This document shows, one piece after another, positions 1 to 64,000 of a DNA stretch of 64,000 bases. Below the pieces are notes generated by a model. The model saw only the letters and a list, made by a program, of their open reading frames with translations, was not told the DNA's origin and did not search any database. Within the stretch, counting starts at the first letter, position 1. Every line of letters begins with the position of its first letter. A program made the position numbers and the translations under genes. The stretch is from assembly GCA_903871935.1 (NCBI GenBank), contig CAIQIQ010000017.1, positions 62,001-126,000 of the forward strand. Direction: 5' to 3'. Source of the stretch: an uncultured Phycisphaerales bacterium. Its GTDB lineage: Bacteria > Planctomycetota > Phycisphaerae > Tepidisphaerales > Tepidisphaeraceae.

Positions 1-348
1 GGCTTGCTGACGACCATCGCGGTGACGATCCAGCTATTCCAAGGCTACCTCGCCCGGCGGAGACGCCCTCGGATTCGGGCATATACCTTCCCGGCCGGCG
101 CATACCGCCGGCTGGCGATCGAGTTTGAGTCCATGCTTCGGCGCATGGGCGATATCCCTTCGGCCAGCGCCACCTGGGGTGAGCACCTGACCGACCAGAA
201 GGCACAGACCCACCGTAACCGGCGTCAGGAGAAGATCGCGGCCGCCCGGCGCTTTGTCGAGGCATACAACCGCACGCGATTTGGCCGGCCGGAAGACCAT
301 GCGGCATTACACGAACTTGAGGAGCTGCTACAGCAGTTAAAGGAGTAA
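1..348 (+). CDS. C-terminal end of a transglutaminase-like membrane protein (DUF4129 domain), partial
   Basis: The frame is open from the first base of the window, so only the C-terminal end is present. The visible ~115 residues are helical and basic and end with the pattern F-V-E-A-Y-N-R-T-R-F-G, which resembles the C-terminal DUF4129 segment of TgpA-like transglutaminases. The stop lies 3 nt before a MoxR ATPase gene, and the AAAGGAG at 339-345 inside the gene end serves as ribosome binding site for that next gene. DUF4129/transglutaminase, DUF58 and MoxR genes commonly form one operon in bacteria, which supports the call. The catalytic Cys-His-Asp domain would be upstream and cannot be seen. 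Confidence 0.6.
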   Translation, partial: GLLTTIAVTIQLFQGYLARRRRPRIRAYTFPAGAYRRLAIEFESMLRRMGDIPSASATWGEHLTDQKAQTHRNRRQEKIAAARRFVEAYNRTRFGRPEDHAALHELEELLQQLKE

Positions 349-351
349 GCT

Positions 352-1296
<945 letters not shown>

Positions 1297-1591
1297 GCGT
1301 TCGCATATGGCTGAGCACGCTTCGGTCGACATGTCTGGCTTCCGCACATTTTCACCGTGGCCCGACCGGCAGCTTGCGCGCTATAGTTCATGCGGAAGGC
1401 GATCTGGCGACGCACGCCCGGTTCTCCGATGACCGCGGAACTCGGGTGCCGCGTGGCCTACGTCCGCTGCCCTCCGACGTTGCAGAGGCACGGACGAAGT
1501 TGTTGGGTGCTGGGGAGTAGCGTAGCGTTCCCTTCCGCGTTACGCCCAGGCACCCGTACGTCAGCCGCTGAACCGAGAATTGGGGTGAACC

Positions 1592-2056
1592 ATGGATGAC
1601 TCCTCGCGAGTACAACCTCGCACGTTTGACGAGATGCTGCAGCCACCTCCGATGCTGCACCCACACCTGCTTGTCGTGCTCGAACACAACAAAGCCCAGG
1701 TCTACAAAACCGAACTCCGCGGTTCGGAGCCGCGGCACATCTATCCCTATGACCCGTACAACTACGCTCGACAGACCGGCGACACGCAGGATGATTCTGG
1801 TGACCAGCGCACTCCCGAACACGGCGGCTTCCGCGCCAAGCTGGCGCGGAGACTCCAAGGCGCCCACACGATCGTGATCTTCGGCCATGGCCCCGACGCC
1901 ACCAGAGTCATGCGCGAATTCATCGATGAACTCAACCAGGACTACCCTGATCTGGCCAAACGAGTGATTGGGGCGAAAGTGGTCGATCGCCGCTGTCTTA
2001 CCCCAACCGAACTGATTGCCAAGGTCCGCCAGGTGTATGCCCACCTTGATGCCTGA
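1592..2056 (+). CDS. Hypothetical protein, possibly related to bacterial eRF1-like (baeRF) proteins
   Basis: This 154-residue protein has no signal peptide or membrane segment. The central part reads L-L-V-V-L-E-H-N-K-A-Q-V-Y-K-T-E, and the second half has T-I-V-I-F-G-H-G followed by helices. That alternation resembles the C-terminal domain of bacterial release-factor-like proteins, in which a strand with a charged turn is followed by a glycine-rich loop. The similarity is judged by eye and is weak. The gene stands alone: MoxR ends 295 nt upstream with nothing recognisable between, and the next gene is convergent. Function is not known. Confidence 0.6.
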   Translation: MDDSSRVQPRTFDEMLQPPPMLHPHLLVVLEHNKAQVYKTELRGSEPRHIYPYDPYNYARQTGDTQDDSGDQRTPEHGGFRAKLARRLQGAHTIVIFGHGPDATRVMREFIDELNQDYPDLAKRVIGAKVVDRRCLTPTELIAKVRQVYAHLDA

Positions 2057-2108
2057 AATACGTCCTTTTTGGCGATGGCTCGATCAATTTCGGTTCAATC
2101 GACGCACG

Positions 2109-3956
2109 CTATCGCGGCGACACCGGCCAGAACTGGGCCGTCCAGGCTCTTGGCTCATCGGGTTTGAGTTTGAGTTCAAACCACACCAATGTCCGTCCGG
2201 GGTTTTTGGCATCATACGCCGCGGGCGGCGGGTCGGCCGGGCGGGACTGCAGGGCGATCCTCTCCGTCCCGGTGATGCGCAGCCGGACCTGTTTCCCGTC
2301 GCGACTGAGTATGGCGTCCTCCTTGTCCATGGTCACATCAGCACTGGTCATGATCATCCAGCGCAATGCCCCGCCGACTCCGGTAGCCTGCACCTCATCA
2401 CTCACCTCGACGCTCTGGTCATCGCGAAGGCGCAGCTCGCGCGATGCTCTGGCAAGCTGCTTCGCGAAGACGCCTGACAGATCGATCTTCGCGCTGGTCG
2501 CGGTGGAAGAGACGATCTCGCCCCGGCCATCGATACTGTGGTCCTGATCATTCACCATCAGCACATTGTGCGAGCGGGCATTAATCCGGAAGACCTTCCA
2601 GCGGTCGGATCCGGGCGCTCGATCCCAGATGTTCATGCCAATCGACTCCAGTGAGTTGTAATCCTGCATGCCCAGATCCTCGACGAAGCGCGTCCCCATC
2701 ATGTCGATCACAAACGAGCCGACATCCATGTGGCCATGTGGCGAAGATGCCTGCCCACCCTTGATGCCGGCGAAAGTGGCCTGCTGGTCCCATGAGGAGC
2801 GAAACAGGGCTACCGGCGAAATCCCGCCGCCGACATAGCTCAGCGCCGCCGGCCGGGCCTGCGGCATGTCTGCCTTGTACCAGACCAGCAACATTGGCAG
2901 CAGGCGATCGCTCGCCTTGGGCGAGACGGCATCGGGCTTCGCCGCCAAGCGGGCGAGCATCTCGCGCTCGCGATACAACAGTCCGGGTTCGTTCCTCCAC
3001 GCCGCCAGGTAATACATCGCCGGTGACGGGTAGAATCGGCCGCCCTGCCCGGCATCGGCATAGTTGAAGAACAGCCCCGTCGGCCCGGCCACGTGCAGGA
3101 AGTATTCGCCCGTTCGGTCGAAGCCCGGCTGCTTCAGCAGACCGAAGTCCGAGCCCAACGATTTCTGCAGCGCTGCAATCAGCAGCACATGGAAAGTTGT
3201 GCCATAGTCCCAATACATGGGACCTTCAGGATAGGCGCCATCTGGGGCATACCCCTTGGCCGCGTATGGCAGTCCATCGATGGCGCGGACGATGATGCCG
3301 GCCGCCAGTTCACGCTGCTCATCGGCGACAGCGAGCGCTCCCAGGACCATCCCGGCGTTACATACCTGGTTCCAGTTGTTCTCGCCCTTGGCCCAGTATG
3401 GATCAGCGAGCGATGGCTTGAGCCCCTTCTCCACGATCGCGTTGCGGATCAGGGCACGAGTCGGCTCATCCAGGCCATCGTGCATCCAGTCGACACCAAT
3501 GGCCAGAGCGGCCGTCATCTCCGCCACATCGAGAAAATGGCTGGGGTTCCAATCGGCGAAAGCGGCGGCCGCCAGCATCTCGACCTTGGCGCGATCGGCG
3601 TAGCGCTGCTCGCCCGTCAGGCGATACGCCATGCCCAGGTGGGTCATGCGTCGCAGGCACCGGCGTGATTCGTCGAGCAGACGCCGGCCAATCATCTTCC
3701 GCTCAACCGGCGGCTCGGTAAGCATGGCATCAGCCGACCGGCGGATCAGGTCCCACACTGCCTTGATCTGTGGATCGGCGGCAATCTCATCGCGCAACTT
3801 CGTCTCCTCGCCCCGGCCAAGCAGCAGCCTCGGTGCAGGTGGCAACTTCGTCAGTCGCGACTTCATCTCAAGATCAGGGGTCTCGGCCGACACGGCACAC
3901 CGACACGACAGGGCCACGACGATGGTCGCGGCGGCGAGGAAGAACATGCTTTGCAT
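2109..3956 (-). CDS. Secreted heparinase II/III-like polysaccharide lyase
   Basis: About 615 residues, starting with a signal peptide (M-Q-S-M-F-F-L-A-A-A-T, cleavage near A-V-S-A-E). An alpha-helical toroid domain follows with W-D-Y-G-T-T-F-H and the family-like N-N-W-N-Q-V-C-N-A-G motif. A beta-rich C-terminal domain contains S-S-P-H-G-H-M-D-V-G-S-F-V, typical of heparinase II/III-like enzymes that cleave uronic-acid polysaccharides by beta-elimination. The open frame extends about 55 codons further upstream, but that part is proline- and arginine-rich and does not look like the protein; the ATG at 3956 gives a proper signal peptide. The substrate cannot be predicted. The neighbouring genes are unrelated. 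Confidence 0.85.
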   Translation of the reverse strand: MQSMFFLAAATIVVALSCRCAVSAETPDLEMKSRLTKLPPAPRLLLGRGEETKLRDEIAADPQIKAVWDLIRRSADAMLTEPPVERKMIGRRLLDESRRCLRRMTHLGMAYRLTGEQRYADRAKVEMLAAAAFADWNPSHFLDVAEMTAALAIGVDWMHDGLDEPTRALIRNAIVEKGLKPSLADPYWAKGENNWNQVCNAGMVLGALAVADEQRELAAGIIVRAIDGLPYAAKGYAPDGAYPEGPMYWDYGTTFHVLLIAALQKSLGSDFGLLKQPGFDRTGEYFLHVAGPTGLFFNYADAGQGGRFYPSPAMYYLAAWRNEPGLLYREREMLARLAAKPDAVSPKASDRLLPMLLVWYKADMPQARPAALSYVGGGISPVALFRSSWDQQATFAGIKGGQASSPHGHMDVGSFVIDMMGTRFVEDLGMQDYNSLESIGMNIWDRAPGSDRWKVFRINARSHNVLMVNDQDHSIDGRGEIVSSTATSAKIDLSGVFAKQLARASRELRLRDDQSVEVSDEVQATGVGGALRWMIMTSADVTMDKEDAILSRDGKQVRLRITGTERIALQSRPADPPPAAYDAKNPGRTLVWFELKLKPDEPRAWTAQFWPVSPR

Positions 3957-4665
3957 GCCCCGGATGGTACTGCGGCAAGATGGCCGATGGAACGGCCGCG
4001 AAGGTATTGTGGCAGCAGGCGCGGAACTGAACGGCGAAACGGGATCAGGGCGCTTGTGGATAAGTAGCAGGTGCGCAGGTTGTTGGCGGAGACCCCACCA
4101 TGGTTCTATCTGTCGTGTCAACAGATAGTTATGGCGATTTTTCCGGAGGAGGTGCGCAGGTTCGAGGCGCTTGTGGATAAGTCGAGCCAGATACGTAGTA
4201 CGTGATGACGTAGGACGTAGAGAAGACAGGAGTCAGTAGAGAGGAAGGTGCTCAGGTTCCCATTGAAGGCACGGAGGCACGCAGGCACGGAGGGAACGAA
4301 GATGCTCAAGTTCGTGGGCGCAGTCGGAGGAACATCTGTAATCCAAATTACGGAGATGGCAAAGATGCTCAAGATCGAGTGCGCAGATCGGGTGGCATTT
4401 CCACTTTTCTGTAGGAGTATGGGTATTCAATTGAGAAAGAACGCTGCCTCTACCTATACAGGCGGTGTCGCGCTTTGTGCGCACAAAGCGCACCACTTGG
4501 TGGGCGGATCTTCGGTTTTCCATTGGTTTTTGGGGGCCGGGGTCGAGAAATCGGAAAAGATTGCTGTAAGTCGCGGTGCGCGCCTGTGCGCGCATGGCCA
4601 GGACTGAGGGGGCAGCGCGGGGCGGGCGGTTTGCATTCAGCAAACGCGCCCCGACAATACTCTCC
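3957..4665. repeat. Non-coding stretch with short degenerate repeats and two DnaA-box-like sites
   Basis: No convincing gene is seen between the lyase and the zinc-ribbon gene. A 17-nt direct repeat, GGCGCTTGTGGATAAGT, occurs at 4049-4065 and 4166-4182; each copy contains TGTGGATAA, the complement of the consensus DnaA box TTATCCACA. A 13-nt motif AGGTGCGCAGGTT is present at 4069-4081 and 4150-4162, with drifting copies AGGTGCTCAGGTT at 4246-4258, AGATGCTCAAGTT at 4300-4312 and AGATGCTCAAG from 4373. A CACGGAGGCACGCAGGCACGG low-complexity tract lies at about 4270-4290. The function is unknown. This could be a degenerate dispersed repeat family. Confidence 0.6.
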
Positions 4666-5508
4666 ATGTCCGGCGCACCTTCACCTGACATTCTCGAACT
4701 CTTCTGCCCCACCTGCGCCTACAACCTGCGCGGCCTGACCACGGACCGCTGCCCAGAGTGCGGCCAGGCGTTCGACCGCGCGACCCTTTCCAACTCCCCC
4801 ATCCCTTGGATGCACCGTCTCCGCATCGGCAGGTCCGGCGCCTTTTGCCGCACCATTTGGCAAGCCACGTTCCACCCTCCTCAACTTGCCGCAGCAATGG
4901 CCGCCCCACTCCCCATCCGCGATGCTCTGCGCTTCTGGGCCATTGCCGTGGCAGGCCTTTACGTCATCACGGCTTGGCCGCTGATTTGGCTGTCAATTGA
5001 CTTCGGCAACATTCCGGATTGGGGCCTCGATTTCCAACTGCCGATCGTTGCCGGCACGGAATTGCGGCCACTGCTCTTCCTGTACTGGCTTGCGCTGCCG
5101 TGTGCCGTGAGCCTGATCCAATGCCTCACAATGGCCCGCGCGGCCGGCAACGCCGCCACGCGGCAGCGTGCCGCGGCCGTCGGCCTCTATCTCACGGGCG
5201 CACTGCTGCTCATCCTCCTTGTCACATCAATCATCGTCGACGGCATTGTCAGCATCTGGATCGCCGGCGGCGATGAGTTGGCCAGGCACATTCCCTTTCT
5301 GCTTACCGTCCCACTTTGCGTCGCCATGCTCCTTCGCCTCATCCCCACATCCGGCGTCTATCGCCACATCGCTCGCACCTCACACTTGCGGACACTACTG
5401 GTCGCTCTTCGCCTGCTCCTGCTTTGGTGCGTAGGCGCCCTCGTTTGCTGCATCGGCCTACCTTGGGTCGCCGGCCTGCTCCGCATCATGTTTCATAGCA
5501 TCCGTTAG
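4666..5508 (+). CDS. Zinc-ribbon polytopic membrane protein
   Basis: The protein is 280 residues long from the ATG at 4666. The first ~40 residues hold a zinc ribbon, C-P-T-C-A-Y-N-L-R-G-L then R-C-P-E-C-G, whose four cysteines should bind one zinc. Several hydrophobic segments follow, for example around residues 85-110, 128-150, 165-190 and 205-280, so it is an integral membrane protein. This architecture is frequent in Planctomycetota and has no assigned function. The open frame starts 30 codons earlier, but the ATG at 4666 places the ribbon at the N-terminus as in its relatives. Its stop overlaps by four bases with the stop of the convergent next gene. A smaller protein of the same type is at 63262-63714. 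Confidence 0.75.
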   Translation: MSGAPSPDILELFCPTCAYNLRGLTTDRCPECGQAFDRATLSNSPIPWMHRLRIGRSGAFCRTIWQATFHPPQLAAAMAAPLPIRDALRFWAIAVAGLYVITAWPLIWLSIDFGNIPDWGLDFQLPIVAGTELRPLLFLYWLALPCAVSLIQCLTMARAAGNAATRQRAAAVGLYLTGALLLILLVTSIIVDGIVSIWIAGGDELARHIPFLLTVPLCVAMLLRLIPTSGVYRHIARTSHLRTLLVALRLLLLWCVGALVCCIGLPWVAGLLRIMFHSIR

Positions 5509-6944
5509 TTCTGTCCCCCAGCCGGCAGCGTCGTCGGTTCAGGCTCTGACCCGACCGGCGGAGGATTCGGGTCCACCCACGCCGACAGATCCCGAAACTG
5601 GTCATCGCACGCAACCCCCGTCGTATACTGCCGCCCATACATCACGTGCGTTGGAATCGTCGACTCATCTTTTGTCTGCACCACCGCATCATCCCCTGCA
5701 AGGCACAACATCGGCCGCTTCCCTCCCGCTGCCAGCCAATACCGAATCTCGCCTCCATCCAGCGCTGTCGGGTCCTTTGGCACCGCATCGAGATACATCG
5801 GCACCAGTTCGGCCAGGCTGCTCGGATACCCCCCGTGATCACAGCGATACAGCGCCACCGCCAGCGCAATCAACGTACATCTGTGTTCGGCCGAATGCAT
5901 CACCCAGAGCTGGGTACAAGCCTTCGCGACATCCCAACCGTGTGTAATCGGCGTGAGATACTGCAACACAAGTTTGTTCCCCGACCACCCGGGTGCGCTG
6001 GGCTTACCCGGACGCCACGGCATCTCGTATGGCAGACTTGGATGCTCGATCCCCTCGATCCCGCGTTGAATGTTCCGCATCCCCGCCGCCGCATCAAGAA
6101 GGTGGGCCGGCCGAACAACATACGCCCTGTTCTCGGGCGCGTTCAGCATCTCCAACTCCCAGACCCGATCGTCGCTCAATCCTTCAATAAGCTGCCTGCG
6201 AGTGGCTTCCTCATCCCCCAACCTCCGCATCAGCGCCAACACGGCTTCGCGCTTGGCTCCCGCCGGATTGTCTTTGCTCTCCAGCCTAAGTTCCGTCGTC
6301 ATAACCATTGTCCGATGCATGGCAAGCATGCGAATTCCTATTCCAACAAGCTTGGAGGTAAAGGACGGCTGCTGATCCACTGCATCCGCCAGAAAGTACA
6401 GATCCTGCAGCGTCGCCACTGCCTCCTGATCATTGCCCTGGAAGTGGTGATACAAGGCCGTGTCCCCCAAGATGTTCGCCAACTCGCGCATCCACGCCAT
6501 ATCCTGCGTGGGGTAGGACACATGTTGCTCCCATACTCCCTGCCCCACGACCTGCGCCTGCCGCACCAGTGGGTATACCTTCGCGTGCGCCGGGTACGCG
6601 TTCCGCATCATCTGATGCCATTTCGCTGGATACGGAAGTTGCTCCGGGCACGAATACGCACTTGAAGCGGGAACATCTTCTCCATTCGGATTCGCCGCAC
6701 TCGCCTCCTTTCCCGCCCGTTTCAGCAACACCACCGCGTTCTGCTCATCCGGCAACGGCCCAAGCCGCAGATCCTCCCACTTCAGTGGTTCCCCCCGCGC
6801 CCGCACCTTGGCAATCTCGACATCCAGCATGTGCTGCGCATACCACGCCCACGCAATCCACAGCAGCACCAATACTCCGACCCCGCCGGCCATCACCAGC
6901 ATCACGCGCTTCACCCATCGGCTTAGCCAGCTTGCCTCATTCAT
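5505..6944 (-). CDS. Membrane-anchored hypothetical protein
   Basis: About 479 residues. One N-terminal membrane anchor lies at residues ~13-35 (V-M-L-V-M-A-G-G-V-G-V-L-V-L-L) and the rest appears to be outside the membrane, mostly helical with a hydrophilic tail. The segment A-L-A-V-A-L-Y-R-C-D-H-G-G-Y-P-S-S-L-A-E-L resembles the type II secretion pseudopilin-like 'Y...G.YP..L..L' pattern found in many planctomycete secreted proteins. No enzyme motif is recognised. The ATG at 6944 is chosen over an earlier in-frame ATG because it directly precedes the membrane segment. It converges on the zinc-ribbon gene with overlapping stop codons. Confidence 0.7.
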   Translation of the reverse strand: MNEASWLSRWVKRVMLVMAGGVGVLVLLWIAWAWYAQHMLDVEIAKVRARGEPLKWEDLRLGPLPDEQNAVVLLKRAGKEASAANPNGEDVPASSAYSCPEQLPYPAKWHQMMRNAYPAHAKVYPLVRQAQVVGQGVWEQHVSYPTQDMAWMRELANILGDTALYHHFQGNDQEAVATLQDLYFLADAVDQQPSFTSKLVGIGIRMLAMHRTMVMTTELRLESKDNPAGAKREAVLALMRRLGDEEATRRQLIEGLSDDRVWELEMLNAPENRAYVVRPAHLLDAAAGMRNIQRGIEGIEHPSLPYEMPWRPGKPSAPGWSGNKLVLQYLTPITHGWDVAKACTQLWVMHSAEHRCTLIALAVALYRCDHGGYPSSLAELVPMYLDAVPKDPTALDGGEIRYWLAAGGKRPMLCLAGDDAVVQTKDESTIPTHVMYGRQYTTGVACDDQFRDLSAWVDPNPPPVGSEPEPTTLPAGGQN

Positions 6945-7146
6945 GCCTATCCAGTCTAACGACAAGGGCCGCAGCATGCCCGCGGGATCATGTCCCACGC
7001 TGCAAACTGCTCGGGTTCCAGAAAAGGGGCATTCGCATTGGGACGCTTGGGCGCATCTTACGACTCCAGGACCACTATCGGCCCTTGAGTTTACGAATCC
7101 AGGCCCCTGCCGCCCCGAGGAAGTTTGTCAGCGCCTGATCAGCCGG

Positions 7147-7635
7147 TCACCGCTTTTTGTCTCCATGGCAGCACAGGTCTATCACCGCCACACTCGCCAG
7201 GATCAGCACATCATCCTCGCCGTCCGCGATCTCCACTCCATACGTATCACTGAACCGGAACCATCTTTTCGATACCGTCGCCACAACTTCGCCGCTCCGC
7301 GTAAAGGTGTACTCTTTATCCAAGAAATCTCCCACGGCCTCCAGATCATCCGGCCCCGGCACATCCACGGTGAAGGCGCACCGTAGGAAAGTAAACAGCT
7401 CTTTCTTCACCACGGCCGCCAACTCGCCATCGCGATAGATCTCATACGTCGGCCCCCATGACAGTAGCTTCTGCCTGATGAACGCCAACTCATTCCCGTT
7501 CATATCCTGAAACGAGAGCTTGTCCCCAATCGACAGCGCCTTGCCGTCCACGAAAAAGCAGTCGTTCTCCTGCTCATCCCGGATCGTGTAATCATCGCCC
7601 AGACAAAACACCTTCTGCTGAAGCACATACCGCAT
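7147..7635 (-). CDS. LURP-one-related (LOR) family protein
   Basis: 162 residues with the LOR/tubby-like pattern: M-R-Y-V-L-Q-Q-K at the start, then Y-T-I-R-D-E, F-x-V-D-G-K-A-L-S-I-G-D-K-L-S-F-Q-D, I-R-Q-K-L-L-S-W-G-P-T-Y-E-I and a final hydrophobic helix. The fold is a 12-stranded barrel around a helix. In bacteria the role is unknown, though membrane or lipid association has been proposed for tubby-like relatives. The start at 7635 is preceded by AAGGAGG seven bases away, a strong ribosome binding site; the longer frame upstream is rejected for that reason. It is a single gene, and its 5' side faces mnmA. Confidence 0.82.
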   Translation of the reverse strand: MRYVLQQKVFCLGDDYTIRDEQENDCFFVDGKALSIGDKLSFQDMNGNELAFIRQKLLSWGPTYEIYRDGELAAVVKKELFTFLRCAFTVDVPGPDDLEAVGDFLDKEYTFTRSGEVVATVSKRWFRFSDTYGVEIADGEDDVLILASVAVIDLCCHGDKKR

Positions 7636-7940
7636 TGAGGACCTCCTTGGTTCGCGCTCATTATCGTGCGAACGGAGGTCGCGGCCACTATAAATCCCGT
7701 CCAATGCTCTACGCCATCGCCGCTTTGCCCGAACGCTGAGCGGGCAGTAACCGCACCGCATCAGACGCTCACGCCTCCAACAACTCGCTAATCTCCGTTG
7801 CAACAGGAATGAACCAACTCATCGTACGATGCAATGATGAAGGTTAAGTGCGGCTCTCCAGAGGTACACACCCAACGCCGATGCCAGCACCGTTGCCAGG
7901 GATTTGGGCTTTGTGCTTGTTCGCACGTAGTATTGACGAG
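7636..7940. other. Intergenic region between divergent LOR and mnmA genes
   Basis: About 305 nt with no convincing gene. It must contain the promoters of both flanking genes because they point away from each other. Both flanking frames run open for some distance into it, but the codon choice and residues (arginine-rich) do not look coding. No inverted repeat, riboswitch-like structure or tRNA was recognised. Confidence 0.5.
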
Positions 7941-9059
7941 ATGAGTGGCGGCCGGAAGAAAGTTGTGGTGGCGATGAGCGGCGGGGTGGATTCCTCGGTC
8001 GCGACCGGTCTGCTGCTGCGCCAGGGGTATGATGTTGTGGGCGTGTTTATGCGGCTGGGGACGCCGGAGGGGGTTGCGGGATTGGATGCGGAGGCGGCCT
8101 GCGAGAGGCCAACCGGCAAGCAGGGATGCTGCTCGGTTCGCGATGCGCAGGATGCCCGCCGGGTGGCCGGGCTGCTGGGCATCCCGTTCTATGTTCTGAA
8201 CTTCCAGGATGAGTTCGGCAAGGTGATCGACTACTTCGTGGCCGAGTACAACGCCGGGCGGACGCCCAACCCCTGTATTCGCTGCAATGACTGGCTGAAG
8301 TTCGGCAAGTTGGCACAGTATGCCAAGGTGGTCGGCGCGGACTATGTGGCCTCCGGCCATTATGCACGCATCGGCGCCAGCGGCCGCGACGGAACGAAGA
8401 TCCTGATGCGCGGGAAGGATACGAAAAAAGATCAGAGTTACGTGCTCTTTGGCATCTCGGCCGAGCACCTGCAGCACACGCTCTTTCCCGTGGGGGAACT
8501 GGAGAAGGCGCAGGTGCGCGCGATCGCTGAGGAACTGAAACTGCCGGTGTTTGACAAGCCTGATTCGCAGGAGATCTGTTTCGTGCCGGATGATGACTAT
8601 GCAGCGCTGGTGCGACGGCGCTCCCCTGAGGCGCTGCGGCCGGGTGAGTTTGTCGATGCTTCTGGGAAGACGTTGGGGCATCATGAGGGGCATCAGAATT
8701 TCACGGTTGGACAGCGCAAGGGGTTGCGAATCGCCTTGGGCGCACGGGCATACGTGACGGAAATCGATGCGACAACGAATCGCGTTACGCTGGGGACGAA
8801 GCAGGATCTGCTGAAGGTGAACCTGGTGGCAAATGATCTGAACATCACGCATCCAGAAGTGCGCGAGGGCGAAGAGATCGCTTGCCAGGTGAAGGTGCGC
8901 TATAACCAGCAGCCGCAGATGGCGGTGATGAGGATCGAGAATCGAGAGATGCGGGTGCGATTCGAGCAGGCCCAGTCTGCCATTACACCGGGGCAGGCGG
9001 CGGTGGCGTATCAGGGGGAGGAGTTGCTTTGCGGAGGGTGGATTGAGAAGGCATGGTAA
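7941..9059 (+). CDS. mnmA: tRNA-specific 2-thiouridylase MnmA
   Basis: MnmA activates the wobble uridine of Lys, Glu and Gln tRNAs with ATP and inserts sulfur at position 2. The 372-residue protein carries the PP-loop S-G-G-V-D-S-S at residues 13-19, the catalytic cysteine in N-P-C-I-R-C-N (Cys112) and the second cysteine in S-Q-E-I-C-F-V-P (near 213). The C-terminal beta-barrel domain begins near G-H-H-E-G-H-Q-N-F-T-V-G-Q-R-K-G. Residues ~50-64 (A-C-E-R-P-T-G-K-Q-G-C-C-S) form a small cysteine-containing loop seen in some MnmA groups. The start at 7941 gives the family's normal N-terminus, although the frame is open upstream. Confidence 0.96.
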   Translation: MSGGRKKVVVAMSGGVDSSVATGLLLRQGYDVVGVFMRLGTPEGVAGLDAEAACERPTGKQGCCSVRDAQDARRVAGLLGIPFYVLNFQDEFGKVIDYFVAEYNAGRTPNPCIRCNDWLKFGKLAQYAKVVGADYVASGHYARIGASGRDGTKILMRGKDTKKDQSYVLFGISAEHLQHTLFPVGELEKAQVRAIAEELKLPVFDKPDSQEICFVPDDDYAALVRRRSPEALRPGEFVDASGKTLGHHEGHQNFTVGQRKGLRIALGARAYVTEIDATTNRVTLGTKQDLLKVNLVANDLNITHPEVREGEEIACQVKVRYNQQPQMAVMRIENREMRVRFEQAQSAITPGQAAVAYQGEELLCGGWIEKAW

Positions 9060-9165
9060 GGCGGCCACTCCGGGATCGATTGCCCTTCCGCCGTGGACCC
9101 GGAGACGGGTCCGGGCGCCGCAGCCGGGACGGCTGCGCCACATTGGATTGAGAAAGCGTGGTAAG
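9040..9165. repeat. Hairpin element flanked by a 21-bp duplication of the mnmA 3' end
   Basis: The last bases of mnmA (9040-9060) are repeated at 9145-9165 with two mismatches. Between the copies are two strong hairpins: GGACCCG-GAGA-CGGGTCC at 9095-9112 (7-bp stem with a GNRA-type loop) and CGCAGCC-GGGAC-GGCTGCG at 9119-9137. No T-run follows, so this is not a classical intrinsic terminator. The layout, a short palindromic element between direct copies of the target, suggests an inserted miniature element or an unequal duplication. It could still act as an mRNA 3' end for mnmA. Confidence 0.55.
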
Positions 9166-9194
9166 CTGGCTTACGTATGGTAAGATAGGAGAAA

Positions 9195-10121
9195 TTGAGT
9201 GACGCTGCTTCGTTGATCTTTCATACTGGGGCACTGGGCGACTTCGTGCTCTCCTGGCCACTGGCGCTGGCTTTACGGCAGCTTCGGCCGGCCTGCCCGA
9301 TCGTCTACATCACGCATCCATCGAAGGGCCAACTGGCCGCCCGGTTCCTGCAGACGCAGGCAACATCCATCGAGACGGGCGGCTGGCACTCAATGCACAG
9401 TGATTCACCGGCTTTGCATGTCGCAGCGCGGGATCTGGTATCGCGGGCGCAGCGGATCATCGTCTTTGGCACGGCGGAGGAGGGCGGCGAGACGATGTTC
9501 CTGAAGAATCTGCAGCGATTTGCGCCCGAAGCGACGATTACGCCTGTGGTGGCTCTGCCGCCGGCGGGCTTTACGAGTCATGCCACAAGCTTCCTGCATC
9601 AGCAGCTCGGCGGCGAGGAGCAACTGGCCGGGGCTTATGAGGTGGAATTGCAGAAGCTCGCGACACAGGGCTTGCCGGTACCGCACGCGCCCAGTACTCG
9701 AATCCTGATTCATCCGGGCGCCGGATCGGTGAAGAAGTGCTGGCCAACGGAATACTTCCTGGAGTTGGCAAGTCGGCTGCGCGGGGAGGCCCGGCCGGTG
9801 GAGTTTATCCTGGGCGAGGTGGAACTGGAGCGATTCCCGGGGCAGTTGGTTGAGGAACTCTCGGCGGCGTACCCGTTACATCGTCCCGCCGACTACGTGC
9901 AACTGGCCGAGGAGCTGCTGAACTGCCAGCTTCTGATCACCAATGACAACGGCCCGGGCCACCTTGCGGCCATCCTGGGGATCGCAACGCTTTCGCTATT
10001 TGGTCCCACGGAAGCGAAGGTGTGGCGGCCCATCGGTCCACGGGCGCATACGATGCACAGCAGCTCTTTGAGCAGCATCGCCCCGTCAGAAGTGCTTGAG
10101 AAGGTTCATCAGCTTATTTGA
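9195..10121 (+). CDS. Glycosyltransferase family 9 (heptosyltransferase-like)
   Basis: A 308-residue GT9 protein related to ADP-heptose:LPS heptosyltransferases, which build the inner core of lipopolysaccharide at the cytoplasmic face of the inner membrane. It shows the N-terminal G-A-L-G-D-F-V-L-S-W-P motif, the central H-P-G-A-G-S-V-K-K-C-W-P motif and the C-terminal nucleotide-sugar binding N-D-N-G-P-G-H-L-A-A-I-L-G and S-L-F-G-P-T segments. The start is a TTG at 9195 with AGGAG at 9187-9191, rather close spacing; no better start is available without losing the conserved N-terminus. The sugar donor cannot be decided from sequence. Confidence 0.88.
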   Translation: MSDAASLIFHTGALGDFVLSWPLALALRQLRPACPIVYITHPSKGQLAARFLQTQATSIETGGWHSMHSDSPALHVAARDLVSRAQRIIVFGTAEEGGETMFLKNLQRFAPEATITPVVALPPAGFTSHATSFLHQQLGGEEQLAGAYEVELQKLATQGLPVPHAPSTRILIHPGAGSVKKCWPTEYFLELASRLRGEARPVEFILGEVELERFPGQLVEELSAAYPLHRPADYVQLAEELLNCQLLITNDNGPGHLAAILGIATLSLFGPTEAKVWRPIGPRAHTMHSSSLSSIAPSEVLEKVHQLI

Positions 10122-10178
10122 ATTGCGGTGCATAAAGTCTGTGCGCATGAGCGTCTCTGTTCCAGAGAGGCAAGCCTC

Positions 10179-11537
10179 ATGAGATGGATCACAGCAATAA
10201 CGGGTGGGGTCATACTCGCAGCAGTTATTGCTGCCGCCGCAGACTCACCACAGCAACTCCCCTACCCCATTGTGGATACCGGCCAGACACGGATATTCAG
10301 CGAGCATGGGCAATTGCTTCGTGCTCCGGCCGCAGGTGATGCCTTCTATGGGCAGGATGAGATGTATGAAGGGCTTGTCCCTGCATACAAAGACGATGGC
10401 GATGGCACCATCACGGACTTGAACACGGGATTGATGTGGGTGCAGGCACGCGGAAGCAAAGTGACCTTCACGGATGCAGTTGCCGGGGCGTCCAAGTGCC
10501 GAGTTGGCGGATACACCGACTGGCGAATGCCCACGATCAAGGAGCTTTACTCTCTGATCAACTTCAACGGAGGCTTTCACCTGACGGTGGCGGCGTCGAC
10601 GCCCTACCTGGACACGAAGTACTTCGGCTTCACCTACGGCGATGAATCGCGCGGTGAACGCGCGATCGACTGCCAGGATTGGAGCGCCACGCAGTACATC
10701 GGTAAGACGATGACCGGCAACGCAACGGTGTTTGGGGTGAACTTCGCCGATGGCCGGATCAAAGGTTACCCACGCGACCGAGGGCCGCGCGGCGAGATGC
10801 ACAAGCTTTATGTGCGCTATGTGCGTGGGAATTCCGATTACGGCAGGAACAGTTTCCATGACAATGGCGATGGAACCGTCAGTGACAGCGCGACTGGGCT
10901 GATGTGGTCGAAGACGGACGGCGGCAAAGGGATGGACTGGAAGACCGCGTTGGCCTGGGTGCAGGCACAGAATGCCCTGAAGTACGGCGGGCACGATGAC
11001 TGGCGGATGCCCAATGCCAAGGAATTGCAGAGCATCGTTGACTACACGCGAGCGCCGGATGTGACGCATTCGCCGGCCATTGACCCGATGTTCCAGACGA
11101 CACAACTTGGCGATGGCGAATATCCGTTCTTCTGGTCAAGCACCACGCACCTGGATGGCCCGCCGGACCGGATGGGCGGCGCGGCGGTTTACATTGCTTT
11201 CGGCCGGGCGACCGGCTGGATGCAGTTCCCGCCGGACCAGGGCGAGTATCGACTGCTCGATGTGCATGGCGCTGGTGCGCAGCGCAGCGACCCCAAGAGC
11301 GGTGATCCGGCCGACTACCCGCATGGGCGCGGTCCGCAGGGCGACGTGATCCGGATCAACAACTTCGTCCGCCTGGTGCGGAACATCGAGCTCGATGCGG
11401 TGCGGGTCGTGAAGCCGGATCTGACGCCAATGCCGGTGGTTCAGGTCGGACCCCCTGGCGGGGAAATGTCGGGCGATGGGTTTGGGCCGCCGCCGGATCA
11501 ACGGAGAAGACCGATGTCTGGCCGGCCACGCAGGTAG
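10179..11537 (+). CDS. Secreted protein with two tandem DUF1566 (Lcl C-terminal-like) domains
   Basis: The protein is 452 residues long from the ATG at 10179, which has AGAGAGG eight bases upstream. A signal peptide occupies residues 1-23 (I-T-G-G-V-I-L-A-A-V-I-A-A-A-A-D). Two copies of the DUF1566 pattern follow: D-G-T-I-T-D-L-N-T-G-L-M-W ... G-G-Y-T-D-W-R-M-P-T-I-K-E-L and D-G-T-V-S-D-S-A-T-G-L-M-W ... G-G-H-D-D-W-R-M-P-N-A-K-E-L. Such domains occur in secreted or surface proteins and probably form a C-type-lectin-like fold; the ligand is unknown. A proline- and arginine-rich tail ends the protein. The convergent amidotransferase gene ends 18 nt away. Confidence 0.85.
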   Translation: MRWITAITGGVILAAVIAAAADSPQQLPYPIVDTGQTRIFSEHGQLLRAPAAGDAFYGQDEMYEGLVPAYKDDGDGTITDLNTGLMWVQARGSKVTFTDAVAGASKCRVGGYTDWRMPTIKELYSLINFNGGFHLTVAASTPYLDTKYFGFTYGDESRGERAIDCQDWSATQYIGKTMTGNATVFGVNFADGRIKGYPRDRGPRGEMHKLYVRYVRGNSDYGRNSFHDNGDGTVSDSATGLMWSKTDGGKGMDWKTALAWVQAQNALKYGGHDDWRMPNAKELQSIVDYTRAPDVTHSPAIDPMFQTTQLGDGEYPFFWSSTTHLDGPPDRMGGAAVYIAFGRATGWMQFPPDQGEYRLLDVHGAGAQRSDPKSGDPADYPHGRGPQGDVIRINNFVRLVRNIELDAVRVVKPDLTPMPVVQVGPPGGEMSGDGFGPPPDQRRRPMSGRPRR

Positions 11538-11555
11538 CTGGTGGGGTCACCAGCT

Positions 11556-12125
11556 CTACTTCTTCAGGAAATTCGCCAGAAGGCGCTGGCCCTGCTCGGT
11601 AAGGAAGCTTTCGGGGTGGTATTGGACACCTTCCAGCGGCCAGGTTTTGTGGCGGATGCCCATGATTTCATCTTTGTCGGTCCAGCTTGTGACGATGAAA
11701 TCTGCCGGCACGGTGCCGGGACGGATCACCAGGGAGTGATAGCGCGTGGCAGTGAAGGGATTGGGCATGCCTTCATAGATGGCCTTGCCATCGTGATGAA
11801 TCTGGTCCGTCTTGCCGTGCATCAGGCGCCAGTTACGCTCAACGATGCCACCGTAGACATAGCCGATGCACTGATGGCCGAGGCACACACCCAGGACCGG
11901 GAGCTTCGGAGCGAAGTGCTTGATGATCTCGTTGCTCATGCCGCCCTCTTTGGGCGTGCAAGGGCCTGGTGAGATAACGATGTGAGTGGGTTTGAGCGCC
12001 TCAACGTCCGCGATGGTGACTTTGTCATTGCGGAAGACCTTTATCGGACGCGAAGGATCGACCTCGCCCAACTTCTGGACGAGGTTGTAGGTAAACGAGT
12101 CGTAGTTGTCGATTAGCACAATCAC
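11556..12125 (-). CDS. Glutamine amidotransferase of anthranilate/aminodeoxychorismate synthase (TrpG/PabA)
   Basis: This subunit releases ammonia from glutamine for anthranilate or 4-amino-4-deoxychorismate synthesis. The 189-residue protein starts V-I-V-L-I-D-N-Y-D-S-F-T-Y-N, has the oxyanion-loop I-S-P-G-P-C-T-P-K-E, the nucleophile in G-V-C-L-G-H-Q and the His-Glu pair in Y-H-P-E-S-F. The start is a GTG at 12125 with AAGG about eight bases upstream; it gives the usual family N-terminus. Whether it serves tryptophan or folate synthesis cannot be told without its TrpE/PabB partner, which is not in the window. It lies in line with the carbonic-anhydrase-like gene upstream. Confidence 0.93.
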   Translation of the reverse strand: MIVLIDNYDSFTYNLVQKLGEVDPSRPIKVFRNDKVTIADVEALKPTHIVISPGPCTPKEGGMSNEIIKHFAPKLPVLGVCLGHQCIGYVYGGIVERNWRLMHGKTDQIHHDGKAIYEGMPNPFTATRYHSLVIRPGTVPADFIVTSWTDKDEIMGIRHKTWPLEGVQYHPESFLTEQGQRLLANFLKK

Positions 12126-12187
12126 GGAGAAATACCTTACGGGCAGAAGCCAGACCTGGCAACCAGAGCTGCAAGGCGCATGATTCC

Positions 12188-12730
12188 TCAGCTTTCCCGC
12201 ACGCCCCACAGGCGGTTGGTATCGATGCGGTAAAACAGCGGCGTTACCGCGACTTTGGGGTAGCGCAGACGCAGACGTTTGGCTTCGACCAGGAGAAAAT
12301 CGATCTCGTTGCCAATCTCAAACATCGGCGCAAACTGCGTGAAATGCTCGGTGGCGAAGTCACGATCCCAGCCGGCATGCTCGACCAGGCCATCGATGAA
12401 AGCCTGACGCCGCGACATCAGGTTGACCATGCCGCAGTTATCGTGGCCGATCAAGGCAATGTGGCGCACACCCCCGATAGCGATGGCATAGGAAACCTTG
12501 AATTCACTGTAGCGGAGATTGCCGCCGCCGGATCGGATGATATAGGCGAACTGATCGGGAATGCGCAGGTGTTTGCGGTGATCCATGCACATGCCCACGA
12601 GGAGCCGTGCGGTTGCGCAAGGCTCCAAGTCGCGGCCCATGTTTTGATACTGGAGCAGTTCGCCCACCGGAGTATGGCGAATCTGCTCCGAGATGTCTTC
12701 GATGCAGTTGACAGGAAAGAGTCGATCCAT
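12188..12730 (-). CDS. Beta-carbonic-anhydrase-like zinc protein
   Basis: A 180-residue protein with the core metal motifs of beta-carbonic anhydrases: G-M-C-M-D-H-R-K, matching the family's C-x-D-x-R (zinc cysteine plus Asp-Arg dyad), and G-H-D-N-C-G-M, matching H-x-x-C. The R-x-A-G-N loop of standard enzymes appears as R-S-G-G-G-N. The usual reaction is reversible hydration of CO2. The changed loop could mean a divergent activity, so the substrate is left open. The start at 12730 (M-D-R-L-F) has AGGA nine bases upstream and is preferred over ATGs at 12751 and 12814. Same strand as the cysteine-rich gene upstream, gap 83 nt. Confidence 0.78.
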   Translation of the reverse strand: MDRLFPVNCIEDISEQIRHTPVGELLQYQNMGRDLEPCATARLLVGMCMDHRKHLRIPDQFAYIIRSGGGNLRYSEFKVSYAIAIGGVRHIALIGHDNCGMVNLMSRRQAFIDGLVEHAGWDRDFATEHFTQFAPMFEIGNEIDFLLVEAKRLRLRYPKVAVTPLFYRIDTNRLWGVRES

Positions 12731-12813
12731 ACAGACTGTCCTGGGCATCATAGTGGCCGGCGCCTGATAAGCCAGAGACCGGTCCTGCAACCAGGTCATT
12801 ATTGGCAGCAACA

Positions 12814-13650
12814 TCAGATCGTGGAGCGGGACGCCAGTCGGGCGGCGGAGTTGCGATGCAGAGCGGTGCCTTCAAACCTGGAGGATCGAGCCAACCAGCT
12901 ATAGAAGAGAACATCGGGGCTCTGGTCGCCGACGGCAAGTGATGAGAGCTCAACGGCCCGTTTGAGCGTTACGCGGATGGCGGCATCGAGCGTGTCATAG
13001 GTCTTGCCGATCCGCTGCTTCACCCGCTCCAGGCGGGCGGGGGAGATCAGGCCGCGAGCCTGTTGGCCGGCAAGTTCTACCGCGGCACTGTCCAGGACGC
13101 CGGCGAGTTTGTTGAGATTGGCGATGCGGTGCAGGCAAGCTTCGACAGTCAACTCCGGAGGCGAAGCACCATCCTCGGGAACGAGCCTGGCGGCTCCGCT
13201 GGCGGCAATGCAGAGGCGGTAACTCAGAACCAACGAGCGAAGGTCATCGGGGCACTTGCCATAGCCGGAGAGGCCGGTGCCCCGGCAGGTTTCGCAAGGC
13301 TCGCGCCGCATGCCAAGACACGCGCGGCAGACGATGCCATTTTCCCCCCGACCGGTGCCATCGCATGGGGAGCACTCGCGCCTGCCGCGGGTGCAATAGG
13401 AACAGGAGCCGGTGGCATAGGCCAAGGCCAGGCCGCTGAGGCCTTCGCGGCCGATCGACGAGGTGATCCACTGCGTCAAGGGAATGGAATCGGGCGCCTG
13501 GCCGCTGGCAAGGATCTGCTCGAAAAGTCTCATGGCGATATGAGGCCGGCGCGCGGACAGTGCCGCATGAACGTCAGCCAAAACCGCGTCCGCATAGAGA
13601 CGTGCATCCGCCACAACGGTACCCTCACAATGGCAACTATAGATTACCAT
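12814..13650 (-). CDS. Cysteine-rich protein with DnaJ-type zinc-finger repeats, no J domain
   Basis: 278 residues. Residues ~95-145 hold repeated C-x-x-C-x-G-x-G-like motifs: C-S-Y-C-T-R-G, C-S-P-C-D-G-T-G-R-G, C-R-A-C-L-G and C-E-T-C-R-G-T-G. This arrangement matches the central zinc-binding region of DnaJ/Hsp40. There is no H-P-D J-domain motif, so it is not a classical DnaJ. The rest is helical with no membrane segment. The start at 13650 is chosen because the earlier ATG would overlap the CusA-like gene by 59 nt; no clear ribosome binding site is seen. The role is unknown, possibly protein or thiol interaction. Confidence 0.68.
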   Translation of the reverse strand: MVIYSCHCEGTVVADARLYADAVLADVHAALSARRPHIAMRLFEQILASGQAPDSIPLTQWITSSIGREGLSGLALAYATGSCSYCTRGRRECSPCDGTGRGENGIVCRACLGMRREPCETCRGTGLSGYGKCPDDLRSLVLSYRLCIAASGAARLVPEDGASPPELTVEACLHRIANLNKLAGVLDSAAVELAGQQARGLISPARLERVKQRIGKTYDTLDAAIRVTLKRAVELSSLAVGDQSPDVLFYSWLARSSRFEGTALHRNSAARLASRSTI

Positions 13651-13708
13651 ATCAAGCGGCAGATTGGTAGGCACTAATTGCGGGAATTTGGCAATGGGGT
13701 GCCGATTG

Positions 13709-16700
13709 TTAGCCGGCGGTCGCGGGTGATAATCTGGAGATTTTGCCGACTTGCCCAAGTTCACCATTTATCCCATTTAGTTTCTGCCAGCGGCGGCGGC
13801 GGATCCAGTAGAAGAGGACAGGGATCATCAGGTCGATCACTTCATCGGAGATCAGCAGCCCACCGAGCACCGGGGCCGCCATCGGCCGCATGATCTCGGC
13901 GCCGGTGCCTGTGGCCCATAGCATCGGCACCAGGCCGACGATGGCGACACCTTCGGTCAGAAGCTTGGGGCGCAAGCGGTGGACAGCGCCCTCGATGACG
14001 GCGGTGCGAAGCTTGTCCAGACTCTCTATGTTCGCCAAACCTCCGCGCTTATCGATCGCTTCGCGCAGGTAAACGAGCATGATGACGCCGGTCTCGGTCG
14101 CCATGCCAAAGGCGGCCACATAACCGATCGAAACGATCACGCTGAAGTTGAAGCCGAAGGCGGCCTGGAACATGATCGAGCCGGCCAGCGCGCCCACGAC
14201 CGCGAGCGATACCAGCAGTGAATCCATCCCATCATGGAAGGTGACGTAGAGCAGGAAGAGGATCATGGCGATGACCATCGGGAAGATCAGCGCCATGGTC
14301 TGGCGGGCGCGCACCTGGTGTTCAAACTCGCCGGTCCATTCAATGCTCATGCCGGTGCCGGCCAGGCGCGCCTCGATCGGGCGGATCGCCTGGCGGGCCT
14401 CATCGACGAAGCCGATGACATCGCGGTCGCGCACGTTCAGGGTGACGTAGTTTCGCAGCCGGCCGTTCTCGCTCTTGATCATGCTCGGGCCTTCGGTGAT
14501 TTGGATATCGGCGACCATGCGGAGGGGGATATGCATGGTGCTGGGCTCGAGATCGGCTGAGAGGATAGACTGTTGGTTGTTGATTGTTGATTGCCTTGCA
14601 GGTGACGCGGTGGCGCCAGAGTTCCCTGACGTTCCCCCACTCATCCCAGCGCCGCCAGCGGCCGGCTTTGCGCCTTGGTCCATGGTACGGCGTGAAGACA
14701 AAGCATTGCCGCTCACAGCCTGCGAAAGGACAGCGGGCGTGGCGCGGGCCGTGATCAGCACATCGCCGATGGCATCGACATCCTGCCAGTAGTCGCGGGC
14801 ATAGCGCAGGCGGATCGGGAACCGCTGGCGGCCCTCAACGGAGGTGGTAGTTTTGGCGCCGCCCATGGCAACCTCGATCGCATCAGCCAGTTCGCCCATG
14901 TTCACACCGTAGTATCGGGCCTTTTCCTGATCGACGCGAATCTCCACATAGCGTTTGCCCACGGCCTGATCGGGAACCACATCGACAGCGCCGGGGATGC
15001 TCTTAAGCTTCGCGGCGACTTCCTGGCTGATCTTCTGCACCTCTTCGATCGCCTTGTCGAGCGGCTTGCCTGTGGGTCCGAAGACTTTCACGCCAATCTG
15101 CGTGCGGACACCGGTGGCGAGCATATTCACCCGGTTGATGATCGGCTGCGTCCACGCATTGCCCCAGCCGGGCATCTGTAACTCAGAGTCCATCTCCTTG
15201 AGCAAATCGTCCTTGGTCTTCTGCCAGAGGAAAAGACGCTTGCTGAGGTCGGGAGTAAGGGAAGAAGAGATCTGAGATCTGAGAGTGGAGGTCGGAGATT
15301 GCATCTTGGCGTCGAACGTGGTCCCCTTGCTGCTCTTGACCAGGGCGTCGATCAGAAGATCGTTCGTCAGCCGCGCGCCATAATCGAACAGCTCCCAGTT
15401 CAGCGTCCTGGTGCGTTGTGTCCAGAGGGAATCGCGTTGCTTCTCCAGGTGAACGAGCAGGCGTTCGGCCGGGCTCTTGGCGGCAAAGCCGAGCGCCTGC
15501 ACGACAAAGCGAAGGCTGTCCTGGGCGGTATTCGGCGGATCCAGGAGCAGATCATCACGCTGCGGGCAGATGCCACGGGAGACCAGTTCCTTCTGCACCG
15601 ATGTCAGCAGCTTATCGACCTCTTCCTGCCGCAGCGATTCACTCAGGAGCTGTGCATGCGGCATCACGGCGGCGATGAGAGCCTGGTGATCTTCTTTGGT
15701 CGGTTCGCGCAGGATGGCCGGCTTGCCATCGCGCGGCGGCAGAGTATGGACGTGGTCAAGAACGAAAGTGACAGCCAAATCCGCGAGGGTTTTGGTAACG
15801 TCGGTCTCGTATTCGAGCTGCCGGCGGCGGGCAAGGTCGCGCAGGGCACGGTCAAACTGCTCGCTGACACTCATCGTGGCGACGTTGAGCAACTCAACGG
15901 CCGGGCCCAGACGCGGGTTGTATTTCAGGAACTGGGGGTCCTGCATCGCCTTGACGGCCTTTGACCAGTCATCCTTTGCCACTTGGCCGGCTACGAGCAG
16001 GTTCTGCTCCTGCAGTTTGGCGGCAACGATCCCGGCCTGCTCGGCCAGATCTTCATATCGCAACTTGCGCTTGGGCCACCAGTCGGGGGGATGGAGCGTG
16101 ACGACGGTCTCTATCATGTCGATGGGCGAGGGATCGGTGGCGGTATCGGCGCGGCCGATCTTGCCGACGACACCTTCAACCTCCGGGAAGCCGCGCATGA
16201 TGCGGTCGCGGAGCATGACATCATCCAATGCCTGCCCCATGGCAATGCGCGGAGCGCTGGTGGGCATGTCGAGGATGCTGCCCTCGTTGAGAGAAGGCAT
16301 GAACTCGCCGCCAAGTTTGCGCAAGTGAGTATCGGCGAGATACGCCACGGACATAAACGATGCGAGGGCAAGCAGGCGAATGATCAAGCCGGCGAGGAAG
16401 CCGCCCTTCCGGCCGGTGGGGTCGCCGGCTCTACGGATGCGCATCCCGAGAAGGATGAACACCACACCCAGCCCCAACACCACCTGCTGCACGAGCGGCG
16501 AGCCGACGAAGCCAGCGCCAAGGGCCAGAATCACGGCCATCATCCACCAGACGGCGCCCGGACGGTCGATCACCCAGGACAGCATTGGCTTGTAGATATG
16601 GATGAAGCTGCGGACGATCAGGTTATCTTCCTCGCTCTTGAGCCGGCCGCGGATCAGCCCTGGGATCAATGCCGGCACGAACGTGATCGCCAGCAGCGCC

Positions 16701-18142
16701 ACACCCACCATGGCGAAGCTCTTGGTGTAGGCCAGCGGGTGCGAGAGCTTGCCCTCCTGCCCGCCGAAGGCGAACACCGGCAGGAAGGAAAGGAGCATGA
16801 TCAGCACGGAGAAGAAGATCGGCCGGCCCACCAGCCGGCAGGCATGAACGATGATCTCGGTGGTATCACCGGAAACCGGCTTGTCGCCGAAATGGCTCTT
16901 CAGGTCATGCGTGGCATTCTCGACCATCACCACGGCCGCATCGACAAGAATGCCGATGGAGATGGCGATGCCGCAGAGCGACATGATGTTGCTGGGGATC
17001 TTCAGGTGATACATCAGCAGGAAGCTGATCAGCACTGCCATGGGCAGCGTAAGGCAGACAACCAGAGCGGAGCGGAAGTGAGCGAGGATGAGCAGAATCG
17101 CGATGGCCGCGATGATCATCTCTTCCTTGAGGGTCCCGGTGACGGTGTGGATGGCACTTTCGATCAGGCGGGTGCGGTCATAGAAGGGGACGATGCGAAC
17201 ACCTTCGGGCAAGCCGGACTGGACCTTGCGGATGGCATCTTTGACGGCCCGCGTCACCGCCAATGGGTTCTCGCCGTCGCGCATCATCACCACACCGCCG
17301 ACGGCTTCCCGGCCGTTCTTCTCCAGGGCGCTGCGACGATATTCCGGACCAAGCTGAACGACCGCCACATCCTTTACGCGGATCGGTGTGCCCTGCCGCG
17401 ATTCGACGATGACATTCTCCAGATCATTGATGCCGCGCAGCCAGCCAACACCGCGGACGATGTACTCGGCCCCATTGGCGACGACGGTCTTGCCGCCGAC
17501 ACTCATGTTCGATCGCTGTATGGCGGAGTAGACACTGCCCAGCGGTAAGTCATAGGAACGGAGCTTGCTGGGATCGACATCCACCTGGTACTCGCGCACC
17601 ATACCGCCGACCGAAGCGACCTCGGCCACACCAGGAACGGCCGCCAACTGATAGCGAACAATGTAATCCTGAGCAGCTCGCAGCTCATCCAGGCTCTTGC
17701 CTTCCCCCTCCACGTTGTACCAGAAGATCTGCCCGAGTGCCGTGGCGTCGGGAGCCATATACGGGACAACGCCCTGCGGTAACTGCGATTGGGCAACGGT
17801 CAGGCGTTCGAGTACTCGCGTGCGGGCGAAGTAGAAGTCGGTCCCTTCGTCGAAAATGATGTTGATCATCGAGAAGTTGAATTCGCTCGATGATCGAATC
17901 GACTTCACACCTGCGAGGCCCTGCAATTGCACGGAAAGTGGGTAGGTGATCTGCTCCTCGATGTCCTGCGGGCTGCGCCCCATCCAGTCGGTAAAGACGA
18001 TCACCTGATTCTCAGAGAGGTCGGGAATGGCATCGACGGGGGTATGGATGACGGCATAAAGTCCCCAGATGGCGATGCCCAGCCAGGTGAGGATCACCAG
18101 CCAGCGGTTGCGGACGGAGAATTCAATGATCCTGGCAATCAT
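13709..18142 (-). CDS. CusA/CzcA-type heavy-metal efflux RND pump with two large insertions
   Basis: The inner-membrane pump of a tripartite metal exporter, driven by protons. It starts M-I-A-R-I-I-E-F-S-V-R-N-R-W-L and has the heavy-metal RND signatures T-P-V-D-A-I-P-D-L-S, F-M-P-S-L-N-E-G and G-K-I-G-R-A-D-T-A-T-D-P-S-P. The length, 1477 residues, is far above the family's ~1040. About 285 extra residues sit near positions 700-985 in the periplasmic porter domain, just before P-G-W-G-N-A-W-T-Q-P, and ~70 near 1130-1200, rich in Gly, Ser and Ala. Both inserts contain simple-repeat-like DNA (about 15265-15300 and 14565-14597). The frame stays open throughout. The exported metal (Cu, Ag, Zn, Co or Cd) cannot be fixed. 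Confidence 0.93.
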   Translation of the reverse strand: MIARIIEFSVRNRWLVILTWLGIAIWGLYAVIHTPVDAIPDLSENQVIVFTDWMGRSPQDIEEQITYPLSVQLQGLAGVKSIRSSSEFNFSMINIIFDEGTDFYFARTRVLERLTVAQSQLPQGVVPYMAPDATALGQIFWYNVEGEGKSLDELRAAQDYIVRYQLAAVPGVAEVASVGGMVREYQVDVDPSKLRSYDLPLGSVYSAIQRSNMSVGGKTVVANGAEYIVRGVGWLRGINDLENVIVESRQGTPIRVKDVAVVQLGPEYRRSALEKNGREAVGGVVMMRDGENPLAVTRAVKDAIRKVQSGLPEGVRIVPFYDRTRLIESAIHTVTGTLKEEMIIAAIAILLILAHFRSALVVCLTLPMAVLISFLLMYHLKIPSNIMSLCGIAISIGILVDAAVVMVENATHDLKSHFGDKPVSGDTTEIIVHACRLVGRPIFFSVLIMLLSFLPVFAFGGQEGKLSHPLAYTKSFAMVGVALLAITFVPALIPGLIRGRLKSEEDNLIVRSFIHIYKPMLSWVIDRPGAVWWMMAVILALGAGFVGSPLVQQVVLGLGVVFILLGMRIRRAGDPTGRKGGFLAGLIIRLLALASFMSVAYLADTHLRKLGGEFMPSLNEGSILDMPTSAPRIAMGQALDDVMLRDRIMRGFPEVEGVVGKIGRADTATDPSPIDMIETVVTLHPPDWWPKRKLRYEDLAEQAGIVAAKLQEQNLLVAGQVAKDDWSKAVKAMQDPQFLKYNPRLGPAVELLNVATMSVSEQFDRALRDLARRRQLEYETDVTKTLADLAVTFVLDHVHTLPPRDGKPAILREPTKEDHQALIAAVMPHAQLLSESLRQEEVDKLLTSVQKELVSRGICPQRDDLLLDPPNTAQDSLRFVVQALGFAAKSPAERLLVHLEKQRDSLWTQRTRTLNWELFDYGARLTNDLLIDALVKSSKGTTFDAKMQSPTSTLRSQISSSLTPDLSKRLFLWQKTKDDLLKEMDSELQMPGWGNAWTQPIINRVNMLATGVRTQIGVKVFGPTGKPLDKAIEEVQKISQEVAAKLKSIPGAVDVVPDQAVGKRYVEIRVDQEKARYYGVNMGELADAIEVAMGGAKTTTSVEGRQRFPIRLRYARDYWQDVDAIGDVLITARATPAVLSQAVSGNALSSRRTMDQGAKPAAGGAGMSGGTSGNSGATASPARQSTINNQQSILSADLEPSTMHIPLRMVADIQITEGPSMIKSENGRLRNYVTLNVRDRDVIGFVDEARQAIRPIEARLAGTGMSIEWTGEFEHQVRARQTMALIFPMVIAMILFLLYVTFHDGMDSLLVSLAVVGALAGSIMFQAAFGFNFSVIVSIGYVAAFGMATETGVIMLVYLREAIDKRGGLANIESLDKLRTAVIEGAVHRLRPKLLTEGVAIVGLVPMLWATGTGAEIMRPMAAPVLGGLLISDEVIDLMIPVLFYWIRRRRWQKLNGINGELGQVGKISRLSPATAG

Positions 18143-18486
18143 GCGGCCACTAATACTCCGGTTTCACAGCAGCGCGTTCGCGGCGACGACACGCAATGAA
18201 CGGACGATGCGTGATAGAATAGGTATTCGTATAGCATAACGTAAGCTGTGGATTGCCGGGTTCAATCTGGATTTACCCCTTCCTGCGCTCGGGGCAGAGA
18301 TGTCGGCTTGCGAACTGGTGCACGACCTCTATGGGAAATCGACGAGGCTCGGCCTCAGGTCGCGGCCGATCGTGTCCAATGGCAGCACCGCCAGTCGCGG
18401 CGAGCATACAGATCTGGTATCATCGCACCCCAAGATGAGGTAGGCGTTCGAGGCTCCGACACGCGGGTGCGCGAGAAGGCGAACAG
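18143..18486. other. Intergenic region upstream of CusA-like and beta-barrel genes
   Basis: About 340 nt between two divergent genes, so it should hold both promoters. No gene is seen. AT-richer bases occur around 18205-18245 (TAGAAT, TATTCG, ATAGCATAA) and TGGTATCAT lies near 18414-18422; either could be a -10 region. No clear inverted repeat that might be a metal-regulator operator was found by eye. Confidence 0.4.
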
Positions 18487-19206
18487 ATGAGATTGAGCGA
18501 CTGTCGGCTGGGCATCGTCGGGATGCTGGCTCTCGGGTATTGCACGGCCTCCTGGGGTGCTGGCCGCAGCCTTGATGACCGCTACGGCTGGTATATCGCC
18601 GGGTCTGGTGGCTGGACCAATGCCTCGGACCTGAAAACAGACGGCGAAACGAGCGACGGCGACACCGAGTTGCCAGAGTTTGATCTGACACTCGATCCCG
18701 GATATGCCGCCCAACTCAGCGTCGGCACGATGTTTGGGCCATGGCGCGCCGAGGTAGAGGTGGGCTATCGCCGCAATGACATCTCCGATGTGCAGGTGAA
18801 CGGCCAGACCGCAACAACATCTGGCAGCGGGGACATTTCCGCGTTGACATTCGCGGTCAACGGTATCTACGACATCCCGATTGTTGATCGGCTGGGCGCA
18901 TACATTGGCGGCGGCGGCGGCATAGGAATCCTGGACGGCAACGTGCGGGCCGAGACGAGCGACGGGGCCCGATACCAGCTTGACGACAGTGCCGCCGGCG
19001 TAGTCCTGCAATTCATGGCGGGACTTGACCTTAAGGTAAGCGACCAGTTGCACCTCACCGCAGGCTACCGGATGTGGGTCCTGCTCAGCGCGGACGTCTC
19101 GGTGAACACAAATGGCGACAGCAACACGGTCTTGATCCAGAGCGACCAGGGGATCGACCCGCTGCTCATGCACACGCTTGAGATAGGCTTGCGCTACGAG
19201 TTCTGA
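18487..19206 (+). CDS. Outer-membrane beta-barrel protein
   Basis: 239 residues. The N-terminal signal peptide (G-I-V-G-M-L-A-L-G-Y-C) ends near S-W-G-A-G. Alternating amphipathic strands follow, such as G-W-Y-I-A-G-S-G-G-W, A-E-V-E-V-G-Y-R-R-N and L-T-A-G-Y-R-M-W. The last residue is a phenylalanine (L-R-Y-E-F), the typical outer-membrane sorting signal. The fold resembles the OmpA/OmpW-type porin-like barrels. The start has GAAGG about nine bases upstream. The gene is on the plus strand and separates the CusA-like gene from the CusB/CusC-like genes, so it is transcribed apart from them. A link with metal resistance is possible but not shown. Confidence 0.78.
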   Translation: MRLSDCRLGIVGMLALGYCTASWGAGRSLDDRYGWYIAGSGGWTNASDLKTDGETSDGDTELPEFDLTLDPGYAAQLSVGTMFGPWRAEVEVGYRRNDISDVQVNGQTATTSGSGDISALTFAVNGIYDIPIVDRLGAYIGGGGGIGILDGNVRAETSDGARYQLDDSAAGVVLQFMAGLDLKVSDQLHLTAGYRMWVLLSADVSVNTNGDSNTVLIQSDQGIDPLLMHTLEIGLRYEF

Positions 19207-19329
19207 GCGCGGCCCCGCCGAACGCTCTTGCACCACTACCTCATGTTCGGTGCAATGCGGGAGGTGTGCGCTCATCGCCGCGAAGTCTCCTGTAGCACAT
19301 GGTCGTCGCGAAGACCAGGAATCGGCGCG

Positions 19330-21192
19330 CTAGTTCGCCCCCTCAGGCTTGGCGGCCGCGGCGGGATTCAACCGGTCTTCGGCATCAATCAGGAACGCGC
19401 CGCGGGTGACGACGCGGTCGCCTTCGCTCAGGCCGGAGATGACCGGATACCAATCGCCGCTGGCCATCGGGCCGGTCTGGATCTGCTTCATATCAAAGAT
19501 TCCTTCGCCGCTCTGGACGTAGACGATCTTGCGTTTGCCGGTGTCGATGACGGCGGAGCGGGGAACTGCCAGAAGCTTTTGCGTGGCGGTGTTTGGCGTG
19601 GCGGCAGGAACCACCTGGGCCTTGGGCAGCGGCTCAACGGCGGACCCACAGGTGAGCATCTTGCTGCCATAGTACGGATTGGAGGTCTCGCCATTGGGCT
19701 GCAGCCAGTCGGCTTTCGCCATCGGGCAGCGGTAGATGCTCACGGCCGGTGAATCGCTGGGAATCTTCGCCGCCTTGCCCACATCGATCATCGCCTGCGA
19801 GACATCCTTGAACGCCTCGCGAAGACCGGCCAGGTCCCTGTTCATCGTCTTGTGCACCGCGGCGGTGAAGTGCTCGACCAGCGGCAGCAGGTTCGCATCG
19901 GCCTTTAATGGTTCCATCAATGCGGCCGTCTCATGCAGGGCACTGGAAACCTGCTCGCCGGAATCAGCGGCAAGCTGCTTCTGAGCGAAGAGGTACCTCT
20001 TCAGGGCGGCCGCATACGGCTGAGCATACGGTGACGACTCGGCCGTCGCCGGTTGAGCCCTGGGCAGGCCCGCCTGAAGCAGTTCGGCCGTGATCGGCAG
20101 TTCAAAATGAACGTTGGCGAACATGCCGGGGCGCAACTTCATGTCCGCATTACCAACCTCGACGCGGGCATTGAGCGTGCGCGTCTGCGGGTCAAGTGCA
20201 AAGTCGAGGTAGGTCACCTTGCCGGTGAAGCTCGCGCCGGGGAGAGACTCAACCGCGATCTTCGCAGTCTGGCCAATGTGGATCAGCGGGATATCGCTTT
20301 CAAAGATCTTTGCCTGCACCCATAGGGTCGAGAGATCGGCAATCGTAAACGGGGTAGCGCCGACTTCCAGGTAAGCGCCTTCAAGCACGTTCTTCGCCAC
20401 CAGCGTGCCGTCGATCGGACTGCTGACCAGCAGGTGCGTCTCCACGTTGCCGGTCTTGTCGAATTCGGCATCAATGGCGTCGAGTTGCTCGCGCGTGATC
20501 CCCCAGAGGACCAGCCGCTGCATGGAGGCGTTGTAAAGGTCCCCCGCATCCATCTTCAGGTCATCGTTGCTCTTGGTGAGCATGTCGTTCACTCGCTTGC
20601 GTGCGTTGAGATAGTCGCGGATGGCGGTGTAGACTTCAGGACTGTACAGCGAATAGACCGGGTCGCCCATTTTCACCGGCTGGCCGACGTAGCGAAGCAT
20701 GAGCTGATCCACACGCCCGCTCACCCGCGCTGAAAGCTGGGCAAAGGCGGACTCGTTGTAATCGACGACGCCGATCGCCTCGATGGTGCGAGTTAGCTCA
20801 CGGCTTTCCACCAGCGTCGTGGCAATGCCGGCCATCGCCACCCGTTGCGGAGAAAGCTGCACGCGCGACATTACATCGGCCGGCAGAACCTGTTGCTCCC
20901 CCTTCTTCCGCTTGATCAGAGGCATGCCGCATATCGGGCAATCCCCCGGGGCAGTGCGAATGACCTGCGGGTGCATGGCGCAGTAGTACTCAATGTCGCT
21001 ATGGGCCGCGAGCATATCGGGCGGCACGTCTGGGCGGGTCCACTTATCCACATGGTTCTTGATGTCATCCCAGTAGCCCACGACCAGGCCCGCGATAACG
21101 AACACCGCGAGAAAGCGAAGCCGGGCAAGGACAACCTTTGTTACGGCAACCGCATTAGAGATAAGCTTGGCCATTTCGTACTCATTTGCCAT
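19330..21192 (-). CDS. CusB-type periplasmic adaptor with heavy-metal-binding and DUF3347 domains
   Basis: The membrane fusion protein of the tripartite metal exporter, 620 residues against ~400 for plain CusB. Order: membrane anchor (~25-40); heavy-metal-binding domain (~69-95) with Y-Y-C-A-M-H-P-Q and D-C-P-I-C-G-M-P-L; the lipoyl/hairpin/barrel adaptor core; a domain at ~385-515 ending C-P-M-A-K-A-D-W-L and N-P-Y-Y-G-S-K-M-L-T-C-G, which matches DUF3347; and the membrane-proximal C-terminal part. The extra Cys/Met/His modules suggest capture or sensing of Cu-like metals. The first ATG at 21192 overlaps the upstream gene by 11 nt; the ATG at 21174 is an alternative just after that stop. Confidence 0.92.
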   Translation of the reverse strand: MANEYEMAKLISNAVAVTKVVLARLRFLAVFVIAGLVVGYWDDIKNHVDKWTRPDVPPDMLAAHSDIEYYCAMHPQVIRTAPGDCPICGMPLIKRKKGEQQVLPADVMSRVQLSPQRVAMAGIATTLVESRELTRTIEAIGVVDYNESAFAQLSARVSGRVDQLMLRYVGQPVKMGDPVYSLYSPEVYTAIRDYLNARKRVNDMLTKSNDDLKMDAGDLYNASMQRLVLWGITREQLDAIDAEFDKTGNVETHLLVSSPIDGTLVAKNVLEGAYLEVGATPFTIADLSTLWVQAKIFESDIPLIHIGQTAKIAVESLPGASFTGKVTYLDFALDPQTRTLNARVEVGNADMKLRPGMFANVHFELPITAELLQAGLPRAQPATAESSPYAQPYAAALKRYLFAQKQLAADSGEQVSSALHETAALMEPLKADANLLPLVEHFTAAVHKTMNRDLAGLREAFKDVSQAMIDVGKAAKIPSDSPAVSIYRCPMAKADWLQPNGETSNPYYGSKMLTCGSAVEPLPKAQVVPAATPNTATQKLLAVPRSAVIDTGKRKIVYVQSGEGIFDMKQIQTGPMASGDWYPVISGLSEGDRVVTRGAFLIDAEDRLNPAAAAKPEGAN

Positions 21193-22567
21193 TTGTCATT
21201 GTCGTCGTCGGAACGGTTGTCGCCACCGGTCGTATCGCCTCGACATCCATCCCGGCGATCTCTTCCAGTTCCGCCAGGCGTTTCTCGCGATCGATGCGGA
21301 ACTGGTCAATCGAGCGGTTGACGTCAATCAGCATCCGCTGGGCGTCAAGCAGCTCGCCCAGCCCCAGCCGGCCGGCCGTGTAGTCTTGCCGGGCGGCCTG
21401 GAGAACCTGCCTGGTCACCGGAAGAATATTGTCGCGATAGAAGGCCTCCTGCCGCTCGGCATTGCGCAGGGCATACAGCGTTGCAACGAAATTGGCGGCC
21501 TTGTCCTGCCGCGTTTGCCGCAACATCGACTCCGATGCCTCGCGCATTGCCTGGGCCTCTTTGATGCTCGCCTCGATCATGGGAATGGTGGTCGGCAGCA
21601 CGATCATCGCGCCGATGGTCTGTGAAACACTGCCGGTAAAGGCGGCCGTCGGGCTGATGTCGGGCAGGTACTGCATCTTCGCCAGGTCGATCGCATCCTG
21701 CCGGCCCTTCACCTGGGCAGCCAGACGTTTGATCTCGGGCGAAGTATCCACCCCCATCGCGATAAGCTGGTCATCGGCCGGGATAGGACGAGGATCGGGA
21801 AGCGTCTCGGGCAACTCGATCGGTGCATCGGTCGGCCGCGCCATCATGCCATTGAGCATCGTCCGCATCGCTTTGGCCTGCGACTGCATCGTGGCGATCT
21901 CGTTTTCCATCACTCGCGCGGCAAGCTGTGCCCTGAGCATATCCTGCTGTGCCGCCCCCCCTCCGCCCGCGCCGCCCGCCTGCACGCGCGAACGCACGTT
22001 CTGCACGGTGAGTTTCTGCAGTTCCAGGTTCTGTCGCATCAGACGGATCTGGTCCTGCATCAGCGCCAGATCGTAGTAACTGGTGAGCGCCTGCCTCTGG
22101 ATACGAAACTTGGCTGCGGCAAAGGATTGGGCAGCCTGCTGGGCACTGGCCAGGGCAGCTTCGCCGCCCTTCCTGATTTTGCTGGGCATCTTCAAGGGCG
22201 TTGAAGGGTCAAAGGCCGCCGACGTGGTCACGCGATCCCATGTCTTGACGCTGCCTCCGGAGAACATGTACTCAAAGCCAAGGCTGACATTACTGTTGGG
22301 CCAGTAGCTGGCCGCCCCAATCCTCTCCTCGGCCGCCCGCCACTCGTCATACGCAGCCTCAAGCTCGCCATTGGCCAGCAGCGAACGTTGCAGCACATCT
22401 TGCCAGGTGGCCGGGCTGGGCAACTCCGGCAACTGCCGCTGGGCAAAGGGTTTCTGGTATGGCTTACCCGCCTCCTGAAGCTCCTGATCAAGCTGGTGAG
22501 TCTCCTTCGGCTTCATCATGCAGCCGGCAAACAGCAGCGCCAACCCGGTGATCAGCAGCACCCTCAT
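21182..22567 (-). CDS. CusC/TolC-type outer-membrane efflux lipoprotein
   Basis: The outer-membrane channel of the metal exporter, 461 residues. It starts with a lipoprotein signal M-R-V-L-L-I-T-G-L-A-L-L-F-A-G-C, so it is probably acylated at Cys16. Two similar long helical halves follow, including Q-L-A-A-R-V-M-E-N-E-I-A-T-M-Q and Y-T-A-G-R-L-G-L-G-E-L-L-D-A-Q-R, the hallmark of outer membrane efflux proteins. A GTG 12 codons upstream could also start the frame, but the ATG at 22567 gives the proper lipobox position. It is the first gene of a CusC-CusB pair on the minus strand, overlapping the adaptor gene. Confidence 0.92.
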   Translation of the reverse strand: MRVLLITGLALLFAGCMMKPKETHQLDQELQEAGKPYQKPFAQRQLPELPSPATWQDVLQRSLLANGELEAAYDEWRAAEERIGAASYWPNSNVSLGFEYMFSGGSVKTWDRVTTSAAFDPSTPLKMPSKIRKGGEAALASAQQAAQSFAAAKFRIQRQALTSYYDLALMQDQIRLMRQNLELQKLTVQNVRSRVQAGGAGGGGAAQQDMLRAQLAARVMENEIATMQSQAKAMRTMLNGMMARPTDAPIELPETLPDPRPIPADDQLIAMGVDTSPEIKRLAAQVKGRQDAIDLAKMQYLPDISPTAAFTGSVSQTIGAMIVLPTTIPMIEASIKEAQAMREASESMLRQTRQDKAANFVATLYALRNAERQEAFYRDNILPVTRQVLQAARQDYTAGRLGLGELLDAQRMLIDVNRSIDQFRIDREKRLAELEEIAGMDVEAIRPVATTVPTTTMTNGK

Positions 22568-22892
22568 CGCAGACTCTGGCCATCTATGCACGTTCTTCTC
22601 CACAGAACCAGGAACGAGCGGGCCATGGCGTAAGGTTCAACACTCGTACATCATCGCAGAGCCAGCCAGCCTGATTAGCACGAGGCATAGTATATCAGGC
22701 GATTAACATGGTGCGCCGAACTCCGCATCGCATTGTGCCAGAACATACTCGTGTGGCATGTCTGCAAACGCCGCAAGCACGACATGCCTGAGCCAGTTGC
22801 CGGGCCTGTCGGACCTTCCAGCGCATGCAACATGGGGATGGCGAAAGCGGTACATGGTTCAGGAACCGCTGTAACCATCACTTGGAGCACAA

Positions 22893-24062
22893 ATGATGAC
22901 TCTGAAGATCTACGCCCTGTTATCAATCGCCTGGCTGGTTGCAGGTACGGCACTGTGCGCCGATGCACCCGCAGCCAAGCCGTCCGTCCACGTCATCCAC
23001 TTGCCCGACAATGCCTTCGTTCCGGATGTCGCGATTGGCGCGGACGGCACAATGCATATGGTCTATGCCCTGGGGGACAACGCCTGGTACGTGCGCTCCG
23101 CCGACAATGGGGCGACCTTCACTCCCCCGGTGGCGGTGAACACGTCCGGACAGGTGGAACTGCGAATGGGCGAGCGCGGGCCAAAGATCGCCCTGGGCAA
23201 GGATGATGCGATCCATGTGGTGTGGCTCGACCGGTGGGCACCGGGCGCAAAAACGCAGACGCGGCATGCACGAAGTATCGACGGCGGCAAGACGTTCTCT
23301 GCCCCGACCCAGCTCTCGACGAAGAACGGCATGGATGGCGTAACCATGGCGGCCGATCCGTCCGGGAATGTCATCGCCTTCTGGCATGCGTTCGATCCGC
23401 CGCAGAAGGAAGTCCCGGAGGGCCATTGGATATACCTGGCACGGTCGTTTGATAACGGTGCAACATTCGCCCCAGCCGAGCGGCTGCAACTCAAGGGCAT
23501 CAAAGACCTGGCCTGCTCCATGTGTCTGATGCGAGCGCGGATCGGCACCGATGGGAAGGTGTATCTCGCCTTTCGCAGCGCCGAAAACAACATCCGGGAT
23601 TTCTACATGCTCAAATGCGATGTACGCGAGAATGCATTTAGAGCGATTCGCGTGAATGACGATAACTGGCATCTGGAGAGCTGCCCGATGTGCGGTCCCG
23701 AGTTCACGCTTGATGTCAAGGGCGATGGGTATTGCGCGTTCATGAGCAAGCACAAGGTGTACTGGTCGGTACTGCCGGCCGGTGGCAGTGCGTTCCGCCT
23801 TCATGTCGCCACGCCGACGAATCAGGATCAGGAGATCTATCCCACGGCCGTTTCCAACGGCAAAGGCGATGTGCTGCTGCTCTGGCAGGTCGGCCCGATG
23901 GCAGTGGATAAGAAAGCCACCGTCCACTGGGCAATCTACAGCAGTGACGGCACCTTCACCGGACGAACGGCGCAACTGGGCACGACGACATCCGGAACCA
24001 AGCCCACGGCTTTCGCCGATCGTGAGGGTGGGTTTCACATCGTGACCACGGCCAAACCCTAA
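22893..24062 (+). CDS. Secreted sialidase-like (BNR) propeller with two CxxC motifs
   Basis: 389 residues with a signal peptide (L-S-I-A-W-L-V-A-G-T-A-L-C-A-D). At least three Asp-box motifs S-x-D-x-G-x-T-F occur near residues 69, 128 and 185, typical of beta-propellers of the sialidase superfamily. The catalytic arginine triad of real sialidases was not identified, so an enzyme activity is doubtful. Unusual features are C-S-M-C at 208-211 and C-P-M-C-G at 264-268, both Cys-x-Met-Cys and suited to soft metals such as copper. The gene is divergent from the CusC-like gene, 325 nt between starts, which fits a shared metal context. Confidence 0.75.
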   Translation: MMTLKIYALLSIAWLVAGTALCADAPAAKPSVHVIHLPDNAFVPDVAIGADGTMHMVYALGDNAWYVRSADNGATFTPPVAVNTSGQVELRMGERGPKIALGKDDAIHVVWLDRWAPGAKTQTRHARSIDGGKTFSAPTQLSTKNGMDGVTMAADPSGNVIAFWHAFDPPQKEVPEGHWIYLARSFDNGATFAPAERLQLKGIKDLACSMCLMRARIGTDGKVYLAFRSAENNIRDFYMLKCDVRENAFRAIRVNDDNWHLESCPMCGPEFTLDVKGDGYCAFMSKHKVYWSVLPAGGSAFRLHVATPTNQDQEIYPTAVSNGKGDVLLLWQVGPMAVDKKATVHWAIYSSDGTFTGRTAQLGTTTSGTKPTAFADREGGFHIVTTAKP

Positions 24063-24351
24063 GAGCCGTGGTCTAACACGTTAGTATGGCCTACCCGACC
24101 ATGCACAGCCGTGCTACCGCTGCGCCCGCGGGGGGCCTGGTTACTCGCCAATAAACAAATCCGCATTACCCAACACTTGTCCCCGTTCGTGTAATACAAT
24201 TACTGCAGATGGGATCGCCGCACGCGTTACGTTGTGCATGGTCACCATGATGAGCAGACGGAGTGTGCCAGACAGCCACGCAACGTGCGACGCTTTGGGA
24301 GTCAGAGATCTGGTCGTGGGCGTGGCATACTTAGATTGAAAGGGGACCGCT

Positions 24352-25026
24352 ATGTTGGCGTCACGTGGAAGTTCGTTACTTGCTGCCGCAATGCTCTTCA
24401 TGGTTACAGGGCCGGCGCTAACTCATGATGCGTACGGCCAGATGGGCACAGGACAGCAAGGCGGCCAAACGCCAGTCGCCGCCGCGAGGCATGATCTGGC
24501 CACTGCGCAAGCCAACGTCGACCGGCTGAAGGAGCATGCTGAGCGCGCTCTCTCGCACGACAAGAATTGGACCGCCGCCAAGGAGGCGGTAACTCTGGCG
24601 GAGAAGAATCAGGCTGCGGTTTGCGAGCAGGTGAAACAACAGACGATGGCCAAGCCGGAGTATCAGGCTTTGGCTCAGCAGCTCGAACAGAAGGGCGCAG
24701 AAAACCAGGCGGCTGATGCCCGCATCAAAATGGCCAACATGGTCTGGGAGGACGAGCACAACTCGTCCGAGTATGCGGAAGCCAAGGCGCGCCTGCATGA
24801 TGCAAAAGCAGATCTGGATGCGCGCTGGAAAGCCTATGAGACAAACGTACTGGCAAATGACCCGGATTGGCGAAGCGCCAATGCTGCCCTTGATGCCGCC
24901 AGATCACGTGTGTCGGCCGCCATGGGCACACGGAGAACCGGCGCGATTCGGCAGTCAGGCTCAGGAACGTCCAGCCGAGGCGGCTATGGTCGAAGCTCAT
25001 CGAGTTCACGAGGTTCCCGATACTAA
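24352..25026 (+). CDS. Secreted coiled-coil hypothetical protein
   Basis: 224 residues with a signal peptide (L-L-A-A-A-M-L-F-M-V-T-G-P-A-L-T-H). Long helices rich in Ala, Gln, Glu and Lys follow, with the pattern A-x-A-x-V-x-x-L-K-E-H-A-E-R-A-L repeated in variants, so the protein should form a coiled coil in the periplasm. The C-terminal ~35 residues are Ser/Gly/Arg-rich and probably disordered. The start at 24352 has AAAGGGGA six bases upstream. The gene stands alone between the propeller gene and the small heavy-metal-binding gene. No function is recognised. Confidence 0.68.
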   Translation: MLASRGSSLLAAAMLFMVTGPALTHDAYGQMGTGQQGGQTPVAAARHDLATAQANVDRLKEHAERALSHDKNWTAAKEAVTLAEKNQAAVCEQVKQQTMAKPEYQALAQQLEQKGAENQAADARIKMANMVWEDEHNSSEYAEAKARLHDAKADLDARWKAYETNVLANDPDWRSANAALDAARSRVSAAMGTRRTGAIRQSGSGTSSRGGYGRSSSSSRGSRY

Positions 25027-25191
25027 TCGTTGCTCGTCGCTGCAGCCGCGGAAGCAGGCCGGGCGACACTGCTGATTGGATCATGGTGGTACGTGCTGGT
25101 GATGGCGGTGTCCTACCCCAATCGGGCGACCACATGTTCGTGCGGGCGCGCCGCAACCAGACTCTGCCTGAAAACCAATAGCCCAGCGGCC

Positions 25192-25443
25192 TTACGACTG
25201 CGCCTGCTTCACCAGGTCCATCCCGCACTTGGGACATTTGCCGGGCTTATCTGATTTGGAGCATCCCATCGGGCACACATAGGTCTCGCCCGTTGGACGT
25301 GTGCTGGGCTGCGTCGTGGCCGCTGCCATGGTCGAGCGCGGGCATGACATCGAGTCACCCCCGCCGCAGCATCCTGCGCCGGCCAATGCCCATGTTCCCA
25401 CACCCAGAACCAACGCCACCGTAGCCAAGATCACAATTCGCAT
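25192..25443 (-). CDS. Small secreted heavy-metal-binding domain protein
   Basis: 83 residues. A signal peptide (I-V-I-L-A-T-V-A-L-V-L-G-V-G-T-W-A-L-A) is followed by a Cys-rich stretch G-C-C-G-G-G-D-S-M-S-C. After a Thr/Pro linker comes Y-V-C-P-M-G-C-S ... G-K-C-P-K-C-G-M-D-L-V-K, the heavy-metal-binding domain that also occurs at the N-terminus of CusB-like adaptors. GAGGAG lies six bases before the ATG. A free periplasmic copy of this domain could buffer or hand over Cu, Ag or similar metals to the exporter at 13.7-22.6 kb. This link is inferred from the shared domain and the distance. Confidence 0.82.
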   Translation of the reverse strand: MRIVILATVALVLGVGTWALAGAGCCGGGDSMSCPRSTMAAATTQPSTRPTGETYVCPMGCSKSDKPGKCPKCGMDLVKQAQS

Positions 25444-25621
25444 TCTAACTCCTCTTCGTTGTATACGTCTTCAACCAGAAGAACGTATGCACGCGGCGGA
25501 AGAGTTCATCCCGACTGCCCGTTTTGTCGAGCAACATCCGCAAGCTCCGCCAGCACGGCGGGCCGGCCCTTGCCCACGCAAGGGCCGGTGGTAGATTCCT
25601 GGCAGTCATAGAGGAACGCAC

Positions 25622-26797
25622 ATGATGAACCTGTGGCAATGCCTGGCGGCCGCCGCGATGTGTGGAATCGCTTCCGCCGCTGAACCCGCATCCGCACCGG
25701 CGACCCGCCCAGCCGCCACCCGCCGAGGCGAGGCGCCGCCAATCGTCTCGCCGGAGGTCCGCTCCGATCGCACGGTGGTATTCCGGCTGCGAGCGCCGCA
25801 GGCCGCCAAGGTGGAGGTCTTCGGCGAATGGAGCGACGACGCCACGCCACTGGCCAAGGACGATAACGGCCTCTGGATCGCCACCGTCGGCCCCCTGCCG
25901 CCCGATATATACGAGTACCAGTTTATCGTGGACGGCCTGCACATTCCCGACCCAACCAACCGCCACGTCAAGCCGTCGGCTACCATTACGACCAGCATTT
26001 TGGAAGTTCCCGGCGATACGCCGCTGTTGCACGAATTCCTGGCCGTACCGCACGGCACAGTGCGGCTGTATTCCTATCAATCCAGGTCGCTGGGCACACT
26101 TCGCAGCCTGCGCGTCTACACGCCGCCGGGCTACGACCAGAATCCGGAGGCGCGGTATCCGGTGCTGTATCTTCTTCACGGCTGGGGCGACAGCGAGGGC
26201 ACATGGACCGACCTGGGCAGGGCGAACCTGATCCTGGACAACCTGATTGCCGCCGGCAAGGCCAGGCCCATGCTCATCGTCATGCCCAACGGCCATGCTG
26301 AATTCGCCCGATCGACGTCGCGGCCGGCCGGCCAGCGTAACGGCGGCCAACCGTTCGAACGCGACCTGCTGGAAGACTTGATTCCCTACATCGAGGCCAA
26401 CTGCCGCGTCGAGGGGACGCCGGCAGGCCGGGCCATCGCCGGCACGTCCATGGGCGGGGCCCAGGCCTTGACCATTGGCCTGAACCATCCCGAATTGTTC
26501 GCCTGGGTCGGCGCCTTCAGTTCGGCCGTCTTCCGGTCCCAGAGCACCTTCGCCGCCGCAACGGCCAACCCCAAGGCCACCAACGAGGCGTATCGACTGA
26601 TCTGGATCGGCTGCGGAAAAGGCGACCGCCTGCTGCCGCGCAGCCAGGAACTGGCGGCCACGTTCAAGGACCATGGAATCCGCCACCAGTTCGTAGAAAG
26701 CGACGGCCAGCACAGCTTCATGCTCTGGCGGCAATACTTGGCCCAGTTCGCACCGCGGCTATTCCAGGAATCGGAAAACGGGACAGCGACCAAGTAA
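25622..26797 (+). CDS. Secreted esterase with N-terminal CBM48-like domain
   Basis: 391 residues: signal peptide (1-20), Pro/Ala/Thr linker, a CBM48/early-set immunoglobulin-like domain (~45-130; V-F-R-L-R-A-P-Q-A-A-K-V-E-V-F-G-E-W and I-Y-E-Y-Q-F-I-V-D-G) and a D-type esterase (~140-391). The esterase shows Y-P-V-L-Y-L-L-H-G-W-G-D, the nucleophile in G-T-S-M-G-G and the catalytic His in D-G-Q-H-S-F. The architecture matches secreted feruloyl or acetyl-xylan esterases that remove ester groups from plant polysaccharides. The substrate is inferred from architecture only. GAGGA lies about nine bases upstream of the chosen ATG. Confidence 0.88.
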   Translation: MMNLWQCLAAAAMCGIASAAEPASAPATRPAATRRGEAPPIVSPEVRSDRTVVFRLRAPQAAKVEVFGEWSDDATPLAKDDNGLWIATVGPLPPDIYEYQFIVDGLHIPDPTNRHVKPSATITTSILEVPGDTPLLHEFLAVPHGTVRLYSYQSRSLGTLRSLRVYTPPGYDQNPEARYPVLYLLHGWGDSEGTWTDLGRANLILDNLIAAGKARPMLIVMPNGHAEFARSTSRPAGQRNGGQPFERDLLEDLIPYIEANCRVEGTPAGRAIAGTSMGGAQALTIGLNHPELFAWVGAFSSAVFRSQSTFAAATANPKATNEAYRLIWIGCGKGDRLLPRSQELAATFKDHGIRHQFVESDGQHSFMLWRQYLAQFAPRLFQESENGTATK

Positions 26798-26884
26798 CTG
26801 AGCTTGCCCGACCTCGTGTTGACCGTCGGTGCGACCAGCGATACAACTCCTTGCTGATTCGGGCACAAGCGTGGAGATGGGACT

Positions 26885-28339
26885 ATGCAAAGCGTGCGGG
26901 CGCCTCGGGCTCCTTCGTTGCTGGTACGGGCGGTGCTGGCGGTTCTTCTGATGATCGGCTTTTACCTGCTGGCCATTGTGATGGCCGGCGGAATGCTCTT
27001 CCTGGCCTATGCCATGGTGGTCTACGGCCAACGCGTGCCCGTGAGGCTACTGATCATCTGCGTGGTCGGCGCCGGCGTGATCCTCTGGAGCATGATCCCG
27101 CGCCGCGACCGCTTCACGCCCCCCGGGCCGCAGTTGCTGCCGTCCGAGCAGCCGGAGTTGTTCCAGCACATTCAGCAGGTGGCGGCCGCCACCGGCCAGA
27201 AGATGCCCGCCGAGATCTACCTCGATCGTGATGTCAACGCCTGGGTAGCCCAGCGCGGCGGCATCATGGGCTTCGGAAGCCGCCGCGCCATGGCCCTGGG
27301 GCTTTCGCTCATGCGCGTGCTCAGCGTTTCCGAGTTGCGCGCGGTGCTGGCTCACGAGTTTGGCCACTACCACGGCGGCGACACCAAACTCGGCCCCTGG
27401 GTCTACAAGACCCGCGCCGCCATTGGCCGGACCATCCAGGGCCTCGGCCAGTCGGTCGGCATGGTCCAGGCGCCCTTCCTCTGGTACGGCAAGCTCTTTC
27501 TCCGCGTCACGCACGCCATCTCCCGCCAACAGGAATACACGGCCGATCGCCTGGCCGCCCAGACCGAAGGCCGCGAATCCCTTGCCAGCGGCCTGCGCAA
27601 GACGCACGCCGCCGGCATGGCCTTTGCCCCGTTCTGGCAGCAGGAGATGGTCCCCGCCCTGTCGGCCGGTTTCCGCCCACCCATGGCCGAGGGCTTCGTG
27701 CAGTTCATGCAGGCCGCCCCGATCAGCAAGGCGCTGCATGAAACGCTGGATAAGGCTCTTCAGGAAGAAAAGCCCGATCTCTACAGCACCCACCCGCCGC
27801 TGAAACATCGCATCGCGGCCGTTGAACACCTCCCCGCCAACGCCGGCACGTCCGACAACCGCTGCGCTGTCTCATTGCTGCGAAATGTTCCACAACTCGA
27901 ACGCCAACTGCTGACGGCAATCGCCGGCCCCGAAGCGGTGAGCAAACTCGCCGAAGCCCATTGGGGCGAACTGGGAACCAAGGTCTACCTTCCCATCTGG
28001 CGCAAACTGATCCAGGATGAGAAGGCTCTCCTGAAGGACCTGACCCCCGAAGCTCTCGCCACCCGGGCCTCATCGCTGAAGTCTCTCGGTTCTGCTGCTG
28101 ATGTTGCCAAACGCATGGCCGTTATCGGCGCGGCCGTAGCGGTAGCGTCCATCGACGCGGGCGCCCAACTCGTCTGCGACCCTGGTGCGCCCGTCGCCGT
28201 CTGCAGAGATTCCGTGCGCATCGAACCGTTCGGCATCGTCGAGCAACTGGCTGCCAAGAAGATCGGCGGCCAAACCTGGTGCGAACAATGCCGGTACTTC
28301 GGCATCGCCGGCATCCAACTGAGCGAAGCCTCGACGTGA
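26885..28339 (+). CDS. M48 family membrane metalloprotease
   Basis: 484 residues. Two N-terminal membrane helices lie at about 12-45 and 52-75. The zinc motif H-E-F-G-H-Y-H-G-G-D sits near residue 158, and a downstream glutamate (Q-E-Y-T-A-D-R-L-A-A) completes the site, as in Ste24/HtpX-type proteases. Y-S-T-H-P-P-L-K-H-R-I follows, also typical. The last ~170 residues are an extra region ending with a cysteine pair, W-C-E-Q-C. The family degrades misfolded membrane proteins or trims peptides. GGAG lies ten bases before the ATG. The esterase ends 87 nt upstream on the same strand. Confidence 0.88.
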   Translation: MQSVRAPRAPSLLVRAVLAVLLMIGFYLLAIVMAGGMLFLAYAMVVYGQRVPVRLLIICVVGAGVILWSMIPRRDRFTPPGPQLLPSEQPELFQHIQQVAAATGQKMPAEIYLDRDVNAWVAQRGGIMGFGSRRAMALGLSLMRVLSVSELRAVLAHEFGHYHGGDTKLGPWVYKTRAAIGRTIQGLGQSVGMVQAPFLWYGKLFLRVTHAISRQQEYTADRLAAQTEGRESLASGLRKTHAAGMAFAPFWQQEMVPALSAGFRPPMAEGFVQFMQAAPISKALHETLDKALQEEKPDLYSTHPPLKHRIAAVEHLPANAGTSDNRCAVSLLRNVPQLERQLLTAIAGPEAVSKLAEAHWGELGTKVYLPIWRKLIQDEKALLKDLTPEALATRASSLKSLGSAADVAKRMAVIGAAVAVASIDAGAQLVCDPGAPVAVCRDSVRIEPFGIVEQLAAKKIGGQTWCEQCRYFGIAGIQLSEAST

Positions 28340-28591
28340 TACGCCTCTGGGCCAGGGAGCAGGGACCCGGGAACTGAAGGCGATCCTGAACGAATGGCCC
28401 CGGAAGAGCCGGCTCACCCGTTCACGTCGACCGTCGCTCTGGATGCACATCATCATTTCCCCTATCGTTAACACAAGTTACTCGCTGGGCTTATGCTCCG
28501 TCGCGGAAACACAAGAAGCCAGTGAACCCCTGTGGGCCGCCACACCGTTATTACCTGATAGTGGCGGCCGTTGGATGGAAGCGAACCGCAG

Positions 28592-29146
28592 ATGCCCGAC
28601 GCATCGGAAACGTTCTACAAGATCATCTGGCCGCATGCCGCCACGCTATTGCGTGTAGCGCAAGTGCTCTGCCGCAACGAGGCCGATGCCGAGGACCTGG
28701 TACAAGAGACGCTGGTAAAGGCGTATCGGCATCTGGATCAGTTCGCAGAAGGCACGGATGCCCGGCGGTGGCTGATGACGATCCTCCGCAACACGCGGAT
28801 CGACCGCGTGCGGACGCTGGCCGGTCGGAAGCGTGAGATCAGTATCGAGCAGGCGGAAATGGATCCGGCCGCCCCAGAGTCGGCCGCCGATACCAGTGGA
28901 ACCTGGGATGATCCCAGGGCGATGCTCGAAAGCCTGAGCGATCAGGCGATGATCGAGGCATTGTTGGAATTGCCCGAGGAGATCCGCTGGTCGCTGCTGC
29001 TGGTGGATGTGGAAGGACTGGAGATGACCGATGCGGCCGGGATCATGGAGATACCGGTCGGCACAGTGAAGTCCCGGCTTCACCGCGGCCGGCGAATGAT
29101 GCGAGAGAAGTTGCAGTCCCGATCCGAATCGGGAGGTGCATTATGA
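28592..29146 (+). CDS. ECF-type RNA polymerase sigma factor
   Basis: 184 residues from the ATG at 28592 (a TTG 21 nt earlier is the only alternative). Region 2 shows A-D-A-E-D-L-V-Q-E-T-L-V-K-A-Y and R-W-L-M-T-I-L-R-N-T-R-I-D; region 4 shows G-L-E-M-T-D-A-A-G-I-M-E-I-P-V-G-T-V-K-S-R-L-H-R-G-R. It will direct RNA polymerase to a stress or signal regulon. The anti-sigma gene starts in the overlapping ATGA (29143-29146), so the two are translationally coupled. Their position close to the metal-efflux locus suggests, but does not prove, a metal-linked regulon. Confidence 0.9.
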   Translation: MPDASETFYKIIWPHAATLLRVAQVLCRNEADAEDLVQETLVKAYRHLDQFAEGTDARRWLMTILRNTRIDRVRTLAGRKREISIEQAEMDPAAPESAADTSGTWDDPRAMLESLSDQAMIEALLELPEEIRWSLLLVDVEGLEMTDAAGIMEIPVGTVKSRLHRGRRMMREKLQSRSESGGAL

Positions 29147-29823
29147 TAGAGCCAAACAACGTCCCGACGCCCGATGCTACCGATGCTGCGATCGCCGCGC
29201 GATTGGTGCAGCTTTCCGCACGCCCAGTTGATCTGTCGCGCCTGCAGAAGCGCATCGAGGCCGAGATCCCCCGGCCCAAGTATCACACGATCTGGCAGAT
29301 CATGGCGATGCGCTCCGTTCGAGCGGCTGCCGCGATGCTGCTGGTTGCGGTCACCGCACTGGCAATCACCATCGCTTCCTGGTCTGGTCCGGCACTTGCC
29401 TCAACCGACGACCTCCTGCAACTGCACCAGAGCCTGGTATCGCAGCGGATGGGCATGACGGATGTTTCGTCAATGGAAGCCGCCAATGCCGCCCTGACAG
29501 GCAAATGGCCCGGTGCCCCTGCGATGCCCTCGATGCCAGAGCACAAGGACATGGCCTGCTGCGTGCATAGCTTGGGCAAAGCCAAGGCCGCCTGCGTGCT
29601 GCTGGCGATCGATGGCGTGCCGGTGACTATGGCGTCGGCCGAAAGCGCTCAGGTGCGCATGCCAGAGATGCAGAAAGTCGAGCGCAGCGGCGTAACCTTC
29701 CATGTCCAGACAGCCAGCAACATCAGCATGGTCATGATCCAGCGCGGCGACCACTGGTACTGCCTCATGGGCCAGTTACCCGCAGACCGTCTGATTCAGT
29801 TCTGGGGCACGCTGGCGAAGTAG
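29143..29823 (+). CDS. Membrane anti-sigma factor with Met/His/Cys-rich outer domain
   Basis: 226 residues. The cytoplasmic part is ~1-58, a membrane helix ~61-80, and the rest lies outside the inner membrane. The outer domain contains M-P-S-M-P-E-H-K-D-M-A-C-C-V-H (residues ~128-142), plus Cys151 and Cys207, with many further methionines. No classical zinc-binding anti-sigma motif is visible, so the identity rests on coupling with the sigma gene (ATGA overlap) and topology. The soft-ligand cluster would suit binding of copper, silver or another thiophilic metal, giving a signal for release of the sigma factor. That reading is inference. Confidence 0.72.
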   Translation: MIEPNNVPTPDATDAAIAARLVQLSARPVDLSRLQKRIEAEIPRPKYHTIWQIMAMRSVRAAAAMLLVAVTALAITIASWSGPALASTDDLLQLHQSLVSQRMGMTDVSSMEAANAALTGKWPGAPAMPSMPEHKDMACCVHSLGKAKAACVLLAIDGVPVTMASAESAQVRMPEMQKVERSGVTFHVQTASNISMVMIQRGDHWYCLMGQLPADRLIQFWGTLAK

Positions 29824-29828
29824 GTCCG

Positions 29829-30980
29829 CTACACCAGTTTCACCACCATCATCGTCAGATCATCGTTGCAGAGCATACCAGTGCAGAATCGCTTCTGCTC
29901 GGCAACCACCGCATCCAGAATCCCCTGGGCGCCAAGCTGAGCATTGGCCAGCACACATGCCTTGAGACGCTCGCGCCCGAACTGCTCGCCGGCGGCATTG
30001 GCCGCCTCGTGCACGCCGTCAGTACTGAGCACCAGGATCTTTCCCGCGCCCGCCAGCGGCATGCTGTGCTGGTCAAACTGCACACTGCCATCCATGCCCA
30101 GCACCATGCCCGTTCCGGGCAACTCGCTGACCGTACCGGCCGCCGGATCGACCAGCAGCGCCGGATCATGTCCTGCCACCGACCAACTGAGCATTCCCTT
30201 GTCATATGCCATCAGCAGCATCGTCATGAAGCGCCAAGTGCCATCCAGGTCGGCCGCCAACTGCACATTCATCTCCGTCAGAACTTCCGCCAGCGTGCCC
30301 GGCCGCTGCATCCGCATCCGCAGAAACGCTCTTGCTGCGGCCATCAACAAGGCGCTGGCCGGCCCATGCCCCGATACATCCCCGATCACAAAGGCAAACC
30401 CGCGCCCCCCGGAATCCTGGCCGGCCAGATAGTCCATATAGTCGCCGCCCACCGCATCACAGGGAATGCAGCACCCCGCGATATCCAGCCCCGGGATCGT
30501 CGGAGCACCCTTGGGCAGCAGCGTCCGCTGCACCTCGGCTGCCACCTGCAGCGAATCGGAGAGCTGTTGATTCTGCCGCTCCAGCACCTTGCGGCTCAGC
30601 GCCAACTCAAGCTGCGCGGCGACTCGCGCTTTGACGATCGCCGGGCGGATGGGCTTGGTGATATAGTCCACCGCGCCAAGGTCAAAGCCCTTTGTCTCAT
30701 CCTCCACTTCGTTCATCGCGGTCACAAAGATCACCGGAACATCCTTGGTCCGCGCGTCGGCTTTCAGCCGCCGGCATACCTCATATCCATCCATGCCGGG
30801 CATCATGATGTCCAGCAAAACCAGGTCCGGCGCATCCTTCGAAGATGCCAGACGCAGCGCATCGGGGCCGCTGGTAGCCACGCTCAGCGCATAGTCACCG
30901 CGGAGCAGTTCTGCCAGAATCTTGATGTTCGCCGGCGTATCGTCCACGATCAGCACCCGGCTCTTGGTCTTGTTGGTCAT
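29829..30980 (-). CDS. Response regulator with SpoIIE/RsbU-type PP2C phosphatase domain
   Basis: 383 residues: a receiver domain (1-~122) with V-L-I-V-D-D-T and the phospho-acceptor Asp in [12 protein letters not shown], a short helical linker, and a PP2C-like domain (~180-383) with [13 protein letters not shown] and S-T-D-G-V-H-E-A. Such proteins dephosphorylate anti-sigma antagonists in partner-switching pathways after phosphorylation of the receiver. The start codon overlaps the stop of the hybrid kinase gene as ATGA, so both proteins are made together and probably work in one pathway. No antagonist protein is seen in the window. Confidence 0.93.
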
Positions 30981-33900
30981 AGTTCATCCTTTACGCCCAT
31001 CGTCTTCGCCAATTGCGCCAGTGCCTCTGTTGCGCCCGCAAAATCAAACATATCCAGACTCTGTGCGACGTTCTCCAGCCCGTCGGCATGCGCGCCGGTC
31101 AGTTCGGAGCGGAGTTTTTCCAGGACGGCCTCCGCGTCGGGGTTGTTCTTCAGCAGCATCTCTTTAAGCTCATTGACCAGCGGCGTGATCTTCGCCAGGT
31201 CCAGTTCGCGCCTGGGCGCAACCTCTGCAGCATGCGGCGCCGACGTCGCCTGAGCAGACTCCCTGAGCACCTGCAGCACCGCCGCCAGTTCCACCTGCAA
31301 CGGCGGCAAGGCCCTGCCAACCCGGTCCATATCGCCCGCCTTGAGCGCCGACTCTACCTCCTGAGCGGCCGCCTGCAGCGCAGATGCGCCGATATTGCCG
31401 GCAACTCCCTTCAACGTATGCGCCAACCGATGTGCCTCTTCTCCCCGGCCGCCATCCATCGCCTCCCGGATCTTCGTCACATGCTCAGCATAGCCAAGGA
31501 GAAAATCGTTCAGCAGCTTGCGGTACAGCTTTCTGTTCCCAGCCACCCGCTTCAGGCCCATGGCCGTATCGATCCCCGGCAGGTTCGGCAATTCCCCCTC
31601 GGTCGCCGCTGGCGGCCGCTTCTCCGCCACGGCACGCATCGACGGACTCACCCACCGGCGCAGGGTCGCATACAGTGCCTCAGGGTCGATGGGTTTGGTC
31701 ACATGATCACTCATGCCCGCTGCAAGACTCTTCTCTCGATCCCCCGCCATCGCGTGGGCCGTCATCGCGATGATTGGCAGTTGCGCAAACCTGGAGTCCT
31801 TCCGCAGTTCTCCGGTCGCCTGGATTCCATCCATCTCCGGCATCTGGATATCCATCAGGATCGCGTCATACGCATACGCCCGTGCCTTCTCCAGTGCCTC
31901 CTTGCCATCGCCAACGATGTCCACGGTGATGCCCACCGCCTCCAGCAGTTCGCGGGCGACCTGCTGATTGATCTCGTTATCCTCCGCCAACAGCACCCTC
32001 GCGCCCTGGAGATCCGAAGCGGAGTCAGACGCCGCCCTGTCACCCGGAACAAGCTCCATGGCCGCAGTGGTTGTATGCCCCATCGTCTCCACGATCGAGT
32101 TGAACAACACCGACTGATTCACCGGTTTGATCAGGAAGCCATGCAGCCCTGCCCGCTGCGCCTCGCGCATGACCTCATCGCGCCCATAGGCCGTAACCAT
32201 GATGATGCGCGGCATCGGTGATATGCGCTGTGAGGCAAGGATATGCCTCGATGCCTCCATGCCATCCATCACCGGCATGCGCCAATCCATCAGCACCAGC
32301 CGGTACGGCGTCCCAGCAGCGCAGGCCCGCTCCAATTCCACCAGCGCCGCTTCGCCGCTGCTCACAGCCGTAGGCTCAAAGGTCAGCGTCCGCAGCGATT
32401 CGGCAAGTATTTCCCGACTGGTCAGGCTGTCATCGACCACCAGTACCCGCATTCCTCGCAGTTCGCTTGCCGCCTGCGCCCGCCGCGGCTTCATACCATG
32501 CGCCAGCCCGAATTCGGCCGTGAAATGGAAGGTACTGCCCTTTCCCACTTCACTCTCCACCCAGATCCGCCCGTGCATCATCTCCACCAGACGTTTACTG
32601 ATCGACAGCCCCAGCCCGGTACCGCCAAACTTACGGGTCGTCGAGACATCCGCCTGCGAAAATGGCTGAAACAGTTTCGCCGCCTGCTCCGGCGTCATGC
32701 CAATACCGCTGTCGCGCACGGAGAACTGGAACACCGCCTTCTCGCTGGTGCGTTCGATCGCCCGCACCGATACAATGATCTCGCCCGCCGGAGTGAACTT
32801 CACCGCATTGCCCACAAGATTTGTCAGCACCTGACCCACTCGCAGGGCATCGCCCACCAGGTCCAACGGGATATCCGGCGCTGTGCGGAACAGTATCTCC
32901 AGCCCCTTTTCCTCCGCCTTCACCGCGACGAGATTCGCCAGGTTGTCCATCACGTCGTCCAGGTGGAACGGCACCGACTCCATCGTCAGCCGTCCGGCCT
33001 CAATCTTCGAGAAATCGAGGATGTCATTGATGATCCCCAATAGCGCCTTGGCCGATGTGTCGATCTTGCGCACATAGTCGCGCTGCTTGGGCGTCAGGTC
33101 CGTCTGCAAAGCCAGGTGCGACATGCCGATGACCGCATTCATCGGTGTGCGGATCTCGTGGCTCATGTTCGCCAGGAAGGCGCTCTTGGCCTGCGTGGCC
33201 TCATCGGCCTTTGCCTTGGCCAGCCGCAATTCCTCCTCCGCCTGCTTTCGAAGCGTGATATCGGTGAAGCTGATCACCGCCCCGATGACCTTGTCATCCT
33301 TCCGTACCGGCGATGCCCCGTATTCCACCGGGAACCCGCTGCCATCCTTGCGCCACAGGAACTCATTATCCACCCGGCTCTCAACGCCGCTGACATATGC
33401 GGCGTACATCGGGCACTGTTCTTTCGGATACTCCGCCCCATCGGGACGATGATGATGGATGATGGCATGTGATGGCTGACCAATCAGTTCATCGGCCGTA
33501 AACCCGAGCATCTGGCAGCACGATGGATTAACGAAGGTGATCCGCCCCTCGGTATCCACACCGAAAATCCCCTCGGCCGTGGAGTCCAGAATCAGTCGGG
33601 TGCGTTCTTCCGCCGCCCGCAGCAAGTCAGCCTGCTCCTGTGTCCGCCGTTGCACCTCCGTCGCCAGACGCAGGTCATCCTGAATCTGTGCCCGCTCCTG
33701 CAGCGCTGGTATCATGCTGTTGAAGGTGCGCGCCAGGTCTCCCAGTTCATCGTTGCCCATTACCTCGGCTCGCGCTGACCAGTCACCGCCCGCAGCTTTG
33801 AGCGCCGCCGCCCGTAGCGACCGGATGGGTTTGAGCAGGCGATAGCTGATCCAACCGGCAGCGAGCGCCGCGGCCACGCCCATGCCGGTGATCCACCACT

Positions 33901-34873
33901 TCTGCGCTGATGCCAGTTCCCGCATCGGCCGCAGAAACAGCTCCTGCGGCTGCACAACTGCCACCGTCCACGGGCGCATGGTCATGCGCGCATATCCCGC
34001 CACACGGGGCCGGCCATTTGAGTCAGTACCCGTAAGGCAACCCCGACTTCGCCCTTCCTGCAACGCCTGGGCAATGTCATTCGCAGGCGTACCCTCGATA
34101 CTCTTGAGTCCATACTGCGCCGGGTCAATCCTCTTCATCGCTTCGGGCGAAGGCGTACCCACAACGTGATAGATCCGCTTGGGATCCGGATGCGAGATAA
34201 ACACATGATTGGCATCCACCACCACTGCCATCCCTTGCTCCGTTTGCAGGCTCACCTCGCGGCAAATCCGGTCAACCACCTCTGCCTTGAGCTTTACGGC
34301 CACAGCGCCCGCGATCGTTCCATCCCCGCGGCGAACCGGCCCCGCAAAATAGACCCCGGGTTCGCCTGTGGTAATCCCGACCGCCAATTCAGAGATCGCC
34401 TGTTCACCGGACAGGGCGCTGCGCATGTACGGCCGCGTGGCCTTGTAGTCCCGGCCGACCATGTCCGGGCTTGTGGAGACAATGCAGATCCCATGATCAT
34501 CCGCGAGATAGGCAAGGGCGAGGTCCGGTTCATCTGCCAGAGCATCTTTTAGCCATTGCTCAACACGGGGAAGAGCTTTAGCCCGCTGGTCCGGTGGAGC
34601 CGAACAGGCTTCCATTACGGAAGCCGTCGCCGCGATAATGCCCTGCGTTCGGCGTGTATCTTCAAAGAGCTGATCCAGCCGCGAAGCTGCCAGCGATGCC
34701 ACGAGTTGGAGATTCTGCTCGGCCTCCTTGCCAACGGTATCCACTCCGCGCCGAATGCTGAGGGTTCCCAGGATGACAAGGGGAATGACCGTTGCCGCCA
34801 CCAGCAGCAGCACCATCCTGACCAACAGCGGCAGGCGAAGCTCGCGACGATCACGCTCCGGGGATTGCGGCAT
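30977..34873 (-). CDS. Hybrid sensor histidine kinase (Cache, HAMP, PAS, two receivers, HPt)
   Basis: 1298 residues. Order by eye: membrane helix (~17-39), periplasmic double-Cache-like sensor (~45-325), second helix (~330-350), HAMP (~350-405), PAS (~425-540), HisKA with M-S-H-E-I-R-T-P near 573, ATPase with [11 protein letters not shown] (~670-790), receiver 1 (~807-925, V-L-V-V-D-D-S), receiver 2 (~957-1075, [10 protein letters not shown]), and HPt (~1120-1210, [11 protein letters not shown]). This is a BarA-like internal phosphorelay. The final phosphate acceptor is likely the coupled phosphatase regulator. The ATG at 34873 directly precedes the first helix; the frame is open further upstream, overlapping purC. 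Confidence 0.93.
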
Positions 34874-34914
34874 GGTCAACAGTATATGGCTCAAGAGCGG
34901 CGTGTCACCACCGC

Positions 34915-35805
34915 CTACAGACTCAGGCTCTTGCCCGTCAGGCGCGTATAGGCCTCCATGTAACGCTGCTGCGTCCCCTCCACCACTTCCTTGGGCAGCA
35001 TCGGCGCCGGTGCGACCTTGCCCCAAGGCTGCGCTTCAAGCCAGTTGCGGACAAACTGTTTGTCAAAGCTCGGCTGGTCCTTGCCCACCTGATACAGGTC
35101 GGCCGGCCAGAATCGGCTGGAATCGGGTGTCAGTACCTCATCGATCAGAATGATCTTCCCATCGGGCGTCACACCAAACTCAAACTTGGTGTCAGCAATA
35201 ATCACACCGCGCCCGGCCGCATAATCGGCAGCACTCGTATACAGCAGCAGGCTCTTCTCCTTCAGCGCCGATGCCGTCGGCAGACCAATCCGCTTCACCG
35301 CCTCTTCATAAGAGATGTTGATGTCGTGCCCCTGCTCTTCCTTCGTTGAAGGAGTGAATAATGGCTGCGGAAGCTTTTCACATTGCCGCAACCCGGCGGG
35401 GAGCTTGATCCCGCAGACGGTCTGGCTCTTGCCGTATTCCTTCCAGCTCGATCCCGCCAGGTAACCGCGGCAGATGCATTCCAGCGGAACCACCTTGGCC
35501 TTCTTCACCAGCATCGACCGGCCGTCCAACTCCGCCTTATACGCCTGCAACTTCGCAGGAAAATCCTTCACCTCACTTGCGATCAAGTGATGCTCGATCT
35601 GCTTGCCGAACTTCTCAAACCAGAACAGTGACAGCGCCGTCAGGACTTTGCCTTTGCCAGGGATCGGATTGGGCATCACCACATCAAACGCGCTGATCCG
35701 ATCGGTGGATACGATCAGCAGCATCTCACCCAGGTCATACACATCGCGGACCTTGCCGCGCCGGACCGAAAACGGGAGGTTCGTCTGCAACACTGCGCTA
35801 TTCAT
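34915..35805 (-). CDS. purC: Phosphoribosylaminoimidazole-succinocarboxamide synthase (SAICAR synthase)
   Basis: PurC joins aspartate to CAIR with ATP in purine synthesis. The 296-residue protein has the N-terminal [22 protein letters not shown], the [16 protein letters not shown] segment, [10 protein letters not shown] and [12 protein letters not shown], all family signatures. The length fits the longer bacterial/yeast-type PurC. AAGGGA lies seven bases before the ATG at 35805; an ATG five codons earlier is less well placed. It is upstream of the hybrid kinase by 41 nt on the same strand, so co-transcription is possible. Confidence 0.96.
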
Positions 35806-35903
35806 GGGCTTTCCCTTCACCTTGATACCTATCGGCCACGCGGCCGCAGATACGAGCGGAATGAACCATGTGCACTATTCCACCCGCCCAACTGTACTCC
35901 AAC

Positions 35904-36338
35904 TTATTTCCCTGCCAGTTTCGCCTTGATCAGTCTACTCGCCGAGCCCGCGTCCAGGCCAGCGCCATGTGCCTTCATGAATGCGCCCATCGCCTGTCCG
36001 AACTGCTTCTCGGTGAAGGTATTCGCGGCCAGAAACGCATCGACCAGCTTCGCCGTCTCCTCTTCCGACGCCTTTTTCGGCAGGTACTCTTCAACCACGC
36101 CGATCTCGAACTTCAGCTTCTCAGCCTGCTCCTTAAGCCCCAGTTTATCGTATTCCTCAAGGCTCTTGCGGAGCTTCTTGGCATAAGACTCCACCACCGC
36201 CAGCGGTGAGGGTTTGCCGGGCATGATGTCGATGTTCTTCACATCGCTGATCAGCATGCGGATGACGCCCAGCCGATCTTTCTGGCCGGACTTCATCGCC
36301 GTCTTCATGTCTTCCTGCAGCCGAGTCAGCAGTTCCAT
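35904..36338 (-). CDS. GatB/YqeY domain protein
   Basis: 144 residues, the usual size of free-standing YqeY proteins, which resemble the C-terminal domain of the GatB subunit of tRNA amidotransferases and may bind tRNA. Signatures: L-Q-E-D-M-K-T-A-M-K-S-G-Q-K-D-R-L-G-V-I-R-M-L, the middle Y-L-P-K-K-A-S-E-E-E and the end G-L-D-A-G-S-A-S-R-L-I-K-A-K-L. GGAG lies eight bases before the start. It is divergent from rho and 98 nt upstream of purC on the same strand. Function remains unclear in the family. Confidence 0.9.
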   Translation of the reverse strand: MELLTRLQEDMKTAMKSGQKDRLGVIRMLISDVKNIDIMPGKPSPLAVVESYAKKLRKSLEEYDKLGLKEQAEKLKFEIGVVEEYLPKKASEEETAKLVDAFLAANTFTEKQFGQAMGAFMKAHGAGLDAGSASRLIKAKLAGK

Positions 36339-36368
36339 TGTGAAACTCCGTGCAATCGTCTATATAAT
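36338..36368 (+). promoter_or_regulatory. Possible promoter upstream of rho
   Basis: TATAAT at 36363-36368 matches the -10 consensus exactly. TTGTGA at 36338-36343 could be the -35 but the spacing of 19 nt is long. The leader to the ATG at 36464 would be about 90 nt. It lies between divergent rho and YqeY genes. A near-DnaA-box TTATCCACC is just downstream (36371-36379). Only visual evidence. Confidence 0.35.
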
Positions 36369-36463
36369 GTGTTATCCACCAGGAGCCTACGGGCAATCCA
36401 TAGTACTCAGCTTTGGTGGATTTGACCAGAATAGTTTAAGGGTTCGCCTTTTCGGCACCAACC

Positions 36464-37558
36464 ATGCAACAAGACCTCGTAGAGGGTGTTCTGCACATTC
36501 CTGACGAACGGCAGGATGGGCAACTGCGTGATCCGCAGCATCTGCTCCGGCCCATGCGCAATCTGTTCGTTCCCAGGCAGTTCATCCGCGAATACAAGCT
36601 GCGACCAGGTCTGCTGATCGGTGGCCTGCCCCGCGGCCGGCACCTCGCGCAGTTGAAGACCATCGAAGGCGGCTCGCCCGAGGACTACGCCACCAAAACT
36701 CATCTCTACGAGGGCACTGCGCTCGATCCCGCGCCCCTGCTGCGTCTGGAGAACGATCCCACCGAATACACCTCCCGCATCATCGATCTGATCGCCCCGA
36801 TCGGCTTTGGCCAGCGTGGCCTGATTGTCGCCCCACCCCGCACCGGCAAGACCATCCTTCTGCAGAACATCGCCAAAGGCATCCACAAGAACTACCCCGA
36901 GATGCAGATCGTCCTGCTGCTCATCGACGAGCGGCCCGAAGAAGTCACGGATATGAAGCGCAACATCCCCGGCCAGGTGTTCGCTTCCTCCAACGACAAC
37001 ACCGTCGCAAAGCACCTGGAACTCTCCCAACTCGTCATCGAGCGCTGCAAGCGACAGGTCGAGTTCGGCAAGGACATCGTGGTCCTGCTCGATTCGCTTA
37101 CGCGCATCGGCCGGGCATTCAACACCGGCGGCCGGCAAGGTGGCCGCACCCTCTCCGGCGGCCTGGACAACCGCGCCCTGGAGATCCCCAAACGCCTCTT
37201 CGGCGCTGCCCGCAAGCTGGAAGAGGGCGGCAGCCTGACGATCATCGCCACCTGCCTGGTCGACACCGGCAGCCGCATGGATCAGGTGATCTTTGAAGAG
37301 TTCAAAGGCACCGGCAACATGGAGATCACCTTGGACAAGAAGATCTCCGACATGCGCATCTTCCCCGCCATCAACATCCCGCAGACCGGCACGCGCAAGG
37401 AAGAGAAACTCTACACCGACGCAGGCCAGCTTGCCGCCATCCACCGCATGCGCCGTTACCTCACCGCGTTCAAGCCGGTCGAGGCCATGCAGACATTGCT
37501 CGAAGTATTGAAGAAGCAACCCCGCAACGACGCCGTCCTGGCGTCGATCCGGGCGTAG
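36464..37558 (+). CDS. rho: Transcription termination factor Rho, short form without N-terminal domain
   Basis: Rho is a hexameric RNA helicase that ends transcription. The 364-residue protein has the RNA-binding cold-shock-like domain (residues ~1-70, reduced: E-G-V-L-H-I-P-D-E then N-L-F-V-P-R-Q-F-I) and the full ATPase: Walker A A-P-P-R-T-G-K-T, Walker B V-V-L-L-D-S-L-T-R, R-loop R-I-G-R-A-F-N-T and the end F-K-G-T-G-N-M-E. E. coli Rho has 419 residues; the helical N-terminal domain is absent here. An in-frame stop at 36437-36439 rules out a longer protein from this frame. No clear ribosome binding site is seen. A TATAAT at 36363-36368 may belong to its promoter. Confidence 0.92.
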   Translation: MQQDLVEGVLHIPDERQDGQLRDPQHLLRPMRNLFVPRQFIREYKLRPGLLIGGLPRGRHLAQLKTIEGGSPEDYATKTHLYEGTALDPAPLLRLENDPTEYTSRIIDLIAPIGFGQRGLIVAPPRTGKTILLQNIAKGIHKNYPEMQIVLLLIDERPEEVTDMKRNIPGQVFASSNDNTVAKHLELSQLVIERCKRQVEFGKDIVVLLDSLTRIGRAFNTGGRQGGRTLSGGLDNRALEIPKRLFGAARKLEEGGSLTIIATCLVDTGSRMDQVIFEEFKGTGNMEITLDKKISDMRIFPAINIPQTGTRKEEKLYTDAGQLAAIHRMRRYLTAFKPVEAMQTLLEVLKKQPRNDAVLASIRA

Positions 37559-37600
37559 ATTCTGACTGACGGATCATTAGAGGCGTGGTACAATCCAGAC

Positions 37601-37822
37601 ATGACTCGCGCGATCAGTATTGATCCTGAGGTGCAAGGCGGAACGCCATGCTTCGCCGGAACGCGTGTGCCCGTGCAGACACTGTTCGATTACCTGGCGC
37701 GCGACCGGTCCCTCGATTATTTTCTGGAACAGTTCCCCTCCGTTCGCCGCGACCTCGCCCTCGAAGTGCTGGCACAAGCCGGCAAGCTCGTCTCATCTCG
37801 CAAGGATCGACCAGCCGCATGA
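37601..37822 (+). CDS. DUF433 family antitoxin-like protein
   Basis: 73 residues with the DUF433 pattern: I-S-I-D-P-E-V-Q-G-G-T-P-C-F-A-G-T-R-V-P-V then L-F-D-Y-L-A-R, and F-L-E-Q-F-P-S-V. This is a helix-turn-helix fold that acts as antitoxin or repressor in pairs with PIN-like DUF5615 proteins. The stop overlaps the start of the next gene as ATGA, so the pair is coupled, the usual layout for toxin-antitoxin modules. A -10-like TACAAT at 37589-37594 sits only seven bases upstream, so the mRNA may be leaderless. It follows rho by 42 nt. Confidence 0.88.
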   Translation: MTRAISIDPEVQGGTPCFAGTRVPVQTLFDYLARDRSLDYFLEQFPSVRRDLALEVLAQAGKLVSSRKDRPAA

Positions 37823-38139
37823 AACTCCTGCTCGACGAGAACCTTCCGCACGCATTGCGGCGTGAGCTTACGGGCCATGATGTCTTCACGGTCCAGTACA
37901 TGGGATGGTCCGGAATGAAGAATGGCCAACTTCTCGCCGTGGCCGCCGACCACGGCTTCGATGCCGTGCTCACACTGGACAGTGGTGTGCAGTATCAACA
38001 GAACCTTCACGTCTTGCCGCTCGCAGTGGTGATCCTCCGGGCACCTTCAAATGATATCGACGACCTTCGTCGGCTGGTGCCCAATCTTCTGTCTCTTCTG
38101 CAGAGACTGCATCCCACATCGCTTGCCCTGGTCGAATGA
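37819..38139 (+). CDS. DUF5615 PIN-like toxin
   Basis: 106 residues starting M-K-L-L-L-D-E-N-L-P-H, the hallmark of DUF5615 proteins, which belong to the Mut7-C/PIN-like nuclease fold. Conserved acidic residues are visible in L-L-D-E-N and L-T-L-D-S-G. A ribonuclease activity is predicted from the fold, not shown. The start in the ATGA overlap with the DUF433 gene fixes the beginning, although the frame is open for 57 codons upstream. Together the two genes form a likely toxin-antitoxin module. Confidence 0.87.
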   Translation: MKLLLDENLPHALRRELTGHDVFTVQYMGWSGMKNGQLLAVAADHGFDAVLTLDSGVQYQQNLHVLPLAVVILRAPSNDIDDLRRLVPNLLSLLQRLHPTSLALVE

Positions 38140-38186
38140 AAACCGCGATCTCTTTGTGTTGCCATGGGCTTTAGTAGTGGCACGGT

Positions 38187-40070
38187 TTATCGCCAATGCC
38201 GAGACGTCGGCAGAACTGCCGCCTTGGGCCACGCCGCGATCGCCTGCCTGATTCGCTCAACGGCCAACCCTTCAACCTGCATGGTACGCCGGACAATGTC
38301 GGTGTATTGCTGCAAACCTTCGCTGCGTCTCTCGGGACTTGTCCTGCCCCAGAACGGAGCACGGTCGCACTCATCCTTCGCCTGCTGGTACAGATCGGCC
38401 GCAGCATCGAGGTCATCCGCCACCGCGGGATGACCCACCGCCAGCTCGCGCAGGTATGCGATGGCGGCCGACTGGTTGTATCGGAGGTGGATCATCATGT
38501 TGTTATCCCATGAATCCCGTCCCAGCCCTACGCCATCTTTCTGCTCCTGCAACAGTTCCAGCCATGTGGCAAAAGCCTTGGAACCTGTGAGTATCTTCGA
38601 CGCATCCCAATCCTTCGCCGTCGTCGCCGCAGTCTCATCCCACAGCGCTACTGCCCACTTCAGGCTCTCCAGTTCTGCCTCATCCTGCGGCATCGCCTCC
38701 ACCAGCTTACCGGGCACAAAGACGCCCCATGGAATCCCATTATCCGATGGACCGAACGCCGGTTGTCCCGGCGACGGCCAGACCAGAATCGGCATCCGGG
38801 ATGCCGTGTCATAGCCGCTTACCAGCACCGCCGAGTCCTGCTGCCCAAGAACCGGCAGTCCCTGCTCAATTGCCGCAGTCACGGCCGATTCCAGGCTTGT
38901 CATGTACTTCTGACGGGCATCAGCGCCGGCCGCTGCGCCATCGCACGACACTCTTCTTAACTCCCGGCCAAACGCCCTGCCCACAAACTCAGCCCGCATC
39001 TTGAATACGTACGAGTCATTCGGCCACCACGCCACGTCATACTTCCCATCGCGAATCGGCCCGCTCAGATCCATCTGCAGCGCAAATGCCACGCCCGAAT
39101 AGCCCATGACCCGCGCATAGGTAGCATCCTGTCGGCCGATGCTCTGCAGCAAGATGGCCAGCCCCTGGCAATATGGGTTCGTATTGGGATCTCCTGGCGA
39201 AACGCCCTCAATCCAGACCTTGCCTCCCTGTCGTACGATACGTCCCGTCATCTGAGGTGCAGATTGTGTAGCCGCCATGCTTGCTGCTCCCGTGGCCGGA
39301 ACTGAAGTTGCTGATCCGCGCAGATGAATGGCCCAGTATCCCACGCCAGCTGCAACCGCCACGAGGACCAGACCCGCCCCAACGACCAGCAGCCCGCTGC
39401 CTGTCCTTGTGGCCGCAGCTCCCACTCCCGACAAACCGATCCTCGCAAGAGTCGGCGGCAAACTCGCCGGCATACTTTTATCCCGCCCGATCTCCTCCAG
39501 GCCCGCTGCCACCGATGCGGCCGGTACATCCACGCCGGCCTGACGCAGCAATTCCCTCAGTTGTTCGATGGCCTTCTCAACCCGCCGAGAAATCGTGCCC
39601 TGGGCAATGCCAAGTTCCTGTGCCAGTTCCTGCTGTGTGCGCCCCTGCAGGTAGGTACCGATCAGGCAGACTCTCAGATCATCCGGAAGCTTCTCGATCG
39701 CCTCATCCACGTGCCGGGAAAGCATCTCCCATTCATCCAGCGAAAGGATGCTGCTGTCCAGGCGAACCGCTCCCAGCTCATGTCGCTGACGCGCTCCTCG
39801 TCGGCGGATCAGGTCGATTGCTCGCGATCGTGCCAGCGTGTGCAGCCATGCCGGCAGTGGCTGGATAACCTGTGCAGCCTGTGCAGCAAGCTGCAGAAAA
39901 CATTCCTGGGCGATGTCCTGGGCATCTTCGCGATTGCGTGTAATGCGCAGGCCGATGCTGTAAACCAAGGCGGCATATCGCCGCACAAGTTCGGCAAATG
40001 CATCCGCACTTCGCCGCCGGGCGTACGCTTCCAGCAGATCAGAATCGGCAGTCATTTCTTGTGCGCTCAT
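38187..40070 (-). CDS. ECF sigma factor fused to a membrane helix and large outer domain
   Basis: 627 residues. The N-terminal ~185 form a sigma-70 of ECF type: region 2 (D-A-F-A-E-L-V-R-R-Y-A-A-L-V-Y-S, E-D-A-Q-D-I-A-Q-E-C-F) and region 4 (G-R-T-Q-Q-E-L-A-Q-E-L-G-I-A-Q-G-T-I-S-R-R). A membrane helix follows at about 225-247 (L-V-V-G-A-G-L-V-L-V-A-V-A-A-G), then ~375 residues outside the cell membrane with no recognised domain. The frame is continuous with no sign of a junction. Fused sigma factors of this kind are known in Planctomycetota. GGAGG six bases before 40070 fixes the start. No separate anti-sigma gene is adjacent. Confidence 0.88.
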   Translation of the reverse strand: MSAQEMTADSDLLEAYARRRSADAFAELVRRYAALVYSIGLRITRNREDAQDIAQECFLQLAAQAAQVIQPLPAWLHTLARSRAIDLIRRRGARQRHELGAVRLDSSILSLDEWEMLSRHVDEAIEKLPDDLRVCLIGTYLQGRTQQELAQELGIAQGTISRRVEKAIEQLRELLRQAGVDVPAASVAAGLEEIGRDKSMPASLPPTLARIGLSGVGAAATRTGSGLLVVGAGLVLVAVAAGVGYWAIHLRGSATSVPATGAASMAATQSAPQMTGRIVRQGGKVWIEGVSPGDPNTNPYCQGLAILLQSIGRQDATYARVMGYSGVAFALQMDLSGPIRDGKYDVAWWPNDSYVFKMRAEFVGRAFGRELRRVSCDGAAAGADARQKYMTSLESAVTAAIEQGLPVLGQQDSAVLVSGYDTASRMPILVWPSPGQPAFGPSDNGIPWGVFVPGKLVEAMPQDEAELESLKWAVALWDETAATTAKDWDASKILTGSKAFATWLELLQEQKDGVGLGRDSWDNNMMIHLRYNQSAAIAYLRELAVGHPAVADDLDAAADLYQQAKDECDRAPFWGRTSPERRSEGLQQYTDIVRRTMQVEGLAVERIRQAIAAWPKAAVLPTSRHWR

Positions 40071-40175
40071 GGGTGCCTCCACTTTTTTCTCGCACAAACC
40101 CTCTCTAATATGCGCGCAGCGATGCCAACGCCAAGTATCTCCCCTTTCCACGCCGCATACAATCATCAACTCACC

Positions 40176-40619
40176 ATGCGTGTAAAGATCCTCGTCGCAA
40201 ATGCATGGGTAACGCTTATTGCGCTTGTGGGCGCGGCATGCGCTGCATGCGCCGGGTGTAGCTCAAGCATATGGGAAATGCAGACGTATCGGGCACCCGC
40301 ACTCACCAGCGCCCAAGGCGCCATCGTCAAGGGCGGCAACGGTATCTACGTGGTGGACGTCGACAACCAGAACGTCAGGGTCGGCCCCAGCGGGAACCCA
40401 GGGATTGGCGGCAACGAGGTGCTCCTGGCGCCGGGAAAGCATCGCGTACGCGTCGAGCGTGCTGTTGCCGACGTGGCGATTACTCTCAGGTACTCTCTCT
40501 CCAGCAAGGCAACCTTCCAGCACATCTTCGCCGCAGGGCACAGCTACCAAGTGCGTTATACGATCGACTACGAGATGGTGGATGAGACCACCGGCCAGAC
40601 GATCCAGCCGCGGCCCTGA
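40176..40619 (+). CDS. Putative lipoprotein
   Basis: 147 residues. The N-terminus is hydrophobic and ends in a lipobox-like stretch, A-C-A-A-C-A-G-C-S-S-S, so it is probably lipid-anchored. The rest, e.g. G-N-E-V-L-L-A-P-G-K-H-R-V-R-V-E, resembles small PEGA-like beta-sandwich repeats found in envelope proteins (A-P-G-x-H-x-V-x-V). No function is assigned. It is transcribed away from the fused sigma factor gene. The REP-like repeat copies begin 11 nt after its stop. Confidence 0.65.
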   Translation: MRVKILVANAWVTLIALVGAACAACAGCSSSIWEMQTYRAPALTSAQGAIVKGGNGIYVVDVDNQNVRVGPSGNPGIGGNEVLLAPGKHRVRVERAVADVAITLRYSLSSKATFQHIFAAGHSYQVRYTIDYEMVDETTGQTIQPRP

Positions 40620-40630
40620 AGCGGATTCCC

Positions 40631-40798
40631 GTGGAGCGCGGCCAGGCCAGTGGAGCGCGGCCACCGGCCCGCGACCGGATACGCCACAAGCCCCTGCCCA
40701 TCCCAGAACCGCCATCGCAGCCCATCGCGCGCCCTGAGTCTTCCGCTCAGCCCAACCTATCTCGCCCGCCCGGTCGCGGGCCGGTGGCCGCGCTCCAC
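40631..40798. repeat. Paired REP-like palindromic repeat (BIME) on the 3' side of the transposase
   Basis: The 27-nt unit GTGGAGCGCGGCCACCGGCC plus CGCGACC occurs at 40650-40676 and, as perfect reverse complement, at 40772-40798. A partial copy (GTGGAGCGCGGCCA) precedes it at 40631-40644. The pair encloses ~95 nt and the inverted copy reaches the stop codon of the transposase gene. The same pair with a similar interior is found at 41492-41640. Confidence 0.85.
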
Positions 40799-41436
40799 TA
40801 CTCGCCAAACAGCGACCCGCAGCTATACGTATACCACTCGCACGGCAATCTGGCCCCATTCTCTCGAATGTACCTGCGCACCCGCTGTAACTGCATCTCA
40901 TCACGAATCGCGTGATCAAACGGTTCCACCTGCCAGAGCGTACCTGATCGCCCCAGTAACCGGTTCACCTTGTGCGTACTGACGGATCGCCATTGCCCAA
41001 CCGTCCGCTTCGGCGACTCCTCTCCACCAAGCAGCAACAGCGCATGGAGATGATTCGGCATGATCACGAAGTCACCCAACCAGTACCCCTCACCATCCCC
41101 ATATCCTAGGCAGAACTCGACCTCAGCCCGGGTCGCACGATTCCTGAGCACACAGCACCCCTCTCCGCGATCCAGCCACCGCTCCCTCCGGCGATACCCC
41201 AACTCCGCATACTGCTCTCGTTGGGCCTCGGTATGCGGCGGCGGGTTAGCACGATCCCACGCCTCCAGTTCACGTGCCCACTGCCGCAGCATCGCCTGCG
41301 GGACCGAATCGGCAAGCCGCATCGTGATGTAGTAGATGACGCCTTGCTGAATCACATGCGGCAGGTTACGCCGAGACTCCATCCGAGCCCAACCCCAATC
41401 GAACTCGACATACTGTGGCGTCATGTGATCAGCCAT
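40798..41436 (-). CDS. REP-associated tyrosine transposase (RAYT)
   Basis: 212 residues of the IS200/IS605 Y1-like family. The metal-binding HUH motif is in F-V-I-M-P-N-H-L-H-A-L-L-L-L, and F-D-H-A-I-R-D-E then R-R-Y-I-R-E-N follow as in RAYTs. The N-terminus Y-I-T-M-R-L-A-D-S is typical as well. RAYTs cut and move single-stranded REP palindromes. Here identical palindromic pairs lie on both sides of the gene, as expected. The ATG at 41436 or the one at 41424 is the start; the longer open frame runs through the repeat and is not believed. Confidence 0.9.
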   Translation of the reverse strand: MADHMTPQYVEFDWGWARMESRRNLPHVIQQGVIYYITMRLADSVPQAMLRQWARELEAWDRANPPPHTEAQREQYAELGYRRRERWLDRGEGCCVLRNRATRAEVEFCLGYGDGEGYWLGDFVIMPNHLHALLLLGGEESPKRTVGQWRSVSTHKVNRLLGRSGTLWQVEPFDHAIRDEMQLQRVRRYIRENGARLPCEWYTYSCGSLFGE

Positions 41437-41491
41437 GCCAATCAGCCTAAGCCTCGCCGCCGACGCAAACAAGTGGAACCCGGCATCTCCC

Positions 41492-41640
41492 GTGGAGCGC
41501 GGCCACCGGCCCGCGACCAGATACGCCATATCGCTCTGTCCATCACACGGCTCTACTCGAAGCCCATCGCGCCCCATTGCGCCTTCTGGTCAGTGCGGCC
41601 CCTTCGCCCTACCGATCGCGGGCCGGTGGCCGCGCTCCAC
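41492..41640. repeat. Paired REP-like palindromic repeat (BIME) on the 5' side of the transposase
   Basis: A second copy of the pair at 40650-40798: direct unit at 41492-41518 and reverse complement at 41614-41640 (one base differs in the outer triplet). The interior is also related (both begin with a GATACGCCA motif and share AGCCCATCGCGC), so each pair is a ~150-bp element. The two elements bracket the transposase gene in the same orientation. Confidence 0.85.
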
Positions 41641-41715
41641 GTAGAGCACTTCGGGCATACCCCACTCTGCAATTCACCTCGCCGCACCATCGCATCAGCG
41701 CGGTATAGTAGACAC

Positions 41716-41853
41716 ATGAACCTCGGCGTCGTCGCCTTCCTGGCACTCCTCACGCTTGCCGCCATCGGCCATTGCGCACAAAACCACCAAATATGGTTGA
41801 TTCCGTCCGCGCCACATGTTAACTCAGGATTAGCTTGCGAGGTGTCCGCATGA
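41716..41853 (+). CDS. Possible small secreted peptide coupled to the next gene
   Basis: A 45-residue frame from ATG 41716. Residues 1-20 (M-N-L-G-V-V-A-F-L-A-L-L-T-L-A-A-I-G) look like a signal peptide or single membrane helix, followed by ~25 polar residues. Its stop overlaps the start of the next membrane gene as ATGA, the layout seen for coupled genes. A TATAGT lies at 41704-41709 and could be its -10, giving a nearly leaderless mRNA. No similarity is recognised and the reading is tentative. Confidence 0.35.
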   Translation: MNLGVVAFLALLTLAAIGHCAQNHQIWLIPSAPHVNSGLACEVSA

Positions 41854-42518
41854 GCACAGAGAGCACGGAGAGACCCGCCGCACGGCGCATCGGGCGACCA
41901 ATTGCCATCTTCGCTCTGGTTCTGCTTGGGACCGCGATCTTGTGGTGCACGTATCGCTCCGGGCAAGCCTTGGCATGGGGTGCGGTGCGCGCCGTGTTAG
42001 GCCTGCTCGTAGTCCTGCTGCTCTGGTGTATGTGGATCGCGCTTGCGTCGCACCTGTGTCTCAGGCAAGCCCGAGGATTTGCGAAAGTCGCGGCGCGACT
42101 CCTGCTATGCGTCATGATTGCCGCCGGTTCGCTGCTGGGCTTGGGCACGTTGATGAAGCAGGTCGCCACCATCACGCGAAACCGAGAGATCCGGCAGGCC
42201 ATTGACCAGGGGCTGTATGCCGACTGCATCGCCCTCTTGGACCATTGGCCGTCGAAGCATTCCCGGATCTTCCTTGGCGACGTGCCGCTGCCCAGGAGCA
42301 TCGTGGAGTTCCATCCGGCTTACATCACCAACGATGCCATCGATTACCCGGGCCTCGGCCCGCCGAATATCGGCCTGTGCAAGAACGGCTTCGGTGGTTT
42401 TGCCGAGGGCATTCGCATCTTCCGCAGTGACGAGGATGCCCAGAAGTGCATCGCAGCGCGCGGTGCCTTCGTCCAGCGGATCGCGCCTGGGATATACTAC
42501 TGGTGCGAATCGACGTAA
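41850..42518 (+). CDS. Hypothetical membrane protein
   Basis: 222 residues. Three hydrophobic helices lie at about 20-38, 43-68 and 80-98; the C-terminal ~115 residues are soluble and probably outside, with several cysteines (C-I-A-L-L, L-C-K-N-G-F-G-G-F, K-C-I-A-A-R, Y-W-C-E-S-T). No known domain is recognised. The ATG at 41850 is preferred to one five codons upstream because it sits in the ATGA overlap with the small upstream frame. It follows the REP/RAYT element and may have been placed next to it by chance. Confidence 0.6.
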   Translation: MSTESTERPAARRIGRPIAIFALVLLGTAILWCTYRSGQALAWGAVRAVLGLLVVLLLWCMWIALASHLCLRQARGFAKVAARLLLCVMIAAGSLLGLGTLMKQVATITRNREIRQAIDQGLYADCIALLDHWPSKHSRIFLGDVPLPRSIVEFHPAYITNDAIDYPGLGPPNIGLCKNGFGGFAEGIRIFRSDEDAQKCIAARGAFVQRIAPGIYYWCEST

Positions 42519-42766
42519 CGGCATTGCCTGCGGGTCCTTGCGTTTCACACGACCACGCTCGCCCACCCGAAAGTGCGCTCTGCCCCAGCAGCACAATCCA
42601 CTACGATGCCGGTTCAAAAGCAGAGATAACCGCCGTCGTAACCGATTTGACCAAGCGAGGCTTCTCCGGGACCTCCCGCCACAAAGCCGACTCGTGAACA
42701 CATACCCCCTGTCTGCCGCGCAAAAAGTTGCCCACCGCACGTCCACAGCGTATCTTCGCCCGCATA

Positions 42767-43018
42767 GTGCATTATCTTGCCCCCTTCCCAATCATCTTCG
42801 GCGTCTTCGGCATCATCCTCGGGCTGATGTGGCTCGTCGCCGCCGGCTCCGACGAAGACGGCGGCCCCGATACGAACATGCTCTTCGTCTTTGGCCGAAT
42901 CTACATCGCGATAAGGGTAATCAAAGCCCTGATCCGCGAGCCCATGAGCGTCCTCCCCGCATTCGGCATCCTGCTCATCAGCATCGCCTTGATCTGGCTG
43001 GGAATCGTAATGCTCTAG
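42767..43018 (+). CDS. Small hypothetical membrane protein
   Basis: 83 residues from a GTG at 42767 (a frame from ATG 42728 adds 13 residues). Two hydrophobic helices are clear: F-P-I-I-F-G-V-F-G-I-I-L-G-L-M-W-L-V-A-A and P-A-F-G-I-L-L-I-S-I-A-L-I-W-L-G-I. The acidic loop between them is G-S-D-E-D-G-G-P-D. No ribosome binding site stands out and the function is unknown. The 248 nt upstream of it contains nothing recognised. Confidence 0.5.
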   Translation: MHYLAPFPIIFGVFGIILGLMWLVAAGSDEDGGPDTNMLFVFGRIYIAIRVIKALIREPMSVLPAFGILLISIALIWLGIVML

Positions 43019-43039
43019 CCCCCTTCAACGCGCCACCGC

Positions 43040-43150
43040 CACGAACTTGCGCACCTTCTCCCCAATTCCACCGTAACCATCTGCGCAATCACCACTTGCG
43101 CTCCAGGTGGTACCCATCAGAGAACTTGCGCACCTGTCACTTATCCACAA
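43040..43150. repeat. Copies of the dispersed GCGCACCT repeat with a DnaA-box-like site
   Basis: AACTTGCGCACCT occurs at 43044-43056 and again at 43123-43135. The second is followed by GTCAC and TTATCCACA at 43141-43149, an exact consensus DnaA box. Read on the minus strand this is the same arrangement as at 4055-4081 and 4150-4180, where TGTGGATAA sits beside AGGTGCGCAGGTT. Thus the same composite repeat is present about 39 kb apart in opposite orientation. Confidence 0.6.
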
Positions 43151-43202
43151 TCACGCGTGGCTTCATCTCTGTGAGCTCCGTGAGCTCTGCGTGAGGTACT
43201 TC

Positions 43203-43664
43203 CTACCTCCGACTCTTCCACAGTTTCCGCAGCAGCCAGATCTCGCCCTGATGACATGCCTCATCATGCAACCCGTGCAGGATCGAATGCCGCACCGTCC
43301 CGCCATCCAGCGTCCGGTCGAGTTGCTCGTTCGTCAGCCCACCGATCACCGCCGCCAACCGCACCTGCTGCGCTCTGAGGTCCGTTACCACATCCGCCAA
43401 GGCCGGCCAGTGCGTAACCGGCGTCGGCTTGCTCTGCCAACTGAACATCTCGAACCATCCCCCGGGATACGATGGCTTAGCGCCGCTGGCCTTGGTAACT
43501 CCCAAGTGCTCAGTCACCACCAGTACATGCCCCGCATGCCACACAATTGTGTTGTTCAAGCCCGGCGGCGCAAAGCGCGCCTCTTCATCACTCACGCCAT
43601 CCAGCAACCGCAGCGTCTTCCCACGGACATCGTTCAGCAACATCAGCAGCGTCGCATCGGACAT
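43203..43664 (-). CDS. DinB-like metal-dependent protein
   Basis: 153 residues with the four-helix DinB/YfiT pattern. Three histidines likely to bind a divalent metal are visible: N-T-I-V-W-H-A-G-H-V-L in the first half and L-H-D-E-A-C-H-Q-G-E-I in the last helix. The family includes thiol S-transferases using bacillithiol or mycothiol and many proteins without known function. AGGAGAAG lies directly before the ATG. It is a single gene, convergent with nothing obvious. Confidence 0.8.
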   Translation of the reverse strand: MSDATLLMLLNDVRGKTLRLLDGVSDEEARFAPPGLNNTIVWHAGHVLVVTEHLGVTKASGAKPSYPGGWFEMFSWQSKPTPVTHWPALADVVTDLRAQQVRLAAVIGGLTNEQLDRTLDGGTVRHSILHGLHDEACHQGEIWLLRKLWKSRR

Positions 43665-43911
43665 AACTTCTCCTGTTATTACACATTGCTCTCCTCACAA
43701 GCTGGTCGACAGCCCATGATGACCTTGCCGATTGTACCACGACCGCTCTGCGATGTAATGCAGATCACCCCGTCCGCCGGAAGCGACACGTACCGTGCAG
43801 CCGCGCCGCCTGAGGCCGTCTTGCCCGGGCTTGGCGAGCGCGGCCAAGTGTTGAAGCGCTACCCGAAGGATATGCCCGTCGAGTATCATTCCAATACTCT
43901 GGAGCCCGATT

Positions 43912-44394
43912 ATGTATAAGCCAGTCAAACTTGCATTGCTGATAACAAATGCTCTCGTCCTCTTCAGTCCCGCGCGGGCAGGTGACCTGTCTCCGGCCAT
44001 CAGGCCAACCGTCGCTGCGATGAGCGACGGCAACATCGGCATCAGCCGGATGAAGGTGACAACGCAGCGCCGCGACGGCGAGTGGACGGCCGACGTCACC
44101 AGCTACATCACCCTCGATTACGTACGCTATCACCCGTTCACATATGAGGCCTCCATCGTCGATGGCAGCGGCAACGTCCATACCGACAAGCGCAAGCGGC
44201 CCTACACCGCCAGTCGCGAAGTGAGCACCGGCGACCGTGAGGACACCGACAAGTACACCGTGACTATCTCGCTGGTCGGCCTGTTCAGCAGCCGGCCGCC
44301 CGCCGAGTTGTTTATCCGCGCCCGTGTCCTCGACGCCTCGGGCAAAGTCGTCGCGACCAGCATTCTGCAGCCCTTCACACCGCCGAAGGACTAG
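43912..44394 (+). CDS. Secreted hypothetical protein
   Basis: 160 residues with a signal peptide (L-A-L-L-I-T-N-A-L-V-L-F-S-P-A-R-A, cleavage after A-R-A). The mature part is beta-rich with alternating charged and hydrophobic residues and may be a sandwich domain. No known domain is recognised. The next gene starts only 8 nt downstream and its ribosome binding site AAGGA lies inside this gene's end, so the two are probably in one operon, although their functions seem unrelated. Confidence 0.65.
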   Translation: MYKPVKLALLITNALVLFSPARAGDLSPAIRPTVAAMSDGNIGISRMKVTTQRRDGEWTADVTSYITLDYVRYHPFTYEASIVDGSGNVHTDKRKRPYTASREVSTGDREDTDKYTVTISLVGLFSSRPPAELFIRARVLDASGKVVATSILQPFTPPKD

Positions 44395-44402
44395 ATCCTG
44401 TT

Positions 44403-45899
44403 GTGCCCAAAGTTGTGATTGACAACATCGAAGTTCTCGCCCCCGATGGCGCTACGGTTTTGGAGGCCGCCGAATCCGCCGGCATCGCCATCCCCCACTT
44501 GTGCTATCTCAAAGGCATCGAGCCGCAGACAAGCTGCCTGGTCTGCGTCGTCCGCATCAACGGCGCCAAGCGCATGGTTCCCTCCTGCGCCACCAAGGTC
44601 GCCGATGGCATGGTCATCGAAAGCTCCTCCCCAGATGTCCATCTCGCCCGCCGCACTGCTCTGGAACTCTTGTTGGCCGAACACGCCGGCGAATGCTTCG
44701 CCCCCTGCAGCCAGGTCTGCCCGGCGCACCTCGATATCCCCGAGATGGTCCGGCAGATCCGCGAGAACGACATGCCCAGCGCCATCCAGACCGCCCGCGA
44801 TGCCCTGGTGCTCCCCGGCGTGCTGGGCTACATTTGCCCCGGCCTCTGTGAGAAAGGATGCCGCCGCGGCACCGCCGGCGCGCACGGTGCCGCCGTTGCC
44901 ATCTGCTCCCTGCACCGCCATGTCGCCGAAGTTGATCTGCACAACGCCGACCACTGGCTCCCCGCCTGCAAGCCCTCCACCGGCAAACGCATCGCCATCA
45001 TCGGCGCCGGCCCGGCCGGTCTGGCCTGCGCCTGGGAACTGCTCAAGCTCGGCCACTCCTGCACCATCCTCGACTCGCACCCTCTGCCCGGCGGCACGCT
45101 CCGTTACGGCCTGGAACCCGGCAAACTCCCCGCCGAGATCCTCGACGCCGAAGTTGACCTCATCACCCGCCTGGGTGCCCAGTGGCAAATGGGGACAACC
45201 ATCGCCTCGATCGCCGACCTGCGCACCCAGTTCGACGCAGTAGCCGCTACCGGACCTGTCCAAGGCGCCGCCGGCGGCGTCTTCATCTCCGCATCGGCCA
45301 CCCACGCCCGTCACCACGCGGTACAAGCCGTCGCCGATGGCAAAGAGCTCGCCCATCAGGTTGATGACTTTCTGGCCAGCAAGCCCCACGCTGCCCATCG
45401 TCGGTTTGCAGTTCGCCTGGGCGCACTATCCGAAGCTGAGATGAAAGCCTGGCTCGGCGATACCAGCCAGGCGCCGCGCACCATCCCATCTGCTCCCTCC
45501 AAAGGTCAGAGCGCAAGCTTCACTGAATCCGAAGCTCAGGACGAAGCCGACCGCTGCCGCCTCTGCGGCTGTGGTTCCACCGACATCTGCGCCTTGCGCC
45601 GCTACTCCATTGAGTACAGCGCTGAACCTTCCCGCTATCGCGGCCATCGCAAACCCGTCCGCACGATCACCACCCACCCCGACCTCGTCTTTGAAGAAGG
45701 CAAGTGCATCGCCTGCGGCCTGTGCGTGGCCATCGCGAAACAGGCCGGCGAGAAGACCGGGCTGGCATTCGTCGGCCGCGGCTTTGATGTCCAGGTGGCC
45801 GTCCCCTTCGGCAAGGAACTCGCCGAGGGCCTGCAAAAAGCCGCCGAAGCTGCCGCCAAAGCCTGTCCAACCGGCGCCATCCATCATCGCCGTCCGTAG
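44403..45899 (+). CDS. Iron-sulfur flavoprotein: 2Fe-2S domain, GltD-like FAD domain, ferredoxin end
   Basis: 498 residues. Residues 1-~75 are a 2Fe-2S domain (P-H-L-C-Y-L, T-S-C-L-V-C and a later C) as in NuoG or formate dehydrogenases. A GltD-like cluster region follows (C-F-A-P-C-S-Q-V-C-P-A-H-L-D-I-P; C-P-G-L-C-E-K-G-C-R-R-G) and then an FAD motif I-A-I-I-G-A-G-P-A-G-L-A-C-A near 200. After ~285 it jumps to G-G-V-F-I-S-A-S-A-T, so the NAD(P)-binding Rossmann domain of GltD-type enzymes seems missing. The C-terminus has more cysteines (C-R-L-C-G-C-G; C-I-A-C-G-L-C). Likely an electron-transfer subunit. The start is a GTG. Confidence 0.8.
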   Translation: MPKVVIDNIEVLAPDGATVLEAAESAGIAIPHLCYLKGIEPQTSCLVCVVRINGAKRMVPSCATKVADGMVIESSSPDVHLARRTALELLLAEHAGECFAPCSQVCPAHLDIPEMVRQIRENDMPSAIQTARDALVLPGVLGYICPGLCEKGCRRGTAGAHGAAVAICSLHRHVAEVDLHNADHWLPACKPSTGKRIAIIGAGPAGLACAWELLKLGHSCTILDSHPLPGGTLRYGLEPGKLPAEILDAEVDLITRLGAQWQMGTTIASIADLRTQFDAVAATGPVQGAAGGVFISASATHARHHAVQAVADGKELAHQVDDFLASKPHAAHRRFAVRLGALSEAEMKAWLGDTSQAPRTIPSAPSKGQSASFTESEAQDEADRCRLCGCGSTDICALRRYSIEYSAEPSRYRGHRKPVRTITTHPDLVFEEGKCIACGLCVAIAKQAGEKTGLAFVGRGFDVQVAVPFGKELAEGLQKAAEAAAKACPTGAIHHRRP

Positions 45900-47341
45900 C
45901 ATCGAGCGAGTTCCTCATGCTTCCGCTGCGCTGTCCATCCATGGATTCCCGTCATCATCTCTGCGACCTTCTCTGCAATGTGTGCGGAATCGGACGAGTA
46001 GCTGCTCCATCTTCCGCGGCGGTCCATCACATCATCAAGGTGCATCGCCCACTCGTTGCGGCAGAAGTGCTCGATCACGCCCTGCTCCACTGGCGGCGGC
46101 TCAATCCCTGAGATCCCGATCGCCTCCTGTTCACTCACCAGCGGCTCCAAATGCGTTCGACACGGCAACGCGTCTTTACCCAGATAGCGCACGACCTGAT
46201 CCAGCGTCTGCTCGGCAATGAGCCGATACGTCGTCAGTTTCCCTCCCGCAACATCAAACCAGCCATCGCCCCGGCCGACGATCAAGTGCTTGCGCGAGAT
46301 ATCCGAAGGCGAGCCATCTTTGTTCGCGATCAGCGGCCGCAGGCCGACCCAGGTGGTGATCACGTCGGCAAGGCCGATGCCCGCCCGCGGGAATGTTTGA
46401 TCTGTAACCCCCAGGATGTACTGGACATCCTCCGGCTCCGCTCGCACATCCTCGATGCGCCCGTCGTAATCGGTATCGGTTGTGCCCAGGATCACCCGCT
46501 GCCCATAGGGAATCGAAAACAGGATGCGTTTGCCCTCGGCCATCACCACCGCATCAGGGATCGGCAGGCGAGCTCGATCGATAACCAGATGAACGCCCTT
46601 GGTTAGCCGAAGCTTGATCGCACTAGGCTCAAGTTGCATCGCCCACGGCCCGGCCGCATTAACCACCGTCGATGCCGCCACCTCTCTCTCCTGGCCGTCT
46701 TCTCCATCCTGTAGCGTGCAAACCCAGAGATCGCCCCGCCGGCGAGCACGAACCAACTTCGTATAGTTCAATAGGACCGCGCTGTGCCCAGCCGCCGAGC
46801 GCAGCGTATCGATCACCAACCGGGCATCATTGGTCAGAGCATCGCCATAGCGCACCGAACCGGTCAATCCTTCCTGCTTCAGGCCCGGCAGCAGTGCCAT
46901 CGTCTGGTCTCGGCCCATGGAACTGGATTCTGGCGCGCCATCCACGCCACAGAGCATGTCGTACACTCGCACGCCCACAGACAACTGCCACTTGGGCCAA
47001 TCCGTCCCGCGATAGGTGGGAAACACGAACGCCAGCGGGGCCGCCAGGTGCGGCGCGATCCGGGCGAGGATCGCCTTCTCGCGGCCGGCCTCGCGGACCA
47101 TCCCGACCCGCCCCTGCGCCAAATAGCGCAGCCCACCGTGGAGCAGGCGCGATGACCGACTCGACGTACCATAGGCGAAGTCATACTGCTCGACGAGAGC
47201 AACACGCAGATGGCGCATGGCCGCATCGCGCACGATACCCGCCCCGAGGATTCCGCCGCCGACTACCAGCAAGTCCAGCGGCTTTGACCCCAGTTCGCGG
47301 ATAGCACCATCCCGCCAGGAACAGAGACTCCCTTGCATCAT
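45884..47341 (-). CDS. glpD: FAD-dependent glycerol-3-phosphate dehydrogenase
   Basis: Oxidises glycerol 3-phosphate to dihydroxyacetone phosphate at the membrane and passes electrons to quinone. 485 residues: FAD motif L-L-V-V-G-G-G-I-L-G-A-G near 25, Y-G-T-S-S-R-S-S-R-L-L-H-G-G-L-R-Y-L (family signature), T-K-G-V-H-L-V-I, G-T-T-D-T-D-Y-D-G and the C-terminal G-G-K-L-T-T-Y-R. GGAG lies five bases before the ATG. The gene converges on the iron-sulfur flavoprotein gene with a 16-nt overlap. No glpK or glpF is adjacent. Confidence 0.94.
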   Translation of the reverse strand: MMQGSLCSWRDGAIRELGSKPLDLLVVGGGILGAGIVRDAAMRHLRVALVEQYDFAYGTSSRSSRLLHGGLRYLAQGRVGMVREAGREKAILARIAPHLAAPLAFVFPTYRGTDWPKWQLSVGVRVYDMLCGVDGAPESSSMGRDQTMALLPGLKQEGLTGSVRYGDALTNDARLVIDTLRSAAGHSAVLLNYTKLVRARRRGDLWVCTLQDGEDGQEREVAASTVVNAAGPWAMQLEPSAIKLRLTKGVHLVIDRARLPIPDAVVMAEGKRILFSIPYGQRVILGTTDTDYDGRIEDVRAEPEDVQYILGVTDQTFPRAGIGLADVITTWVGLRPLIANKDGSPSDISRKHLIVGRGDGWFDVAGGKLTTYRLIAEQTLDQVVRYLGKDALPCRTHLEPLVSEQEAIGISGIEPPPVEQGVIEHFCRNEWAMHLDDVMDRRGRWSSYSSDSAHIAEKVAEMMTGIHGWTAQRKHEELARCYGRR

Positions 47342-47376
47342 CGCATCTCCAGCACCATTGGGGCGGTGCTGCGCAC

Positions 47377-48801
47377 CTACTTTATCTGCTCCGTTCCATT
47401 GACGCTGTTTTCACCGGCCAGCTTCCCGAGGGCATCGCTCACATTCAGCATCGCCCGGACGCTGTGGTAGCTCGCCTTCCACGGATTGAGCTTGCTCGCA
47501 GAATCCAGCTTGTCGCCGAGCACCTGTTCATACCAGCCACCATCTTTCGGATCGATCAGCAGGCTGTCGATCATCGCCCACTGATGCAGGAAAGCCCGCC
47601 AATACCGGGGATCCTGTTTCCCATAGGTTTCATGCATCAGCATCAGGGCGTTGAGTCCTTCCGCCTGGGTCCACCATGATTTGGACCGCTGATGCGGCTT
47701 GCCGAACGCAAAACCATCGTTGTAAAAACCGCCGTAGACGTCATCCCAGCCAACCTTCAGCGCATGATCCACCAGGCTGCGCGTCACCGGTCGGGTTTTG
47801 TTGCTGGGATTGGTGTGCCGCACGATATCCGCCTCCCAGAGCAGATACGCCGTCTCGATGTCATGCCCGAACGAGTCGCCCATCGCGGTTGCCTTCCAAC
47901 TCGGGGTGAAGATCACATTCAGGCAACCCGGCTGCACCACCATCTTGTCGCGCACGATCAGAAACACCTCATCAAGGCGCTGCTTCACCAGGGGCTCGGG
48001 ACTGATCTGCGCAAGCACCGTCAGTGCTTCAAGAATATGGATGTGCGAGTCCATCGACTTGAAGCCGTACGGATTGCTGATCAAATCAGTGGGCCTTTCA
48101 GGTCTCTGCGACTTGTCGGCCGACACGATCACATCGCCAGCACGATTCAGCGCCTCGTAGTAGCCGCCATTCTTCGCATCATGTGCATGTTCATCCATCC
48201 AGCGGAACGCCTTGAGTGCAAGCTCCAGCGCATCAGGATCGCTTGTCGCCTGGAACACGGTGGCCGCCGAGTAGATGCCGAACGCATTCCCGTAAACATG
48301 CTTGTCGGTCAGGCTCGCCGGGTTTCCCTGTTCATCGACGACCCAGAAGAACCCCCCATCCTGGGCATCCCACATCTTGTCCTTCAGGAATGCCAGCCCG
48401 TGCGCTGCGTACTTCAGGTACTCCTCGCGCAACTCCGGCCGGCGTTTGACGACTTCGGCCGCCGTCCAGGTCATACGGGCCTGATAGACGATGTTCTTGT
48501 TCCGCTCATCGGGCGCTCGCTTCTCCCAATCCGCCGGCAGGGCATGAATGAACCCGCCATGGGTCATATCCAGGCACCTCGGGTAGAAGAATGCCAACTC
48601 GCGGCGAAGGGCCTGCTCGATCCTGGCCTGATACACCCGATAGTCCTCCGCGGTCGGAGCAGCGGCATGCGAAGCCTTCACGCCCTCGTAGATGGCACGC
48701 TCCCCCGGCAACTTGGCGCCGGTCCCGGCAGCGCACCCCGCAAGGCACAATGCACCCACCACCGCGACGCACGCCCAACCGAGCAATTCCGACTGGAACA
48801 T
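47377..48801 (-). CDS. Lipoprotein of the N-acylglucosamine 2-epimerase (AGE)/cellobiose epimerase superfamily
   Basis: 474 residues. A lipoprotein signal ends in L-C-L-A-G-C, then an (alpha/alpha)6 barrel: M-T-H-G-G-F-I-H-A-L, D-A-Q-D-G-G-F-F-W-V-V-D, G-F-K-S-M-D-S-H-I-H-I-L-E-A, G-H-D-I-E-T-A-Y-L-L-W-E-A, W-W-T-Q-A-E-G-L-N-A and D-P-K-D-G-G-W-Y-E. These match the cellobiose/mannose epimerase group with its catalytic histidines. Being lipid-anchored, it would act on sugars outside the cytoplasm. AAAGGAG eight bases before 48801 fixes the start. It lies at the end of the sugar locus on the minus strand. Confidence 0.85.
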   Translation of the reverse strand: MFQSELLGWACVAVVGALCLAGCAAGTGAKLPGERAIYEGVKASHAAAPTAEDYRVYQARIEQALRRELAFFYPRCLDMTHGGFIHALPADWEKRAPDERNKNIVYQARMTWTAAEVVKRRPELREEYLKYAAHGLAFLKDKMWDAQDGGFFWVVDEQGNPASLTDKHVYGNAFGIYSAATVFQATSDPDALELALKAFRWMDEHAHDAKNGGYYEALNRAGDVIVSADKSQRPERPTDLISNPYGFKSMDSHIHILEALTVLAQISPEPLVKQRLDEVFLIVRDKMVVQPGCLNVIFTPSWKATAMGDSFGHDIETAYLLWEADIVRHTNPSNKTRPVTRSLVDHALKVGWDDVYGGFYNDGFAFGKPHQRSKSWWTQAEGLNALMLMHETYGKQDPRYWRAFLHQWAMIDSLLIDPKDGGWYEQVLGDKLDSASKLNPWKASYHSVRAMLNVSDALGKLAGENSVNGTEQIK

Positions 48802-48938
48802 CGACCAACTCCTTTCCTGCACAAGAGATGTCATCTCATTATGCCCCCAAAGTCATGTCCACGATAGCGCCAGTCTCAGTGGAATCGCCGGGCGCCACAC
48901 TTCAGGTGGAGAATGAGCGGCGGGGTCTGGTGCCTCTG

Positions 48939-50615
48939 TCACTGGCCCTCAAAGCGGATCTGGGCCGGGATCTTGTTGACCATGCCGGGAACATCCGGGC
49001 CGATGGGCGGCCATGCGAGGTCTCCCCACCAGTCCGGCTTGCTGGACCGATAGAGCGACGCCGGAAGGGTGTGGTTGGTGATCGCAGGATCCCAGATGAC
49101 GCCATCGGTAACGCTATCCCAGTTCCCATGCCGCAGCAGCGTGGCCTTCACCTTGGTGTCTCCGGTACGCTTGGGACCTCCGTAGCCCAGCCGCCAGATC
49201 GGCTTCAGCTCCGCCGGCGCGGGCTGAGGATAGGCGACCTCGTACACATCGGACTTGCCCTTGGTGCCCAGGACGCAGCCGATCACCGTCATGTAGAGAT
49301 TCTTGTGCTGCAATTCGACGGCGTTGTTATTCGAATTGGCCGTCTGATCCCGCCAGCCAGTGGAGCGGCACCGGAATACCGTGTTGTGGCTTGAGGAACC
49401 GTGAATGAAGTCGTTGCCGAGCTGGGGGCCGATGTTCCCCTCCCACAGATTCATCGAAGGATGCGGAGAGTGATTGAGCACGGGACCGGCAATCATCCAA
49501 TGCGGCTCGTCGAACTGGATGTTGTGCAGATAATTGTAGGCAATGACGTTGCCGATGGCTCCGTTGTCGGTCATCACCCCGCCGCCATCGACCGTGTCGA
49601 AGATATTGTTCTCGACGAGATTGGCCGTCGATTGCAGGCTCAGTTCCAGACCATAACCGTGGTCCCGGCCGAATCCGTTGATCGCATTATGGAACGTGCA
49701 ATCGCGGAACTCGTTCTGGAAGCTGTTGATGTGCCAGCAGCCGCGACGATTCATCCGGCTGATTTCCACGTTCTTCAGCCAACACTGCTGGGCCGAGTCC
49801 ATTTCGACAATGTGCTCGTTCACCGGCTTGTCCTGCGTGAGGCTCAGGTTCTCCACACCCGCGCGCCGCACCATACTGCTGGCGCTAACCAGAGTCGCTT
49901 CCGGTTGAAGCGACATGTCGAGACTGAAGAACAGCGGGAGGTTCAGGGTGACGGTGTTTCCGTCGACGGCCGCCACCTCCGCAAACTGGCCGCGCGCCCG
50001 TTTGCCATCCTGCCGGCTGCAGTACGTGCACACGCCCTCGCTGCCGGCGATGTCCACCAGGACGCTGTCATTGAGCTGGTCGATCAGCAGCACGTCGCCT
50101 TGCCTGATCCCGTTCGTCTTGCTCAAAGTGATCTGCGTCGAGCCCTTGGTCGTGCCTCCGGTCACCGCATAGCTCCGCTTGAGCCCCCAGATGTCGTTGT
50201 AGGACTGCCCCCGCAGGTCGAGCACGGAGCGTCCCCCCTGTCCCTGATAGCGGATGATCGTCTTCCCCTGCCCGGCTCCGCGCAGCGTTTTGTCGCTGCG
50301 AAGATGAATAGTGTCTCTGGTTACATAGGTTCCGGCCGGGAGATGGACAACCTGGCCCGCGGGAGCGCTGTCGATGGCCTCTTGAATGGCTTTGGTGGCG
50401 TCGGTCGAACCGTCTCCATACGTGGTGGCATCGATGCTCCGGAATACCTGCGTGCGCCCAGGTATGCCTCCGGGGATGCCGGCCAGACTCCAGTCCACCC
50501 GGCGGTCGGCGGGAACGATCGACGCATCGGGCGCTGCGCCGAACGTCTCCCTGAATGCGAGCGACGACGCGGCGAATGCCAGCACCAACATCACCGACAG
50601 CGTCGAGCGGCTCAT
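48939..50615 (-). CDS. Secreted right-handed parallel beta-helix protein (pectate lyase-like)
   Basis: 558 residues: signal peptide (L-S-V-M-L-V-L-A-F-A-A-S-S-L-A-F), then an N-terminal pectate-lyase-3-like segment (Y-G-D-G-S-T-D-A-T-K-A-I-Q-E-A-I-D and V-V-H-L-P-A-G-T-Y) and a long series of helix rungs such as N-V-E-I-S-R-M-N and N-L-V-E-N-N-I-F-D-T-V-D-G-G-G. Such proteins usually cut uronic-acid polysaccharides or act as phage-tail-like depolymerases; a signal peptide favours the first. AAGGA nine bases before 50615 sets the start. It lies between the other beta-helix gene and the epimerase-like gene. Confidence 0.83.
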   Translation of the reverse strand: MSRSTLSVMLVLAFAASSLAFRETFGAAPDASIVPADRRVDWSLAGIPGGIPGRTQVFRSIDATTYGDGSTDATKAIQEAIDSAPAGQVVHLPAGTYVTRDTIHLRSDKTLRGAGQGKTIIRYQGQGGRSVLDLRGQSYNDIWGLKRSYAVTGGTTKGSTQITLSKTNGIRQGDVLLIDQLNDSVLVDIAGSEGVCTYCSRQDGKRARGQFAEVAAVDGNTVTLNLPLFFSLDMSLQPEATLVSASSMVRRAGVENLSLTQDKPVNEHIVEMDSAQQCWLKNVEISRMNRRGCWHINSFQNEFRDCTFHNAINGFGRDHGYGLELSLQSTANLVENNIFDTVDGGGVMTDNGAIGNVIAYNYLHNIQFDEPHWMIAGPVLNHSPHPSMNLWEGNIGPQLGNDFIHGSSSHNTVFRCRSTGWRDQTANSNNNAVELQHKNLYMTVIGCVLGTKGKSDVYEVAYPQPAPAELKPIWRLGYGGPKRTGDTKVKATLLRHGNWDSVTDGVIWDPAITNHTLPASLYRSSKPDWWGDLAWPPIGPDVPGMVNKIPAQIRFEGQ

Positions 50616-50680
50616 ACTCTGAGTTCCTTGTGGCTGGAATGGGAGTCGATTTGTTTCCGCCAGCCTCTTTACCACCGCTA

Positions 50681-52387
50681 CTATTTCGTCGATTCGTCCA
50701 CACTCTCCGGACGCGGTCCATACATCGGCAACGGCTGACCCGCTTCATAGGCTCCGATGTCCGGCCCTTTGCCCGCAGATCCATCATTCACATTTGGGAT
50801 AACCAGTCCCGCGTCCACAACGGCCGAGCCATCTTGTGGGCGAAGGTCGGGCGGGGCATACAGCGTCCCGGGTTGCTCCGGAAACGCCACGCCTCTGAAC
50901 ACATCGAGCCCTACCACCAAACCATGCTTCTCCTGAGGTCCCTTGCGCATCTCTTCAGCGCTGCTGAATACCTGTGTTCCGATCTTCCCTTTGAAAGGTG
51001 TCTGCCACGTGCCCACAGCGTCGTAGTCAATATCGCAGTGCGACCCCACCGCATACAGCGTCACCGCCATACCCGCTCCACTACCGTAGTTGCCCCACAC
51101 CTTGCCGCCGGTGGGCCCGCCGATGCACAGGTTGTTCCGAAATAGCGCATAATCAAACTCCGTGGCCGCAAAACAGGCCATCCCATCTCCACTCTTCACG
51201 ACCGTGTTGTGCAAAACCACGTCGCCCTTGCTGTAGCGATGCAGTTTGAACGGCACGTAGGTCAGGTTGTACATGACGTTGCGGATGAAATACGTGGGGC
51301 CACCCAGGCCCGGCTGCGAACTCAATCCCACAAAACAGTTGGTGATGCGGTTGCGCATGATCCGGCAGTTGCTCATGGCGAAATCGGCCTCGATCGCATC
51401 ATCCGCGCCCACGGCAATATCGTTGTTCAGGATATCGATGCAGTTCTGGTCCGCCGTGTACGTATCCTCCATGGTTGAGATGCAGTCGCGGAAATTGCTC
51501 ACCTTGTTAAAGCAGATGACATTCCCCGAGCCAGTCATCTCAATCCCCTCGCCGATATTCTTCCCGTTGGCGCCCATCGCCTCGGGCGTCCAGGGCGTCG
51601 TACCCTTGATAACATTGTCCGCCACATAGCAGTTGGTCGCCCCGGGCTTGTCGTCCGCGCGGATACCGAAGACCCCTTGAATGTCGCAACGCCGCACGAC
51701 GCAGTTTTCCGCGCCAAGCAACTCGACCGCGGCCCCCTCCTTCGCACTGCGCACCACCACCCCCTCGAGGTACACGTGCTTGCGATTCTTCAGCGACACA
51801 AACGTAAACTTCGCCCCGGTGCCCTGCGCTCGATACACGATTGGCTTTCCCGGTTCCCCATCCGCCTTGGCGATGAAATCCCCATAGTTCCCATCGGCCA
51901 GCAGGCCGATCTCTCCCGGCTTTACCGTGTCAATCGTCGATGCATCGACCTTCCGGACCGACGCATCGGCCGCCGCCTTCGGCACGAGGCGCGTTCGGAC
52001 GGTGACCATCTTCTGCGCGGCCCCGCCATCGGGATCCGTCAACGCCAGTTGGATCTCGTACTGGGTATCCGGCTTCAGATCGAGGATGCTCCCTGAGAAC
52101 TTGTTGTCCCACGTGAACAGTGGGTTGGTCGTCTTGCTCTGGCCGGCCGGCACCCGCCTGAGCTCCATCGCCTGGTGCCAAGTGTCCGCCTGGGCTTCCC
52201 GGTACTTCACCGCCACTGTGGCATTCAGATTATCATCACCCTGAATCTTCCACTCCACCGCGAGATTCGTCACCGTCGGGAACGGCGTGCTCACTTCGCC
52301 CGGCACCGTCGCATCGCCCGCCAACGACCAACCCGCCATCATCAGGATGCTCGCCAACACCATCGCCACAGTATAGTTCTTCAACAT
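50681..52387 (-). CDS. Secreted beta-helix protein with N-terminal fibronectin-type III-like domain
   Basis: 568 residues: signal peptide (V-A-M-V-L-A-S-I-L-M-M-A-G-W-S-L-A-G), a fibronectin-III-like domain (~30-120; L-K-P-D-T-Y-like K-P-D-T-Q-Y-E-I-Q-L-A-L), then a right-handed parallel beta-helix (N-C-V-V-R-R-C-D-I-Q-G-V-F-G-I, G-A-D-D-A-I-E-A-D, N-C-R-I-M-R-N-R-I-T). Probable polysaccharide lyase or glycosidase acting outside the cell. AAGGAG lies three bases before 52387. The stop of the permease gene upstream is 35 nt away, so it belongs to the same transcript. Confidence 0.82.
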   Translation of the reverse strand: MLKNYTVAMVLASILMMAGWSLAGDATVPGEVSTPFPTVTNLAVEWKIQGDDNLNATVAVKYREAQADTWHQAMELRRVPAGQSKTTNPLFTWDNKFSGSILDLKPDTQYEIQLALTDPDGGAAQKMVTVRTRLVPKAAADASVRKVDASTIDTVKPGEIGLLADGNYGDFIAKADGEPGKPIVYRAQGTGAKFTFVSLKNRKHVYLEGVVVRSAKEGAAVELLGAENCVVRRCDIQGVFGIRADDKPGATNCYVADNVIKGTTPWTPEAMGANGKNIGEGIEMTGSGNVICFNKVSNFRDCISTMEDTYTADQNCIDILNNDIAVGADDAIEADFAMSNCRIMRNRITNCFVGLSSQPGLGGPTYFIRNVMYNLTYVPFKLHRYSKGDVVLHNTVVKSGDGMACFAATEFDYALFRNNLCIGGPTGGKVWGNYGSGAGMAVTLYAVGSHCDIDYDAVGTWQTPFKGKIGTQVFSSAEEMRKGPQEKHGLVVGLDVFRGVAFPEQPGTLYAPPDLRPQDGSAVVDAGLVIPNVNDGSAGKGPDIGAYEAGQPLPMYGPRPESVDESTK

Positions 52388-52422
52388 CGACTCCTTCTTG
52401 AAAACGACTAACCTACCGCGCC

Positions 52423-53397
52423 TCAGCCCTTGATCCCAGAGAGCTTCACCCCCTGGATGAACGTCTTCTGGGTGAAGAAGAACAGCAGGATGATTGGAAC
52501 AGTCATCAGCAGCGACATCGCCATCATCTGGCCCCATTCCGCCGAGTACTGGTTCTGGTACATCGCCAGGCCAATTGACAACGTGTACTTGCGTTCGTCC
52601 ATCAGGTAGATCAGCGGTCCCAGGAAGTCGTTCCACGCCCCGATGAAGGTGAAGAGCGCAACCACGGCCAGCGCCGGGCGGCTCAGCGGCACCATGAGCT
52701 GGGCCCAGATGCGCAGCTCGCTGCAGCCATCAATTCGCGCTGCCTCGACCAGATCGCGCGGAATCGAGCGGTAGAACTGCCGCAGAAGAAAGATGAAGAA
52801 CGCATTGCCCAGGAACGATGGCACCACCAGCGGCAGGATGGTGTTGATCCAGCCCAGGTGCTTGAAGGTCAGGAACAATGGGATCATCGTCACCTGGGCC
52901 GGGAGCATCATGGTGCTAAGCATGACCCAGAACAGGGGCTCGCGCCCGCGCCAGGTGACCCAGGTCAGCCCATAGGCCACCAGCGAGCAGCTCAATACCG
53001 TGCCCACCACGCACAGGACACAGATCATCAGGGTGTTCATCAGGTAGGCGACAAACGGGAAGGCGCGGATGCCTTCGCTGTAGTTGGCCGTGTGCAGCCA
53101 GAGGCGCTGGCGAATCTGTCCCGGCGTCACGCGCAAGGTTTCGCCCAGTTCGCCCTTTTCATCGTAGACCTGCACCTCCTGTTCGCCATTCTTTTCCATC
53201 ATGGGACGCACGCGCATCTCCCGGCCGTCGACATCGATAACTGGCGCTCGTGGCACCAGGTCCATGTACGCGCTCTGAATCGTCTCGGGGACTTTGAGTG
53301 AAGTGCTGAGCATCCAGATGAATGGCAGCGTGAACAGCACCGACAATGCCGTCAGCACGAGCGTCGCGACCCAGGTTTGCCAGCTCTTGAGATGCAT
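52423..53397 (-). CDS. Sugar ABC transporter permease, MalG type
   Basis: 324 residues with six predicted membrane helices and the inner-membrane EAA loop E-A-A-R-I-D-G-C-S-E-L-R-I-W-A-Q-L, which contacts the ATPase. The end F-T-Q-K-T-F-I-Q-G-V-K-L-S-G-I-K-G is typical of MalG-like carbohydrate permeases. Between the first two helices is an unusually long periplasmic loop of ~85 residues with a charged middle (E-K-N-G-E-Q-E-V-Q-V-Y-D-E-K-G). The start at 53397 lies 14 nt after the stop of the MalF-like gene. No ATPase gene is in the locus. Confidence 0.93.
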   Translation of the reverse strand: MHLKSWQTWVATLVLTALSVLFTLPFIWMLSTSLKVPETIQSAYMDLVPRAPVIDVDGREMRVRPMMEKNGEQEVQVYDEKGELGETLRVTPGQIRQRLWLHTANYSEGIRAFPFVAYLMNTLMICVLCVVGTVLSCSLVAYGLTWVTWRGREPLFWVMLSTMMLPAQVTMIPLFLTFKHLGWINTILPLVVPSFLGNAFFIFLLRQFYRSIPRDLVEAARIDGCSELRIWAQLMVPLSRPALAVVALFTFIGAWNDFLGPLIYLMDERKYTLSIGLAMYQNQYSAEWGQMMAMSLLMTVPIILLFFFTQKTFIQGVKLSGIKG

Positions 53398-53411
53398 AGT
53401 TGTGCTCTGGC

Positions 53412-54332
53412 TTACGAGTGGTAATAGACCATCCGGTTCGACAGCTTCATCACGACCCAGGTCAGGCCCAGGACGATGGCGAACAGGATCCATGCCATTG
53501 CCGAGGCGTAGCCAAGGCGATACTCCGAAAAGGCGGTGTTGAACAGGTTCAGCGAGTAAAAGAGGGTGCTGTCCCACGGGCCGCCGCCGGTCATGATGAA
53601 CGCCTGGGAGAAATACTGCATCGCCCCGATCAGGCCCATGACGAATGTGAACATCAGGATCGGAGAGATCATCGGCAGCGTGATATGCAGCAGGCGATGC
53701 CAGGCGTTGGCCCCGTCGAGGGAGGCCGAATCGTACAAGTCCTGCGGCACATCCTGCAGCGCTGCCAGGTACATGACCATGCCGCCCCCAGCACCCCAGA
53801 GAGACATCAGCACCAGCGCCGGCTTGGACCAGTTCTCATCGCTGAGCCATCCGGGGACCCACGCCTCGGGCATGCCCACATAGCGAAGCATCTCGTTGAG
53901 CAGGCCATGCTGCGGTGAGAGAATCTGGTTCCAGATCACCGCCGAGGCAACCATCGGCACGATCGTCGGCAGGAAGAAGAGCGTCCGATAGAAGGCCATG
54001 CCGCGAATCTTCATGTTCAACAGCAGCGCCAGCAGCAGCCCGATGACCATACCCAACGGCACGGCAAATAGCGCATAGCACCCCGTGTTCCACAGCGACA
54101 ACCAGAACCTGGGGTCGCGCGAGAGCTCCACGTAGTTGCCCAGTCCTACCCACTTGGGCGGATCGAAGATCGGGTAGTCGGTCAGGCTATAGTAGAAGCT
54201 CATGACCACCGGATAGATCGTCAGGCTCAACAGCCCAACGATCAATGGCAGGCAGAACGCCACCCCCAGCGGCCATTTGCCTCGCACTCTCCCCCTCCCG
54301 CCCTCTCGGCCAATCGGTAATGCATCACTCAT
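53412..54332 (-). CDS. Sugar ABC transporter permease, MalF/UgpA type
   Basis: 306 residues, six membrane helices. It starts with a short basic tail, then V-A-F-C-L-P-L-I-V-G-L-L-S-L-T-I-Y-P-V-V and S-F-Y-Y-S-L-T-D-Y, typical of this group. The EAA-like loop is Y-D-S-A-S-L-D-G-A-N-A-W-H-R-L-L-H-I-T-L-P. It should form the channel with the MalG-like partner. The start overlaps the stop of the binding protein gene as ATGA, showing translational coupling. Confidence 0.93.
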   Translation of the reverse strand: MSDALPIGREGGRGRVRGKWPLGVAFCLPLIVGLLSLTIYPVVMSFYYSLTDYPIFDPPKWVGLGNYVELSRDPRFWLSLWNTGCYALFAVPLGMVIGLLLALLLNMKIRGMAFYRTLFFLPTIVPMVASAVIWNQILSPQHGLLNEMLRYVGMPEAWVPGWLSDENWSKPALVLMSLWGAGGGMVMYLAALQDVPQDLYDSASLDGANAWHRLLHITLPMISPILMFTFVMGLIGAMQYFSQAFIMTGGGPWDSTLFYSLNLFNTAFSEYRLGYASAMAWILFAIVLGLTWVVMKLSNRMVYYHS

Positions 54333-55768
54333 GGGGCCGCATCTCCCGTCTCCACTGTGCGATTGTCCGTCCGGTCGTTCGCCCGCGCCATGACATACTC
54401 CAGGCGATGTTGTGCTTTGATGGTGATCTCGTCGAGCACGGCCTGCGGGTCGCGTCCACCATAGAGCACCTCATCCGCGCCCCGGCGCAGCAGTTCCATC
54501 AGGTACCCTTGCGCCGGCATGAGCGTGCGGACATGCCGGGCGCCTTTGAGGACCTCGTAGAAAACTTCCAGATCGCGGTTGCCCTTGATGCTCTGGTAGT
54601 ACAGGCTCTTTCGACACGCCGGGAACTGGCCCATCTCCTTGCCCAGTTTCATGGTTCCCTCCGGCGAGGTGCACATCCAGCGCATGAACTCAAACGCCTC
54701 ATCGCTGGCCAATGCCCCACGGGGGACCGCCATGGACCAGCCCCCGACCCAGCCGTTTGGGTACTCACCATCCGGCGGCGCGGGGATCAGGCCGATACCG
54801 TATTCAAGGGTTGGGGCATAGCGCTTGATATCCTGCACCTGTTGCACGTGTAGCAGGCACATCGTCTGGCTGCCCAGGCGGAACGGGTCATTGGCCAGAC
54901 CCACGAAACTGCTCTGGAAGGCGTTAAGTTTGCGCACGTCGTATTTCTGCCCGAAGCTGCGCAACCAGCGCAGCGCAGCGACGTTGTGCGGGTCGTTGGC
55001 GGTAACCTGGCCAGGCGACAGCGCATCGGCAGACGGCCGATAAAACTCTCCGCCAAAGGCATAGCCCCAGGTGAACATGGCGTTGTCCACGCCATACGGC
55101 CAGGGCAAGAGGCCGATCTGGATGAGGCGGCCGTTGGCGTCGAACCTGGTAAGCTTCTGGTTGTACTCATCGAGCTCGGCGATGGTACGGGGCGGCCGCT
55201 CGGGATCGAGCCCGGCTTCTCGGAAGGCCTTCTTGTTCCAACAGAACGCGAAGTTCGGATCCGCCCCCCAAGGCAGCGCATACACACGGTTGCGGAAGAC
55301 GCTCTCGTTCCAACGCGGCAGGAAGAAGTCATCGCCCGTGAGGCCCGCACGCTCAACCTGCGAGGTGATATCCGTCAGGGCGCCGCGAGCGGCCCACTCG
55401 GCCAGTTGCTGACCATCCACCATGGTCACATCCGGCGCCTCACCACCGGCGATGGCGAGGAAGAGCTTCTGGCTGGCACTGAGGTTGTTGGCCGCGAACG
55501 AGATCTCGACATGGATCGTCGGATGAGTGCGGTTAAACTCGGCGACAATCTCGTGCATGGCCTTGCCATGTTCCCCGCCGAACGGCTGCCAGAACCGCAC
55601 CGTGCGCACGCGGGCGGGGGCCTCTGGCGAAGTACTCGCGGTCGTCTTGCCGCAGCCGGACGTGAGCGCCGCCAGCACCATGGCCAGCAGGGCCAGCCAC
55701 AGCCCATAGCGCTCTGGCAGGGCGCCCGAACTGTGCCTTAAACCCGCATGCCATCTCATACCACGCAT
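54329..55768 (-). CDS. Sugar ABC transporter substrate-binding lipoprotein
   Basis: 479 residues. The signal sequence ends in A-A-L-T-S-G-C-G-K-T, a lipobox, so the protein is probably acylated. The mature part is an extracellular-binding-protein family 1 type: V-R-F-W-Q-P-F-G-G-E-H-G-K-A-M, E-F-N-R-T-H-P-T-I-H-V, Y-A-L-P-W-G-A-D, and G-G-W-S-M-A-V-P-R-G. The open frame extends 80 codons beyond the chosen start at 55768 without coding character. It is the first gene of a minus-strand series binding protein, two permeases, two beta-helix proteins and an epimerase-like lipoprotein. The ligand is likely an oligosaccharide. Confidence 0.92.
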   Translation of the reverse strand: MRGMRWHAGLRHSSGALPERYGLWLALLAMVLAALTSGCGKTTASTSPEAPARVRTVRFWQPFGGEHGKAMHEIVAEFNRTHPTIHVEISFAANNLSASQKLFLAIAGGEAPDVTMVDGQQLAEWAARGALTDITSQVERAGLTGDDFFLPRWNESVFRNRVYALPWGADPNFAFCWNKKAFREAGLDPERPPRTIAELDEYNQKLTRFDANGRLIQIGLLPWPYGVDNAMFTWGYAFGGEFYRPSADALSPGQVTANDPHNVAALRWLRSFGQKYDVRKLNAFQSSFVGLANDPFRLGSQTMCLLHVQQVQDIKRYAPTLEYGIGLIPAPPDGEYPNGWVGGWSMAVPRGALASDEAFEFMRWMCTSPEGTMKLGKEMGQFPACRKSLYYQSIKGNRDLEVFYEVLKGARHVRTLMPAQGYLMELLRRGADEVLYGGRDPQAVLDEITIKAQHRLEYVMARANDRTDNRTVETGDAAP

Positions 55769-55951
55769 TATCACCGATCCCGGAACGGTCTCCAAGTTCA
55801 CAGATCGGGTCGCTGCGAAGGCGACGTGCGGAGCGACACAGCAGGCAGGTCTATAATGGCATGCAGGGATCGAGTCAGATGGCGGCTCAGCGCTGGGGCT
55901 TCGGCCCTTGCCGTTTCCGAATGAATCGAGAGAAGTTGAGGAGGAACCAAC

Positions 55952-56836
55952 ATGCAGAAAGCTTGTGAGTTTGATCAGGAACTGCTCATCCTGTTCGACG
56001 CCTATGTGCATGGCTCGATTGATCGCCGGACTTTCCTGGCGAGAGCGGGTAAGTTCGCCGTAGGCACGATGACGGCCGCCTCCCTGCTTGCAGCACTGAG
56101 TCCAGACTTCGCGTCAGCACAAGTGATCAAGCCGGATGATCAACGGCTGCGGTTCGAATCGGTCGTGTACCCATCGCCTCAAGGATACGAAAAGACACGG
56201 GGTTACCTTGTGCAGCAGGCTGAGGGAGATGCCAAACGCCCGGGGATATTGGTGGTGCATGAGAATCGCGGGCTCAATCCGCATATTGAGGACATCACCC
56301 GCCGGCTGGCACTGGATGGATTTCTGGCCTTCGCACCCGATGCGCTGGCGCCGCTGGGTGGATATCCCGGCGACGAGGACAAGGCACGCGAGTTGTTCGC
56401 AACGCTTGACCAGAGCAAGACCCGGCAGGACATGCTCGCGGCCGGCAGATATCTCAAAGGGCTACCGGAATGCAGCGGAAAGATCGGCGTGGTCGGCTTC
56501 TGCTGGGGCGGCGGGATCTCGCTGATGGTGGCTACGCAGATGCCGGACCTCAACGCGTGCGCTGCCTTTTATGGCAACCAACCCGCGGCCGATCAGGCCG
56601 CCAAGATCAAGAGCCCCCTGCTGATGCACTATGCGGAGAACGACCCGCGCATCAACGCCGGCCGGGCTGCGTGGGAGGAGGCGCTCAAAGCCGCGAAGGT
56701 GCCATACACCTCCTACAGCTATCCTGGCACACAGCACGGCTTCAATAACAACACGACGCCTCGGTACGACGAAGCGGCCGCCCAACTGGCGTGGCAGCGC
56801 ACGCTCGCGTTTTTCAATGAACACCTGCGCAGTTAA
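55952..56836 (+). CDS. Exported dienelactone hydrolase family protein
   Basis: 294 residues. The start is preceded by GAGGAGG. The N-terminal part contains R-R-T-F-L-A-R-A-G-K-F-A-V-G-T-M-T-A-A-S, which resembles a Tat export signal set about 25 residues inside, as in several DLH proteins. The hydrolase domain shows V-V-H-E-N-R-G-L-N, the cysteine nucleophile in G-F-C-W-G-G-G, Y-A-E-N-D-P-R-I-N-A and the histidine in G-T-Q-H-G-F-N-N. It opens lactone or related ester bonds; the natural substrate is unknown. It is divergent from the binding-protein gene and convergent with the PAS gene (overlapping stops). Confidence 0.88.
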   Translation: MQKACEFDQELLILFDAYVHGSIDRRTFLARAGKFAVGTMTAASLLAALSPDFASAQVIKPDDQRLRFESVVYPSPQGYEKTRGYLVQQAEGDAKRPGILVVHENRGLNPHIEDITRRLALDGFLAFAPDALAPLGGYPGDEDKARELFATLDQSKTRQDMLAAGRYLKGLPECSGKIGVVGFCWGGGISLMVATQMPDLNACAAFYGNQPAADQAAKIKSPLLMHYAENDPRINAGRAAWEEALKAAKVPYTSYSYPGTQHGFNNNTTPRYDEAAAQLAWQRTLAFFNEHLRS

Positions 56837-57219
56837 GCGCCGGCGGGACTGGATTGACGGGACAGGGCGAGATTCATCTCGAATCGCTCGTAGTATCCGA
56901 TCAGGTCGCCTTTGCTTGACCGGACAGGCGTTACGTACACTCGCAGATTGCGGTCATTGACCTTCAAGAACAATTCCTTGGAATCGCTGCGAAACCGCTG
57001 GACAATGGCCTTGATCTGCTCTGTGGATGCCGGATTGGAGTGGCAGTCGAAGACACAGCGGCCGACGAGATCCTTGTGACCCCGTTCCTGGCAATAGTGG
57101 TATCGAGCCGCCGGATTCATGTAACGGATGATGTGCTCAAGATCCACGAAGACCACGGGGTAGGGCAGCGACTCGACGATGGCGTGGCAGATCGACTGCT
57201 GGTCTGACTGCTCGTTCAT
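56833..57219 (-). CDS. Stand-alone PAS domain protein
   Basis: 128 residues forming one PAS domain: P-Y-P-V-V-F-V-D-L-E-H-I-I-R-Y-M-N-P-A-A, then L-V-G-R-C-V-F-D-C-H, and T-P-V-R-S-S-K-G-D-L-I-G-Y-Y-E-R at the end. Y-M-N-P-A-A and the C-x-x-C-H-type segment C-V-F-D-C-H-S-N-P could allow binding of a cofactor such as haem, but this is a guess. No output domain is present, so it may modulate another protein. The stop codon overlaps that of the convergent hydrolase gene. Confidence 0.78.
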   Translation of the reverse strand: MNEQSDQQSICHAIVESLPYPVVFVDLEHIIRYMNPAARYHYCQERGHKDLVGRCVFDCHSNPASTEQIKAIVQRFRSDSKELFLKVNDRNLRVYVTPVRSSKGDLIGYYERFEMNLALSRQSSPAGA

Positions 57220-57272
57220 TGGGTATTCCGTGTTGGAAAGCGACGCGCAAAACAGGTTGCTGCTCAGTCGAA

Positions 57273-57980
57273 TTACGACTTGAGTTCAACCGTCCAGTAG
57301 GCGTTATCCAGGAACTGCTTCCAGCTCCAGTACCGTTCATCGGCCAGGCGAATGTTGATCACCGGCGAGCGCTTGGGCTTGACTGGCTTGGTAATCAGTC
57401 TGATATGCGCCTGCTCGGGCGTTCGCCCGCCCTTGCGCACATTGCACTTGATGCAGCAGCAGACGATGTTCTCCCAAGTGCTCTTGCCGCCCTGGCTCTT
57501 GGGCAGCACATGGTCCAGCGACAGATCCGTCGTGGGAAACTTTTTCCCGCAATACTGGCAGCGATTGGAATCGCGGGCAAAGATGTTCCGCCGGTTGAAT
57601 TTCACATCCTGCCGGGGAAGCTTGTCATAACCAAACAGACGAATGATCCGCGGCACAGCCACCTGGAAGCGAACCGTGTGCACCCATTCATATTCATCGG
57701 GTTGGAACTTCGCCTTGAGATCCGACAGCTCCCGCCAATCGGTGAAGTTCAGGTTCATCCATTGGTTGCGCCCGGCGGCATCCTGCTCGATATGGATGAC
57801 CTCGGCCATGTCACGGCAGAGCAGCGAAAACGCCCGCCGCACATTGACGACTCGGATCGCCTGGTAAAAACGGTTCAGCACCAGAACATTGGCATTGAGG
57901 GGAGCCGGCAAGGAGATTGCCGCCGCGGCCGAAACCGCGCCGTCAGGCCGGAACGAAGTTGCACCAATAGCCAGGCTCAT
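57273..57980 (-). CDS. HNH endonuclease family protein
   Basis: 235 residues. The second half has a zinc-binding HNH module: C-Q-Y-C-G-K-K-F, L-S-L-D-H-V-L-P-K-S-Q-G-G (HNH core), W-E-N-I-V and C-C-C-I-K-C-N-V-R-K-G-G-R-T-P. The N-terminal part (N-A-N-V-L-V-L-N-R-F-Y-Q-A-I-R-V-V-N-V) is typical of the widespread standalone HNH group found in many bacteria, whose job is not known. The ATG at 57980 is preferred over the longer frame because the first 54 codons do not resemble the family. It is divergent from the Trm112-like gene. Confidence 0.87.
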   Translation of the reverse strand: MSLAIGATSFRPDGAVSAAAAISLPAPLNANVLVLNRFYQAIRVVNVRRAFSLLCRDMAEVIHIEQDAAGRNQWMNLNFTDWRELSDLKAKFQPDEYEWVHTVRFQVAVPRIIRLFGYDKLPRQDVKFNRRNIFARDSNRCQYCGKKFPTTDLSLDHVLPKSQGGKSTWENIVCCCIKCNVRKGGRTPEQAHIRLITKPVKPKRSPVINIRLADERYWSWKQFLDNAYWTVELKS

Positions 57981-58119
57981 ATCTGAGTCTGCCCGGATCA
58001 AGCGGGCGAACCTTAGCGTTCCCAGAAAGCTGCATGGAAGACCTCCGGCTGCAGCCCACCAGCGAATTCTACACGAAGGCTCTACGTCATACCAGTTCGC
58101 GCACGCACTCCACGGCACA

Positions 58120-58147
58120 TTGCCCGCCGGGATGATCCTCATATACT
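58120..58147 (+). promoter_or_regulatory. Possible promoter of the Trm112-like gene (leaderless)
   Basis: TTGCCC at 58120-58125 and TATACT at 58142-58147 with a 16-nt spacer resemble -35 and -10 boxes. The ATG follows ten bases later, so the transcript would start at or very near the start codon. No ribosome binding site is seen before that ATG, which fits. Confidence 0.45.
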
Positions 58148-58157
58148 ACAGCCTGCA

Positions 58158-58388
58158 ATGAGCTGCGATCTTCCTGTCAATGCCTTCGATGAACGCCTGC
58201 TGGCGCTGCTGCGCTGTCCTCTGACGCGAAGCCCCCTGCGCAAGGAGGGTGATTGGCTGATCGCCGAAGAAGGTGGTCTGGCTTATCCGATTCGCGACGG
58301 CATCCCGGTTTTGCTGCCCGAAGAGGCGCGCCTTCCCGAGGGCGTCAAATCGCTGGATGAGCTGAAGCAGAAACTGCCGCGTCGCTAG
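58158..58388 (+). CDS. Trm112 family zinc-ribbon-like protein
   Basis: 76 residues with the Trm112 pattern: [14 protein letters not shown] near the start and [17 protein letters not shown] in the middle. In eukaryotes and archaea Trm112 activates RNA and protein methyltransferases; bacterial versions (YcaR-like) are small and often lack most zinc ligands, as here where one cysteine remains. Its partner is unknown. The gene stands alone, divergent from the HNH gene. Confidence 0.85.
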
Positions 58389-58406
58389 GCCCTGTCTGAA
58401 ACGCCT

Positions 58407-59123
58407 CTACTTCTCCACCGCCCTGGTTGTCGCACCGGCCGGGCGGCCATCGCGCCGTGCATCTTCACGGATTCCCCGGCGCAGCACATCTCTCCGCAAT
58501 GCTGCGGTCCCTTCCTGGACAAGCGCGTTCGTGCGTGCGTCTGTTAAGTCGTCAGCCCGCGCTCGGTCGGCATCGAGCTTGCGCTCTTCCCGGCGCAACG
58601 CTTCCCGCAACCGGCTCAATCGGTGCGCCCGTTCGGCAAAGTTGGTTTCCACCTGCGGTCTCACGGCTATCCGGATACGGTCGCGAATCTTCTCCCGATC
58701 AGCAACCGTTGGCGCCGACGCCAACAGACCGTACAGGTCATCCTCGATTTCCACCTGCTTCACGCCGAGGTCGTAGAGCTGCGCATCCTCATCCTTCACC
58801 GCCTGCAATGCGCGGTACCTCGCCTCTACAAACGCCATAACCCCGCGCCGTGCCGCACTGTCCTCAGGAAGGCTCTCCGTCGCCTTGACGCGATTGGGGG
58901 AGTGTTCGCGCATGAACGCCATCACCTCCTGCATATCTTCATCGGAAAGCTTCTCCGCCGCGCGCCCACCCGCGCGTACGGCGGCACGCATCGGAGCAGC
59001 AATGCCGCCGCGCTGCTCCGCCCGGTCTGCCGCGAGCTGCGCCTCCTGGCCCAGAACAGATTGCGTCACCAGCGCCAAGACGCACGTCGCCGCGTTAAGC
59101 ACCATCATCTCATGCATCTTCAT
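58407..59123 (-). CDS. Periplasmic helical hypothetical protein
   Basis: 238 residues. A signal peptide (M-M-V-L-N-A-A-T-C-V-L-A-L-V-T-Q-S-V-L-G) is followed by charged, mainly helical sequence, e.g. L-S-D-E-D-M-Q-E-V-M-A-F-M-R-E-H and R-L-R-E-A-L-R-R-E-E-R-K-L. This resembles helical Spy/CpxP-type periplasmic proteins in general character, without a clear signature. AAGGGA lies eight bases before the ATG at 59123. It is the third gene of a set with an ECF sigma and an anti-sigma factor (gap 10 nt), so it may take part in signal sensing. Confidence 0.7.
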   Translation of the reverse strand: MKMHEMMVLNAATCVLALVTQSVLGQEAQLAADRAEQRGGIAAPMRAAVRAGGRAAEKLSDEDMQEVMAFMREHSPNRVKATESLPEDSAARRGVMAFVEARYRALQAVKDEDAQLYDLGVKQVEIEDDLYGLLASAPTVADREKIRDRIRIAVRPQVETNFAERAHRLSRLREALRREERKLDADRARADDLTDARTNALVQEGTAALRRDVLRRGIREDARRDGRPAGATTRAVEK

Positions 59124-59133
59124 AGAACTTCCC

Positions 59134-59766
59134 TTATTGCACCGAATCTGTCCTGGCCGGATCAACCGACAGGCGTTCGATCGCCCTCAATTGCTCCATG
59201 GCGCCGTTGAGACCGCCAGGATCGCTTGCCTCAGTCAACACCCAATCGCTGTCATCAAAAGTCGCCGCGAGATCGTCCGCAAGCGCACCCTCCGTCTCGG
59301 CATCTGCAGAAATCGGCTCAACCAGCGGGGGGGCATCCAGGTACGGAAGAGACAGTGCCTTTGCCGTCTGCACCTGCTTCTGATCCATACTCGCCAGGTA
59401 CACGCTAAAGGCGATGAGCAGAATGGCCGCTGCCGCGACCGGATAAGCCCATCCGGGCATTCGCCAGCCCTCGTCCCGCTCCACGGCATCCTCGTCCCGC
59501 CGCATCTCTGCAGTGCGCACACGCATCGCTGAGATTGCGTTCCGAATCGCCCTCTCGGCCGAGATATCATCCACCCGCACCGCTCCGGCCAGGCCCTGCT
59601 CTGTACTCTGCATCAAGGCGCGCATTGTTTCCAATTGAGCCCGCAGGCCTCCATCCTGCTCCAGCATCCGCGCAACCTGCACTCGATCCTGCTGCGGCAG
59701 TTCATCCGCGAGATACATCAGCAGCATCGCCTCATCGCTATCGAGTTGTGACAGAAGGCTTCTCAT
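59134..59766 (-). CDS. Membrane anti-sigma factor
   Basis: 210 residues. The cytoplasmic part (1-~105) is helical with D-E-A-M-L-L-M-Y-L-A-D-E-L-P, the type of start found in anti-sigma N-terminal domains, without a Zn H-x3-C-x2-C motif. One membrane helix follows at ~107-125 (A-Y-P-V-A-A-A-A-I-L-L-I-A-F-S-V-Y-L), then an acidic outer tail. The start overlaps the sigma gene stop as ATGA, so the two are made together. The name rests on this coupling and the topology. Confidence 0.78.
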   Translation of the reverse strand: MRSLLSQLDSDEAMLLMYLADELPQQDRVQVARMLEQDGGLRAQLETMRALMQSTEQGLAGAVRVDDISAERAIRNAISAMRVRTAEMRRDEDAVERDEGWRMPGWAYPVAAAAILLIAFSVYLASMDQKQVQTAKALSLPYLDAPPLVEPISADAETEGALADDLAATFDDSDWVLTEASDPGGLNGAMEQLRAIERLSVDPARTDSVQ

Positions 59767-60353
59767 GATTCACCAAGCGTTTCACGCAGTTTTAACGTCG
59801 CTTTGTGCATCCGCCCCAGCGCCGTGTTCAACGGGCAACCCAGCGTCTCGGCAATCTCCGTAAACTTCATATTCGCATAGTAGCGCATCAGCACAACCTG
59901 TTTCTGCGCCTCAGGCAGAAGGTCAATCGCCCGCTGCACTCGGTCCTGGGCCTCGCTCGCTTCCAATGGGCTGGCCGCATCCTGCCCTGATTCATCCTCC
60001 ATCAGCCGCAGCCCATCTTCCATTTTTCGCTGGCGTGCACGCGACCGCCACACATCCGTGGCCTTGTTCGTGGCGATCCGGAACAGCCAGGCCTTGAAAC
60101 TCCCGACACCAGACTGGGCGTCGAACCGATTCATATGCTCCAACACACCGAGCCACGTCTGCTGATGCACCTCTTCCGCCAGTTGCGGGTTGCCCGTCAC
60201 GCGGGCCAGATAACCCAGCAGCGGCTTGGCATACCGCCGCACCAACTCATCACCGGCAACCGCATCGCCACCCTGAAGATGCGCCATCAGCACTTCGTCC
60301 GACGCGACGGACTGCTGGTGACCATCAGGCGTAGTCATCTGCGGCTCGGCCAT
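59763..60353 (-). CDS. ECF-type RNA polymerase sigma factor
   Basis: 196 residues from the ATG at 60353. Region 2: G-D-E-L-V-R-R-Y-A-K-P-L-L-G-Y-L-A-R-V and L-A-E-E-V-H-Q-Q-T-W, A-W-L-F-R-I-A-T-N-K-A. Region 4: L-L-P-E-A-Q-K-Q-V-V-L-M-R-Y-Y-A-N-M-K-F-T-E-I-A-E-T-L-G. GGAG lies about eleven bases upstream. The next gene on the transcript is its presumed anti-sigma factor. The target promoters are unknown. Confidence 0.92.
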   Translation of the reverse strand: MAEPQMTTPDGHQQSVASDEVLMAHLQGGDAVAGDELVRRYAKPLLGYLARVTGNPQLAEEVHQQTWLGVLEHMNRFDAQSGVGSFKAWLFRIATNKATDVWRSRARQRKMEDGLRLMEDESGQDAASPLEASEAQDRVQRAIDLLPEAQKQVVLMRYYANMKFTEIAETLGCPLNTALGRMHKATLKLRETLGES

Positions 60354-60507
60354 GCGAACGTCTACTCCTTCAACGCACAATCCTCCGACTTATTGCCAGC
60401 CAGCGCTGAATCCTTGGCCCAGAGATGCAAGCGCAAATACTTATTCCACAAGAGGTTATGCTCATGTGGTTAACGCAGGGGCTGCCGCTACGTCTTGCGT
60501 CTGCTGA

Positions 60508-61677
60508 TTACTTATCAAAATAGGCCTGCAAGTCGGCCGGGACTGGCGCTACATCCATTGGCCGGGAGTGGTCCCGCAGCGACGCCGCCGCCTGGCAGCC
60601 CGCCGCCACTGCATACCGCCCGGCCACCGGCGACGTATCCGTCTTACCGCCCTCCCGCAGGAAGCGCACAAATTCCGCGACAATGCGCGGATCCGCCCCA
60701 CCATGACTCCCGCCCTCATCGGGAAAGAGGAACTGCTGATCGCCTTCAGGCGTGTAACCGGAGCGGCGGTTCCAGAGCCGCACGACTGTCTTCTCGCCCG
60801 GGACATCGCCGAAGTTCTCGACGCGGCCCTCGGTGCCGATGATTGTATAGTTGCGCCAGGCATCGGGTGCGTAGTGGCACTGCTGATAGGAACAAAGCAC
60901 GCCGTTCTGCAATTCCATCAGCATCAGGCTCAAATCCTCAACGTCGATGATCGGATTGAGCTGCTTCTGCGACAAGGGCGGCCAATTCGAGTCCGACCAG
61001 CCGGCATTTCCGCGCTCATCCGGAGCATGGCGGTCTGTGATCTGGTTATACACGGTCAGGTTGCCCATCGCCGTGACTCGCCGCGTGTAGGAGCCGCACA
61101 GCCAATGCAGGATGTCGATGTCATGGGCCCCCTTCTGCAGCAGCAGACTGGTGGCGTTCTTCCGCTCCGCATGCCAATCCTTGAAGTAGGCATCGCCGCC
61201 ATAAGAGACGAAATGCCGGCACCAGCCCGACTTCACCTGGCCAATGGCGCCCGAGTCGATCAGTTCCTTCATCTTCCGGATCACCGGGAAGTGCCGCATG
61301 TTGTGGCCCAGATAAAGCTTGGCCTTGCGCTCATAAGCCGAGCGCAGAACCCGGTCACACCCCTCGATGCTGATCGTCATCGGCTTTTCCAGATACACCG
61401 ATTTCCCGGCCGCCAGCGCTGCCAGGGCATGCTCCTCATGCAGATAATCAGGAGTCGTGACAAACACCGCGTGGATATCTTTACGGGCAAGCAGTTCGCG
61501 ATAGTCCTTGGTAACAAAGGCATCGTTTCCATATTTCTCACGGAACCGAACCAGCGGCTCTTCGCGGATGTCCGCCCCCGCCACCAGCCGCGCCCCCTGC
61601 TCCGGGTTATGGGCAAGCCCAGCCAACCCACCTCGCCCACCCGCACCAATAACACCAATCCGGATCTCATCGCGCAT
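60508..61677 (-). CDS. Gfo/Idh/MocA family NAD(P)-dependent oxidoreductase
   Basis: 389 residues. The Rossmann domain has I-R-I-G-V-I-G-A-G-G-R-G-G near the start, V-F-V-T-T-P-D-Y-L-H and the conserved lysine in V-Y-L-E-K-P-M. The C-terminal domain is the usual open-faced sheet with H-D-I-D-I-L-H-W-L. Members oxidise or epimerise sugars and inositols. GAGGAG eight bases before the ATG fixes the start. It is not joined to other sugar genes directly; the nearest are the ABC transporter set 5 kb away. Confidence 0.92.
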   Translation of the reverse strand: MRDEIRIGVIGAGGRGGLAGLAHNPEQGARLVAGADIREEPLVRFREKYGNDAFVTKDYRELLARKDIHAVFVTTPDYLHEEHALAALAAGKSVYLEKPMTISIEGCDRVLRSAYERKAKLYLGHNMRHFPVIRKMKELIDSGAIGQVKSGWCRHFVSYGGDAYFKDWHAERKNATSLLLQKGAHDIDILHWLCGSYTRRVTAMGNLTVYNQITDRHAPDERGNAGWSDSNWPPLSQKQLNPIIDVEDLSLMLMELQNGVLCSYQQCHYAPDAWRNYTIIGTEGRVENFGDVPGEKTVVRLWNRRSGYTPEGDQQFLFPDEGGSHGGADPRIVAEFVRFLREGGKTDTSPVAGRYAVAAGCQAAASLRDHSRPMDVAPVPADLQAYFDK

Positions 61678-62302
61678 GGTTCACTCCTCAAAAGGCCGGC
61701 AGTCTAGCCGTTTCGCATAGCGACGTACATATCCCACAGCGCGGCCAAAACGTCCCGGGGACAGGACACCTCAGGCGGCCATTCTGCCCAAAACGGGGCA
61801 GGAGATTACAGCCCAGCGGCAAGGGTACGCCCGCAGCCCTGGGTAGACATTCGCGCAATACGGATCTGCCCTGAAGGGGCAGGACGTCACAGCCCAGCGG
61901 CAAGGGTACGCCCGCAGCCCTGGGTAGACATTCGCGCAATACGGATCTGCCCTGAAGGGGCAGGAGATTACAGCCCAGCGGCAAGGGTACACCCGTCGCC
62001 CTGGGTAGACATTCGCGCAATACGGATCTGCCCTGAAGGGGCAGGAGAACTGTCGCCTGGAGCGTAGGACACTTCAGGCGACACCTTGGGCGATAGTCCG
62101 CCGGTTTCGCCGAAACCGGCGTCCAAGAGCGAGCCGAGATAGCAGAGAACTTCGCATTTCGCGGATCCCGAATGATGGCCCTCTCCCTTTTTCCGCTCTT
62201 CGCTCTTTGTAATGAATCCCGAGAAATGGAATCTCCCCATGGCATAACGGATCGGAGTTCAGCGGCCGGGCGGGCGCCCGGCCGGTCCGCGGCAGCCGTG
62301 GG
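61678..62302. other. Repeat- and hairpin-rich non-coding stretch
   Basis: No gene is seen between the oxidoreductase and the first cassette-like gene. It contains an 81-bp tandem repeat (61784-62048), then perfect hairpins TGTCGCCTG...CAGGCGACA at 62051-62083 and GCCGGTTTC-GCC-GAAACCGGC at 62100-62120. AGGACACYTCAGGCG flanks the array on both sides (about 61762-61776 and 62066-62080). The last part (62241-62309) is an attC-like site. An open minus-strand frame over the array only translates the repeat. Confidence 0.6.
61784..62048. repeat. 81-bp tandem repeat, three units plus partial ends
   Basis: Units start with GCCCAGCGGCAAGGGTA at 61811, 61892 and 61973, exactly 81 bp apart, and are nearly identical. 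Each ends with the hairpin CTGCCC-TGAAG-GGGCAG. A partial unit lies to the left (CTGCCCAAAACGGGGCAG at 61784-61801). A second weak hairpin pairs CCCAG with CTGGG inside each unit. Not a CRISPR: units are contiguous without variable spacers. Confidence 0.88.
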
Positions 62303-62309
62303 TTATCCC
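62241..62309 (-). repeat. attC-like site after the 87-aa membrane gene
   Basis: On the minus strand the site begins GGGATAACCCACGG and ends CCGTTATGCC. The two ends pair with each other (ATAAC with GTTAT), and a perfect inner hairpin GGCCGGGCG-GG-CGCCCGGCC lies at 62264-62283. CTGAACTCCG before the right end is a motif seen in many integron attC sites. The stop codon of the upstream gene (TAA, 62303-62305) sits inside the left core, as in many cassettes. Confidence 0.6.
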
Positions 62310-62566
62310 GCGGCCGAATCGCCGCCGTCTTTCGTGATGACCGGAAAACCTACCTGTTTAGGCTTGCGCCGTTCAAACTGATGTCGACCGTATGCGTACC
62401 CAGCGGCCAATGACAAAAGCTGTTGGGCAACGACAACGACGATGCCCTCAATTGTCGTCATCTCATCTGAGCCGAAGATCCGGATCATGAACGCCAAAAC
62501 GATCAAGGTCACGAACCATCCGAAGATGGCAGACGCCCAAAATGTTCCTGATCGCCAGTAGGTCAT
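62303..62566 (-). CDS. Small hypothetical membrane protein, cassette-like
   Basis: 87 residues with two membrane helices (F-W-A-S-A-I-F-G-W-F-V-T-L-I-V-L-A-F-M-I and I-V-V-V-V-A-Q-Q-L-L-S-L-A-A-G-Y-A) and a basic cytoplasmic tail. No known domain. Its stop lies inside an attC-like site and the start follows closely on the GTTATCCC end of the preceding site (62570-62610). It therefore has the form of a one-gene integron cassette. Confidence 0.65.
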   Translation of the reverse strand: MTYWRSGTFWASAIFGWFVTLIVLAFMIRIFGSDEMTTIEGIVVVVAQQLLSLAAGYAYGRHQFERRKPKQVGFPVITKDGGDSAAG

Positions 62567-62569
62567 AGC

Positions 62570-62610
62570 GGGATAACGGAGATCCGAAGAACTGCTCAGG
62601 CGGGTCTACC
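62570..62610 (-). repeat. Short attC-like site after brnA
   Basis: Minus strand: GGTAGACCCGCC at the left end and CCGTTATCCC at the right, 41 nt. The brnA stop codon TGA (62596-62598) is inside. It matches the other sites of this region at both ends but is short and its stem is weak, so it may be a decayed site. Confidence 0.4.
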
Positions 62611-62823
62611 TGCCAACCGTTCAGATATCCAGAATTTGATGATGGACTGCCGAGTCACTCCCAGGCGATTGGCTTCCTTATCGAGAGACTCCACCATCCA
62701 GGTGGGAAAGTCGACATTGACGCGCTTGGGCGCCTGATTGGGTCTCCAAGCCTTGGCAACGTCCAGAGCTCCGGAGACGTCCTCGCCCGCGTCAAACCGA
62801 TGGTCCAGTTCCTTAGCTTTCAT
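62596..62823 (-). CDS. brnA: BrnA-type antitoxin
   Basis: 75 residues. The second half has the ribbon-helix-helix-like pattern of BrnA/CopG antitoxins: R-V-N-V-D-F-P-T-W-M-V-E-S-L-D-K-E-A and L-G-V-T-R-Q-S-I-I-K-F-W-I-S-E-R-L. It neutralises the BrnT RNase and, with it, represses the operon. The start overlaps the end of brnT by 11 nt, in the order toxin-antitoxin characteristic of this family. It is followed by a short attC-like site. Confidence 0.88.
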   Translation of the reverse strand: MKAKELDHRFDAGEDVSGALDVAKAWRPNQAPKRVNVDFPTWMVESLDKEANRLGVTRQSIIKFWISERLAGRPA

Positions 62824-63073
62824 AGAGTTCTCTTTCTTCCTTACGCGAGCGCCGGGCCGAGATAATCCTCGTTCGTTCCCCCCGTATGGTCACGATCGCG
62901 GACCAGGGCTTCTGCCCGATCTTTCCGATTACTATCGTTCGAGGCTCGTCCTCGGTCCGGGCCGGTATCTCAAGGAGATTCAAGTCTTCCCAGATTGCCT
63001 GTGCCTCGACAAAATCAATGCCATGCTTGACCTTGTTTGAGCGGCTCTTGTCAGCGGCGAACTCGAACTCCAT
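62813..63073 (-). CDS. brnT: BrnT-type RNase toxin
   Basis: 86 residues starting M-E-F-E-F-A-A-D-K-S-R-S-N-K-V-K-H-G-I-D-F, the signature of BrnT, a RelE-like fold RNase that blocks translation. Later V-I-G-K-I-G-Q-K and R-I-I-S-A-R-R-S-R-K-E-E-R are also typical. The ATG at 63073 is chosen because the longer open frame upstream crosses the operator palindrome and lacks family resemblance. The pair probably stabilises its DNA, a common function of toxin-antitoxin cassettes in integrons. Confidence 0.9.
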   Translation of the reverse strand: MEFEFAADKSRSNKVKHGIDFVEAQAIWEDLNLLEIPARTEDEPRTIVIGKIGQKPWSAIVTIRGERTRIISARRSRKEERELYES

Positions 63074-63076
63074 AAC

Positions 63077-63112
63077 GGTATAGATACTATACCATTGCCG
63101 ACATCCAGACAA
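63077..63112 (-). promoter_or_regulatory. brnTA promoter and operator palindrome
   Basis: A perfect 17-nt inverted repeat GGTATAG-ATA-CTATACC lies at 63077-63093, four bases before the brnT start codon. On the minus strand it contains TATAGT (63091-63086), a good -10, with TTGTCT (63112-63107) as -35 at 15-nt spacing. BrnA/BrnT complexes are known to repress their own promoter, so this palindrome is the likely operator. Confidence 0.65.
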
Positions 63113-63217
63113 GCTGGCGAACATCGCACCATCCAAAGCGTGGCCGTCGCCTTCCACGCGGACAACTCGCGAGGCCCATCGACTGACGGCGAAAGCGGAT
63201 CTGCCAGTGTGGCTGGG

Positions 63218-63253
63218 GAGATAACGCAATGCCGTTGAGCGGCGGGTTATGCC
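63218..63253 (-). repeat. Short attC-like site after the zinc-ribbon gene
   Basis: Minus strand: GGCATAACCCGCCGCTCAAC at the left and GCGTTATCTC at the right, 36 nt. The left end with AACCCGCCGCTCAA is the form very often seen at the start of attC sites. The site is shorter than the usual minimum of about 55 nt, so the middle may be deleted. The zinc-ribbon gene stops 9 nt before it. Confidence 0.45.
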
Positions 63254-63261
63254 GCACGCTG

Positions 63262-63714
63262 TCATCCGACGACTAGACAGATGCCCAAGCCGATGGCCGT
63301 TGCCGCCCAGGCACCTGCTGCCCAAGCCCACTGACGCGCAAGCGGCTGTCGCTTGAGCACGCGTGCGTACCGTAACCAGAGTGCGAGCGCCGGACCCGCC
63401 AACGCGAGCACCAGGGCATTCACAACGAGGGGGCGGAGCAGAACATCCCATCCCGAAGCAGCAATGATCCTGGAGTAGCCTACGGCGACGACGCCGGTCG
63501 CCGATGCGCCCAACGGCGCGGCAAGCGCGATGACCCCGGCGATGAACGGCGCATGCACCGACCTGGCTTCGGTCACGGTCAGCCGGAGCACGCGCCCGCA
63601 CTCGGGGCACCGATCACTTGTTAGATCACGCAGATCGTATCCACAGACCGGGCAGGGATGGCTGCGGCCATGGAGGAAGTTCTGGAGCAGCTCGGTCTCT
63701 GAGCCTTCGGACAT
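63262..63714 (-). CDS. Zinc-ribbon membrane protein, cassette-like
   Basis: 150 residues. A zinc ribbon occupies ~19-41 (C-P-V-C-G-Y-D-L-R-D-L then R-C-P-E-C-G), and about three membrane helices follow (I-A-G-V-I-A-L-A-A-P-L-G-A; V-V-N-A-L-V-L-A-L-A-G-P-A-L-A-L-W; A-W-A-A-T-A-I-G-L-G-I-C-L). It is related in design to the protein at 4666-5508. The start codon lies in a GCGTTATG sequence and the stop is next to an attC-like site, so the gene has cassette form. Confidence 0.75.
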   Translation of the reverse strand: MSEGSETELLQNFLHGRSHPCPVCGYDLRDLTSDRCPECGRVLRLTVTEARSVHAPFIAGVIALAAPLGASATGVVAVGYSRIIAASGWDVLLRPLVVNALVLALAGPALALWLRYARVLKRQPLARQWAWAAGAWAATAIGLGICLVVG

Positions 63715-63740
63715 AACGCTCCCTCTTCAACGCCTCGTGC

Positions 63741-63844
63741 GGCATAACGTGAGGCCAATCAGTGGCCGAGCCGGCACCGTACCGACTCTCGACCTGCGAC
63801 CATCATACCCGCCGGCCCGGCCGGCTGCAGCGGTGGGTCATGCC
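63741..63844 (-). repeat. attC-like site after the gene at the right window edge
   Basis: Minus strand: begins GGCATGACCCACCGCTGCAG and ends CACGTTATGCC, 104 nt. Inner arms match partly (GGCCGGGCCGGC near the left, GCCGGCTCGGCC near the right). The stop TGA of the upstream gene (63838-63840) sits in the left core. Length and structure are within the range of attC sites. Confidence 0.55.
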
Positions 63845-64000
63845 TCACTCTCCGCCCGCGACCGCCGGAGAACGTGATCCCGATACGCAGACCAGCCCTT
63901 GAGTCCTCCGCGCAGCACCGCGCCCAGTTCGCCAGCCGAACCCACGACGATTGACTGAAAGCGTTCCTGCAGGTCAGCGGGAACATTGTTCTTCTGCCGT
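63838..64000 (-). CDS. C-terminal end of an unknown gene, partial
   Basis: Read on the minus strand from the window edge, one frame is open for 53 codons and ends with TGA inside the attC-like site. The peptide includes V-P-A-D-L-Q-E-R-F-Q-S-I-V-V-G-S-A-G-E-L and W-S-A-Y-R-D-H-V-L, which looks like a soluble helical protein end. Another frame in this region (63759-63986) is open but gives a less protein-like sequence. No family is recognised. The start and most of the gene lie outside the window. Confidence 0.45.
   Translation of the reverse strand, partial: RQKNNVPADLQERFQSIVVGSAGELGAVLRGGLKGWSAYRDHVLRRSRAESEA

Follow-up and report, generated by a model that had tools for sequence, protein, structure and literature searches.

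Among the described elements closest to the one studied here is the E. coli REPtron (tnpA_REP / yafM), which carries BIMEs on both sides of a gene for a RAYT, a REP-associated transposase (PMC2817692, PMC8266576). Enzymes of this kind from E. coli, Stenotrophomonas and Marinomonas recognise and cut REPs as single-stranded DNA (PMC8266576). GTAG and GTGG REPtrons are known from Proteobacteria and PVC bacteria (Nunvar 2010; Di Nocera 2013), for which one REP type per RAYT has been described, together with a TAG stop codon from or near a REP (PMC3733652, PMC2817692). REPINs, two inverted REPs plus an interior forming one hairpin, were described by Bertels and Rainey (2011). Here we analyse a RAYT locus of an uncultured Phycisphaerales bacterium within a 64,000-nt stretch of contig CAIQIQ010000017.1, hereafter the window. 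This locus shares flanking paired inverted REPs, an HUH/Y1 enzyme and a tag with a hairpin with the E. coli REPtron, unlike which it encodes a protein of 212 aa, uses a GTGG tag, has only 7 REP places in its genome and has a stop codon that overlaps the tag. With the GTAG/GTGG REPtrons it has in common the GT(A/G)G tag and one REP type per RAYT, and its REPINs are built like those of Bertels and Rainey but bracket the RAYT gene and are almost absent elsewhere in the genome.

Since cognate inverted REPs lie on both sides of the RAYT gene and each unit combines a GT(A/G)G tag, here GTGG, with a palindrome, the element is very probably a REPtron, that is, a RAYT gene with its own cognate REPs, in the order REPIN - RAYT - REPIN (Table 1). 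A sequence-only reading of the window had placed a RAYT between two elements of about 150 bp, each made of a unit, a related interior and the inverted unit, and this arrangement is borne out, as is the span given for it (40631-41640). The 27-nt palindromic unit that it proposed is present, but the palindrome is imperfect and stands on a GTGG foot. As also claimed, one unit runs into the transposase stop, the TAG sharing a single G (40798) with the GTGG tag.

Table 1. Features of the REPtron locus in the window (positions of the whole stretch).
Feature	Position	Strand	Remarks
RAYT / TnpA_REP gene, 212 aa	40798..41436	-	HUH motif H129/H131, catalytic Y189; stop TAG 40800-40798
Left (3′-side) REPIN, 149 nt	40650..40798	.	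REP, related interior, inverted REP; adjoins RAYT stop codon
Right (5′-side) REPIN, 149 nt	41492..41640	.	Direct repeat of left REPIN, spacing exactly 842 nt
REP unit	40650..40676	+	GTGG tag and imperfect palindrome; exact 25-nt core 40650-40674 (+)
REP unit	40772..40798	-	First G of GTGG tag common to RAYT TAG stop; exact 25-nt core 40774-40798 (-)
REP unit	41492..41518	+	Exact 25-nt core 41492-41516 (+)
REP unit	41616..41640	-	Exact 25-nt core 41616-41640 (-)
Partial REP unit, 15 nt, CGTGGAGCGCGGCCA	40630..40644	+	19 nt ahead of first full unit

The 25-nt core of the unit, GTGGAGCGCGGCCACCGGCCCGCGA, occurs at the locus in four exact copies, for which the chance expectation is 0.00 (100 shuffles). 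The arms of each REPIN are 100% complementary, over 30 nt in the left and 26 nt in the right element. Because both REPINs measure 149 nt, keep the 842-nt spacing at both ends and are 80-92% alike over aligned stretches (80% for their left 75-nt parts), we regard them as copies of each other. Each forms one long hairpin (z of about -7 against shuffles); it is only the whole REPINs that fold in this way, single REPs of the window doing no better than shuffles (z -0.3 to -0.9). An Rfam scan of the window gave no match. The partial third unit that the sequence-only reading had taken as a sign of repeated events is present, but repeated events are only one reading of it; a tandem duplication of 19 nt accounts for it equally well.

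The encoded protein is a divergent member of the RAYT family, as judged from its profile scores: it reaches 52.9 bits against the NCBIfam family REP_Tyr_transpos (NF047646), below the curated cut-off of 80, and 21.4 bits against Pfam Y1_Tnp (PF01797), slightly below the cut-off of 23, such cut-offs being a convenience of the models and not a biological definition. A PDB sequence search with the protein returned no match, and we therefore turned to fold comparison. The AlphaFold2 model, built from an alignment of 39 sequences (pLDDT 88), gave as its first Foldseek match 4ER8, a RAYT on a REP hairpin (E 6.7e-6, probability 1.00), with modest TM-scores of 0.44/0.56, followed by IS200/IS605 transposases. 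H129, H131 and Y189 are invariant across 35 embedded and 45 stand-alone relatives, and after the catalytic Tyr motif the protein has NG where NP is common among the relatives. By analogy with TnpA_REP, the protein would bind the GTGG-tagged hairpin as single-stranded DNA and would cut beside it by means of Tyr189 and the HUH metal site; such cutting could lead to copying or excision of REPs and REPINs, and possibly of the whole module.

In the genome (6.3 Mb in 172 contigs), REPs were counted by pattern searches allowing up to 3 mismatches. The genome-wide count of the unit that the sequence-only reading had proposed gave 7 places, 4 at the locus and 3 elsewhere. The outside copies, on contigs C3, C104 and C166, are single units and not REPINs; one of them has 3 mismatches in 27 nt, and the C3 copy also carries part of a REPIN interior. 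The REP family is thus very small, with no genome-wide population, yet not unique to the locus, and the proposed complete REP/BIME-RAYT set stands as a local set but not as a genome-wide family. Three further RAYTs, on contigs C11, C22 and C67, are 40-46% identical to that of the window, and each RAYT in the genome is single copy. Each of the three is bracketed by its own GTAG REP type, repeated on both sides at 756-835 nt, and these types occur in 40 (C22), 17 (C67) and 11 (C11) places, with reversed-pattern controls at 0. In C11 and C22 the RAYT ends at the TAG contained in the GTAG tag; the stop of the C67 RAYT is located deeper within the REP. With its three paralogs in one genome, the window element is a well-formed addition to the known REPtrons.

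In a set of 46 stand-alone RAYTs with long matches, that of the window included, matched REPs are found on both sides in 34 (5% in the mismatched-pair control), the four-unit layout of the window recurs in 15, and 31 end in TAG. The window REPtron is an ordinary, well-formed, stand-alone and stop-terminated form of a known kind. We considered whether a TAG stop within the REP was new and rejected this, since GTAG REPs often supply the stops of flanking ORFs according to Di Nocera 2013 (PMC3733652), and REPs that directly follow the RAYT stop codon or lie very near it are already described in PMC2817692.

A second form of the element was found among the relatives, in which the RAYT lies in frame inside a host gene. 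With the window's own genome left out, its class yields 46 matches at E values up to about 2e-19, of which 34 (counted by hand) are located in open frames 465 aa long or longer; for the rest of the phylum the hand count is about 17 of about 80. The 35 in-frame cases examined comprise ValS (12), DinG (6), Eco57I-type (5), PglX-like (3) and DUF1156 (2) hosts; CarB, PriA, ETF and CinA (at its end) occur once each, and three hosts have no clear name. 'PglX-like' is our own reading, Pfam giving Eco57I/MmeI methylase domains. Pfam profiles place host domains on both sides of Y1_Tnp in ValS, DinG, PriA, CarB and others, with only Y1_Tnp between them, and both His and the Tyr are kept in 35/35. Examples from other genomes of the class (L135-L166) are L138:3199-6954 (ValS), L140:3226-6030 (DinG) and L135:2887-7110 (Eco57I-type). 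An explanation of the long frames as a high-GC artefact was rejected, since recognised host domains stand on both sides in the same frame, and assembly artefacts are unlikely, as one case comes from G013, a genome of 7.2 Mb in one contig, and as many genera have the same loops filled. Individual in-frame RAYTs were also noted in PriA of a Methylacidimicrobium MAG (L059:1607-4852), in CarB of a Chthoniobacterales MAG (L058:740-4114), at the end of CinA in Verrucomicrobiaceae bacterium E54 (L073:1160-3118) and in a methylase gene of a Kuenenia MAG (L057:1649-5593).

Many embedded RAYTs have translated GTGG REPs on their flanks. Direct reading of the code shows that the peptides CGTGILPV and HGQDARAT are a GTGG REP and its reverse complement translated in frame, and TGVPPV, HGRDARAT and similar peptides that recur in these proteins would likewise be explained as translated REPs. 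The GTGG REP of the window is open in all six frames, whereas the GTAG REPs are not. Among RAYTs with matched REPs, the embedded ones have GTGG in 13 cases and GTAG in 3, the stand-alone ones GTGG in 8 and GTAG in 25 (Fisher p 2e-4, relatedness uncorrected). We infer that GTGG REPs permit reading through and that GTAG REPs tend to give a stop. Across the window module itself no frame is open from end to end, and because stops occur in every frame it could not enter a gene silently as it stands.

The host loops are found in both empty and filled states. In DinG, the genome of the window has a short loop (SATLCTGRADEGHDPFAYI) between TSATLCTG and the F-Y-R-L-G motif that follows, and in six genera from the family of this genome a RAYT fills the loop; it holds only REP-coded peptides in genomes G002 and G023, and in G004 (L186) a translated REP array (TGVPPV / HGRDARAT) and, as far as that locus was read, no RAYT. 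The ValS loop that precedes VTVATTRPETM, in the genes in which the motif search succeeded, has 17-51 aa in the empty state and 245-279 aa in the filled one; one genome retains a single REP remnant there. None of the genomes searched has more than one match for DinG or more than one for ValS, and the filled ValS of G026 and of G051 therefore appears to be the sole ValS. The window locus itself gave no match in the only other compared genome of the genus, and hence no empty site was seen for it.

Whether the module moves was approached by comparing divergence at shared sites. In an Eco57I-type pair (G073/G114) the RAYT dS is 0.15 and that of the host parts about 1.4; in a ValS pair (G129/G294) the values are 0.28 and about 2. 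Identity in both pairs is high over the RAYT and falls on either side. Other same-site pairs (DinG L145/L151, ValS L158/L159) showed no low RAYT dS. In the RAYT tree, in which many branches are weak, ValS, DinG, ETF and DUF1156 hosts interleave. For the low-dS pairs we favour recent transfer of the module into the same host-gene loop, a reading that rests on sequence divergence; gene conversion with short tracts may be the explanation instead. By the same measure some embedded modules appear to have arrived recently, and because relatives' modules stand in host-gene loops in this way, the window module is probably a mobile unit or was one in the past, although the module itself has one occurrence. 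For the family in general, we judge mobility of the RAYT modules as units to be an evenly balanced question. The same even balance holds for the fuller, homing-element-like reading. Here the conserved loops of single-copy genes, essential ones among them (valS, dinG, carB, priA and others), would take in REP-RAYT-REP modules that keep the frame by means of six-frame-open GTGG REPs and retain an active-looking HUH nuclease inside the protein of the host gene. These modules would pass from genus to genus into the same loop, and the REPtron of the window would be a stand-alone member.

The main competing account, to which we assign a probability a little under one half, is that of a stationary, domesticated RAYT that moves or maintains a small REP population in trans, the REPINs arising by local duplication and the module never moving. 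It agrees with the literature consensus (PMC3116915, PMC2817692) that RAYTs are single copy and mostly vertically inherited, with the single-copy state of each RAYT in this genome, and with the shared interiors and exact length of the two REPINs, as local duplication would leave them. Against this stand the two relatives whose RAYTs are much younger than the host gene at the same loop and the interleaving of hosts in the RAYT tree, which implies that modules change place in this family, and the presence of only three outside REP copies points to weak REP spread in trans here. These few outside copies, all single and one with mismatches, together with the NG in place of the common NP, could instead indicate a decaying REPtron whose enzyme is losing function while its REP family dies out. 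We consider such decay unlikely, as the gene and its catalytic residues are intact and the fold is confident, and identity of the four local REPs over 25 nt would be odd under it. An IS200/IS605 insertion sequence of unrelated origin, with palindromic ends due to chance, would account for the Y1 transposase domain, but is highly improbable given GT(A/G)G-tagged REPs with cognate specificity at four paralogous loci, the matched REPs around most stand-alone RAYTs and a fold search that ranked a RAYT first; neither IS-type ends nor near-identical whole-element copies were seen, the paralogs being no closer than stated above.

In-frame RAYT modules inside host genes were not found in the open literature searched, subscription papers lying outside this search. 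Insertion at conserved sites without loss of frame is familiar from inteins with homing endonucleases and from Rickettsia palindromic elements. The in-frame relatives resemble these in behaviour only, in that the frame is kept, the sites are conserved and, in two pairs, the insert is younger than the gene around it; Pfam shows no splicing domain in them, and their nuclease is an HUH transposase with REP ends. The accessible parts of Nunvar 2010 and Di Nocera 2013 describe REPs inside ORFs, not whole RAYTs in frame in host genes as among the relatives of the window element. In a 2018 survey (PMC6006769), a few proteins of unexpected length were put aside because they were taken for gene fusions or annotation errors, which may be the reason why in-frame RAYTs were missed. 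Recent movement of modules among the relatives, as favoured above, does not fit the view of REPtrons as not moving as units. RAYT self-movement, an open question in the literature, becomes testable by comparison alone, through fixed loops, empty sites and two younger inserts, and the in-frame modules would also reveal a transposase family that lives inside essential enzymes.

Two other features of the window were observed. Beside the REPtron, positions 38187-40169 (-) hold a long frame with an ECF sigma factor-like start and a long C-terminal region. Positions 43037-43152 are occupied by a dispersed repeat of about 115 bp, with more than 30 further copies in the genome at 74-81% identity. Each end of this repeat carries GAACTTGCGCACC, and a DnaA-box-like TTATCCACA lies close to one of the ends.
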